Shown one piece after another: positions 1 to 64,000 of a stretch of 64,000 nt of DNA (the stretch's first letter is position 1; every line of letters begins with the position of its first letter). The notes beneath the pieces were generated by a model. It saw nothing but the letters and a program-made list of their open reading frames with translations. It searched no databases and had not been told where the DNA came from. Both the position numbers and the translations under genes were made by a program. This DNA is from Tetrahymena thermophila SB210 (taxonomy: Eukaryota; Ciliophora; Oligohymenophorea; Hymenostomatida; Tetrahymenidae): assembly GCF_000189635.1 (NCBI RefSeq), contig NW_002476522.1, forward strand, positions 310,001 to 374,000. Reading direction: 5' to 3'.

Positions 1-67
1 GTTTCCTTAAAAATTTATTATTACTTTTTTACATAACTATAAAAATACGATAGTAAGCTTTAATTTT

Positions 68-187
68 GTTGTCGGCCATACTAAGGTGAAAACACCGGAT
101 CCCATTCGAACTCCGAAGTTAAGCGCCTTAAGGCTGGGTTAGTACTAAGGTGGGGGACCGCTTGGGAAGTCCCAGTGTCGACAACCT
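68..187 (+). rRNA. 5S ribosomal RNA
   Basis: A 120-nt 5S rRNA of the large ribosomal subunit. The 5' GTTGTCGGCC and the 3' GTGTCGACAAC ends pair to form the terminal stem. The core contains the conserved 5S stretch CCCATTCGAACTCCGAAGTTAAG, split here as CCCATTCGAAC at 100-110 followed by TCCGAAGTTAAG, and a GGTGGGGGACCGC box in the 3' half. It is transcribed by RNA polymerase III from internal elements and is followed directly by a T-run terminator. Only one copy is visible. Tetrahymena 5S genes usually occur in clusters, so further copies may lie left of the window edge. Confidence 0.97.
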
Positions 188-192
188 TTTTT
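187..192 (+). terminator. Pol III T-run terminator of the 5S gene
   Basis: Six T residues on the sense strand directly after the 5S 3' stem, the standard RNA polymerase III stop. Confidence 0.85.
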
Positions 193-787
193 ACTTTTAT
201 CATTTTATTATTGACAGCAACTTAAATAATTTAGTATTATTTTTAAAATGAAATATCAGCACAAGAAATTCAAGAATGAAAGAAAGAATTGCTGTTTCTG
301 CTTAAAAATGAAATAAATTAGTCGATTAATGGCTAGAAACATAAATATTTTAGTAAATTCGATTGATTGAATGTTTGTTTAATAATTTTTTTAAAAGAAT
401 TTATAAAGTTATTTATAAATAATTTTTATTAAATAAGTTATTTATAATTTTTTATGTGAATGGTGTTTAATAAATAACAAAAAAGGTAGAGTTTGGTTTA
501 TAAAAAGTATATAAATGAATGAAATAAATATTTAGAGACACTAAATAAATGAACAGACAAAAATAAATATTGTGCTTGAAATAAGTAATAGAAAGATAAT
601 AGTTAATAATAAAGAGGAGCAAGTAAATATTTAAGAGATACATACTTAATTTAAATAATTTTCTTATAAGAAATGTTTTATGCATTGAAATATTTATAGT
701 TCTTGCGCTCTTATCTCAGTTGATTATTTTTCAGTATGTTTTGAGCTCTTTTCATTCATTATGTAATTTAAAATTTTGTTAATTTGA
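193..787. other. Gene-free A+T-rich spacer between 5S rRNA and the next gene
   Basis: About 600 bp with no supportable gene. The minus-strand frame at 467-685 is low-complexity (Leu/Ile/Tyr/Phe) and is probably 3' untranslated or intergenic DNA of the gene ending at 788. Confidence 0.6.
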
Positions 788-3039
788 TCAGAAATTCTTC
801 CATATCTTGAGTAAGAAGGTAGGTTCTTCAACCTTAATTTCACCTATTAGATCGAGGAGAGTATCAATATCATTTAACTTTTGTTATTAAGCTCTTGTAA
901 GGGATGCAGCTCTAAGTTATTGAGACTTGAGCTTGAAGACTTCAACAATGAGAGCAGTTTCAAACTTACGAGGAGAATTATTGGGATCTTCACCTCTAAG
1001 TAATTCAATTTTTTCTTCATTTCTCAAAGCTTCCTTAACATTTTAGAAAGGTAAACCACTTAATTTGGTGAAATCGAAAGAGTTATCAATTAAAGCTCTT
1101 GGGAAAACATTTTCTAAATCAATTCCTTTATAGAAATCTCTTGAATCTACAGCATTTTTATCATTTCCATATAAACTATTTTTTTCAATGTGGAATTCAG
1201 CGTTCAATTCTTCTTCCTATTTTATTAATGAAATTAAAATCATATTTAAAAAAATAAAAATCTTTTACAGCTTTTTTTTCAAATTGAAGCATTAAATTTT
1301 CGATAGCCTTTTCAGGGTTTAAAAGATCATCTTGAATAGTTTGCTTTTGTTCAGCTTATTCTTCTTCTGCTTATTCCTTTTCCATTTGGAGCTTTCTTTC
1401 TTCAAAAAGTCTCTATTATTCCTTAATTTTTTCTTGTCTTAACTTTTCTTCTTCAATCAATTTAGCAATATCAATTTCATCTTCAGAGTCTGAAGTTTCT
1501 CTTTCGTCATTACTTTGAATATCAGAATCTTATTCATTTTCTTCAGTATCTCTATCTTAATTTTTAGCCTATTCTAAATTTTACTTTCTAATAAGTTTCT
1601 TCTTTTCCAACATTACTTATCTTTCGTGAAGAATATCTCTAACAACAGTAGCAGGTATTTTTAACATATTAGTGTACTCACCCCATTTTCTTAACATATT
1701 GTATAAAATTAATAAATGTTCATGTAAGAACTCCAATTGATTTTCAGGCTAATCGAATTTCTCCTTTTAAGCTTTTCTCTATTTAAATTAATTTATAAAT
1801 TGTTATTATTAAACACTTTAAAATAATTTTGATTCATCTTTTTTATTCAATTTAGTTTGTATGTAATATTTACAAGAGTATTGAAAGCCTTTTCGAGTTT
1901 TGCCATCTTTTCTTCAAGTTAATCTTCGATTTACATATTTCTGCAGTCTTCAATGAGAATTCTTTTAGCAGCCTAGAATTCCTTTTCTAATTTGAATGAT
2001 TCAGTGCTCTTTAAATGCTTAATCATAGAAATAACATCTTGGTAGATCTTTTCAATTTAAAATATAATTAAATTTAGAATTAAATTCTAATAAAATATGA
2101 ATGAATCTTTTAGTATTTTTATATAGTAAAGTGGGTAGTTTATGCATAAAAATAGCAGCTTTCAGTGCTTTACATCCATATTAACTAAGTTCATAGAATT
2201 ACAAATAAATATATTTGCATTTTAATTTTGCTTGACAAATCCATATTTACTATCGCTAAAATAAAAGAAGCTAAATTATGAATGAAAGCAAGAAAAGCTA
2301 TCAAAAGCAAGCAAGCAATCAGCTTTATTAAAACAAAAAAAGAACAAACAAACTAACCCAAGTTAAAAAAAATATTATTATATGTTTGCCATTTCTGTCT
2401 TTAAATATTTACAGGCATGAGAACTGAGTTCTTATATTATATTTCTTCGGTTTCAAGAGAGACTTTTTCCATTTCTTCTAATCTACCTTATTCGAAAAGG
2501 AAAGCTTATTCGTGTAATTTAAGATAGTAGTCAGTTTCGTCGTAAATAGTAGCAGGCATAATGGAATCAGGATTAATATTATTAACATTTTATTGATTGA
2601 TCCAATGTCTAGATTCTTATTGCATAATATTCAAAATTCTCTTTTTGTTCATAGCTTTAACGTCTTGTTCTAAAATGTGTTTGCGTTCTTTAGCTTCATC
2701 AAGAGCTGATCTCTTTTTCAAGAATTCAACATGGTTTTAAGTTGCTTTGGCAATACGAATAATTGAATCACGGAAATTTTGATCGCTTTTCTTCTTACGT
2801 TCTAATTCTTCGCGTGTATATTTCTCAATGTATTCATTTTCTAAAATTGTTTATGAATTCCAATAATCACTTATAACTTTAGCTCTGTATTCTTTTTCTA
2901 ATTATTTCTAAGCTCTTCTTTCTTATTCATAAATAGTAACTTTTCTGCTTGGTTTTCTCAACTTCCAGCCCATACGAGGCATGACGATAAATTCTTTGAA
3001 GAGACCTAATTAAGATCTAGCTTTGTTAATGAAATTCAT
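788..3039 (-). CDS. Four-exon charged protein; N-terminal exon resembles mitoribosomal protein mS26
   Basis: Modelled as join(788..1216,1269..1778,1874..2047,2413..3039), 579 aa. All introns are phase 0 and every exon length is a multiple of three. The first exon starts MNFINKARSQLGLFKEF, Arg/Lys-rich without early acidic residues, like a mitochondrial presequence. It then has a long charged helix, and a motif around residues 150-190 (ESRHWINQQNVNNINPDSIM, then YDETDYY). Its layout recalls mS26/PET123: helix, an aromatic-Asn block, a short acidic Tyr-rich end. The later exons encode an acidic coiled coil (EEEKLRQEKIKEQQRLFEER) and a conserved-looking C-terminus ending LLKIWKNF before TGA at 788-790. 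The weakest junction is the 365-nt intron 2048-2412. Without it the first exon stays open to a TGA at 2191, and the downstream part (possible start Met just inside 2047) could be a separate gene. The identity is a family-level guess; coding status is well supported. Confidence 0.55.
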
Positions 3040-3772
3040 CTATGCTGCTTTTAATTCTTTTTGAATTTTATTTTTAACTAATACTTGATACTTACTATCA
3101 ATATACTATATATCTTAATTTTAAATATACTTTGTTTTTGTTTGTGTTTTTGTTTAATTTTTCAGAATTTTCTTTCTTCAATATAGTATCTATATATCTA
3201 TCTATGGATCCATCTATCTATTAATCTATTTATTTATTTATTTTTCATGTTCAATACAATAATCCTAACCTTTATTTTATCATATATTAATTAAACATAA
3301 TGAATAAGTCAGCAGTCCATTCATACATTTTATACAAAAAAAATATAATGAATGTTATTTCTTTGATGGAATACTGCAGATTTTAATTACCAAAAATTTT
3401 TCTTCATTATTTTTTACCTTAAATAAAATTAATTAAAACTGAGTATCCAATTATTCTTGCATTCATAGAATTTTTCTTTTTGTCATTGATTTTTAAGATA
3501 ATCTTAAAATTAAAAAATTATTTTTAAAAAACAAACATAAATAATTTTTTTGTTTTTTTTACAAAGTTAAATTTAAATATGAATTTAAATTAATTGATTT
3601 TATTATTTAAATTTAATTTAATTTTTAATATTTAACAAACATATATTTTTTTTTAGTATTTCAAACAAATTTACATTTCTAAAATTTTAAAGTTAAAATA
3701 AAATATGAATTTAAATAAATAGATTTTATTATTTTAATTTAATTAAGAAGTTTATTTAATTAATATCGAATT
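3040..3772. other. Intergenic spacer with CTAT-rich tract and imperfect repeat
   Basis: Between two minus-strand genes. It holds a CTAT/TTTA-rich low-complexity tract (about 3185-3245) and two imperfect ~47-bp copies of a sequence reading ATATGAATTTAAAT.. (about 3572-3618 and 3700-3745). No gene seen. Confidence 0.6.
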
Positions 3773-5257
3773 TCAATTTGTCTTTCCAAAGTTTGTAAAG
3801 GAAAGGGCAGTAAAAGTACCACAAGAAATTCCAAAAGTGAGCATAACTACATTTACAAATCCTAGTTATTCTTTTAGAACTAACTCATCTTCTTTTAAGA
3901 GGGAAGGAGATAACTACATCAAAGCAGAAGTGCAAAAGCCAGTCAGAAAAGAAAAAATAATTATGTTTAAAACTATAAAATACGATTATCTAAAGAATAT
4001 CTATTCATCTTCATAAGTATAGTATGCACTCAAAATAAAAAAAGCAATTAAGAGGAATCTAGACATGATCAAAGCTATTATGATCTTTAAATTGTAATAC
4101 TTTTTAATTATTCCTGCAGCATATTTTCCTATTGTGTCTCCTACATTTGCAAAAGTTATTAAGAAAAGAGAATTCCAAGTGTTTGAAGACCATCCTAAAT
4201 CTACCTTAAACACAGCTAAACCTGGAAACACTGTTTAAAGTTAAACAAAATGAAGCCAAATTAGCAATGGAATTGGGAAACCTGCCTTAAATGCTCTCCA
4301 TATGAGACTAAAATACTCAGATTTTCCTCCCTGGTTATAAGAAGATTAGCTTTTTGTTGACCTTTTTTATATATTAATGTCTCCTAAATGAATTACTAAC
4401 AATTATATTTAATTTTGACCTCAAATTCTAAATAGAATTTATCAAACTTTCAAAAAAAAAAATAAGTGTAAAATTGTCCATACAAACTTTTTAAAGCATT
4501 AAATGTTTAAGAATAAATTTATACTTCTAAATTAGAAGAGAATATTTTAAAAGCTAAAAATTATTGAAATTAAATAAATTAATTACGATTTTTCATATAA
4601 GTCATCATCAAGCAATTAGTGCTCTTGTTAATCATCTCCGATGTTATATTTTTTGTTGTAGTATTTATTAAAGAAAAATGCTGCAGTAGATATAAACAGT
4701 GCAGAAATTGAATAGTAAAAAATAGCACCTGTTTGAAGACTTGAAGGAAAAATCAATAACGAAATTGCATAAAAAAGATTCATAAGTAAACCAGAAAACC
4801 CATTATATGTCCAGTAAATAGCTGCCAATTTATGATGAACAACATTCGTTATGCTAACTACAGCGCCCTATAGTACTGCATTAAACATACCTAAAAAGAA
4901 AGACAGTGTCAAAACAAAAATAAAACCCATCAGAGTTTGGCTCATAAAGTAAGTTATCACGGGCAAAGTTGCTAAACAAATAATCATTCCAATCATAGAC
5001 CCAATAACACAAACCTTTACATGGATATACTTTCTCAATTAAGGTAGAATAGCTCCAAAAAAGAAATTTGCAAACAATTAAGGGATTGGGAGTAAAAAGC
5101 TAATATCATAATTTTCAAACTAATCATCAAAGTATTGAAGAGAAGTAAGAACAGCATTCCAACCCAATACACCACTAACACCTAAAAAGGCGTAGTTCAA
5201 TTTTTCTAAAAAATTAGGATCATTTTTTTAGTCTATTAATAGTAAAATGTCATTCAT
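3773..5257 (-). CDS. Equilibrative nucleoside transporter (ENT/SLC29 family)
   Basis: join(3773..4361,4587..5257), 419 aa; the 225-nt phase-2 intron falls in the predicted cytosolic loop between the two halves. ENT proteins move nucleosides or nucleobases across the plasma or organelle membrane by facilitated diffusion. The first half carries about six hydrophobic helices, including the stretch LFANFFFGAILPQLRKYIHV and a later helix LGMFNAVLQGAVVSI, which matches the ENT pattern of a small-residue helix followed by Gln-Gly. After a hydrophilic loop (KRSTKSQSSYNQGGKSEY) the second half has the diagnostic FANVGDTIGKYAAG, equivalent to the FNVxDxxGR motif of ENT TM8, and ends GFVNVVMLTFGISCGTFTAL, the ENT C-terminal helix. 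The length is slightly short of the usual ~450 aa. The start is the first ATG after a non-conserved open stretch; TGA at 3773-3775. Substrate unknown. Confidence 0.85.
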
Positions 5258-5875
5258 TTAAGCTTCTTTTTTTATGTATCCTTAATTTTTAATTGAATTA
5301 TTTGCTTTGTTTTGTTGTATAATTTACTCAAATTATTAGTAAATTTGTAATATTTTGATAAATCTGAAATTAAAATCTCTGTTTTGAACAAATATTTAGG
5401 TATAAACTCAATATAAAATTAATCTTATATTTAAGTACATAGATTATGTATTTAAAAGATTTAATACAAAATTCATTTATTGCTTACATTTGTTTAAAAT
5501 TAATACAAATAATAAACTTAATTAATCTTTTTAATTTTTGACTACAGCATTTCCTATTTTTTATTTTTAAATTTAACATCATATGAAAGAAAATGAATAA
5601 GGTACACAAAAGATTCACTTAATTTTATTTTTAAAGTTTTAGACTTGTAAAAAAATAAATCTAACGAAATTTAATTCTTATTATTATTTTTTAAAGACTA
5701 ACTAAAAATATATATATATAAGATATGTTGATTGAGTTAATAATAAGGAAAATAAACACTATTGAAGTAAATAAACATAAATTTATTTCTTAAACACTTA
5801 TTAAACTCTATTTTCTATTAATAAAATTTAATTCTAAATATTTATCTAATATAAATGTTTTTAGCAAAGAAAAAA
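5258..5875. other. Intergenic spacer; left edge of the protease-array duplication
   Basis: No gene seen. From about 5765 rightwards the sequence is alignable by eye with DNA starting about 10600 (shared CTTAAACACTT.TTAAACT and the 3' flank of the protease gene). This puts the left boundary of the segmental duplication here. Confidence 0.55.
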
Positions 5876-7824
5876 TCATCCTTAAACTGATTGTCCATAT
5901 ACAATATTTTAATTATTATTTTAGTCATGATTTATTGCGCCATCTATTAAAACACCTTAGTCTTAGAACTGATTTTATTCTTATTAATGATTGTTATCAT
6001 TTTAATAATCCCCATCTATAGCAACATCTTAACCTTAGAAATATATTTATTGCTGATTTTAATTTGATAACAGCTATTGATTTAGATAATTACGATTTCT
6101 TTCTCTTCTTTCTTTTACTTTTCTGTATAAACAGTAGGAAATAACACCTATAATTAAAACTCCTCCTACTACAATAAGAGCAATTTACCATCCTTTAAGA
6201 GGATAATTTCTATAATCATCATCTGGATTAGCAACTGATAGAGTTAGACCTTTAAGTTTAAAAAAATTTAATTTAATGTATTTTTGATATTTACTCAATC
6301 AAATAAATAAATAAATAAATTTTAATCTTTTATCAAATTAAAAAAAATGGTAGAGGTATAAACTAGCAGCTATTAATTAATAATAATGTTTGGATTAATT
6401 TTTTGGGTTTGATATTTAATTATAAAAAATAATTTTGAAATTTTACCCTATTTCAAAATATTATATTTTATAAGAATAGATTCTAAAGCTAGTTTTTTTG
6501 AGTTTATTTTTGTAAAAGAATAAGTTAAATAAATTAATAATAGAATTAACTAAGTGCTTACCAATAGTAGCGTTATTATGAGTAAATATAGTAACATATC
6601 TTCTCATGAAAACGTTACCAAGAATAATTTACACGTCTGACAATTTATCTGGCATTCTTTTAATGCCAATTAAACATTCGTCTTAGATCTCTATATAGTA
6701 GAAAGATGAAGGAATAGAATATTATCTTTCGATTCCATCAGTGTCATTTAAAATAAAATTTATGTTGGGGAGTGAGGTACTACAACTTGTGTAATAATAT
6801 TCACTCGATTTCTCATAAACTTTATAATTTTAAATCAAATATGTAAAAAATTATCTGTGCATATCACTGCTTAAGTAAATAAGTGATGCTCCAGAGTCAA
6901 CAAGAGCAAAATTACTGTTAATGCTTAAATTATAGCTAAATTTTTCAAAATTAACTTATTTGACTGGGATCTACCATCTTTACAACTCTTTTTGAATTAA
7001 CGTGACTGGATGAAAATAAATTTAGGAAGTGTCAGCTACTTTTTTAGGATCAAAACCTCCAAAAACTAGTTAAGAATCGCTCTTGCCAAATCCAAGATAA
7101 AAACTAAACATATCTTGTTAAATTATTCCGTTATTCTTCATATTAGTAACAAATGAGTTACCATTACCATTAATTAAATCATACATTCCTAAACCAAGTA
7201 GACAGTCATACTATTATAAAATTTAAAATTAAGTATTTTTTAGATAAACTCAGTTTTTATAGTCATTTTTTAAAAGTTTTTTACTTAACTATTTTAGAAG
7301 TCTTAGGTTTGTTATACTAAAACGAAGGACTACTAAACTTGCTAAAGTCCACAAACACCGACAGTAGTAGTTGCTATATAACCACTAATTTCTCCTGTTC
7401 CATATTATATAGAGTATTATTTTGTTGTTTAACTGCATCCATTTGAAGCAGAGCAATCATAGTGTACATTTAATCCCTATTTTTTATATTAGATAATTTA
7501 AGTTTATATTTAAAAAGATCACAATAGTTAATTTACCTAGCATTTACCACTCTAGACACAATCTTTACTAGGTATCCATAAGGTATCTGAACCTGTATCA
7601 AAATTAACCTTAAATGTTTGATTCTAACTCCCAACTTGAATAGTACCATAATAGTGTGCCAATTCATAGTTAACCAAAGAATTAACACTATATGATTGTA
7701 AAAAGCTTCTATTTTGCTTAACTGATTCATTATTGGCCTCCTATTTTGTCAGGGGAATATTTAATATATTTTAAAAAGTTATTTAAAAGCTTAGAGCCAA
7801 GCTTAACACAAATAAAAACCTCAT
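5876..7824 (-). CDS. Protease A: membrane-anchored pepsin-family aspartyl protease (A1)
   Basis: join(5876..6249,6562..7210,7285..7476,7537..7824), 500 aa. Signal peptide MRFLFVLSLALSFQ; start ATG just before it. The pepsin fold is recognisable throughout: YYGTIQVGSQNQTF, first catalytic motif FDTGSDTLWIP (Asp76), flap YSIQYGTGEISG with its Tyr, LGLGMYD, LVFGGFDP, second catalytic motif ALVDSGASLIYL, and ILGNVFMRRYVTIF. Both Asp-[ST]-Gly motifs are intact, so the enzyme should be active. Unlike soluble cathepsin D, it has a C-terminal TM helix (WQIALIVVGGVLIIGVISYC) followed by a basic stop-transfer patch and a Gln/Asn-rich cytosolic tail ending VYGQSVQG. The catalytic domain therefore sits in the lumen or outside the cell. 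Closest relative is gene B at 10.7 kb. Last exon joins at ATIG/LTLSVANPDDDY. Confidence 0.9.
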
Positions 7825-8976
7825 TTTTTACTTAATTTTAGTTAGTGTTAAAGTATTCTTTAAATTAATTAGGTTTTCAAAGTTTTTATTTCTTAAATAT
7901 ATTTATTAAATTTGGAGTTTACTTGTGTTTTGCACCTATTAATATAAATTTCAATCGGTGATTTTGCTTTACTCTGATAAAAAACCATCAAAAATATTAA
8001 CATTTAGATATTTTGTTGTTTTAGAATATATGTGGTAATTAGCCTTTGTTTTTTATTTTAATAAAGATTAAAATATCTAAATTTATAAAAGAATTAGATA
8101 AATCAATCATTTTAAGGAAACAAAAACAGTAAAAGTTATCATTTTTAAATAAACTAACTATATGGAAAAACCAAATACACATAATAAATAATTTTAGTTT
8201 TCAATTTTACACATATTATAAAAGTCTAAAAAATCATATTTAAAACTGCATGATAAAATAAAAATAAAAAAAGTTATTGACTAGATTAGTTGACATTTTA
8301 AGAAAGTTAAATTAATTTAATAGATATTAAGTTAAATATTTTTATCATTTATAATAGTTTAAAGCATATTATAATTAGGATGATATTAATGACATAACAA
8401 GCAGAATTTAAATTAAAACAAAAAAATACAAAGCAGAATTAATAATAAATAAATGGAAAAAAATAGTTTAGACCTAAAAGATGGTTACTAAATTTAACAA
8501 TTAATTATTAAAAAAAAGCTGTAAATAATTTTCAAATAAATAGAATACAATTTTATTATTTTTTTTTTTTTATTAAAAGTTAAGCAAGCAAACATGCTTG
8601 AAGAATTTTATGAAGAAAAAAAATATTGAATAACTTAAAAAGTATTTTTTAATTAATGGTGATTAAAGTATATTCAAAATAAATGAAATAAAATTATTGA
8701 TAAAAAAATAAATGAAATTAGTTGATATTTATATGAAAATTAATAATTTGATTGAATATTTAATTATTCGAAAGCAAAAAGAAGTTTACAAACAAATTAT
8801 TTTTTTAGTGATGTAAACTCATTAAAAGGAATAAATATATCCAAATAATAAGATTTAAATTTGATAGAGGTATATTTTTTCTTTTTTTCGTATTTTTCTA
8901 GATTTAAAGATCATTATTTAAAGATTTAAAACATTTTTTGTTTTTTTATGTACTTTAAAATTAAGCTATAAATATG
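7825..8976. repeat. Upstream spacer of protease A, duplicated at 12405-13713
   Basis: A+T-rich non-coding DNA whose landmarks recur in the same order upstream of protease B. Examples are TTTACTTGTG near 7920 and 12515, AATTTTAGTTTTCAATTTTA near 8190 and 12790, and AAGCAAGCAA.ATGCTTGAAGAATTTTAT near 8583 and 13280. It is part of the segmental duplication and may hold the shared promoter. No gene of its own. Confidence 0.6.
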
Positions 8977-9329
8977 TCATAAGTTATCTTGGTAATCATA
9001 ATTATTTTATATTATACCTTATTATTTTTTATTCTCAGATTTCAGATTTTAGCTTCAAATTACAAATGAAGAATCTTTATTTTAATTTTAATTTGAATCA
9101 ACAATAGGATGTTTACTTGTGTTTTAAATGATTTCTTTACAATCTATGTTCTATTCTTTAATTAAAACACCATTTTTTAGCTTAGATTTATTTATTTTAC
9201 ATTGCTTGCAAAAACAAACTCCAAAAACTATCAATAGAATACTACAAAATATTGAAGCTTTTATTATACACAATGCTTAATCCATAGCACTTTAATGCTT
9301 TTATTGATTATAAACAGACTATGCAAATC
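8977..9329 (-). pseudogene. Decayed 3' exon of a deleted protease C copy
   Basis: Homologous to the last exon of protease C (13714-14069): the TM segment (CSILLIVFGVCFCKQCK against CSILLIIIGVCFYKQCK in C) and the tail INKSKLKNGVL are still readable. Three things show it is dead. No catalytic-domain exons lie upstream; the following sequence jumps to DNA corresponding to the region 5' of gene C. The splice acceptor is lost: C has AAATAG before GATTTGC, the relic has AAAT with the AG missing. An in-frame TGA at 9055-9057 (Cys codon TGT in C) cuts the tail short of the ancestral stop at 8977-8979. This is all that remains of a fifth protease gene. Confidence 0.85.
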
Positions 9330-10712
9330 ATTTGATAAAAATTAATAATTTTATAAAAGATAAATCTATTATTTGAAACATTTATATTTATATAATATAT
9401 TTAAATTTATTAATTTTTAAAGATTTTAAATTTTTTATTTTGAAAATATTAAAATTTAAATTTATTTCATAAAAAGTGGCATCTAAACCACTAAATTTTT
9501 GTATGGCATCTTGCTATACTTTATATTTGTTATAAAATTGAAAAAAAATGTAATTTCATACAATATTTAGAATAACATTCATTAAATTATATTCGATTAT
9601 TAATATATTCATTAATCCTAATGTTTAAAAAAAAGAATAAGTTTTTGGTTTTTATTGTATTTATAACCTAAATTTATATCCTCTACTCTTATTATCAAAC
9701 AAAAATTAATTTAATACCATAAATTCTTTAAGTGATTAATATCTTTCTATTTGAACCATTAAAATTTACATCAATTCATCATTTGTATATTATTAAGCTG
9801 TTTTAGAATTTATGGTGGTATTTTACTTTAATTTGAGGTGCTTTTTAATAAATTGTAACCTTAATTAGCAAGAATAAGAAAATATCTAAATAAAAAATTT
9901 ATAAATTTTTCAAGGATGAAAAAGCATATAATCTATCTATCTAACTATTTATCCTTTAATATATAATATTAATAATATTTATAATTTCTTGATAAATATA
10001 AATTTCTTATTATTTATATAAATCTTAGATATTTTACAATCATTTTAATAAGCTTCTTTATTTTTAAACTAAAAATTCTTTACATATTAAACACATTTAT
10101 TATTTACTTATTAGTTAATTTAGTTATTAATATAATTTTATCTAACAATGTAACAATTATGTATACAAAGTTAAGTCTTTAAAAACATTTCATTTTAAAA
10201 TACCCCATATTTTTTATAAAAAAAGATAAGCTAATCACTTTCAGTAATATTGTTTTTAAATATCCTGCATAACTTTGATAAATTAAATATTAGGTTTATC
10301 ATAAATTTTTCTCAATAATTATTATTATATTAAAAAAAAATTATCAAAAAGTGTTTGACATTTATTTATTTCTGTATAAAAATGTCTACCAATTAATTAT
10401 TGAAAAGTCAAGCATATTAAATAATAAAAACAATCTTTTATTTGCTTTGTTTTAAAATATATATGCATGTAATTTACATAAAGATAAATCAAATATTCTT
10501 TTAATGCATAAAACAAACACTAACATAAAATATATCATAAATCAAGATTTGTATATTTGAGTTACTTGTATTCTTTGAGATTACACAGTTCGAAGCAAAC
10601 ATAAATTATATTTCTTAAACACTTGTTAAACTGTATTTTCTTTTAAGTAACTTTAATTCTAGATATTTATCTAATTTAAATATTTTTAGCAAATAAAAAA
10701 TGAAAGAAATAA
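9330..10712. repeat. Spacer after the relic exon, equivalent to DNA upstream of protease C
   Basis: About 9330-9475 matches the intron next to gene C's last exon (14070-14245). From about 9540 to 10590 it matches 16195-17245 upstream of gene C (shared TTTCATACAATATTTAGAATAACAT, GTATACAAAGTTAAG, AAAATACCCCATAT). The missing ~1.95 kb corresponds to the body of gene C. The tandem-duplication junction is near 10590-10600. No gene seen. Confidence 0.65.
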
Positions 10713-12404
10713 TCATCCTTAAACTGGTTGCCCATATACAATATTTTAGTTATTATTTATTCCACCACCTATTAATACACCTTAGCCTTAGAAATAATTT
10801 TATTGTTATTAATAGTTGTTTTAATTTTAATAATTTCCGCCAATAGCCACACCTTAACCTTAGAAATAATTTTATTGTTGATTTTAATTTGATAACAGCT
10901 ATTGATTTAGATAATTACGATTTCTTTCTCTTCTTTCTTTTGCTTTTCTGTATAAACAAAAAGAAACAACACCAATAATTAGTAGTCCTCCTATTACAAT
11001 AAGAGCAATTTACCATCCTTCAAGAGGAGAATTTGTATAATCATCATCTGGATCAGCAACTGATAAAGTTAGACCTTTAAGTTTAAACAAATTTAATTTA
11101 AATATATTTATTTATTAACTAAGTGCTTACCAACAGTTTAGTTTTTATAACTAAATAAAGAAACATATCTTCTCATGAAAATGTCACCAAGAATAATTTA
11201 TACGTCTGAGATACCTACTGAGGGGGGGAGACTTGAAATGCCAATTATGCATTAGCCTTAAGTCTTTATATAGTAAAAAGATGAAGGGATAGAATATTAT
11301 CTTTAAATTCCATCTTTGTCATTTAAAATAAAATTTATGTTAGGGAGTGAGGTACTACAACTTGTATAATAGTATCCATCTTATGTCTAATAAACTTTAT
11401 AATTTTAAATCAAATATGTAACAAATTATTTGTACATATCACTGTTTAAGAGAATAAGTGATGTTCCAGAGTCAACAATAGCAAAATTATTAACAGCATT
11501 TAAAGTATAGCTAAATGTCTTAAAATTAACTACTTAAACTCTGATCGACCATCTTTAATAACCTTATTAACCATATAATATGACTGGATGAAAGTAAATT
11601 TAGGAAGAGTCAGCTACTTTTTTTGGATCGAAACCTCCGAAAATTAGTTAAGAATCGCTCTTTCCAAATCCAAGATAAAAGCTAAACATTTCTTCTTAAA
11701 TTATTCCGCTATTCTTCATATTAGTAACAAATGAGTTACCATTATCATTGTATGAATCATACAATCCCAAACCAAGTAGACCGTCTGCCTATTATAAAAT
11801 ATAAAATTAAGTATTTTTTAGATTAAATCAATTTTTTAAGTCATTTTTTAAATGTTTTTTACCTAAATATTTGAGAAGTCTTAGGCTAGTTATACTAAAA
11901 GGAAGGACTATTTAACTTGCTAAAGTCCACAAACTCCAACAGTAGTGGTTGCTATATAACCACTAACTTATCCTTTTCCATAGGAAAGAGTTTTCTGGGT
12001 TGCTGATAAGCTGCATCCATTTGAAGCAGAGCAATCATAATATCCATTTAATCCCTATTTTTATATTAGAAAATTTAATTTTATATTTAAAAAGATCACC
12101 ATAGTTAGTTTACCTTGCAATTATAGTCACTCTAGATACAGTTTTTACTAGGAAGCCATAACTAATATGAACCTGTATCAAAAATGACCTTAAATGTTTG
12201 ATTCTAACTCCCAACTTGAATAGTTCCATAGTAACTCATCTATTAATTATTAACCAAAGAATCAACGCTATACGATTATAAAAAGCTTCTATTTTGTTTA
12301 ACAGATTCATTATTGGCCTCTTATTTTGCCAAGGGAATAGTTATCATATTTTAAAAACTTATTTAAAAGCTTAAAGCCAAGCTTAGCACTAATAAAAACC
12401 TCAT
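10713..12404 (-). CDS. Protease B: membrane-anchored pepsin-family aspartyl protease (A1)
   Basis: Tandem paralogue of protease A with the same four-exon plan (first exon 12114..12404, 97 codons). Signal peptide MRFLLVLSLALSFQ. First catalytic motif FDTGSYQLWLPS and second AIVDSGTSLI are both intact; DGLLGLGLYD and ILGDIFMRRYVSLF are the other pepsin landmarks. C-terminal anchor WQIALIVIGGLLIIGVVSFC, a basic patch, then an N/Q-rich tail containing YFQGQGVAIGG and YFQGQGVLIGG as an internal repeat and ending VYGQPVQG before TGA at 10713-10715. A G-rich tract at 11220-11229 (reading Pro-Pro on this strand) is a local difference from A just before the ILGD motif. No frame break was found, so it is probably a working enzyme, secretory or surface-membrane bound. 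Confidence 0.88.
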
Positions 12405-13713
12405 TTTATACTGACTTACTTACTTAATTTTAGTTAGTATTAAAGTATACTTTAAATTAATTAAGTATTCAAAGCTCTATTTCTAATAAGAATATATATT
12501 AAATTTGGGGTTTACTTGTGCTGTGTACCTATTAATATAAATTTCAATCTGTGATCTTGCTTTTCTCTGATAAGCAAAAAAAATCACCTAAAATGTTAAT
12601 TTTTGATATTTTGTTGTTTTAGAATCGATTTGGGAAACTTCATTTTTTATTTTTATAAAGATAAAAATATCTAAATAGAAAAAAGAAATAGATAAATTAA
12701 TGATTTTAAGTAAAAGAAAATAGTCAAAATTATCATTTATAAATATGCTAGCAACTTACCAAAAGCAAATATACATAATAAATAATTTTAGTTTTCAATT
12801 TTATACATAGAATTAAAGTCTAAAAAATTATATTTAAAGCCTTAAGATAAAATAAAAGTAAAAAAATTTATTGACTAGATTAGTTGAAATTTTTAAGAAT
12901 CTAAATTAATTTAATAATTATCAAAAACAAATAGATGTAATAGTAAGCAAGGAATTAATTTGAGTGTATATAAAATTATCATAAGACGAATTCGATTAAA
13001 TAAGAATTTAAACTAATAGATTTTAATTTAATTATTTTTTTTTCATTTATAATAGCTTTAAGCATATTAAATTAGGATGATATTTATTATACAACAAGTA
13101 GAATTTTTATTAAGTTAAAAAAATACAAAGCAAAATTAAGAAATAATAATAAATAAATGGATAAAATTAGTTTAGATATAAAAAAGGGTTACTAAATTAA
13201 AAAAATAAGCAGTAAAGAATTTTCAATTAAATAGAATACAATTGTATTACTTTTTCTTTTTTATTAAAAGTAAAAGTTAAGCAAGCAACACGCTTGAAGA
13301 ATTTTATTAAGAAAATAAAATATAATATAACTATAAACACACTTTGTAATTAATGTTGAATAAAGTAAATTAAAAGTACAAGAAATCAAATTATAGATAA
13401 AAAATAGATAAAATTAGTTGATATTTTTAAGAAAATTAATAAATTGATTGAATATTTAATTATACTAAAGCAATAAGAAGTTTACATACAATTTATTTTT
13501 TATTAAGTAAATTAAATTATATGCTTCTATTATTTTTGGTGATGTAAACTTGTTAAAAGAAATAAATATATCCAAGTAATAAGATTTAGATTTGATAGAG
13601 GTATATATATTTTTTGTTTATATAGTTTTTTTTTCTAGATTTAAAGATCATTTTTAAAAGAGTTAAAACATTTTTTGTTTTTTTATCTACTTTAATATAG
13701 CGATATAAAAATT
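12405..13713. repeat. Upstream spacer of protease B (second copy of 7825-8976)
   Basis: Non-coding, A+T-rich, collinear with the DNA upstream of protease A, with small insertions (for example around 12900-13030). No gene seen. Confidence 0.6.
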
Positions 13714-15593
13714 TCATAAGTTATCTTGGTGATTATCATTATTTTCTTCTAGAACACATTATCCTTTTTTATTTTCAGATTTCAGATTTTAGCTACAAAT
13801 TATAAATGAAGAATCATGATTTTGATTTTAATTTGTATTAAAAATTGGGTTTTTGATTGTGTTTTAATCGCTTTCTTTATTATCTGTATGTTATTCTTTA
13901 AGTAAAACACCATTTTTTAGCTTAGATTTATTTATTTTGCATTGCTTGTAAAAACAAACTCCAATAATAATCAGTAGAATACTACAACATATTGACACTA
14001 TTATTATACATAATACTTAATCTAAAGGACTTTAATGCTTTTATTGATTTTAAACAGACTAGGCAAATCCTATTTAATAAAAATTAAAAATATTACATAA
14101 GACAAATAAATATATTATTGAAACAGTGATCTATAATATATTTAAATTTTTTCATTTTAAAGATTTTAGATTTTTTATTTTGTAAATATTTAATTTAAAA
14201 TTTTAATTTTTTACTATTTTAGAAAATTTATTATTAATACATTTCATATAGTGTTTAAAATTTATAAATATCAAGTAAATTTAAATTAATCAAAATAATT
14301 AATTACCTATTGTTGAATTTGAAATTGTAAAAATTGAGACATATTTTTCAAGGAAAGATGTTCCCAGAATCATATTAAGATCTGGATTTTCTAATGATTT
14401 AATCATTAATTAGCATGTCTAGGTAGTATTATTTATATAATAATCCGATGTAAGATTATATATCCTGCTTGTACTATTAGAGTCAGGCAATGCGATTAAA
14501 ATTGGAGGCATGATTTATTTACAGTCGACAAAATAATATCCTTAATTTTAAAATACTTTGTATTATTTTGTGAGATAATTCATCAAATCATTGAAAATGT
14601 CTTAGTTCAATCCAATAAATTAGTCTACTGAAGAAATTAGAATTTATTTTTATGTTGCATTTAAGCTAGCTGAATAAGATCCTATTTTTAATTCATCTCC
14701 TCTTACAGCCCATTGGAAGGTTTCATCTGTCTGATTTTTTGATATCACTTTATGATAATATATTTTTTTTTAATCCATTATTGAGGCTGGATCAAAACCT
14801 CCTAAAGTAATTTTAGAGCCTTCTTTTTAGTTCAAGAATAAAGAAAACATAGGCACTTTTATTTTTCCTTCAGATTGAATGATTGAAAGAAAAGATTCCT
14901 AGCTTTTGTTCTATGATTTTAACAATTACATTCCTATAACACCATCTACCTAAAAATAATTTTTGAAAAAAATAAAATATTTTTGTATTTAAACAATTTT
15001 ATTATTTATTTATTTATTTATTTATTACTGGTAAATTTTCAAGATTTAAAATTTGATTTGCAGAATAGAATTGTGTGTTTTAAGATGTTAATCCAGAAAT
15101 TTGTAATGTTGCGATTATTTATTATCCATACAATTGCCCACCAGAGTAATTGTAATTAGATAGTGCTTATTTATTATCTTGGTAACACATATCACTATAA
15201 ATACAGAGATATGTCTTGTTAAATCCCTAATTATAATTAAAACAAAATATTTTAAAAGGTATGTAAAATAAAGTTTTGAGTTACTTGGCAAGAATCGCTT
15301 GTGCAAGAAGAGCTAGGAATCCAACTAAAAGAAGAAGTTGTGTCAAAGAAAACATCGAAGCTGTTATTTTTACCATTGCCTAATTGAATTTTTCCATAGT
15401 AAAACGACTAATTTGTATCACTTATAACATTTAAGTTGAGATTAGCGCTATCCTACTGTAAGCTTCTAAGTCTTTAAGAATTTAAGGCTTGGATTTCATT
15501 TTATTTTTTTGAGAAGCTAAGAGGAATTTGTAAAATCTATGCTTGACTAAGAGATAAGATTGTGATTAAAATGTATGTAAATAATTATTACAT
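13714..15593 (-). CDS. Protease C: pepsin-fold membrane protein lacking catalytic residues (pseudoenzyme)
   Basis: Pepsin-family fold with signal peptide MQQLFTYILITILSLSQAQ, FYYGKIQLGNG, ITLGGFDPAS and MILGTSFLEKYVSIFTI all in order. The active site is degenerate. The first motif reads FFDTTSSFSWIP (Asp84 kept, the invariant Gly replaced by Thr). The second, expected as V-D-[ST]-G-[TS], reads ISSVDQFIGL, so the second catalytic Asp aligns with Ser. The frame is open, so it is a maintained pseudoenzyme, perhaps a binding or decoy protein. The last exon (13714..14069, joined to an exon ending at 14307) encodes a TM anchor VSICCSILLIIIGVCFYKQC and a hydrophilic tail ending NNDNHQDNL. It is related to gene D and to the relic exon at 8977. 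Confidence 0.85.
15001..15027. repeat. (TTTA)n microsatellite inside an intron of protease C
   Basis: Tandem TTTA units, seen directly, in the intron near the middle of gene C. Confidence 0.8.
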
Positions 15594-18500
15594 TTATAAG
15601 CTTTTTATTTATTTATATCTTTTTTTCTTTTATTTTACTGAGCAATTATTATTAATAATTTATTTATTTATTTTAAAAGCTCTAAAAATTTCAGTATTTA
15701 TTATCAATTAATATTATCAAAATGCAGAACCTCTCCTCTTTTTATGACAAATCAATTTTCAAAATTTTTCTAATAATTAACAAATTAGTGAATACACTTT
15801 TACAATTTTTAATTAAAAGTACTTTTTAGGTTATGAAGTTTTATTAGAAACTTTTGCTTGCCAGATTCTTGAGTATAATAGAAATTATAATATATATATT
15901 TAAACTCTTTTCAATTTATTTTGAGAAATAAAATTGGATTTTGGATTACAAATATAAATTAAAAATACAGTATTTTCTGATTAGAAAAATTTAAGCAATT
16001 TATAAAAAATAAAATAGAAAAGAAGAAATAAATATAGTAACACAATTTCAATAGACAATATATTTATTTATTTATCTATCAAACTCCAAAAAACTAAATT
16101 TCTTATAAGTTTGTGAAAGTATTATTACTTCATTTTCCATGTTCTAGAACAAATTTATACAATTAAATATTTTTGAAAAAAATTGCAAGGTAGATTAATT
16201 TCATACAATATTTAGAATAACATACATTAAATTATATCCAATTGTTAATTTATTCATTAATTTTGATGTTTAAAAAAAAGGATAAGTTTTTGAAATTTAG
16301 TGTTCTGCTCTTATTATCAAACAAAAATTAATTAGAATACCTGAAGTTTTTTTTGTTATTCAGATATGTTTCTATTTGAAGCAATAAATAACATTAAATT
16401 TAAATTAATTCTGTATTTGCATATAATTAAGCTGTATTAGGATTGTTGGTGGTATTTTGTTTTAATTGCGGCGCTTTTAAATAAATTGTAACCTTAATTA
16501 GCAAGAAAAATAAAATATCTTAACAAAAAATTGATATATTTATCAGGGATGAAAAAAAAACCTTTATTAAATAAATTATGAGATAAATTAAAAAAGGATA
16601 AAAAAGCATATAATCTATCTATCTATTTATCCTTTAATATATCATGTGAATAATATTTATAACTTCTTGGTAAATATGCATTTCTTATTATTAATATAAA
16701 TCTTAGATATTTTACAATCATTTTAATAGGCTGCTAAAAATTTTTCACATAATGAAACCATTTATTTATTAATTAATTTTTATTTATATTATTTTATCTA
16801 TCAGTTTAGCAGTTATGTATACAAAGTTAAGCCTTTTTAAAAAGTCTTCATTTTAAAATACCCCATATTGTTATAAAAATGATAAACTAATCACATCACT
16901 TTCAGAAATGTTGTTTTTAAATATCCTGCTTAACTTTGATAAATTATATATTAGGATTATCATAAATTTTTCTCTATAATTATTATTTATATTAAACAAC
17001 AAATTATTAAAAAGTGATTGACATTTATTTCTGTATAAAAAGTGTCAACCAATTTATAATTGAAAATTCAAGCATATTAAATAATAAAAACAATCTTTTA
17101 TTTATTTTATATTAAAATTTTCCATTTAATTTACATAAAGATAAATCAAATATTCTTTTAATGATAAACACACTTACATAAAATATATATATCATCAATC
17201 AAGATTTGTTATTTGAATTACATGTATTTTTTGAGATTACACAGTTATAATTAGATTAAAAATCAGATGAAAAAAAATTTATTTGAAGTAACTATCATAA
17301 TTTTTCTCCTTTTACAATTATTTACATTATAAAAAAACTATTAAAAAGTATTTTTCATTTATTTTTGTATAAAAAATGTCTACCGATTAATTATTGAAAA
17401 GTAATACATATTTAATAATAAAAATAATCTTTTATTTGTTTTATATTATAATATGCAATTTTACACGAATATAAATCAAATATTCTTTTAATGCTTAACA
17501 AACATTCTTACATAAAATATAATCAAAATGCGTATTTTAGAGTTACATATATTCTTTGAGATTACAAAGTTCTAATCAAATCAAATCAATCAGATGACAA
17601 AAATTTTTTTAAAAGTTACTCATCTAATTTATAAAAGCTTATTTTCGAAATTAAAATATAAGCCCCTTAATTACTTTCTACTTGTCTCAATCAAGATTTC
17701 GAAACCCTTTTTTTTTTAAGTAATTAAATTAAATAATTTGTCATTTTTAATTTGTAAATAAAAAAGCTTAGGAAGATAATTATGGTTGGTTGGTTGTATC
17801 TAAGTGTAAAACAATTAATTTGAAATTTAATCACCATTAATTTTCCAAATTAAGGCTAATAAATACTTTGTTAATTTGTTAAGTAAATAAAAATTTTTTT
17901 TTACAGGGGTAAAGTTCCTTCCTATCTTACTATTTATCTTAATTAATGATAACTTACATTATTGTGAGCAAATAAAATTAAAAGAAGCCAGAATAAATGA
18001 ATGACATCAAATTAAATTTAAATAAATAAAAATTTTATCATATTTTTTTTCTTCGAATTTTGTATTAACATGTATTAATGAAAAGTAGTTGAGTAATTTG
18101 TTTTAGATAAATAAAAAGTAGTGTCATTTCAATTCATGTTTAGAAAAAATCGCTTTATTCAATTCATCTAAAAGATTTTGATTCGCTAAATATATATTTA
18201 ATAAACAAGTAAATAAGTTATTTTTTAGGCTATATTATGATACTGCCTAGATATATTGGAATCTTATTCAAATGCTATTCAATTTTATTCACTTTTATCT
18301 TTAAATAATAATTAATTATTTATATTGCAAAATTATTTCAACCATTTATTTATTATTCTTTTATAACAAACACAATTGAAAATTCATGATAAAAATAATA
18401 TACTTTTTTTATGAATTTCTGGAAATAAAATTTGGGATATTGATTGATTAATAAAAAAAATTTCAAGTATAAAATTATGAACAATAACGAGCGAAGGCTT

Positions 18501-18632
18501 TTAGCTAAAAAATATAAAGAAGGTATAAAGACAAATAATGATTGATATAAAATAAAATAATGATATAATTAATATTAAATGATAGCCAAGCATTTACTAC
18601 CACTTTATTTAATTGACTAGCATAAGAATATT
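15594..18632. repeat. 3-kb spacer between proteases C and D with internal tandem duplication
   Basis: From about 16195 to 17245 it is the second copy of 9540-10590. A ~300-bp segment is tandemly repeated inside it (about 16990-17300 and 17320-17630), sharing TGTATAAAAA.TGTC.ACC, ATAAATCAAATATTCTTTTAATG and TTTGAGATTACA. The rest (17640-18630) is unique A+T-rich DNA with no gene seen. Confidence 0.6.
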
Positions 18633-20590
18633 TCAAAAATTGTTATTATTGGAAATTTCATACTTAGAGGTAGAAGTTACTTATTTGGAACTAGTTGAAG
18701 TAGAAGTTACTATTTTCTAAGTTGATATTTATTAAGAACTAACTACCTATTTGGAGGAAGTGACGGTAGAAGAGCTAAAATTTCCTGTTTATATAGTAAC
18801 ATTTCCATTTGTTTTGCTACTAACAACTTGGTTACTTGTATTCATTACTGCTAAGTTAGTTGAAACATTTTAGTTTTTGTTACTAACAACTTAATTACTG
18901 GTATTCATTACTGATAAGTTAGTTGAGATATTATTAGCAGAGCTTGCATTTGCTTTATTGTTGCTATTGTTAAAGTTGCTTTATCTTTTTGAATAAGTTA
19001 TAATGTCACCATTTGAATCTGTTGAGAAATCTCTGTCTTTGTTTGACCTCCACTTTCTATATAAGAAGAACAATATAAGTGCAACAATAATAATACAAGC
19101 GATGACTATTAATGCAATAGCCCAGCCAGGAAGAGAAGAAGATCCTGATGATGAGTTAACAGATGCTAAAGAAAAACCTACCAAATAAATAATATAAAAG
19201 TTATATAAATATATTCATTTAATAATTTATTTTTTACCTATTGTTGCATTATTCATGCTAAATATTGAGACATATTTCTGAAGGAATGGAGTTCCTAAGA
19301 CAATCTTAACTGTTTGCTGATATCCTAGATCAGCAATCATTAAAAAACATGTATCAGATTATTTATTTATGAAATAATCTGAAGTCAAGTTGTAAATCTG
19401 CATATTGCCATTATTATCAGGTAAATAAAGTACAAAATTGGGAAATTTCTGACTACATGGCAAAGTATACTAGCTTCCTTGCTTTTATACTTTTAAATTA
19501 TTAATAAAGTACCTCATTAAGTTAACAAAGATATCTTCGCTTACTTTAATATAAGAATCAGCTGTTGAAACTTATACTAAATTATATCCTTATAAAAAGT
19601 ATTAAGAAAAGTTGCCAACTACTAATTATGAGCCTCTAACAACCCATTACTGAGTATTGTCATTATTTCCATTCATAACTACATTATGGTAGTTAATATT
19701 ACTTACATTTTATACTGAAGAAGCATCAAATCCTCCAACTGTAAGCTAGGGAGTAGAGCCAAAGTAGAAAGAAAACATATTTTATTAGATATTACCATTT
19801 TTAAATAAATTAGCAACATAAGAATTTCCATTTGGTTTGTAAAAGCTAAACATTTACATACCTAACACTCCTTCTGCCTATTTATTAAAATTAAATTTAA
19901 TTTATTTCAAACAGATATTTAGTTATTAACAAAGTAATTAGTATTTGCTAATATTTGTTAAAGATATATATATATCAAAAATTTACAAAAATTAATTTAA
20001 TTACTTATAAATATGTGAAATTGCTTATAGATAGGACTTAAATGAAATTGTGGCTAATGGCTTTTTAGCCAGCGAAACTTGTTAAAACATCTATACTTTG
20101 ACCTGTTAGAGTACCATTTTTATAGTTATATTAATTCAATAACTACTATCCTGCAGTACATCCATCAGTCGAAGTACAATTATAAGTTTTTGAGAAGCTC
20201 TTTGATTTATTTAATAAAAAAAGATTAAACTTTAATAATTATGGTTTAGCTTGAATGCTTTTATTATTGTATATGAAGAATTTATACCTAGCAGTTATTA
20301 TTGCCAATGCAGTAAACGCTGGGTATCCACGAAATTGAAGTTGTGGTATCGAACAATAAGGAAAAGGACTATTCTTGGCTTCCAATCTTGACTGTTCCTA
20401 CATAATATAAGCTACTTTGCTTTGAAAATTATTATTTGGGAGTAGAACCTTGTTCTAGATTTCTCATATAAGCATGATTACTAAGCTTAGGTTCTTCAAT
20501 CCTTACAGCCTAAAGAGGAATTTTAATTAACTCAGCTGCGTAAACTTCTAATATGGTTGCAAAAGTAAAAATTGCAAATAGAACTTTCAT
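18633..20590 (-). CDS. Protease D: pepsin-fold membrane protein lacking catalytic residues, Ser/Thr-rich tail
   Basis: Fourth family member, start ATG 20588-20590, signal peptide MKVLFAIFTFATILEVYA. Fold landmarks: YYVGTVKIGSQEQSF, LTVGGFDAS, KIVLGTPFLQKYVSIF. The first motif is LFDTTTSISWIP (Asp81 present, Gly to Thr). The second reads VQVSTADSYIKV, where V-D-T-G-T is expected, so the second catalytic Asp is Ser. Both substitutions parallel gene C, suggesting the change predates their split. The anchor is LPGWAIALIVIACIIIVALI followed by LFFLYRKWRSNK. The long cytosolic tail is Ser/Thr/Asn-rich, contains two near-identical ~20-residue units (S-T-N-L-[SA]-V-M-N-T-S-N-Q-V-V-S) and then SSKQV-type repeats, ending before TGA at 18633-18635. 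Maintained open frame; likely a surface binding protein rather than an enzyme. Confidence 0.85.
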
Positions 20591-22594
20591 AATATCTACT
20601 TTTTTATTTATTATTTTTGATCAATTATTTGCTTTTTTGAATCTAAATTAATTTTTGGTATCACTTCTATCTAGACTCTATTTAAAATATTAAATTAAAT
20701 AGACTTATCTGCCAAAATAGATTTTTTGTTTGTTAGTTTGTCATATTTGTAATTAGAATACTTAGATAGAGTAGCAAATAATTTCGTTTATTTTTTTAAT
20801 AAATCAATTAAAATTGAGAATTTCTCAAGCATATTTTATTTTCTCAATATAAATTTTACTTAAAATTCTGTAGATTTATGTCATAGAATTGCACAAATAC
20901 TAACAAATAAGGTCAATGAATTTGGATATTACACTAAATTTAATCAGCTATCCAACTTAACATATTAAGTAAAATTTTATTTTCTCAAAATTTACTAATT
21001 CATCTCCTTCAATTTATAAAAAAATGTAAAATCTAATTTTATGAATTGACAACTCAAGTATCTAATAAATAATACTAAATTTATCATATTAGAATAAAAG
21101 ATAAATTAAATTTTCGCAAAAAATGAACTAAAGTTATTCATTTTAAAATATTTTTATAACCTCGAACATTTTTAAATGAAATTAAATGTTTTATTATCCC
21201 TTAAAAATAATTTTTTTATGATTAAAAAGTTGATTAAAAATAGAAAAAAAGTGATTATTACAACCACTAGTTTAATCATATTTCAAAATTATGAGAAACT
21301 AAAATGATTATTATTTTCTCCTTATAAATTTCAAGAGCTAAAAGATTTATTTAATCTCCATCCATGCTCTCAATTATTGAAAATTTACAAAAGCATTAAA
21401 AAATATCTAAAATATTTAATAAATTTATTCTCAATTTTCTAAATAATCTAAAAGAAGGTGATTATTGTATTCTTTTTAAAATTAGAATAAGCAAAATATA
21501 ACTATAGATAGATAGATTACTTACAATAAAAAAATAGTATTACGATATATGAATTAGTAAAATATTATATAGAATAAGTTTGAATAAGGTAAAACTGTCA
21601 AAAAACAATAACTGTATTAAAAACTAAATGTTTATTAAATAAATATTAGTTAGATAATTAATTACACAAATCAATTTTTTTTTAATTTAATTTTTATTTA
21701 TCTTAAAAAAAAGAAAATCCGAATAATTTAAAGATAAATAGCAATAGAATCAATATATTTCAACTTTTTCTATTTAATCTTTTGCTTTTTAAAATTTTAT
21801 ATTAAATTTAATAAAGAAATAATTATTATTTTGTGATATATTTTGAGATATTTAAATATAATTTTGCAAATAAATCTTTATATGATCAAAAAATGATTAG
21901 TTTTGCAAAATAATTAATTTTTTATTTTTATTAAATGGTAGTATTGCTAATATTAATTTCATTTGATTTCTTTCATATTTTTTTAACAGAGTTTTAATAA
22001 AAATATAATTGTTAAATCAAATATCTTACAATATTAATACTTCTTTTTATTAATTTAATTGTTGTAAGTAAATACTAAGATAAAATATAATTATAATTTT
22101 TTGAAATTTATCGTTAAAGCCATTTTTTTATTATATTTAAATCTGATTTCTATAATATCTTATACATTATTTTTAATATATTTCAGCAATGTTTAAATAA
22201 TACAAAAAATAAAAATTTTCTTAATTTTTTAAAATTAATTTAAAAGAATAAAAATGATATTTTTAATTTATTTAATTAGATATATAATTCAACATATTTT
22301 AATTAAATGATTATCATTTATAAAATTATCATATATTTTAATAATTTAATTTTTTGTTGCGTTTAACTGAGTAACTAAATTTATGCTAAAAGATATTTAT
22401 TCTCTTAATAATTTTAATTTTGATAAAGTTAATTTAAAAATTAAATAAATAGTATGATAAGATGCTATGCAATTTCTGAAAATAAAAGAATAATTTTAGT
22501 TTATTTATTTTATTGGTTAAAAGTATATTTATTTATTGAATCAGAAAGAGATGCTTTTTGCAAAAATATAAATTATTTAGCAAGTAAAAAAATT
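20591..22594. other. 2-kb gene-free spacer
   Basis: Very A+T-rich with homopolymer runs. No frame with recognisable protein, no RNA gene before the tRNA. It should contain the protease D promoter next to 20591. Confidence 0.55.
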
Positions 22595-22602
22595 AAAAAA
22601 AA
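22595..22602 (-). terminator. Pol III terminator of tRNA-Thr
   Basis: Run of eight A on the plus strand, eight T on the tRNA sense strand, 1-2 nt after the tRNA 3' end. Confidence 0.8.
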
Positions 22603-22603
22603 G

Positions 22604-22676
22604 AGCCACTTGGCGGGATTGAACCGCCGACCTTTCGCTTACTAGGCGAATGCTCTAACCACTGAGCTAAAGCGGC
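22604..22676 (-). tRNA. tRNA-Thr (anticodon AGU)
   Basis: 73-nt cloverleaf on the minus strand. Acceptor stem GCCGCTT pairs with AAGTGGC. The D arm is TAGCTCAGTGGTTAGAGC. The anticodon stem TTCGC/GCGAA encloses the loop CTAGTAA, giving anticodon AGT (Thr, ACU; ACC/ACA after inosine modification). The T arm is GGCGGTTCAATCCCGCC. Internal promoter boxes A and B lie in the D and T arms. No intron; CCA is not encoded, as in other eukaryotes. Confidence 0.95.
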
Positions 22677-23361
22677 GAACTTGAAAGTATTACAATGACT
22701 CATAAAATATAGTTGAAAGTAATGGTATTGATTTTGTTTAATTGGGTATTTATATTTTCATTATAAATTTGAAAGTTGTAACCATTCATTAAATTTGTAT
22801 TTAAATATTTTAATGAAATAATTATTTTCTAAAATAAAACTATTTTTAGTCATCTAATTCACTCATTTATTAATTTATTTACTTATTTACTTACTTACTC
22901 GTTATTTGATAAAAAAAAATTTATTTTTTGTAAAATCGCATATTTTATCAGAATTCATTTATATGAATTAATTTATTTTTCTTACTCAATTTTCAAAATT
23001 AAAAACTCATTTTTACCTGAAACGTGTTTTAGACATAAGTAAATTAATTAAATAATAATTTACTAAACATATCAAAATAAATCAGATTTAATCTTTTCTC
23101 CTTTAATTATTTAGAAAAGTTCTAAACTTTAATATAAAGGACTAAGTTTTAATAAATCTATTTCTAAAATTGATAAATTATGATACATTTTTAAGCATTA
23201 CTTAAAATTAATTCAAAGTCAAATTATCTATGCGTGAAATCGGTTTAAAAACAGAATAACATTAATTTATAAGCTAATCTTTAAAATTGAAAAGATCAAA
23301 TCTATAAAATAGTATAAATAATTAAATTATACAAAGATTAAATAAAACAAATCGTTAATCC
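22677..23361. other. Spacer with promoter region of ABCC transporter 1
   Basis: Gene-free A+T-rich DNA between the tRNA and the first plus-strand transporter. No distinct regulatory motif recognised. Confidence 0.55.
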
Positions 23362-27639
<4,278 letters not shown>

Positions 27640-27655
27640 ATTAAATAGCCTAAAA

Positions 27656-27679
27656 ATATATATATATATATATATATAA
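27656..27679. repeat. (TA)n microsatellite
   Basis: About twelve TA units immediately downstream of ABCC copy 1. Confidence 0.9.
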
Positions 27680-27814
27680 TTATAATTAGATTAATATTGA
27701 AAGTAGCTAAAAAAACAAATTTATAAAAGCTATTTTTGTGTTTGTAAATACAATACCTTAACTATTTTGAAATTACAAATCTTAAATATAGAGAACATAG
27801 ATATTAAAAAATAT

Positions 27815-28420
27815 AAAATTTTTATTTATGTAAACAAATATTATACATAAAAATATTGATAAAACTTAGATATCAGTTTTTATTAGAAATTCAAAATTAA
27901 AAAAAATTTTATTGTATAAATTTAATTTTAAAAAAGAATTGATGTAAGCAAGCTATCTACCAGATTTAAATAATTTATATCAAATATTTTTCATGTAATA
28001 CAATTCAAATCGCACAAGAGTTTTTTAGGAAATAATACTTTTAAAATAAGAAGATAAAGTAAATTTTATTTAGTCTTTAGAAAACAATATGGATCTAAAA
28101 TTTAGAGAAAATGGATATTTTTTTTAATTTTTATTTATTTAAACAAATTTTTTTTAACATAAAAATATTGAGAAAATTTATATTTCAGTTTTTATTAGTT
28201 AGATATTCAAAGTTTAAAAAAAATTTATTGTATAAATTTAATTTTAAAAAAGAATTGATACAAGCTATATATCTGATTTAAATAATTTATATCAAATACT
28301 TTTCATGTAATGCCATTCAAATCTCACTAGAGTTTTTTACCAAATAATGCTTTTAAAATTAGAAGATGAAGTAAATTTTTTTATTTTTTAAAAAACAAAA
28401 TGAATCTATTTTTAATGAAA
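27815..28420. repeat. Tandem ~310-bp direct repeat, two copies
   Basis: Copy 1 about 27815-28125 and copy 2 about 28126-28420. They share ATTGTATAAATTTAATTTTAA, AAAGAATTGAT, TTTAAATAATTTATATCAAATA, TTTTCATGTAAT and AGAGTTTTTTA in the same order with scattered differences. It lies in the spacer between convergent ABCC copy 1 and the OYE gene. No coding frame is common to the copies, so this is probably a non-coding duplication. Confidence 0.75.
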
Positions 28421-28511
28421 CAAAAACCTAAAAGTTCATAAATTTTTTATTATTTTTAATAGTGAATAACAAACATATATTTGCAATCAATTTGTAAATT
28501 TTGAAGAAAAC

Positions 28512-29630
28512 TCACAATTTATTATATTAAGGATAATCTATATATCCCTAAGGTCCTTGAGAGTAGAAAGTATTATGATCCGTTATATTGTTAATCTCAT
28601 AATCATTATCGTATCTTATAGGAAGATCAGGATTTGATATACTTAGCTTTCCAAAAGAAATAGCATCAGCTATTTTGTCATTAATTAAAATTTCAGCTTC
28701 TTTGATGTTAATACCGTCATTAGCTACAATATTGCCTGAGTAATACTGTCTTAGTGTTTTGAAAAAATTTGGGATCTAAAGTTCAGGGTGTATATATGCT
28801 TCTTCTACTGGAGCTGATAAATCAAATTTACCAAACCTCCTTAGCTCTACAAAAGACAAATTTCTCTTTTCTAATTCAATAAATAAATGCTTCATTAGAT
28901 CTAAGGGATTGCTATCGTACATTTAGTTATATCGACCAACAGGACTAAAGCGAATAGACACTCTGCCATTACCAAAAACAGAAATTAACTCATCTATAAT
29001 TTCTAAACAAAATTTGCATCTATTTGGAATACTTCCTCCATATTCATCTGTTCTCAAATTTGAACTCTCTCTTAAAAATTAATCTACTAAAAAGCCGTTT
29101 GCTGCATGGAGTTAAATAGCATCAAATCCAGATTATTTAGCTAAAACTGCAGATTATTAGAAATCTTTCACAATTTACTTAATTTCTTGTATAGTTAGTT
29201 CTTCAGGAGCTTCATAAATTTCATTGTTAGCAAACTTATTTTTACCATTAATCTTAATAGGACTTGGTGCTACTGGAGGGCTTCCCATACTTGAAATATT
29301 AGTTCTTCCTCCATGTGAAATTTATAAACAGATTAATCCTCCTTACTGATGAACACTGTCTACTATTTTCCTCCATTACAGTGATTATTATTCGTTTATT
29401 AGGTATGGAAAATAACCTTTCATTTAATGAGTCATAACAGTTTCAGTTATTTATAATCCAAATGAGGCTCTTTACGAATAGTAGATATTCATTAAGTTAT
29501 TTGCTAATCCCGTATCAAGATCAGATCTTAACCTTGTTAAAGGAGCTTGAATAAATCTATTTTTCAATTTTAAATCACCAAATTAAACAGGAGAAGATAA
29601 AATTTTATTTGGAATACTTTATTGATTCAT
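28512..29630 (-). CDS. NADH:flavin oxidoreductase / old yellow enzyme family (12-oxophytodienoate-reductase-like)
   Basis: Single exon, 372 aa, usual length for the family. An FMN-dependent TIM barrel that reduces activated C=C bonds with NAD(P)H. Family landmarks: FGDLKLKNRFIQAPLTR near the N-terminus, then ITETVMTHQMKGY, WRKIVDSVHQQGGLICLQISHGGR, and the active-site block GFDAIQLHAANGFLVDQFLR followed by DEYGGSIPNRC. His175 and Asn178 match OYE1 His191/Asn194, the substrate-binding pair. The OYE1 Tyr196 equivalent is Phe180 (codon 29091-29093), which removes the usual proton donor. C-terminal phosphate-binding region: IVANDGINIKEAE and ADAISFGKLSISNPDLP. It sits inverted between the two ABCC copies and is convergent with copy 1; nothing in the sequence ties their functions. 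Soluble, cytosolic. Confidence 0.92.
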
Positions 29631-31235
29631 ATTTTGTTTTTTTTTTAATGGAATTCCTATTATTTTATTTTTAAGCTTTAGAAATTAATTATAAAATCTA
29701 AAAAATAAGTAAGACACCATTCAAATTTAAAAGTTCAAATTATAACTTATTATTGTCTACAATGTAGAGACTTTAAATGAATTTATTATTATCTCTTTAG
29801 TGAAAAGGTATTTAATCTAATAAAATAGAGTGGATATTCCTTCTATAATTAAAAATCAAGCAATTTTTTGATAGCATTACCTAAAATATATACTAACATA
29901 TGTGCATTAAGTTTAAATAAATTATAGACATTGTTCCATAAATTTTTATGGCTACTTATTTATTTAAAATAAATGAAATGCGTCTATAAAAATTTCTAGA
30001 TAAATATCTTGTTCAAAACAGTTTTAAAAAAGGCAAAATGTCTATTTTAAATAAATTAAATTTTGAAATAGATTCAATCTTTTAATCAAAGTAAATTTAA
30101 TTTAATTTTTGTGTCTACATTTTAAGACAATAACTTTTATGGGTTTTATCTACATATTATATAAAATGAGTTGATTGAGTTATCTTTTTTTGAATTATTT
30201 AAATTAAATTTTTGATTCAATTAAAATTTTTCTTCATGATTAAATATTTTATTTGAAAATAATTATTCATAAAATCATTCAACTGCAAAAAAAAGTTACT
30301 GATAATAAATAAAACTCTTTTTAAAGTTTAAACAAACAAACAAAAAAATAGATATGATTGACAAATATCTATCATATAAAAGAATTTTATATTTTTTAGA
30401 ATGTAAAATTAATTGAAATTAATGTAAAGAAAGTAACAAAATATAGCTGATTGATTGATTGATTGATTGACTGACTTAAGTTAATAAAGTTAAGTTTTGA
30501 TCAATTAATTTTTAATCAATACTTTTGTTAATTATTATGTAAATTAAGAAAATCAAAACATAGAAATTGACTAATTCATGCGGATTAATTCTGCTTATTT
30601 TATCTTTTTTAATTTAATGAGAAATTTAATGTAGACAATATATTCATAAGAAAATCAATTCATTATTTTTATATTTAGTTTACATATTTATTACCCTATA
30701 AAAAGCAAATTTAGCCAGATATTTTCCATTCATTTATTCATTTCCTTCATTTTTAATATGTTAGCAAATTTTATCGAAGAATAATTATCACATTTTTAAA
30801 TCTTGTCAAAAAAATTATTTTCTATTTAATCTAAATAAGATTTTAAATATTTTAAACACTTCTAATTCTTATAAATAATTACAAAGTCTATTTTAAAAAA
30901 CTTCATCTTGATTTATATTAGTTTGAAATTTCAAACTTTTTCTCAAATTAATTATTATAATTAGCTTTACGATCAATTGAAAATGATTATCTGGAAAGTT
31001 ACTTAACATTCTAGATATAAATCTGATTAATTATTAATATAATTTTTTATTTACATAATTTTTGATAATAAAAGTAATATTTTTGCCAGAATAATATTGA
31101 AGATTTATTTATTTAATTCATATAAAATCTGCAAGGATTACATTCAAATAGCTATTTAACCAATTAATTATAATTAAAAATTGATAAAAAAGCAATAACC
31201 ATTGTAGGATTAAATTTATAAAGAGGATTGATTTA
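29631..31235. other. 1.6-kb divergent promoter region between the OYE gene and ABCC copy 2
   Basis: Gene-free A+T-rich DNA that must contain both promoters, because the flanking genes diverge. It includes a (TGAT)n tract at 30448-30474. A minus-strand frame at 31118-31300 overlaps the ABCC copy 2 start and is noise. Confidence 0.55.
30448..30474. repeat. (TGAT)n microsatellite
   Basis: Six tandem GATT/TGAT units with a CTGA variant at the end, in the divergent spacer. Confidence 0.85.
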
Positions 31236-35515
<4,280 letters not shown>

Positions 35516-36427
35516 GTTATTGAATAAATGAATCAAACGTATTATTTTAAATTATTTGAAAATGATATTATTTTATATTGTATATTATTAATGTTTTAAT
35601 AAACAAAAGAGTATTCTTATTCATATTTACCTCTGAATTTTAATATCTCATTTTATATTTTTTTATTTTTAGAATGATTAAATTAATTTAATGTATTTAA
35701 CATTTATCTAAAATATTAAAAATATCTATAAAAATTATCTTCACTATTTGCATTTTATTTTTTTATTTTGGTTTACACAATTTTAATAGGAAAGACTTAA
35801 TTTAAGCCTGAAATTAGCTTAAATAAATTGTAACAATAATTTAAATTAAGAATTATTTTCAATTAAATCAATATAAAAAAATATTTCTACCTCAATATAT
35901 TAAAAATAATTAAAATGCTACCAAGAAATTTTTTAAAAATATATTTTAAAATTTTATTTAAATAAGAAAAAAAATTTCATTTTTAAAAGCATAAATTTTA
36001 AACTAATTTCTCACAACAAATAAAAAATTAAATAAATAATTTCATAATTAAAATATATTTTCTCCTTAATTAATCCCCTCAACTGAACTAATTTTTTTGA
36101 AAATGTTTGGGTCATTCTTGTAGTCTGCTTTAATTTTAGACACACTATTTAATTAATTAATAAATAAATATATATAATATAATTTGTATAAATAGGTATG
36201 CTATCAATACATCAAACAATAATAATCAATAAAAATAAAATAGATTTATGTTATGAATATTTTAAATTAAAATTGAATATTAAGAATAAATTAAAATGTT
36301 TATTGTTATTAAATTTTAATTCAATCAATTTATGTTACAAATACATCATTTAATTAATTAATAGAAAGTACTTTTACAAATTTTTATAAATTTTATATGA
36401 CTTAAAAATTAAATTTACATTTTTGAA
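35516..36427. other. Spacer between convergent ABCC copy 2 and the ABCG gene
   Basis: Gene-free A+T-rich DNA forming the 3' flanks of both genes. Nothing distinct seen. Confidence 0.55.
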
Positions 36428-38380
36428 TCATTATAATTTTTTCTTCAATAATGATAATAAAATGTATGCAATTATTGAGTAACCTAAACATAATCCAATC
36501 AAACACCCAATACTTTCCCATTTATCTAAATTGAAATTTAATTGTTTTATAGGATCTTAGGGATAGTTTTAACCTTCATAAGTGTACTCATTTTAAGCAA
36601 GTGCACTAAAGGAATATTTATAAGGAGAAAGGTACGAAATCCAACCTATCCAAGAAGCATAATCACCAGAGTTTTTGTAATATCCCCCGAAAAGCATAGT
36701 AGGTACTGTAATAGCTGGAGATATAGCAACTGCAATATGAGCATTTTTAAATGCACACCCACCTAAGTAACCGAGTGCTATTCCTGATAAGCCTTAAAGA
36801 GCGCTAGTGAACATAAAAAAGAGTACTTTTCCTGGACTATCAGTATTTAATCCAACCATCCAGTAAACAACTATACTTGATAAGATAGGTGATATTATGC
36901 AAGGTAATATGTCAACAATATATTTTCCTAAAAAATAAGGTCCTACTGTATACAACTATGAGTTTTCTTCTCTCAAAAACACAGCTCTCTCAGAAGGAAA
37001 GGTAAGGATACATGGTTTTAATGCCATCATGAAGGCTCCTATAACTTAGAAATACAATAATCCATTTTTACTATCAATATCTCTTTAAGTAGGATTATCT
37101 GTTGGACCAGGAGTTTACCAATATATAAGACCTATAAAAAACGATATAACAACACTCTATATTACCCGTGCTGCTAAGAGAATTGGATTTCTTTTTAGAA
37201 TCTTTACTTATCGTAAAGCTATTTGTGTTGTTTAGTAAAACATATTCGTTCTAAAATTTGTTTTAATTGAATCCACTTACATTTCCTCTTCAATAGAATT
37301 TTTAATATTTGCTTCTACATTTTCCTTCAAATTTGAAGCATATTGTAAAAAGTAGAAATCATAATTTTTAACATTAATTTCTCTCTCAGGAGTCATTATT
37401 GACATTAAGAAATCTTTAATTTAATTTATTTAATTTTTAAAATAATAAATGGTTATTTATTTATTTACCTGCTGGATTAGAATAAACAGGACATTTGAAT
37501 CCGATGCTTGAAAAATAATTTAGTACATTCATTCCTCCAGTGCCTTAGTAGATAAACTGTCCTTCAACCATTAGCATAACATTATCAAACATATTCCAAA
37601 TATCAGAAGAGGGTTAATGAATTGTAAACACGACTGTTTTATTTTAGTTATGAGCATACTTTCTCAAGAAATCAATAATACAATAAGCTGTAAAGCTATC
37701 TAAACCTGAAGTAGGTTCATCTAAGAATAAGCATTATGGATCGCTTATTAGTTCATAACCTATTGATGTCCTCTTTTTTTCTCCTCCAGAAATACCTAAT
37801 GAAAAATTTCATTTTAAGTTTATTTGAAATATAAAAATAAATTTACTTACCTTTAATAAAATTACCGCCAATGAAGGTATTCTGACATCTCTCAAGCTTC
37901 AAAATTTTAATGATTTCTTCAACTTTTTAAGTTTTTTATTATTAATTGCCGACAGTTTTTAGGTTGACAGCAAACTATAGACACTCTTTAACAGTTAACG
38001 CTTCAAGTAATATGTCGTCTTACATAACATAGGATGCAAATTATGTAAATTAATTTGAGGTATAGGGTAAATTGTTGGCCAATACTTTACCTGATAAAAT
38101 TTAATCAGGTTTATTTTAAATTCTCTAGCAAAGAATATTGAGCAAAGTTGTCTTTCCAGCTCCTGATGTTCCTTTTGATTTAATTAAAAAAATGTTTTTA
38201 AATATCTAAGAATTTTATTTATATACCTAAAATAGCATTTATTTGGCTATTTTTACAAATTCCTGAAACTCCTTTTAAGATTTATCTTGTATGTTTTTTA
38301 TTTTTCACTGAATAGTCAATGTTTTTGAAGACAATATCAACTGCTTGTCTTTTAGTATTATTAATGAGGTTATCTGACAT
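36428..38380 (-). CDS. ABCG-type (White/BCRP family) half ABC transporter
   Basis: join(36428..37413,37469..37795,37851..38171,38227..38380), 595 aa; three 55-nt introns and exon sum divisible by three. Reverse ABCG order: NBD first, then six TM helices. Walker A GTSGAGKTTLLN (split by the first intron), signature ISGGEKKRTSIG, Walker B LFLDEPTSGLDS, and the ABCG-specific H-loop VVFTIHQPSSDIW. The membrane half has NPILLAARVIQSVVISFFIG, SKNGLLYFQVIGAFMMALKP, and LYTVGPYFLGKYIVDILPC (the ABCG ER-x-x-x-Y-x-x-x-Y-F-x-x-K block). A short extracellular loop follows, then the terminal helix before TGA 36428-36430. It must dimerise to work. Typical substrates are sterols, lipids or xenobiotics; not determined here. 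Start MSDNLINNTKRQAVD precedes VFKNIDYSVK, the usual ABCG N-terminus. Confidence 0.93.
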
Positions 38381-39127
38381 TTATAACAATTGATTTACTT
38401 ATAGCTTCTATTATTTAAAGTAGTTTAATTCTAATAAAATATTGTAAAGAATTAAGCATTTTTTTACTTTTAATAAAGAAATGGATAATTATTTATGTAA
38501 TTATTTAGAAAATATTAATAAATTCTGATGAATTTACATTAATTTAAAAATTAAAAACTTAATTCTTTCTAGAAATTTAGAATATTTTGATAAATATGCA
38601 AGTTTATTTCTGACTAATTTAATTTAATCAAAACAAATTATATTAAAGAAATAAATAAATTCTTTTTTTCATTAATCATAAAAAATTAAGAAAATATTTG
38701 GTATTACTAAATTAAGATAAAAAATGCTGAATTATTTGTTAATTATCAAAGACTAATGATTGATAAATAAATTTATTTTATTATTTTTTATTAACAAATC
38801 TATTGTGAAATAAATTTAAAGTATATTCTTAGAATACTAATTGTTCCTTAAAATTTCCAAATTTAAATATAAATCAATTAATCAAAATTTATCAGATTTT
38901 TAATCAATTACAAAAATAAAAAAAATATTCTCTCAACTATTAATAAAGAATATTTTTAAAAGCCTAAATATGTAATTTTAGATCAAAAGAAATTTATTTA
39001 TTTAACGACATCAAAAAAATCAAAAGTAATTTTTATTCATTTATCAAAAATATTTAAATAAAAATATTTTCAAAGCTTAAGGTAAAATTGTTACTAAAGA
39101 TAAAAAAAAGGAAAGAAATTTTGATAA
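38381..39127. other. Gene-free spacer upstream of the ABCG gene
   Basis: A+T-rich, no gene. Contains the ABCG promoter side (38381 onward) and the 3' flank of the giant gene. Confidence 0.55.
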
Positions 39128-42100
39128 TCATTAATTAGTATTAATTCCATTAATTGTTTTTATATTTTATATTTCTGGTAATTATTGCACAACTTCAATT
39201 TAGCCCTCATTAATATTATTATTATTATTCTTAATATCTTCACCTAACTTAATTTTATCATCTATCTAGATTACATAATTTACTATTTTTTATGCAGAAA
39301 AAGCATTTTCGTCAGGAACTACTAATGATTAGGATTATCCTATGGATTATATCAACTCCAATTTTTAGTCAGATGATAAAACTTATGGAATTATTGGTCT
39401 AATATTTTTGAGATCATTTTATTTTGATGTGTTATAAATGCTCTTCTTGTGAATTACATTTCTTGAGTTGAAGTTCAGTTTAGGTTTTGCTTTTTCTGAA
39501 TCTTTTGATTTTTTAAGTTTTATCGAAACATCGTTTGATGATTACGAAGATTATTAATTATTCACAAAGAGATTAGCAAATGAGCTTGTTATCTTTTGGT
39601 CTTTTTATAAGCAATAAAGAGTTAATTTTTGGTAACCAACTCTTTTTATTGCTGCTTAAAGTTTTTTCCATCCTTTATGAGACAAATACAAATTTTCTGT
39701 GAGCTAAAAATATTTTTATAGATATGGCACTCTATTAATTAAAGATTAAATGCATGGGTAGATTAGTGTTTTTTAATTGTACTAGATTTTTTCTTTAATA
39801 AGCATGAATATGAAATACATCAAGAAGAAAGCATTCAAAATAATAACTAAATAAAATGAAGATTGTTATATATTGATGTTATTCGAATTCATGTTGATCA
39901 TTCCCAATTAAAAACAAAGAAGCAAGGTAAAGCTGGCAGCATAATCAATTTAATTTAAAAAAAGTCTTTTATAAGGTTATTAAATGTATAATTACCTAAT
40001 ATAAAATGCCATAATAAAGCTCAATAAAGCACCTTTTGTTGTTTAATTTTCATTATATATGCTTAAACCTATATATATTAATCCTTTCTATGAGAATTTT
40101 ACTATTTCCCAGTAATAGCATGAATGTTTATATTCTGAAAAGAAAAATTTTTATCTCAAATAAAATGAAATCTTAAAAAGATTATTTTTATTTGTCTTTA
40201 ATTCAAAATAAATATATGCAGGTATAATTATAAGCATTAAAATAAGCAAAGGTACTGCAATAGGAAATCCAAAAAATAAATGTTATTTTGAATAGCAATG
40301 AAATTAATTATCAGAATAAATATATTTCTTAGTGCCAATTCTCTCACAAGATAGTATGTTAATGGATTATTACACAAGACTTGGGAATACCATATAATAC
40401 AAGTAGTACATTGAAGTCCTAATAAATCTTTTTTATAAGATTAATAAAATTTCAATATAATAAATAATATAAAACTAATTCAAATAATTTCTAAAAGTAA
40501 AATAAAGATTAAGAAATTTTTGCTATTTTTTATAAATAAATTAAAAAATTTGCAAGTGCTTATTAATTTATAACTAAATTACCTATATATTGTATCCTTT
40601 TTTGTGGTAGACTTTTTAAATGTAAAGTAAGTAAATGAATAAATAATTATAAATGAGAAGATTGCATATATAAGAACATTAATTATTATCCATATCAGTC
40701 TTATGTAAACTATTTCAAGTTTATGAATCCATCCCAGTTAAATAAATAAACAATCTATCAAGTAAAAACTAATTTAAAGAGGATTTCCTAAAAAGTTAAC
40801 TAATACTAATATGCCATAAGAAAATTTGAAATTAAAATAAGCAAGAGTAGATAAAATTTGTACATAGCTAATTAAAAATTTGATTATGTTACTAAATCTA
40901 ATATTTTCACATAAGAGTCCTATATTAATTATACCAGCTTTCTTTAAATAGTATGCTTATAATATTGCTTAGGCTTCTATAGTTACTTGATAAGCCAAGT
41001 AAGTAAAAAATAAGGGAAATAAAATGATAAATAGGCAAACAAAAACATAATAAGAGATCTATTCTTTCCCGCATTCTTTACATTCATAAATTCCATACCT
41101 TGTATAGCTATAACCTTTCCATACTTACCCAGTATAATCGCAGCTTTCACAGCGAGGGCCATATCCTCCTTAACTACAACCGTTTTTCCTATAAAATAAA
41201 ATAAAATTAATAAATTTTCATAAATGTGAATGTAAAAGTTAATATTTACAATTCAGGTTAACATTTATCTGGATTATTGAAGCAAAAATAAATGTTCGTA
41301 GTGTTTGGCTCAATCCAATAATTTTCAAATATTTCAATAACATTCTTATAGCACTTTTTTGCGTTATCAGGACAAACTAAGCATTTGTTTTCAAAAGAAG
41401 TAGGTTATATCAGAGAATACATATTGTCTTTACACTCAAGGCATTCAAAGACATCTTAATTAAATGGATTAAAAATCTCACCAATAACGCATTCTCTAAA
41501 AAATATATTGATCAGCAGCTCATTTTATTTGAATTTACTTCCTTCATCCTCTGGATAATTTATCATTGTTTTTACTTTAAGTTTCCCATAAGATTTAGGT
41601 TTTAATAAGTAGTTTTAGTTAGTTTTTATATATTAATATCCATAGATATCTTAAACAATCTCTCCTTTAACTTCAGTCTCTGTTTTTACTCTATTTATCC
41701 AAATGCTTTCTGAAGACATATAAAGTGTCGTGTATTAATTTAATTCTCTTTGAATTGGTTGATATTTGTTATTTTTTAAACTTATTTCTTGAGAAGTGTA
41801 TTTTAGTTTCTAGTTTTACTCATCGACCCAATAAAATTTAATCTAAATAAATAAATTATGTATTATTTTTAATATAAAAAAATGTTTTTAAATTTTTTTT
41901 AGTTTAATATTTTATAAGTTATTATTTGTAATTAATTATTTAATTAATAGAAAAATAGAAATTTAAATAAATAAAAATTATTGAAATAAATTGTATACTT
42001 CTTATTGAGTTGAGGAGATACTTGAAACAACATTTTGCAGGGTGTTATTAGGTTTGGAATCTTTTACTATAAGCTTAGTTGGATAGTTAGTATAGTCCTA

Positions 42101-45100
42101 GCCAAAATAAATAGCTCTATTATGTTTTAAACATCCTTCTACAGATAAAACTTAATCAATATTTTGTCTGAAATAGCGTATGCCACCACCTATAGCAGCA
42201 AAGTTGTATTGTATTAGAGTTTTTTATTTTAAGTCAGTCAAACTATCTTCTATTTTTATAATAGAATCTGTAGAAAAAATAGCTCCTCCAGAGAAAGTAG
42301 CATTATTGTATTATATTAATGTATTTGTTAAAGTAAGAGAAGACGAATATAAGTAAATAGCTCCTCCATTTAAACCTGCTGAATTGTTAAAAAGCTTTAC
42401 ATTTTACAGCTTTAGAGCTACTTCGAAAACTTGAATTGCTGTACCATTGCTATTGATGCTCTATAGACTTTGAATCTAAGAATCAATGATAGTTGCAGAG
42501 CTTTTAGATACCAGAGTTGGATCATCTTAATTATTGTAAATCAATATTGCAGAGTTTTTAATTTTAACTAGGGTTTATTCTTTTTTATTGCGTTTATTTA
42601 TAACGTAAGGATAGACTTAAATATTTTATAATAAAGAATTGAAGCATTTTATAATACCAAAAATTTGATTCAATTAGTTATTCTCTTAGACTGTGAAATT
42701 TTCAATCACCAAGTTTTAATTTTTAAAAAAATAGAATAAAAAATTAATCAAATTTGCTTTAATAATGTTAACATTTTTAACATTTGTTTGTTTGGTATTT
42801 AACAATCGAATTATTGATTAGAAGCAGGATGTGGAATAAATATTTAAAGTATCAATTGTGACAGATTCAGCATCTATTATTAAAAAATCGGTTTAATAGC
42901 ATATACTCTATTATATTTGAGATAATTGATTGATTGTTACATTAACTATTTAGACATCTAATTATGTTGACTCAAACTACTCATTTATATTTGAATTACT
43001 AGTGGAAATAAAATTTATAGTTTTATTTAAGTGTAAAAACATAGACACATTACTTTCTTCTAATAAAATATTTTTTATAGAGAGCTACTTTTAAATAAAA
43101 ACTAATCTGAAAACACTACTAAAGTTTTCTATGTTAACTGGCAAATGAGCGTAAAAATTTAGCATTTATTGATCTTATGATATAATTTCTCCTCTCTCAT
43201 TTATGTTAATTTAAGTACCTGGATCACTTTGAGAGGGAGCATTTCCTTTTTTATCACTAAAATCTTCTTCCTCTTCGTTAAATTGGGAATTTAGATTTTA
43301 GAAAATTAAGTTTTCTAAATAGACTTCTTCAACATATTGTAAAAAGAATAGATCTATATTAGCGTTAACGCCTGTAAAATTGATATTTGAAATTGTTACA
43401 TTAGGAGTTTATTAAATAGTTATCCATCCAAAACTTAAGTAAAGAGAGAATTGAGGAAATATATATGATTGAGAAGAATCGTCAAATACATTTAAGTAGC
43501 TGATATCCACTTGTTATGAGTTGATAATACTCAAAAATTATTTACTTAACATTGTTGAATGCACTGTTAAATTCTTGATTGATAAGCTAGATACATTATA
43601 GAATTGAAGCTAAATTTACAAAGAAGGATTATCATATGGGACAAATATGTCTTTAAGAATTACTGATTCACAATTAAAAATATTTAAGCTTTATCTCAAC
43701 TCAACATTTTCCAAATGAATGAATTTAAATTATTCTAAGCTATTTGGAGTTATAAAAGGAGAATCAATTGTTTCTTATTTATTTTTATCAGACTCTTTTG
43801 TATTTTCTTCACTCTAAATTAATCTAAAAAATCCTTTATTGGCTTCAATTTTTCCATTCATTATTTTAAGTTTGTTTATTACTGAGCTCTTTATATTTAA
43901 GGGAAAAAGCAACACAGCAGTGTCACTTAAATCATATATAAAATATGATGCTAGTTTTGTTTTTAGCTTCAGAGAATTTGGGATAAATAATTCATTAAGA
44001 TCATCTTTATTATCATCTGACTTATCTAAACTAAGATTATTTTCTTTTGAAGGAAATTTAAAATTGATTTGGTTGTATAATCCATCGTTTTGAGAGTAAA
44101 TTGTGTCATATTAAATAATTTAATAGTCTTTCTTTTGGTGGATTATAAATTTGCCTCTGCAAGTATTCTGAGATTATTTTTGGTCATTTTATAATATATT
44201 TTTCAGAAAAGATACTTTTTAATCCTTCAGTTCAGTTTTTAATAAAGAACCCTTTTCTTATTTAGTTTAGTGATTAAAAATTAGCTATTTAGTTAAATCT
44301 ACTAAATTGTTATAATCTGCTCCTACAATTCTAATAAAAACAGCTTCTTCTTGTGTGAAAGTTTATATTTCCAAAATTTAGAGATACAAGTTGGTTTATT
44401 CATAAAAAGGAACAGCTAATTTGCGTTGGAAAAACTATTTTTAACTGTAATATTCAGAATTGTCTCCTTAGTTGCTTTAGTAGCTGCTGTTGATAGAAGA
44501 TGAAGAACTATATGATGATGATCCACTTATACGGTTGACTGATTTGCTTATGATATCAATTTCATTTGGATTATCATCTGTTATTATTTAATAAATGTAC
44601 ATCCTATTTATGTCTGATATAACAAAGTATTCTTCTAATACATAGAAAACTTACTAAATGTTAAAGAAATCTTTATTTGTTATGTAATACATTAAAGTAA
44701 AGGACTTATACACTTCAAAGATGTAAATATTTGAAGCACTCAAAACAGCAAGCAAATTTTTATTTAACTTTTATAGCTTTACATGGCTACGTGCTTACAG
44801 TGGAAGCTAGGCTACGATTATATTATTCTAATATTATTTAATGAGTAAATCTTGATATTAGATTATATAGATGTAGTATTTATCTGCAAAATATATCTAT
44901 TAAGTTAAATTATCTTCTGTTATTACTTAAATGCCATCGTCAATATTATTTTTAGACCATATTAACTCACATTAAAAATTATAAACGTTTAAAATGTTTT
45001 TTATCCATAAAAAGATGTATTCAATGACTTATGCATTATTTTCTGTCTTAACAATTTAAATACCTTTAACTTGGCCAAAGAACTCTGAGGGAAGTTTTAA

Positions 45101-48100
45101 TAAGCAGGGAGAATCATCTATGGAATTTTGAGCAATTAAATTATAATTTATATCAATAAGAGCATATTTTACATTTGGCTTTATGTCGATCAATAAGAAA
45201 TTTTAGAAGTTAAATTGTGATAAATTAATTAATTAATTTTTAAATTCTAAAATATCATTATCTATTGTTAAATAATATAATTCTTTATCTTTAAATGCAT
45301 AAATATAAACCAAGTCGTCTTATCCATCAGCATATATTTCTTAATACTCGTAAAGGTTTAAAGTTTTTAGATATTTATTTCTACGGTATAAATAAAACTC
45401 TCTATCAAATTTGATAACAGCTACAGAATTTGAGCTGCTTTTATTCAAATAAACTAAATATTACATTTTCCTAATCTTTAAAGCTTGCAAATTCTAAGTT
45501 TCAACCATATTTGGGAGCTTTAGAATCGTGTAATACTACTCGTATATATTATAAACACAAAGACTATTTAGATTTAAATTTATAAATATCAAATCTTATT
45601 CTTAGAAATTCTAAACCTAAGCTTATTATTTTACTTAATTTTCGCCTTTTTGAGAAGAAGTTCTTTACTGCTAACTCTTTTAAAAATAATAATTCTAAAA
45701 GTTTAATTTATTTTCAAAAGAAAACCTTTCGAGTACAAATGGGAAAATTTAAGAGAGATCTAAAACTTGAAGGTATTTTTCTATGGATTGCTAATGAATA
45801 AACGCTAAGTCTAGTGAAGGTGAGTAATGGAATTTACTTTCTTAAAAAATGTAGTAAAAGTCTGATTTGCTTGTTGAAATAAGAATATTTCCTATTACTA
45901 CAATTTGTTTATCTTCAATAATTGCTACATTCGTTTAGTTAATAAATAAATCGATATTGATTCTCTCTAAGTCAGTATTAAGAGTGATATCTTTGAGAAT
46001 GCTCTAATTTTCATACTCAATTATTGTAATTTTAAAGTTATTGCTAGAACTTAGCTGTTCATAAGTAACAAGGAATGAGTTACTACATGCCCTTGGAACG
46101 CTCTTCTTTACTTTAAAAACGAAAAAGGGTTGTTAATTCTCGCTAAAAGGGTAATCATACCCAACAATAGAGTTTTCGTATCTTAAAAATAGTTTTTAAT
46201 ACTGCCAACAATAAAAGTAGAAGCCATTTGTATTAAAAGATTCTGAATCAAATTCATAAAATAGTTTTATTGGAGTTAAATTCTGATAAGAGACTATCTA
46301 AACATACTATTGGTCATTCAGCTACGTTAAACCAATAATAAAATCTCTCTCTAAATTAAGAAAGCCATCTTTCTGATTTAAAAAGAAGAGAGATGAATCC
46401 TTAGATAAATTAGAATTCTATTACTGGATAGATTTTTATTTTTCATAAAAATAAATTTTAAGTCTAAATATATAATATAGATGAGTCTTATTTTCCATAA
46501 TCTAAATCTTTGTTTATTATTTGTTATTGTAAATTAGCAATTCTGGTTAATTAAAAAACTTATTCTACAAAAAATCATAGATACCATACAAATTTAGGAA
46601 TACGTAAGGATCAATTTATGAGAAATATGCAAATTTATCTACCTTTTAAGGATATTCCATTTTAAAGCTGTAAATATAATCAGGAGATTTGTAGTCTGCC
46701 TTAGCAGTGCCTTCAAATTTTTTTGTTTAACTAACAATTATATCATATAAACTATAAACGAGTATATTCATGTCATCACAAATAAGAAGAGTATCATAAG
46801 TACTTATTATCTGAAAAGTAAATAAACTACATTCAACTTTTATTTTGTAAGAAAAAATAACTTGCTTTTCAGGATATTAAATTAAATCTATTCTTTTATT
46901 ATCTAATGGTTTTTTATCAGAATTCAAATATGCCTCTAAACCTATTACATGCCACTTATCTGAATACATTGTATTTTGATAATAATCATCTAAATATATT
47001 CTGTCTGTAGAGAGTTGCTTAATAATATTTGGGATCTACCATCTTTTATATAGAAGCTAATATTTATCAATTTTACCAGAATAATAACATTAGAAGCTGC
47101 ATAAAATGCTTATCTATTCCTTAATGTTGATTTGATTCATGAACTAAAGTTAATTTTAAGAAAATTGACCTTCCACGATTTATAACTTCTCAGCTTCTTA
47201 AAGCTAAAGTATCCTTTTTTTACCAATTAATTTGATTTTTTTGCTACTAAATACTTTATAAGTAACTATTGTATTTTAATAAATTTCGAGTTTACCTATT
47301 TTTTAAAAATAACATCAATTACTAAAATAAATTAACATATAATTTAGCTTCTTCATTTTGAAAGATTCTATCATTAAAATTTTGATTGATAAAATTAAAA
47401 TATTTTTACATAATCTTTTGCTAAATTTTATTATTGGTGATAATAAATGATAATTCATAGTAAATATTTAGTATATTAAAAAAAAAATAAATATTACTAA
47501 AATAATACTCAGAGGAAATAATTTAAAAGAAAGTGCCTTAATTATAAGAGCTTTATGGAAAAAGCAAAAACGAGCATTGATAATTTTGTAAGTAGGGAGT
47601 AAATTATTTGTCATCCTATGTAACTAGAGGTATTATTTCTTCTCCCACATGAGATATTGGATTAGAAAGTAAATTAATAAAGTGAAATATGAATCTACTT
47701 TCTCTTAATTCTTATATAAGCATCCAAGTCTATTTTTATTCGATTTGGTATTTATATATTTTGCCTGTAATTTTATTTTCATCTTATTAAAGTTCATTAA
47801 AAGATACTCTTTCTACATCAAATTTAATAAACTTTCCTGGCGATATTATTAGAATTGTTGTTGTGTCTAAAAATTCAAAATAAAAATCTGCTATCTAAAC
47901 ACCTACTTGCTGATTCAATTCTAGGCTAGTTTTATCGAATATTTGAATGAAGCTCTAATTATTGTTTTTATTTATTATAGATATAGCAATGTATTTATTA
48001 TTGTCTTTTATCTGTTTATAGTTTTACAGCGAGCAAGAAATTAACTTACTTTTTGAATTATTTATTAAATAAAAGTATAGGCAAAGACTAGATTCTTTTT

Positions 48101-50484
48101 TCTCTTTAGCTAAAAATAATTAATCAGATATAATTTATTCTACTGAGAAGTAAACTTCATAGTTTGGGTTGATTATAAAGTTAAAATATTCTATAGTTAA
48201 AACTAAGTGCTATTTCTAGCTATTTAATAGACCAAATATTTTAATTAGCCTACTATCAGAGTTTATAAATATTTAAAAATTTTATCTAACAATTTAAAGT
48301 CTATTTATTACGTCGTCTCCCTAAAACTCCTTTTAAAATAGAGCTTAACCATTGTAAATCATAAAAATTACTAAATTTCCTTTAGTGCTAATAGCAGCAT
48401 TTATTAAGATACGCCTTTATTCATCAATTCCAACTGCTCCATACTCTTCTATCTCTTCATTAAATATTTCTATACTATTTTCATTACAAAAGTTAAATAG
48501 ATATGCTTCTTAATTATTTTCAAGGAATATTCTAGCATTATTATCATAACTAACTATTAGAAAATTTGAATCTCCATCTTTATTTTTAAAATTAACTTTA
48601 AGAACTCTGAAAATAAATTTGAAAAAATAAAATTCTAAAACTTAAAAAATAAAAATTTTTTACATATTTAAATATCACTTTAATAGTAGAAAATGCTCTT
48701 GATAGGCTTTTTGAAATCAGATTTAATATATTTTAGATTGAAATTTTAGTCAAAAACTTAGAGTTAAAAAGAATCCTTAATTGCCACATAAATATCATTA
48801 TTAAATTCAGAAACGATATAGTATTCGTTGCTTTATATTTAAATTGTGTATAAAACTAAATTTTGATAATTATTTAGGCAGTTCAGATTGCTTAAACAAT
48901 TTTAAATCAAATCTTTAATTCTTAAAAAGTATATCTTAGATGAGTATATAATTGATAAAATGTTATTTTATTCCAATACATAGCCATAATTACTAGGAGC
49001 AACTATATGAACCATAGAATTATTTTCTGAGTCAAAAATATTCACACTTAACCCATTCAAAACAACAAATTATTTATCTTGGTTTCCTTTATTTAATGGA
49101 TAAGAATAGCTTTTAATCCAATCTACTTGCATTTACTCTCCTATATCTAACTAGCTAAGCGGCTCACTTTCATCCATAAAAGTAGAGTATATGGTAATTT
49201 TTAATAGAGATATAACAATTAATTTATTTGATTCAGGAATGATAAAGTATTCAAATATTTTCTAACCGATTTTATATTGAAACTTTACAGTATTCACATC
49301 CTTCAAATTAAACACCAAAACTTATTTATTTTAATAAATTAACAATAAAATCAATTAAATAAAATTAAAATATTAAATTAATAGATGACTATTTTTTATT
49401 TAGTCATCTTAAAAAGTTATAAATTGAATTTGTGATTTTCTTTTACAAATATTTTTTTATTTAAAATAGGGAAAATGTTTATTTGTTACTGTCTTAAAGA
49501 GATGCAGATGATGTTATAAGCCAATTGTATTCATATTGAAAATTTGAATTGTCACCAATAATCTAAGTAAACTAATTATTTTAGACCCATACTGGAACTT
49601 GAATGGTCTCTTCTAATGTATAGTATGCATTGTGATATATTAATATAGTATTACTGTAAACTATGTAAATGTAGTTATTGAAACCAATAACTGTTTAAAT
49701 ATCTTAATCGCTGTTTAGACTTTATAGATAGAATTAATAAGTAAATCTATCTTTTGTGAATACATAAACTTCCTTTTTTGTGTAGAAATATAAGTAATAC
49801 CTTTCTATGAGTATTTTGATTCCATCTATTATTAATTAGAAAAAGTTAATTTTATAGAACTAACAAAAAGAGCGAACGAGTGAGTGAGTGAATAAATCAA
49901 ATTAATTTTGCTTTTCTAAATTTACTATATAAAGCATTACCTTCATCTTTATTAAAGCAGTTCGAATTGAGCTCTCCAATATAATTTTCTTAAGAACATA
50001 TCTTAGGATATGTACAAATATGCTATTCCTCATTTTACTCAAGATCTTCTGGACATTTTTAAACTTCTACTATTTCATTTTAATTAAAATTAAAATAAGC
50101 GTAGCTAGATTCATCGTTTAAACTAAAAGTGCATTCTGTTTTAGACTATGATAGCAAGAAACCTTTTTCGCAAGTTTTACATTTAGTGTTGCTTAGACAT
50201 TCTAAGCAAAAAGGTATATTGCATGTAACACAAATATATCTTTAATCGTCTTTAAAATAACCAGATGGGCAATTATCAAAGCATTCTTATTGATGCATAT
50301 ATCCATAACATTTAAAGCAGTCTGTTTTACCATCTCCAAAGCAAGAAACGCAACTAGAATCACATTTTTAACAGACTCCTTTACCATGATAAAATTCATC
50401 AAATTTACAAATTTAGCATAAAAACCCATTCAAGATGAAGAAAATTAGTATAAAAGATTTTAAAACACTATTTAACTTTAACAT
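39128..50484 (-). CDS. Giant multi-domain surface protein: Cys-rich head, beta-helix repeats, ~7 TM
   Basis: One 11.4-kb multi-exon gene, roughly 3500 residues. Signal peptide MLKLNSVLKSFILIFFILNG, then a furin-like Cys-rich head (CQKCDSSCVSCFGDG, CPSGYFKDDQRYICVTC, CKTCEKGFLLSQ; 49940-50430). A long beta-rich ectodomain without a recognised family follows (about 44600-49870). A beta-helix region (about 42000-43600) has POMP-like GGAI/GGGI repeats, for example LIQYNNATFSGGAIFSTDS and YNFAAIGGGIRYF. A second Cys-rich block (GGYGPRCESCDYTG, YECKECGKE; about 41060-41400) leads into about seven TM helices (39750-41050, first YYVFVCLFIILFPLFFTYLA). The Ser/Lys-rich cytosolic tail stops at TGA 39128-39130. 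Exons on either side of 47220-47300 join through a 49-nt phase-2 intron, so this is one gene. Function unknown; layout suggests a receptor or adhesion protein. Exon borders are approximate. Confidence 0.75.
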
Positions 50485-51114
50485 TACTTTGATTAAAGAT
50501 AGATTATTTTTTATTAACTAAGTATTCCTTTCTTCAAAATAATTAATTAATTAATTTAACTTCTAAAGATCACTATTTTAAATAAATAAATAAATATATT
50601 TATTAACTTGTACTTGAATTTAAACAAACATAATAAAATTTCTTATCATTAAAATGTTCTTGTTTACTCATTAATTTTTTATAACATTCTTCAGCATAAT
50701 TATTAAGCAAAACTTTTGCTGGATGAGATTGATTGAAAAATATTATAAATTGATAGATAATACTAGCCAAAAATTTATGAGAGCAAAAATAAATTTCTAA
50801 ATGCTAAAAAAATATGGAAATATTACTAAATAAAAATAGAAAAATTACACTTGAATATAATAATTTCACAAAAAGAAATAAAGTAAGTTAAAAAATAAAC
50901 AATAATATATGCAAAACAATGAAGCAATACAAAAAAAAGCAAGTAAACAAATAAATAAGTTGAAAATTTAATTAAACATTTTTTTTATAAAGCAATTAAA
51001 TTATTTTAGTTTTTAATTTAATGAAATAATTAATACTAAATTTAACTTTTGCTAATATTTTATTTGGGTTGAAAAAATTAATCATTCTTAAGAATATTTA
51101 ATATATGAATATTT
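50485..51114. other. Spacer upstream of the giant gene
   Basis: Gene-free A+T-rich DNA. It contains the giant gene promoter and the 3' flank of Cache paralogue 1. Confidence 0.55.
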
Positions 51115-54100
51115 TCAAAAATGCTCTACAATCATTGTTTAGTAATTATTTCTAACATGTTCTCTGTTATTATAAATATACTGTAATAGCTTTTCTTCTG
51201 AAAAGAAAATTTTGATCACTTGTCTTCCGTTTTTAAAAATATCTTAAAAAATTGAATATTCTTCAAGACTTTGACTTTAACTTAAAATTAAAATTAGCAA
51301 TTCTATTTATGTTTCAATTAAAAGTCGACATAGCCTTTATATCAATATTTTATTTTATAAATTTAATTTTTGATCTGTTATGTAAATAAGATATGTGTAG
51401 CTATTTTTATTTTATTTTGATGATTACTAATTACTATGTCTAAATTTATATTAAGCCATGAAGGAAGATAATTTTTCATCTAGATTAAAAGAAAATTATT
51501 TTATGCAAGAGAGAATACCTTAAATAAAAATTAAATCTCCTTTAATTTAATTCTTTGAATGATATGATTACTCGTTTTTACTTTAGCTTTAAAAGACATT
51601 TGTTTGATTAATATCATTTTTTTACATTTCATCCTAGCTTTTTGCACAATCTTAATCATAATTTTCAAAGAAATTTTTTATTCCATTATATGAATTTTAA
51701 ATAGTTTTATCCTTTTTATTGGATAATAAAGAATTCTTTTAAGATAGACTTTGGAATTAATTACTTTAATTAAGGAACTATTTAAATTAATATTCAGTAT
51801 GCTAATCAATTTCTTTACTTTTATTGCTATTATTATTAAAGTTTAGTAATTAATTTTATTCATTATTTATCTAATATTGAATTTGATTTTGCTTATCATT
51901 TTAAATATGATGTAATTGATTCTCCTAGCTGTTAAGTGAAGACATTTTATTTACTTCATCAGAATTAAAAAGAGAAATTATAGATTATTCTGATAAATTA
52001 TTCGATAAATTACAATATTTATCTTAATTATTTAAAGATTCTTCATTTTTAAGCTTTTGTTTTTAATTTTGTTGAGTTAAACTTTATTTTTTGTCTGAAT
52101 TCTTTAGATTTTAATTATCTGTCATTTTTTTATTTAATGTGTTTTGTTTTTTTATTTCTATTTAATCATTAATTTCATTTTTATTTTATTTTTAATAACT
52201 TTTAGGTGACTCAATTATTGAAAGGTTTTACTCTTCTTCAGCTGTTTCTTTTTATATGTAAGCTGCTTATGTTTTTTGTTCTTGGTTTATTTTATTTGAG
52301 AGATATCTTAAAAAAATTTCTGAGAATAATGAAAAGTTTGATTAGATAGTTTTAATCGAAGTGACTCCAATATACTAAACGAATATTTATTCTTCAAAGT
52401 TAAAATCTAATACAGCAAATGTGTCATAATCTTTGAATAGGATCTAATTAACAATATCATAACACATAGTGCATATCTTTTTTTTAAATTAATAATTATA
52501 ACAAGTGGTAACTAATTGAATGTTCAAGTAAGCTTTAGTTAGGTTATCATATTTGTCTTTGACCTCTTGCAATTCTTAGTTTTTGATATTGTTAATTTGA
52601 GCTATCTATGAAAGAAAGTTAATTTGCATTTTTTTCAAATAAGGTAGGTAATACATACACTCTTCTAAAGACTTAACTAAGATTAATGCTGCGGTGTAAT
52701 AATTCTTTTATATAAGTTAATACTATGCTTATTGTAATGTGCAATATTGAAAATAAATATCAGAGCTAAAATCAAAAATATTTTTTTTATTTGCTTTGAA
52801 CTCTTTTCTTACTTGATGGAAGGATATTTTTAATTTTTGTTATGATTGAATGAGATATTACTATGTATTTATAAAATTATTTATTTTTTTACTATAAACT
52901 TGATTTTTAATAGCAGTGTTGAAAAGGTACTGACTGTTTTCTAATTTATCTTCATGTTCAGAATCCTTTAAAGCGACTTTAGCTTTATTTTGATAATGAT
53001 TGCTCTTTAAATTAAAGGAGTTCGAATTTGTTGGAGTATTTTCTTTTTTTAAGAGGAATTGATTTGAAAAGTTACTTCCTTATTAGGACTGTTTCAATTT
53101 TTAGTTTAAAAAAATACTGTAATTGTTTTAATTACTTTTTGATTGTCTCTTTTAGTTACTTTGTGATCTTGATTTATTATTTTCTTTGTTTGTCATACTG
53201 AATTGAGAATTTTGTCTAATGAAATTAAAACTTAATTAATCATTTATTGATTAAAAATTTATTAATTTTTCAGTTTATTCAAGTTAACTCTAAAAGAAAT
53301 TAGTATTTCTATCGGATTTTCTAGCTTTTATAGGACTGGTAAGAATTATCTAATCCTGTTATTTGCTACTAGTCTTTACAATTTAAATTTTACCTTTAGT
53401 AATTAAATTTTCAAAAAAAATCTTATCTTAAGTATCAAGTGTTTGGTTTTTTGTCAACGATTAGCATTCGTTTACATTAATATTCAAGTTGTTAGTATGA
53501 ATATTAACATAATACTACATTAAAATATTTAGTAATTTATTTGTTTACTCACGCATTTAGTAATGAAAATCTCTTACTAATAGATTACAGTAACTAGTAA
53601 TTTCTCTTTTAAATGAAGAGGATAAATAAAGTTAACTTATTGAGATATTTTCAATTACAATATCTTCAAATGCATCCCACATAAAGTAATTTTACTTTTT
53701 TAAATAAAATATTAGAGAAGTTTGATAATTAAGATTTCTATTAAATAATTATTCAAACAGCTATTCAGCATCATGAAGGCAATAATTTATTTTATGTTGA
53801 TATTTGTAATTTTCTACAAACTGAGTAATATCACTGATATTGAAATCCTTATCCACTTCATTTAAGCTATAAAAGAAAAAATTCTTGAATTGTTCTTTAA
53901 AATTCTACAACTATTCATTTAAATTTTGGTCAATATCTAAATGAGAGTATACTTAGAGTTCATATTTGCAATAAATTATTGAATTTCCAAAGCTTTCTAA
54001 AGCTTCTTAGTATCTTTCTTAATTGAAATGAATTACCCCGATATTGTTATAACAAACACCTAAAGCTCGAAAATTCCCAAATTATCTAAAATGGTCAATG

Positions 54101-56052
54101 CATTTATTTAAGTTTAGTAAAGATAAGCTTTAATTATTTGAAAAGAAACTTGAAGTTGTAAATCTTAATATTTAAAAAACATTTTGAAAACTGCTCAAAA
54201 GATCTTATGTTTCACTTGAAAAGCAATATCCTTCTAAATCCTCATCAATTTAATCTTCAATTAAAATATCATTATTATATTCTGTTTCATAACTTATCTG
54301 TGAAGTTTAATTTTAGGTTCTTAAGCTTTTATTTATTTGGTCTTATTTTTAGTTTAGAATTTTAATTTGATTAAGAATATTCTTTAGATGGTTGACAGGA
54401 TATAATATGCTAAATCCTATTTATATAGAGTAAACTGCCTATACAATCAGAACAAGAATTGCTAATGACCAACTGATGTATAAAAATATTTTATTATAAT
54501 ATGTGAGATTCAATTCAAGATTTTTTGCATAGACTTACATTTATTATTTTGATAGGATATCCAAAAATAAATAAATATTTTTAATTTCGTATTTTTTTGC
54601 TGGGTTAACAGATTTTAGAGTTTGATCCTTTGATATTTTATCAATTAATGTTATCCTATTAAGGATAACTAAACACTCTGTACCATTTCTGCTGTATTCA
54701 AATGTTTTTTAGTCATTTTTATAAGGATTAGATAGATCTATACTATCTGTTTTAGAAATAATTAAATCTGAATTTTATTTGATGTTGTCTAAAAAGATTT
54801 TAGTTTAATTTTAGTCTTGTAGGTATTTAGTTTCAACGTCTTAAATATATGTAACTGACTAAATTTATTATTTAGAATCATATACTAATGAAAGTTGTCT
54901 TGGATCTAAAAGCATCTATTGTAAAGAATTTTAGCTAAAGTTAATAAAATAGTTAGAAATAGATTTCAAATTTAGAGTTGTGCAAATTAAAGCAAATACA
55001 GAGCTATCTGAATTAGGATCTTATTTTGCATATTTTAATATCCTTTAACAAAAATTTGTTGCAAAATAGTTTAATCCATTGCCAATAAAATTTAGCTAAG
55101 GAGGGAAAACTGTTATCGAATAAGAATCAACTGTTGGTTAATAATAAAATCTACATCTAACATCAAACCTATACGGTAAAGAATTATATGGGCAATTTGG
55201 AGGGATTGCATATTCTCTCATAGTAGAATTATAACCAAAAACAAAAAGCATACCATCATGAGTAAATCCAAAATACATATTCTATATTTATAACCATCTA
55301 ATGTCTTTATTCTGTTAGTCGTATTTTATGGCTTTCAACAAAAAATCTTAATGACTAGAGTTTTCTATTTGTTGCAGTGATATTTCATCTAATTATTAAA
55401 GGTAACCATAATTTGGATGAAGCCTTTATTTATTTTAAATAATATTTAAAAAAATCAATCAATTTATTTTTACTTCTTTTTATGCAAAAAAAAATCATTT
55501 TTACAGTTTTTATTGTAAAAATATTTCATTCTTAATTTCTTAAATCAATTATTTACAATAAATTTATAAATAAACTTTTAGTTAAAAAAATAAATAAGTA
55601 AATAATATTAATTACCAATTGCTAGTAGAAAGAATATGATCTTTAAAAATTTATAGTATAAGAGGATTTTCTTGGTTATCAAAAGCTCGCTGCATGTTTA
55701 ATATTGCGGCAGTAAAATTACTATTCTTTTTGATTTAGTTTAGTAAATACTTTTAATATAATTAATTTGTAAGGTTTATTTGCCAAGCCACCTTTTATAT
55801 CTGATTATTTATTTAAATGACCACAACTTTATTTTAAATTTTCGAGTTGGAGATTTGGTCTTAGTACAAATTTTCAGCAAAGTTTTATATGAAACTTCTA
55901 CTTGTCTCTTAAAAAAAGAATAGTGTTATTAATGTAGTTAAAATTAAAATAAAAGTTGGTAGTAAAAATAGCATTGTCACAATGAGTTATGTTTAATTTT
56001 GTTTGAAAAAATTTAAGCTAGTAGAATTTGTTTTAACTATTTGTTTCTTCAT
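51115..56052 (-). CDS. Cache-like transmembrane sensor with TPR-like and VWA-like cytosolic regions, paralogue 1
   Basis: About 1500-1600 aa, several introns (one at about 55440-55610). The N-terminus MKKQIVKTNSTSLNF is cytosolic, then TM1 (MLFLLPTFILILTTLITLFF). The ectodomain contains the Cache-like block DVRCRFYYQPTVDSYSITVF; in dCache domains the equivalent is D-P-R-x-R-P-W-Y. TM2 is FLYISWSLAILVLIVQAVYS, followed by LYPVNHLKNILNQI, which resembles the start of a HAMP linker. A TPR-like pair follows (YNNIGVIHFNQERYQEALES; about 53990-54100), then long Asn/Gln/Ser-rich linkers. The C-terminus looks VWA-like: DYDTFAVLDFNFEEQIF and YTYLIYITDQKLN, without the metal-binding D-x-S-x-S. It ends VEHF before TGA 51115-51117. 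Likely an extracellular-ligand receptor; ligand and output unknown. Confidence 0.72.
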
Positions 56053-57139
56053 TCTTTATCTTTATCACAAAAATTTTTATAATTATTAATTGAATTCTTT
56101 ATTAATGTTTACCAATTATTTATTACTATAAAAATTAGTTAATAAAATCCAATGATTTTTTTCCCTTATCTTTAAAGTAATTTTCCTTTATTAAATAATT
56201 GAAGAAAAAATATCATTTTTATATAATAAATAATTAGTTCCCAAAATAAATTTTAAGAACTATCCTTATATTAATTTATTTATTTTACCTGTTTTAATAT
56301 TAATTAATTATTCTGTTTAATTTATTTATTTATATTATCATTTTCATAATAACATTTTTATTTTTTTAAATTTTTTAAATAAATTATTTTTATATTTATT
56401 GAGGGGGGAGGGGAGGATATCAAAATAAATGACCTTTCAAAAAAATCAAGCATAGTTTAAAAATTTTTTTATCAGGGTAAAAAAGCAGTGTCTAAAAATT
56501 TTATATACTCCTCTCTATTGACAGTTTTTGAATGAACGAATACTGAGATTGGATTTAGAATTGTTTGAAATAGAAATCTTCACATATATGAATTTGGCTA
56601 TTCTTATGATTAATTATTCACTTTAAGAAAATTATGATTGTTCCTTAAAAAACCTAAAACTGTTGCTATTCTCGCAAAGGAAAAATATAGATTTATCTGA
56701 AAATTTAAATTGGTGTAAGTGAATATTTTAGTGCTCAATATAATAATCTATAAAAACATTAATAAAATATTGATATTTTAAAGTGAATAAACATATTTTT
56801 AATTTCTTAAATGGCAGTGCTCTAAACTGATTTAATAATCCATATAAATATGAAACAATAAGTATATGAAAAAGTATTTAATATTTTCTTTTGCTATTGA
56901 TTAAAAAAAAAAATACTTTATAAATTTATTTAAACAATTTAAATCTCTTTTATTCATTATTTTTATTAATTTGTATTAGATACAATAAAATAAATCAAAA
57001 TTTTCAAATATAATTAAATGTATCAATGTTATTAGCATTCAGGATTAGAAAATGTTAAAAATTAAAGTAACTTAAAATTAAAATGAAAACAGAAAGAAAG
57101 TATTTAGATATTAATAATAAAAAATAAACAGAAAGAAAT
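56053..57139. other. Spacer between the Cache paralogues with a G-rich tract
   Basis: About 1.1 kb, A+T-rich, no gene. It has an isolated purine tract GAGGGGGGAGGGGAGG at 56401-56416, very unusual against the local composition. Holds the promoter of paralogue 1. Confidence 0.6.
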
Positions 57140-60100
57140 TCAGAAATGCTCAACAATTGTTGTTTAATAACAATTTTTAATATGTTCTCTATTATTATAT
57201 ATATATTATTACAATTTTTCTTCAGAAGAAAAAAATGTGATTACTTATCGTCCATTTTCATAAATATTTGAAGGTATTTTATACTCCTCTAAACTTTAAT
57301 TTTAGTTAAGATTTAGAACAAGCAATTATATTTGTAGATTTACCAATAGTCTAATCAATTTCTAAATCAAGATCTTATTTTTGAGATTTAGTTTTTGATC
57401 AGTCACATAAATAAGATATGTGTAACTACTGTTATTAATTAACAATTATTGCTAATTTTAATTTCTAAATTTTTATTTAGCCATGAATGTAGTCAATTTT
57501 TCATCAAGATTAAAAACAAATTATTTCAGACATGCTAAAATTCCCAAAATAAAAACTTACTCACTTTTTTATTTTTAAGAATTTTATGTTTGAAAGTTTT
57601 ATTTGTATTTTTTAATTTAACTTGTTTAATTACTATCTTGTTTGAAATTACAAAAGCTAATTACTGTATCTTCATGTGAATAATTTATTAAATTTTGCAT
57701 TTCATTATCAGAACTCTTTGAAGATTCAAAAGAATTCTATTTTTTTATAGTTGATTTAAAAGTATTTGATTGTTAGAGATCTGTAAGATTCTTCTTTTAA
57801 CTTATTTATGATTCAATTCCAAAATATTTAAATTAATCTGAAGTTTCCTACAAAATTTCATCACTTTTATAACTATTATTACTACTATTTAAAGATAACT
57901 ATTTGCTTAAAATATTATTTTGATTTGTAAACATATTTTATTTTTCTGTTAACTAAGTTTCATTTCTCTAAATATCTTAGGAGAGATTATTGGGTTCATG
58001 GGCGGGTTCTGTATTAAAAAGAGATATCATAGAATATTCAGTATGCTGATTTTCCTCTTTACCCTAAATGTATTAAATTTTTGGTTAAGTTTCATCTCTG
58101 TTTTTTAATGTATCTTTAAAACTCTTCGAATTTAATTTTTCGTTTGATTAAATCTAGTTCTATTTTTTTTTTAAGCTGTTCAGATTATTTTCTTTTACAA
58201 ATTCTGTTTATTGACTGATTACTGTTTATCTTTATGCTATCGTATTTTATTCTTATAATTTTGAATCTCTTTAAAAAAGCATCAAAAATAGTTTAGAGAA
58301 TAATTAAAAGTTTGATTAGATAGTTTTTATTGAAGTAACTCCGATAGTTTAAGTGAATATTTGTTGTTCAAAATTATAATTTAGTAAACCAAAAGTGTCA
58401 TCATCTTTGAAAAGTATTTCATTTATTATGTCACAACACAAAGCACAGAGTCTTTTTTAAAAGTACTTATTGTAGCACGTAGATATTATATATATGTTAA
58501 AATTGCAATTAGTGAATGTTTCATATTTATTTTTAATCTCTTATAACTCTGCGCAAGGTAGATTATTCTCTTAAAAAATCTTTGAGAGAAAGTTGATCTA
58601 CATTCTTTTCAAGTAGGGAAGATAATATTTGCATTCCTCTAAAGATTTGATAAGTATCAATGCAGCTGTGTAGTAGTTTTATTATAAGATTTGAAAACTA
58701 GCTTGCTGAATTGTGCAATATTAAAAATATACATCAGAACTATAGTCATAAATATTTTATTTGTTTGCTTTGAATTCTTTTCTAACTTTATTTAATGATA
58801 ATTTTAAAACTTATTTTGTCAGATTTGAATAAAGTAGAAGATTTATAAATTTATTCAAATTAGTATTCTAAACCTGTTTATTTATTGGATATTAATTTGC
58901 TTATTTTAAAGGATATTCTTTATTAATTTAAGTTTTAAGCATTTTATTATTTTTTTGCAATGAAGTATTGACAAAATTAGAGATTTTTCTTTAGTAAGAG
59001 TCTACATTTATTTCTTTTTACAGTAGCTGCTAATTAGAAATTTCCACCCCTTAAAATATTTTTTGTGAGCTGTCTTAAAGATAATTTATATTTTAGCTTT
59101 AATTTTCATCCTAAGTTTATTTTGATTTCAAGATTTTATTTACGTTTTAGTTTTAGTATCCTTTTTAAATTTTTTACTAAATAATTTATTGTTGCAATGA
59201 TTTACTTTTTTCCTTATTCATTTAGTTAAAAATAGTATTCAAGGATTGCTCAAAGGATTTTTTAGAATCAATCATATTTTCGCTAAAGTCAAGTCTGTTT
59301 TAATAATCCTTTTTTATTTATTTTGACTTACGAGTCTAAATAGGAGAAGTAATTATTATTGACTCAAATTAATTTTTCAAATTTTTTTTAATATGAATGG
59401 AATCTTGATTTGCAAGATATTCAACTTTACTTTAAAATGAATTTTGAAATTCTAATTCTTTTGATTTAGAGTCATTTAAACTAATGTTTTTTGAAGGGTC
59501 ATTTTCGAATATGCTCAGGTAGTATTCCATAATGATATTGAGTACACCATTTGTACATTTAATAATCTGGTTATTAAAGTATACAGAGAGTAGATTACAG
59601 TAACTTTAGATCTCTCTTTTCTGTGAAGGAGAAAGATAAAGCTAACTAATTGCAATATTTTCAATGACCATATCTTCAAATAAATCCCATAGAAAAAGAT
59701 TTTATTGTTATAAATAAAATATTTGTGATATTTGAAAATTTAGATTTCTGTTAAACAAATTTTAAAACAAATACTCGATATCTTCATCAATATAACTAAT
59801 TTTATTTTATTATTTATAATTTTCTACAAAAGCTACGATCCGACTGAGTTATAAATTTTATTCTTAATTTAGACTGTTCAATAGGAAATTTTTAAATAGA
59901 ATTTTGAAGTCATACAGTTGCTAATTTAGAAATTAGTTAACCTCTTCGTGGGCATATGCACCTAATTCATATTTAGAATATACTAACGAATTTCCAAAAT
60001 TTTCTAGAGCTTCTTGGTATCTTTATGAGTTCAAGTGAATTATCCCCATATTATTATAGCAAATTCCTAAAGCTCTTAAATTTTTAAACTGCTTAAAGTG

Positions 60101-61934
60101 ATCAACTTAGTTGTTTAAATTTAGCAATGACATACTTTAATTCTGTCCAAAAAAATTTTTTGTTGTAAACTTCAACGTTTAGAAAACATTTTAAAAGCTA
60201 TTCAAAAGATCCTGAGTCTCACTAGAAAGACAATATCCCTCTAGATCTGCATCTAATTAGTCATCTATCAATATTTCATTATTCTCATCAGTTAAAGTTC
60301 TACTGCTCATTGCGAATGAGTATTGTAAAGTTGAAAGAGGTTACTTTAACTTTTCTTTTTAGTTTTAAACTTTAATTTAATCAAGAATGTTTTTCAGATG
60401 AATAACTGGTTGAAATATGCTAAATCCAATTAATATTGAGTAGATTATCAAAAAAAAAAGCATGAGGATTATTAAACCCCAACTAATGTATAAAAATATT
60501 TTATTGTAGAATATGATTGTATCTTAAAGATTTTATGCGTAAATCTGCATATTTTTTTTTGAGAGTACATCCATAAACAAATAAATATTTTTTATTTAGT
60601 ACTTTTTAGCAGGGTTAACCGTTTTTAGAGTTTCTTATTTAGGTACCTTATCAATCATTATTACTGAATTCAGAATAGCAAAACACTTTGTACCGTTTCT
60701 ATTGTATTCGAAAGTATTTTGGCTATATGAATAAGGGTTTGATAAATTTATTGTATCAGTTTCTTAAAGAACAAATTCTGAGTGAGCATTAATTTCTCCT
60801 AAATAATTTTAAGCCTGCAATTAATCTTGGAGGTAATTAGTTTCAATATCTTAAATTTAAGTAACTGATTTTATTTGCGTATTTGAATCATAGACAAGTG
60901 AGAGCTATCGAGGATCTAAAAGCCTCTAGTAGACAGAATTTTTACTAAAGTTAATAAAGTAGGTAGATATAGACTTCAAATTTAATGTTGAGCACAGTAT
61001 CGCATACACAGAACTCTCTGAATCCGCATTTTAACTGGAATATTTTTTTATTCTTTAGCAAATATTGGTAGCGAAATAATAAGTCCCATAATTAAAATTT
61101 ATCGCAGGAGGAAATACAGAAATCGAAATATTTTTAATTGTTGGTTAATAGTAAAATCTGCACCTTAAATCAAATAAAAATGGTTAATCATTATAAGGAC
61201 ATCCAGGAGGTATAATATACCCTTTTGTGGTACCATTACTACCCATACCAAACAGCATTCCATCAGATGCATATCCATAGTACATAGTTTAAATTTGCAT
61301 CCATCTAAAATTTTCTATTTTATCATCATACTTGATAGATCTCCATATAAAATCTAAGTGACTAGCTTAAAAGATATATTGCAGAGAGGTTTCATTTAAT
61401 TGTTATAATTAGTCAAAATTCGGTTGAGTCCTTTAATTTAAAATTCAAAATAATATTTATCAATTATTATTTTTAAAATAAATTTATTATAGCTTACCAT
61501 GTACTAGTTAAAAGAGGATTTTTTTAAAATATATTGAGCACTTACTAATTTCCTTTATTAACACTTGTTTGATATTAATTTAAGAAAGCAGGTTTAAAAT
61601 TGTTATTAATTTTAACTGAATTGAATAGTAATTTTCCATAGAACTAATTTATCATGTTAAAATGCCAAGCTATCTTTTGTACTTACCCATTTATTTATTG
61701 GACAACAGCAGTGTTAACAATTTTAGAGTTAGATATTTAATCTTGATATAAATTTTCTGCAAAATCATCAATCATACCTAGACTTATTTACTAAAAATAG
61801 AATAAGGAAATAATGGTCGATATAAGCAAAATAGTAGTTGGAATTAGAAATATGGTTGTCATAATTAATTATGTTTTATTTTGCTTCCCAAATTCTATGA
61901 GAAAAAACTGCTTTATATTTTTTTGTTTTAACAT
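57140..61934 (-). CDS. Cache-like transmembrane sensor with TPR-like and VWA-like cytosolic regions, paralogue 2
   Basis: Tandem paralogue of 51115-56052 with the same order. N-terminus MLKQKNIKQFFLIEFGKQNK, TM1 IFLIPTTILLISTIISLFYF, ectodomain with DLRCRFYYQPTIKNISISVF and ATNICQRIKKYS, TM2 about 60400-60520, and the TPR-like segment about 60000-60130. Q/N/S-rich linkers lead to a VWA-like C-terminus with DDDTFGLLNYNFEQQIF and YTYLIYVTDQKLN, ending VEHF before TGA 57140-57142. Conserved cysteines flank the C-terminal module (STCYN, LCALCCDI). An intron lies near 61440-61500, at the position equivalent to paralogue 1. Both copies have open frames. The linkers have diverged much more than the Cache block and the C-terminus, pointing to functional constraint on those two parts. 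Ligand unknown; exon limits are approximate. Confidence 0.72.
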
Positions 61935-62272
61935 TTTTTGAAAGTTTTTTTTTAAAATGTAATTTTCTTTAATTTATTTCTTTCTAAAATTTCAGATTGA
62001 ATTTTTTTACTTTTTAAACTAAATTATTTTTGATTGAATTAACTATTTATTATTAAATAAAAATTTTAAAAACCTATGTTTTTCATAAAATAAGGCTATA
62101 TTTTTTTTCAACACCCAAAAATAAATTTTGTTAACGCCAAATAAATTTTTTATTTGTGGATGCTAAATAATGCTAATTATTGACAATATATAATATATAA
62201 TTGGAATCAATAATAATAATTATTTACTGAATCAATTATTTAATGCTAATTCAATAAAAATACAAAGTTATT
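61935..62272. other. Spacer upstream of Cache paralogue 2
   Basis: A+T-rich, no gene; probable promoter of paralogue 2. Confidence 0.5.
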
Positions 62273-62797
62273 TCATAAAATGACGCTAAACAAAAATAAA
62301 AATCTTAGAAAATGAATTGCCACAAGATTTTAAGCATCATTCCTCTAAGATAAAAAGAGAGTCCAAAGCGTTAACAATAGTTTGTAACACTCTGCTTAGA
62401 AATAGATTTTTTATAAATCATAACTAGTAAATTTAAAATTACAAACAAAATACAAGTTATTATTACATTTTATTTTAATATTTTTAGATTTTAATAAATA
62501 AAAACCTTTTTCTAACAATTCGATAAAATTTATTCTTAGCTAAGATTAATTAATTTCTTCTGTTTTTATTCCAAAATTTTGTAATTCATTTGAGCTGAAA
62601 GTAATCTTATTTTTAAGAGCTTGAAGTGTTTCTTACATTTACTCTATAGTGAATTCATGTTGTAAAATCAAATTATATAAAGAAACAGTAAAATAATGAC
62701 AATAAATTAATTAATCAGTCTATGAAAGTATTATTTTTAATTTTATGAAGACTAAAAGTTTTGTATTCTGAATCATATAGAATTTAAAAGTATGCAT
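62273..62797 (-). CDS. Hypothetical 174-aa ORF, weakly supported
   Basis: Open for 175 codons with TGA (62273-62275) as the only stop, starting MHTFKFYMIQNTK. The middle has mixed, protein-like composition (FTIEQMQETLQALKNKITF, then NELQNFGIKTEEIN); the ends are hydrophobic and A+T-rich. With one stop codon and this base composition, frames of this length arise by chance fairly often, so it could be spurious, or part of a spliced gene or relic. No homology recognised. Confidence 0.3.
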
Positions 62798-64000
62798 ATT
62801 AGATTGTTTTTATTGAATGAAGAATAATATTTTATAAGTCTATAATTAATTAATTGCTCACTATTTTAATAGTTAGAAAATATTTTATGTAACAATTCAA
62901 AAATAAATTGGAATTTAAGATCAAATTTTAATAAAATTAAATAACTTAAAATTATTATTTTTACTATAATGTAAATATATTTTAGATAATAATAATAATA
63001 ATTAATAAATTTTATTGCTATCTAATTAATAATCAACTTATATTTCTGCGACACAATACTATGTCGTCATTTTAGATTATGTAATTGATTATAAAGCTTT
63101 TGTTTTAATAAAAGTTAATTAATGGATTTAATCAGCAGTGGGGAATGAATATTAATTATACACTTTTAATTATTGTTTTTTATGCTAATTATTTTTTTTC
63201 ATACTACTCGAAAACAAAAGAAATATATTACATAAAGCAAAAGAAAAGTTTATTGCTTTCATTTTACTATTACTCTAAAAACTGTCTCAAAACCTTGGGG
63301 AGTGGGGAGTGTATTGTTTCTAAAATTAAGGTTAAAAAAAGCAAGTAAATATCCATAATATGGAATGAGTGTAAAAATAAAAAATATTTAATCTTTCACC
63401 CTCAACGTTTAATCCCTCTATTTTATATAAGTTAGATTCTATAAATTGCGTAAAAACAAGCTGATACATTTAATACTTATACTGAATATTTTAATATATG
63501 ATCTGGGAACATCAAATACTCTAAAAACCATGCTGATTTAAGAAGTAGTTCGATAAACAAAATAAAAATATATCTAAACAGGTCTTTATTATTAATAAAG
63601 AAACAAATTTTCACTTATTTTAACTATTTATTTTTAATTATTTAAATTAAGATATTTTATAAATTTTAATTGATTTAGATTAATTACATAAGTACATAAG
63701 CATTATTCCCTTAGGTAATTATGATATTTACTTCCTTGGCTATTAGACTGTATTTTTTTTCTGTAGTTATAAATATTTATTTATTTACTTTAAAGTTTTA
63801 AATTATTTGAGAGTTGATAATAACCTCAATAAATAATATTTAGTTATTTATTTTTACTAATGCTAAATTGAGAATATTTAATTTATGAAATTTATTAGCA
63901 ATACTAAAAATACAATTTATTTTTAAAGAAAAAAATTATTAATTAATTTATTATCTAATGCAAGTTAGTTAACTTTTAATCAAACAAACATTAGAAAAAT
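62798..64000. other. Gene-free right end of the window
   Basis: A+T-rich, no supportable gene. The plus-strand frame at 63145-63348 is Tyr/Lys/Ser-rich without family signature. A G-rich patch CTTGGGGAGTGGGGAG sits at 63294-63309. Confidence 0.5.

Follow-up and report, generated by a model that had tools for sequence, protein, structure and literature searches.

Do two neighbouring pepsin-like genes of Tetrahymena thermophila with altered active sites encode proteins that are still maintained and, if so, what could these proteins do? The question is raised by an array of four genes of peptidase family A1, designated A to D, found in a window of 64,000 nucleotides of the strain SB210 genome (contig NW_002476522.1, positions 310,001 to 374,000). 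A sequence-only reading of this window had proposed that C and D are maintained membrane-bound pseudoproteases that have lost the catalytic dyad in the same way. The features of the array are listed in Table 1.

Table 1. Features of the A1 gene array, given in window positions.
Feature	Position	Strand	Description
Gene A	6563..7824	-	A1 domain as modelled; DTGS / DSGA; tail and membrane span further downstream
Gene B	11132..12404	-	A1 domain as modelled; DTGS / DSGT; tail and membrane span further downstream
Gene C	13714..15593	-	501 aa; exons 15593-15285, 15226-15029, 14949-14307, 14069-13714; signal peptide-like start, A1 domain, single membrane span, cytosolic tail (predicted)
C motif 1	15336..15344	-	Asp84-Thr-Thr (GAC ACA ACT) instead of DTG; context FFDTTS
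C motif 2	14623..14634	-	Ser275-Ser-Val-Asp (TCT TCA GTA GAC) instead of D-S-G-T; context LISSVDQ
Gene D	18633..20590	-	560 aa; exons 20590-20288, 20199-20005, 19877-19238, 19177-18633; signal peptide-like start, A1 domain, single membrane span, long tail rich in Ser/Thr/Asn (predicted)
D motif 1	20342..20350	-	Asp81-Thr-Thr (GAT ACC ACA); context LFDTTT
D motif 2	19557..19568	-	Ser270-Thr-Ala-Asp (TCA ACA GCT GAT); context VSTADS
Duplication, downstream copy	5773..10590	-	contains A; catalytic exons of C missing
Duplication, upstream copy	10597-17246		B, C and flanks
C', relic of second C gene	8977..9329	-	tail exon only; catalytic exons absent

Genes C and D belong to family A1 by descent, as each gives a significant match to the full length of profile PF00026 (C, 122.6 bits, E 3e-35, profile positions 2-314 of 315; D, 94.7 bits, E 9.4e-27, positions 2-313 of 315; cut-off, 19.9 bits). 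Pfam matches below the cut-off to CD34_antigen (C) and Chordopox_A13L (D) were put down to chance; a weak match of C to TAXi_C, also below the cut-off, was not dismissed in this manner since it concerns a related fold. Both genes consist of four exons separated by three GT-AG introns at matching positions. In the genes of the window TAA and TAG are read through, as expected of the ciliate code, and internal in-frame TGA codons are absent from the 501 codons of C and the 560 codons of D. Each of the other reading frames of the two genes has 9 to 15 TGA triplets, and shuffled coding sequences contain on average 8.5 (C) and 10.3 (D) in frame, with one or none in 0 of 2000 shuffles for either gene. 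The six cysteines of the subfamily are all present in both proteins. The hydrophobic start is followed by the A1 domain and, beyond it, by 19 residues with a mean hydropathy of 3.23 (C) or 3.61 (D), that is, a C-terminal membrane anchor, which is a BACE-like feature among A1 proteins. The statement that signal peptide, fold landmarks, anchor and open frames remain is thus borne out. The structure predicted for D covered a single lobe and, with a mean pLDDT of 66.6, was of middling confidence; values for the other four models were 40-49. The tail of D includes two 63-base (21-residue) repeats that are 87% identical (window 18812-18937).

At the first catalytic motif C and D keep the Asp and the Thr, and the Gly is replaced by Thr; at the second, the Asp is replaced by Ser and the Gly by Val in C and Ala in D. 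When aligned to a profile HMM of the 27 canonical paralogues, the Ser of both proteins falls on the second catalytic Asp with the top posterior, and the nearest insertion is located 6 residues ahead of it in C and 12 in D. Alignment by phmmer of D with plasmepsin II, which has a one-residue gap two places ahead of the Ser, and of C with renin led to the same placement. A three-residue misalignment of motif 2 was ruled out, the profile alignment being free of insertions and deletions within 5 residues around the motif. Another Asp at the second catalytic position would count against a lost dyad; none is aligned there in C or D, either in the profile HMM or in the phmmer alignments to plasmepsin II and renin. 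Both proteins also keep the flap Tyr75, the middle Ser or Thr of each triad and Trp39 (in the contexts SFSWIP and SISWIP), so that the BACE-like change of Trp39 to Ala is absent. Codon comparison indicates that each change common to C and D takes at least two base changes. The sequence-only reading was therefore correct on the DTT motif and the missing second Asp of C and D, and on the DTGS of A and B. Its claim of a lost dyad holds for the second Asp and not for the first, which stays in both proteins, and the dyad is half lost, with one acid of two gone; it had noted the loss of the first Gly, and the second is gone too. Judged from the known chemistry of the family, C and D would be devoid of ordinary aspartic-protease activity.

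An Asp found three residues past the lost one is common to both proteins (Asp278 in C, Asp273 in D) and, from the alignment, occupies what we take to be pepsin position 218. It could allow residual or changed catalysis, in which the kept first Asp would work with another group such as this one. The sharing of this residue, the first Asp, the flap Tyr and Trp39 by proteins that are only 36-38% identical is in keeping with such an activity, as is the tick protein BYC, which is reported to degrade haemoglobin while missing one catalytic Asp (PMC6345952). However, both triad Gly residues are replaced in C and D and the shared Asp is off the catalytic position in all three alignments, and we regard changed catalysis as quite improbable. 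A rebuilt active site in particular, with the first Asp and Asp278 or Asp273 forming the displaced dyad of an aspartic hydrolase, would be very improbable.

To place these changes within the family, the 101-Mb assembly (445 contigs) was searched for A1 genes. Of the 65 matches every place was fetched or lay inside the window, and 40 gene models were built; 35 of them make up the motif table, since L023_3015, L009_9135, L027_33, L036_537 and L026_460 were omitted as duplicate, fragment or poor, and L035 yielded no model. Pieces with DTGS and DSGT were seen in the omitted L036. The resulting family count is a lower bound; a published tally for T. thermophila counts 43 aspartic proteases, all families included (PMC3341644). 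Twenty-seven of the 35 models read D-x-G at both sites, seven are altered, and the second motif of the remaining one, the chimeric model L025_768, was unread. The altered triads are DTT / SSV (C), DTT / STA (D), STG / DSS (a tandem pair, L011), DTG / DSS (L014), DTS / DSS (L018) and DSS / DTS (L022_7167). One catalytic Asp is missing from 4 of the 35 models, namely C, D and the L011 pair, and the combination of DTT with S-x-x, which the earlier reading had singled out for a search among ciliate A1 proteins, occurs in C and D only. The altered triads of further paralogues, among them a pair without the first Asp, had escaped that reading. All seven altered models keep the middle Thr or Ser in each triad, the 'fireman's grip' residue between the lobes, which suggests that in these genes it is the fold, and not the chemistry, that is under selection. 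The L011 genes (contig C160, about 83.8-87.7 kb) are 93% identical, have lost the first Asp instead of the second and show a raised omega. L022_7167 (contig C85, 7167-8321) lies beside two canonical A1 genes and is a separate case; a strong membrane span was not found within 900 bases downstream of it.

C and D were recovered as sisters with support of 100/99 in a tree of 35 rows, and also in a tree of 30 rows from which the motif columns and five long rows (L025_768, L021_603, L024_276, L016_486 and L032_734) had been removed. Because they are sister genes, the simplest reading is that the loss of the second Asp was probably one inherited event, which is how the claim of a dyad lost 'in the same way' should best be understood. 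Their end branches are long (0.88-0.99) and the grouping should be viewed with some caution, as long-branch joining is not fully excluded. The subfamily has six altered members (C, D, the L011 pair, L014 and L018), which may go back to a single origin; support for it was 92/91 in the 35-row tree with every column kept but only 69/57 when the motif columns and the five long rows were left out. The synonymous distances C-D and B-C are saturated, with protein identities of 33-36%; this divergence is too great for C and D to be decoys copied recently from A or B.

For 12 genes, selection was assessed over 329 ungapped codons. Omega was 0.081 on the tips of C and D and 0.128 elsewhere, and a model in which omega was forced to 1 on these tips was rejected (2dlnL 105; the maximum in 25 null simulations under omega 1 was 5.1). 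The pairwise omega of C and D was 0.080. Selection on both genes is strongly purifying, although the omega value itself is rough because the synonymous distance is saturated (fitted tip lengths >10), which hardly affects the rejection of omega 1. Purifying selection on the tips postdates the loss only if the loss preceded the split of C and D, an order that we infer. Pairwise omega was 0.44 for A and B and 0.11 for the canonical pair L009_6317 / L010_1135. That C and D are pseudogenes was ruled out by the purifying selection together with the intact frames and the six cysteines. The proposal of maintained membrane-bound pseudoproteases is thereby supported, as it is by the kept fold residues and the anchors; neither the premature stops nor the relaxed selection that would have spoken for pseudogenes were seen in C or D.

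The array has been shaped by a segmental duplication, the copies of which consist of pieces that are 78-85% identical, or 71-82% in longer gapped alignments. The relic C' inside it is a natural control next to the kept copy of C. It is identical to C at 302 of 356 aligned positions, includes one internal TGA and has lost its acceptor AG. Its differences from C are spread over the codon positions (22/117, 13/118 and 16/118) and do not have the third-position excess expected under constraint. C' is a pseudogene, decayed to the tail; since this second copy decayed while the other was kept, one copy of C was dispensable. The decay of C' and the turnover of genes in the array could be taken to mean that C and D, too, are former proteases in slow decay that have no function. 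The L011 pair, in which the first Asp is lost, could be cited along the same lines: its tip omega is 0.48 (2dlnL 15.5 versus one ratio) and its pairwise omega 0.75, which at this low divergence is not different from 1, so that the pair may be under weaker constraint. With omega 1 rejected for C and D, and their frames, splice sites and six cysteines intact, slow decay of these two genes is hardly credible.

The duplicated segment also bears on whether C and D are dominant-negative regulators, which would keep the activity of A and B in check either by pairing with these proteins or by binding their substrates or propeptides. The four genes are adjacent and have a common topology and subfamily, and C adjoins B in the duplicated segment, apparently having been copied jointly with it. 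Yet A has been retained and the C copy beside it has not, meaning that a C partner for each A or B gene is not required; furthermore, other tandem A1 clusters are all canonical (C402, four genes) or all altered (C160, two genes), although C85 is mixed (two canonical genes and one altered). Such regulation seems unlikely, and we similarly doubt that C and D act specifically on A or B or on their substrates. That they might compete for substrates of A and B, as the sequence-only reading suggested, is a conjecture drawn from the adjacency of the genes. Gene A itself is likely, but not certain, to be active as a protease; in window 6563-7210 it reads Tyr-Asp-Cys-LLGLG and LGN, versus Ala-Asp-Gly-LLGLG and LGD in B. 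Between C and D, the region 16196-17246 aligns in two pieces with 9551-10590, and 16958-17303 aligns with 17293-17630; these flank copies (window 16196-17630) are remnants of a further duplication.

We favour, with moderate confidence, the explanation that C and D are pseudoproteases tethered to the membrane and serve as receptors or binding proteins. The A1 gene from which both descend would already have lost its second catalytic Asp along with the Gly of each triad, and its two descendants would have been retained as type I membrane proteins. The lumenal or outer pepsin-like domain would fold normally and hold a peptide or protein partner, uncut, in or near the old cleft, and the cytosolic tail could sort the protein or relay a signal. 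The sequences show altered motifs, common descent, undamaged gene structures, purifying selection and predicted membrane spans. Very probably the two proteins are kept and are not conventional proteases. That they work by binding is, overall, reasonably probable, the binding or receptor role being the less supported part. The retained first Asp and flap Tyr would not be needed for a pure binding role and count against this explanation, which is also weakened because BYC degrades haemoglobin without one catalytic Asp and because silencing of another tick protein, RmPAP, gave no phenotype (PMC6345952).

Known A1 proteins with altered active sites resemble C and D in different respects. The nearer solved relatives include Plasmodium HAP (3fns, 3fnu). 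HAP is active and has its first Asp changed to His; C and D likewise have one catalytic Asp altered, but the change affects the second, which became Ser. RmPAP, a pseudo-aspartic peptidase that binds haemoglobin and does not proteolyse it, has kept the first Asp and lost the second, as have C and D, but it is a tick midgut protein with Pro at the lost position (PMC6345952), where C and D have Ser; the passages of that paper considered here mention no membrane anchor. Phytophthora PxAP9 is described as a BACE-like, membrane-bound, probably inactive paralogue of the active PxAP8, and its authors proposed a peptide-binding surface receptor (PMC3116508). Like C and D it is an A1 protein that is bound to the membrane, extends into the cytosol (both span and tail are predicted in C and D) and has an active paralogue. 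It differs in that its flap Tyr75 is changed to Phe and its Trp39 to Ala, the latter being given as a BACE feature (PMC3116508), whereas C and D keep both residues, their changes being the loss of the second Asp and of the Gly in each triad. The pregnancy-associated glycoproteins (PAGs), a multigene family of active and potentially inactive members for which peptide binding has been proposed, and cockroach Bla g 2 are also A1 proteins with altered triads (PMC5486050, PMC9541408, PMC3116508). The portion of PMC3116508 considered here sets them against the membrane-bound oomycete proteins; Bla g 2 and the sheep and goat PAGs have Phe75, in contrast to the Tyr and the membrane span of C and D. 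The nearest precedent is RmPAP for the chemistry and PxAP9 for the topology.

Membrane-bound, probably inactive A1 paralogues are already in print in the case of PxAP9 (PMC3116508), and the novelty of C and D is modest: they are a well-supported further example of a membrane-bound pseudo-pepsin, in a tractable organism. Among the matches listed, titles and abstract openings on ciliate or Tetrahymena A1 proteins included none on inactive members in Tetrahymena. One unnamed aspartyl protease is found among constitutively expressed Tetrahymena genes in the available part of PMC2636879, and the excerpts of that paper, PMC8621943 and PMC8540915 hold nothing on the genes of this array. Pepsin relatives without activity are known from animals and have been proposed in oomycetes, their roles being mostly guesses. 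Here two canonical paralogues lie side by side with two altered ones that share their topology, in a ciliate that permits clean gene removal, with more altered paralogues elsewhere in the genome, including one pair that lost the other Asp, and the function of a membrane-bound pseudo-pepsin becomes directly testable in this array. Elsewhere in the window, an ORF at 2191-3039 (- strand) matches mS26 of the T. thermophila mitoribosome (PDB 6z1p, chain Bv), differing at a single one of the first 210 residues (209 identical).
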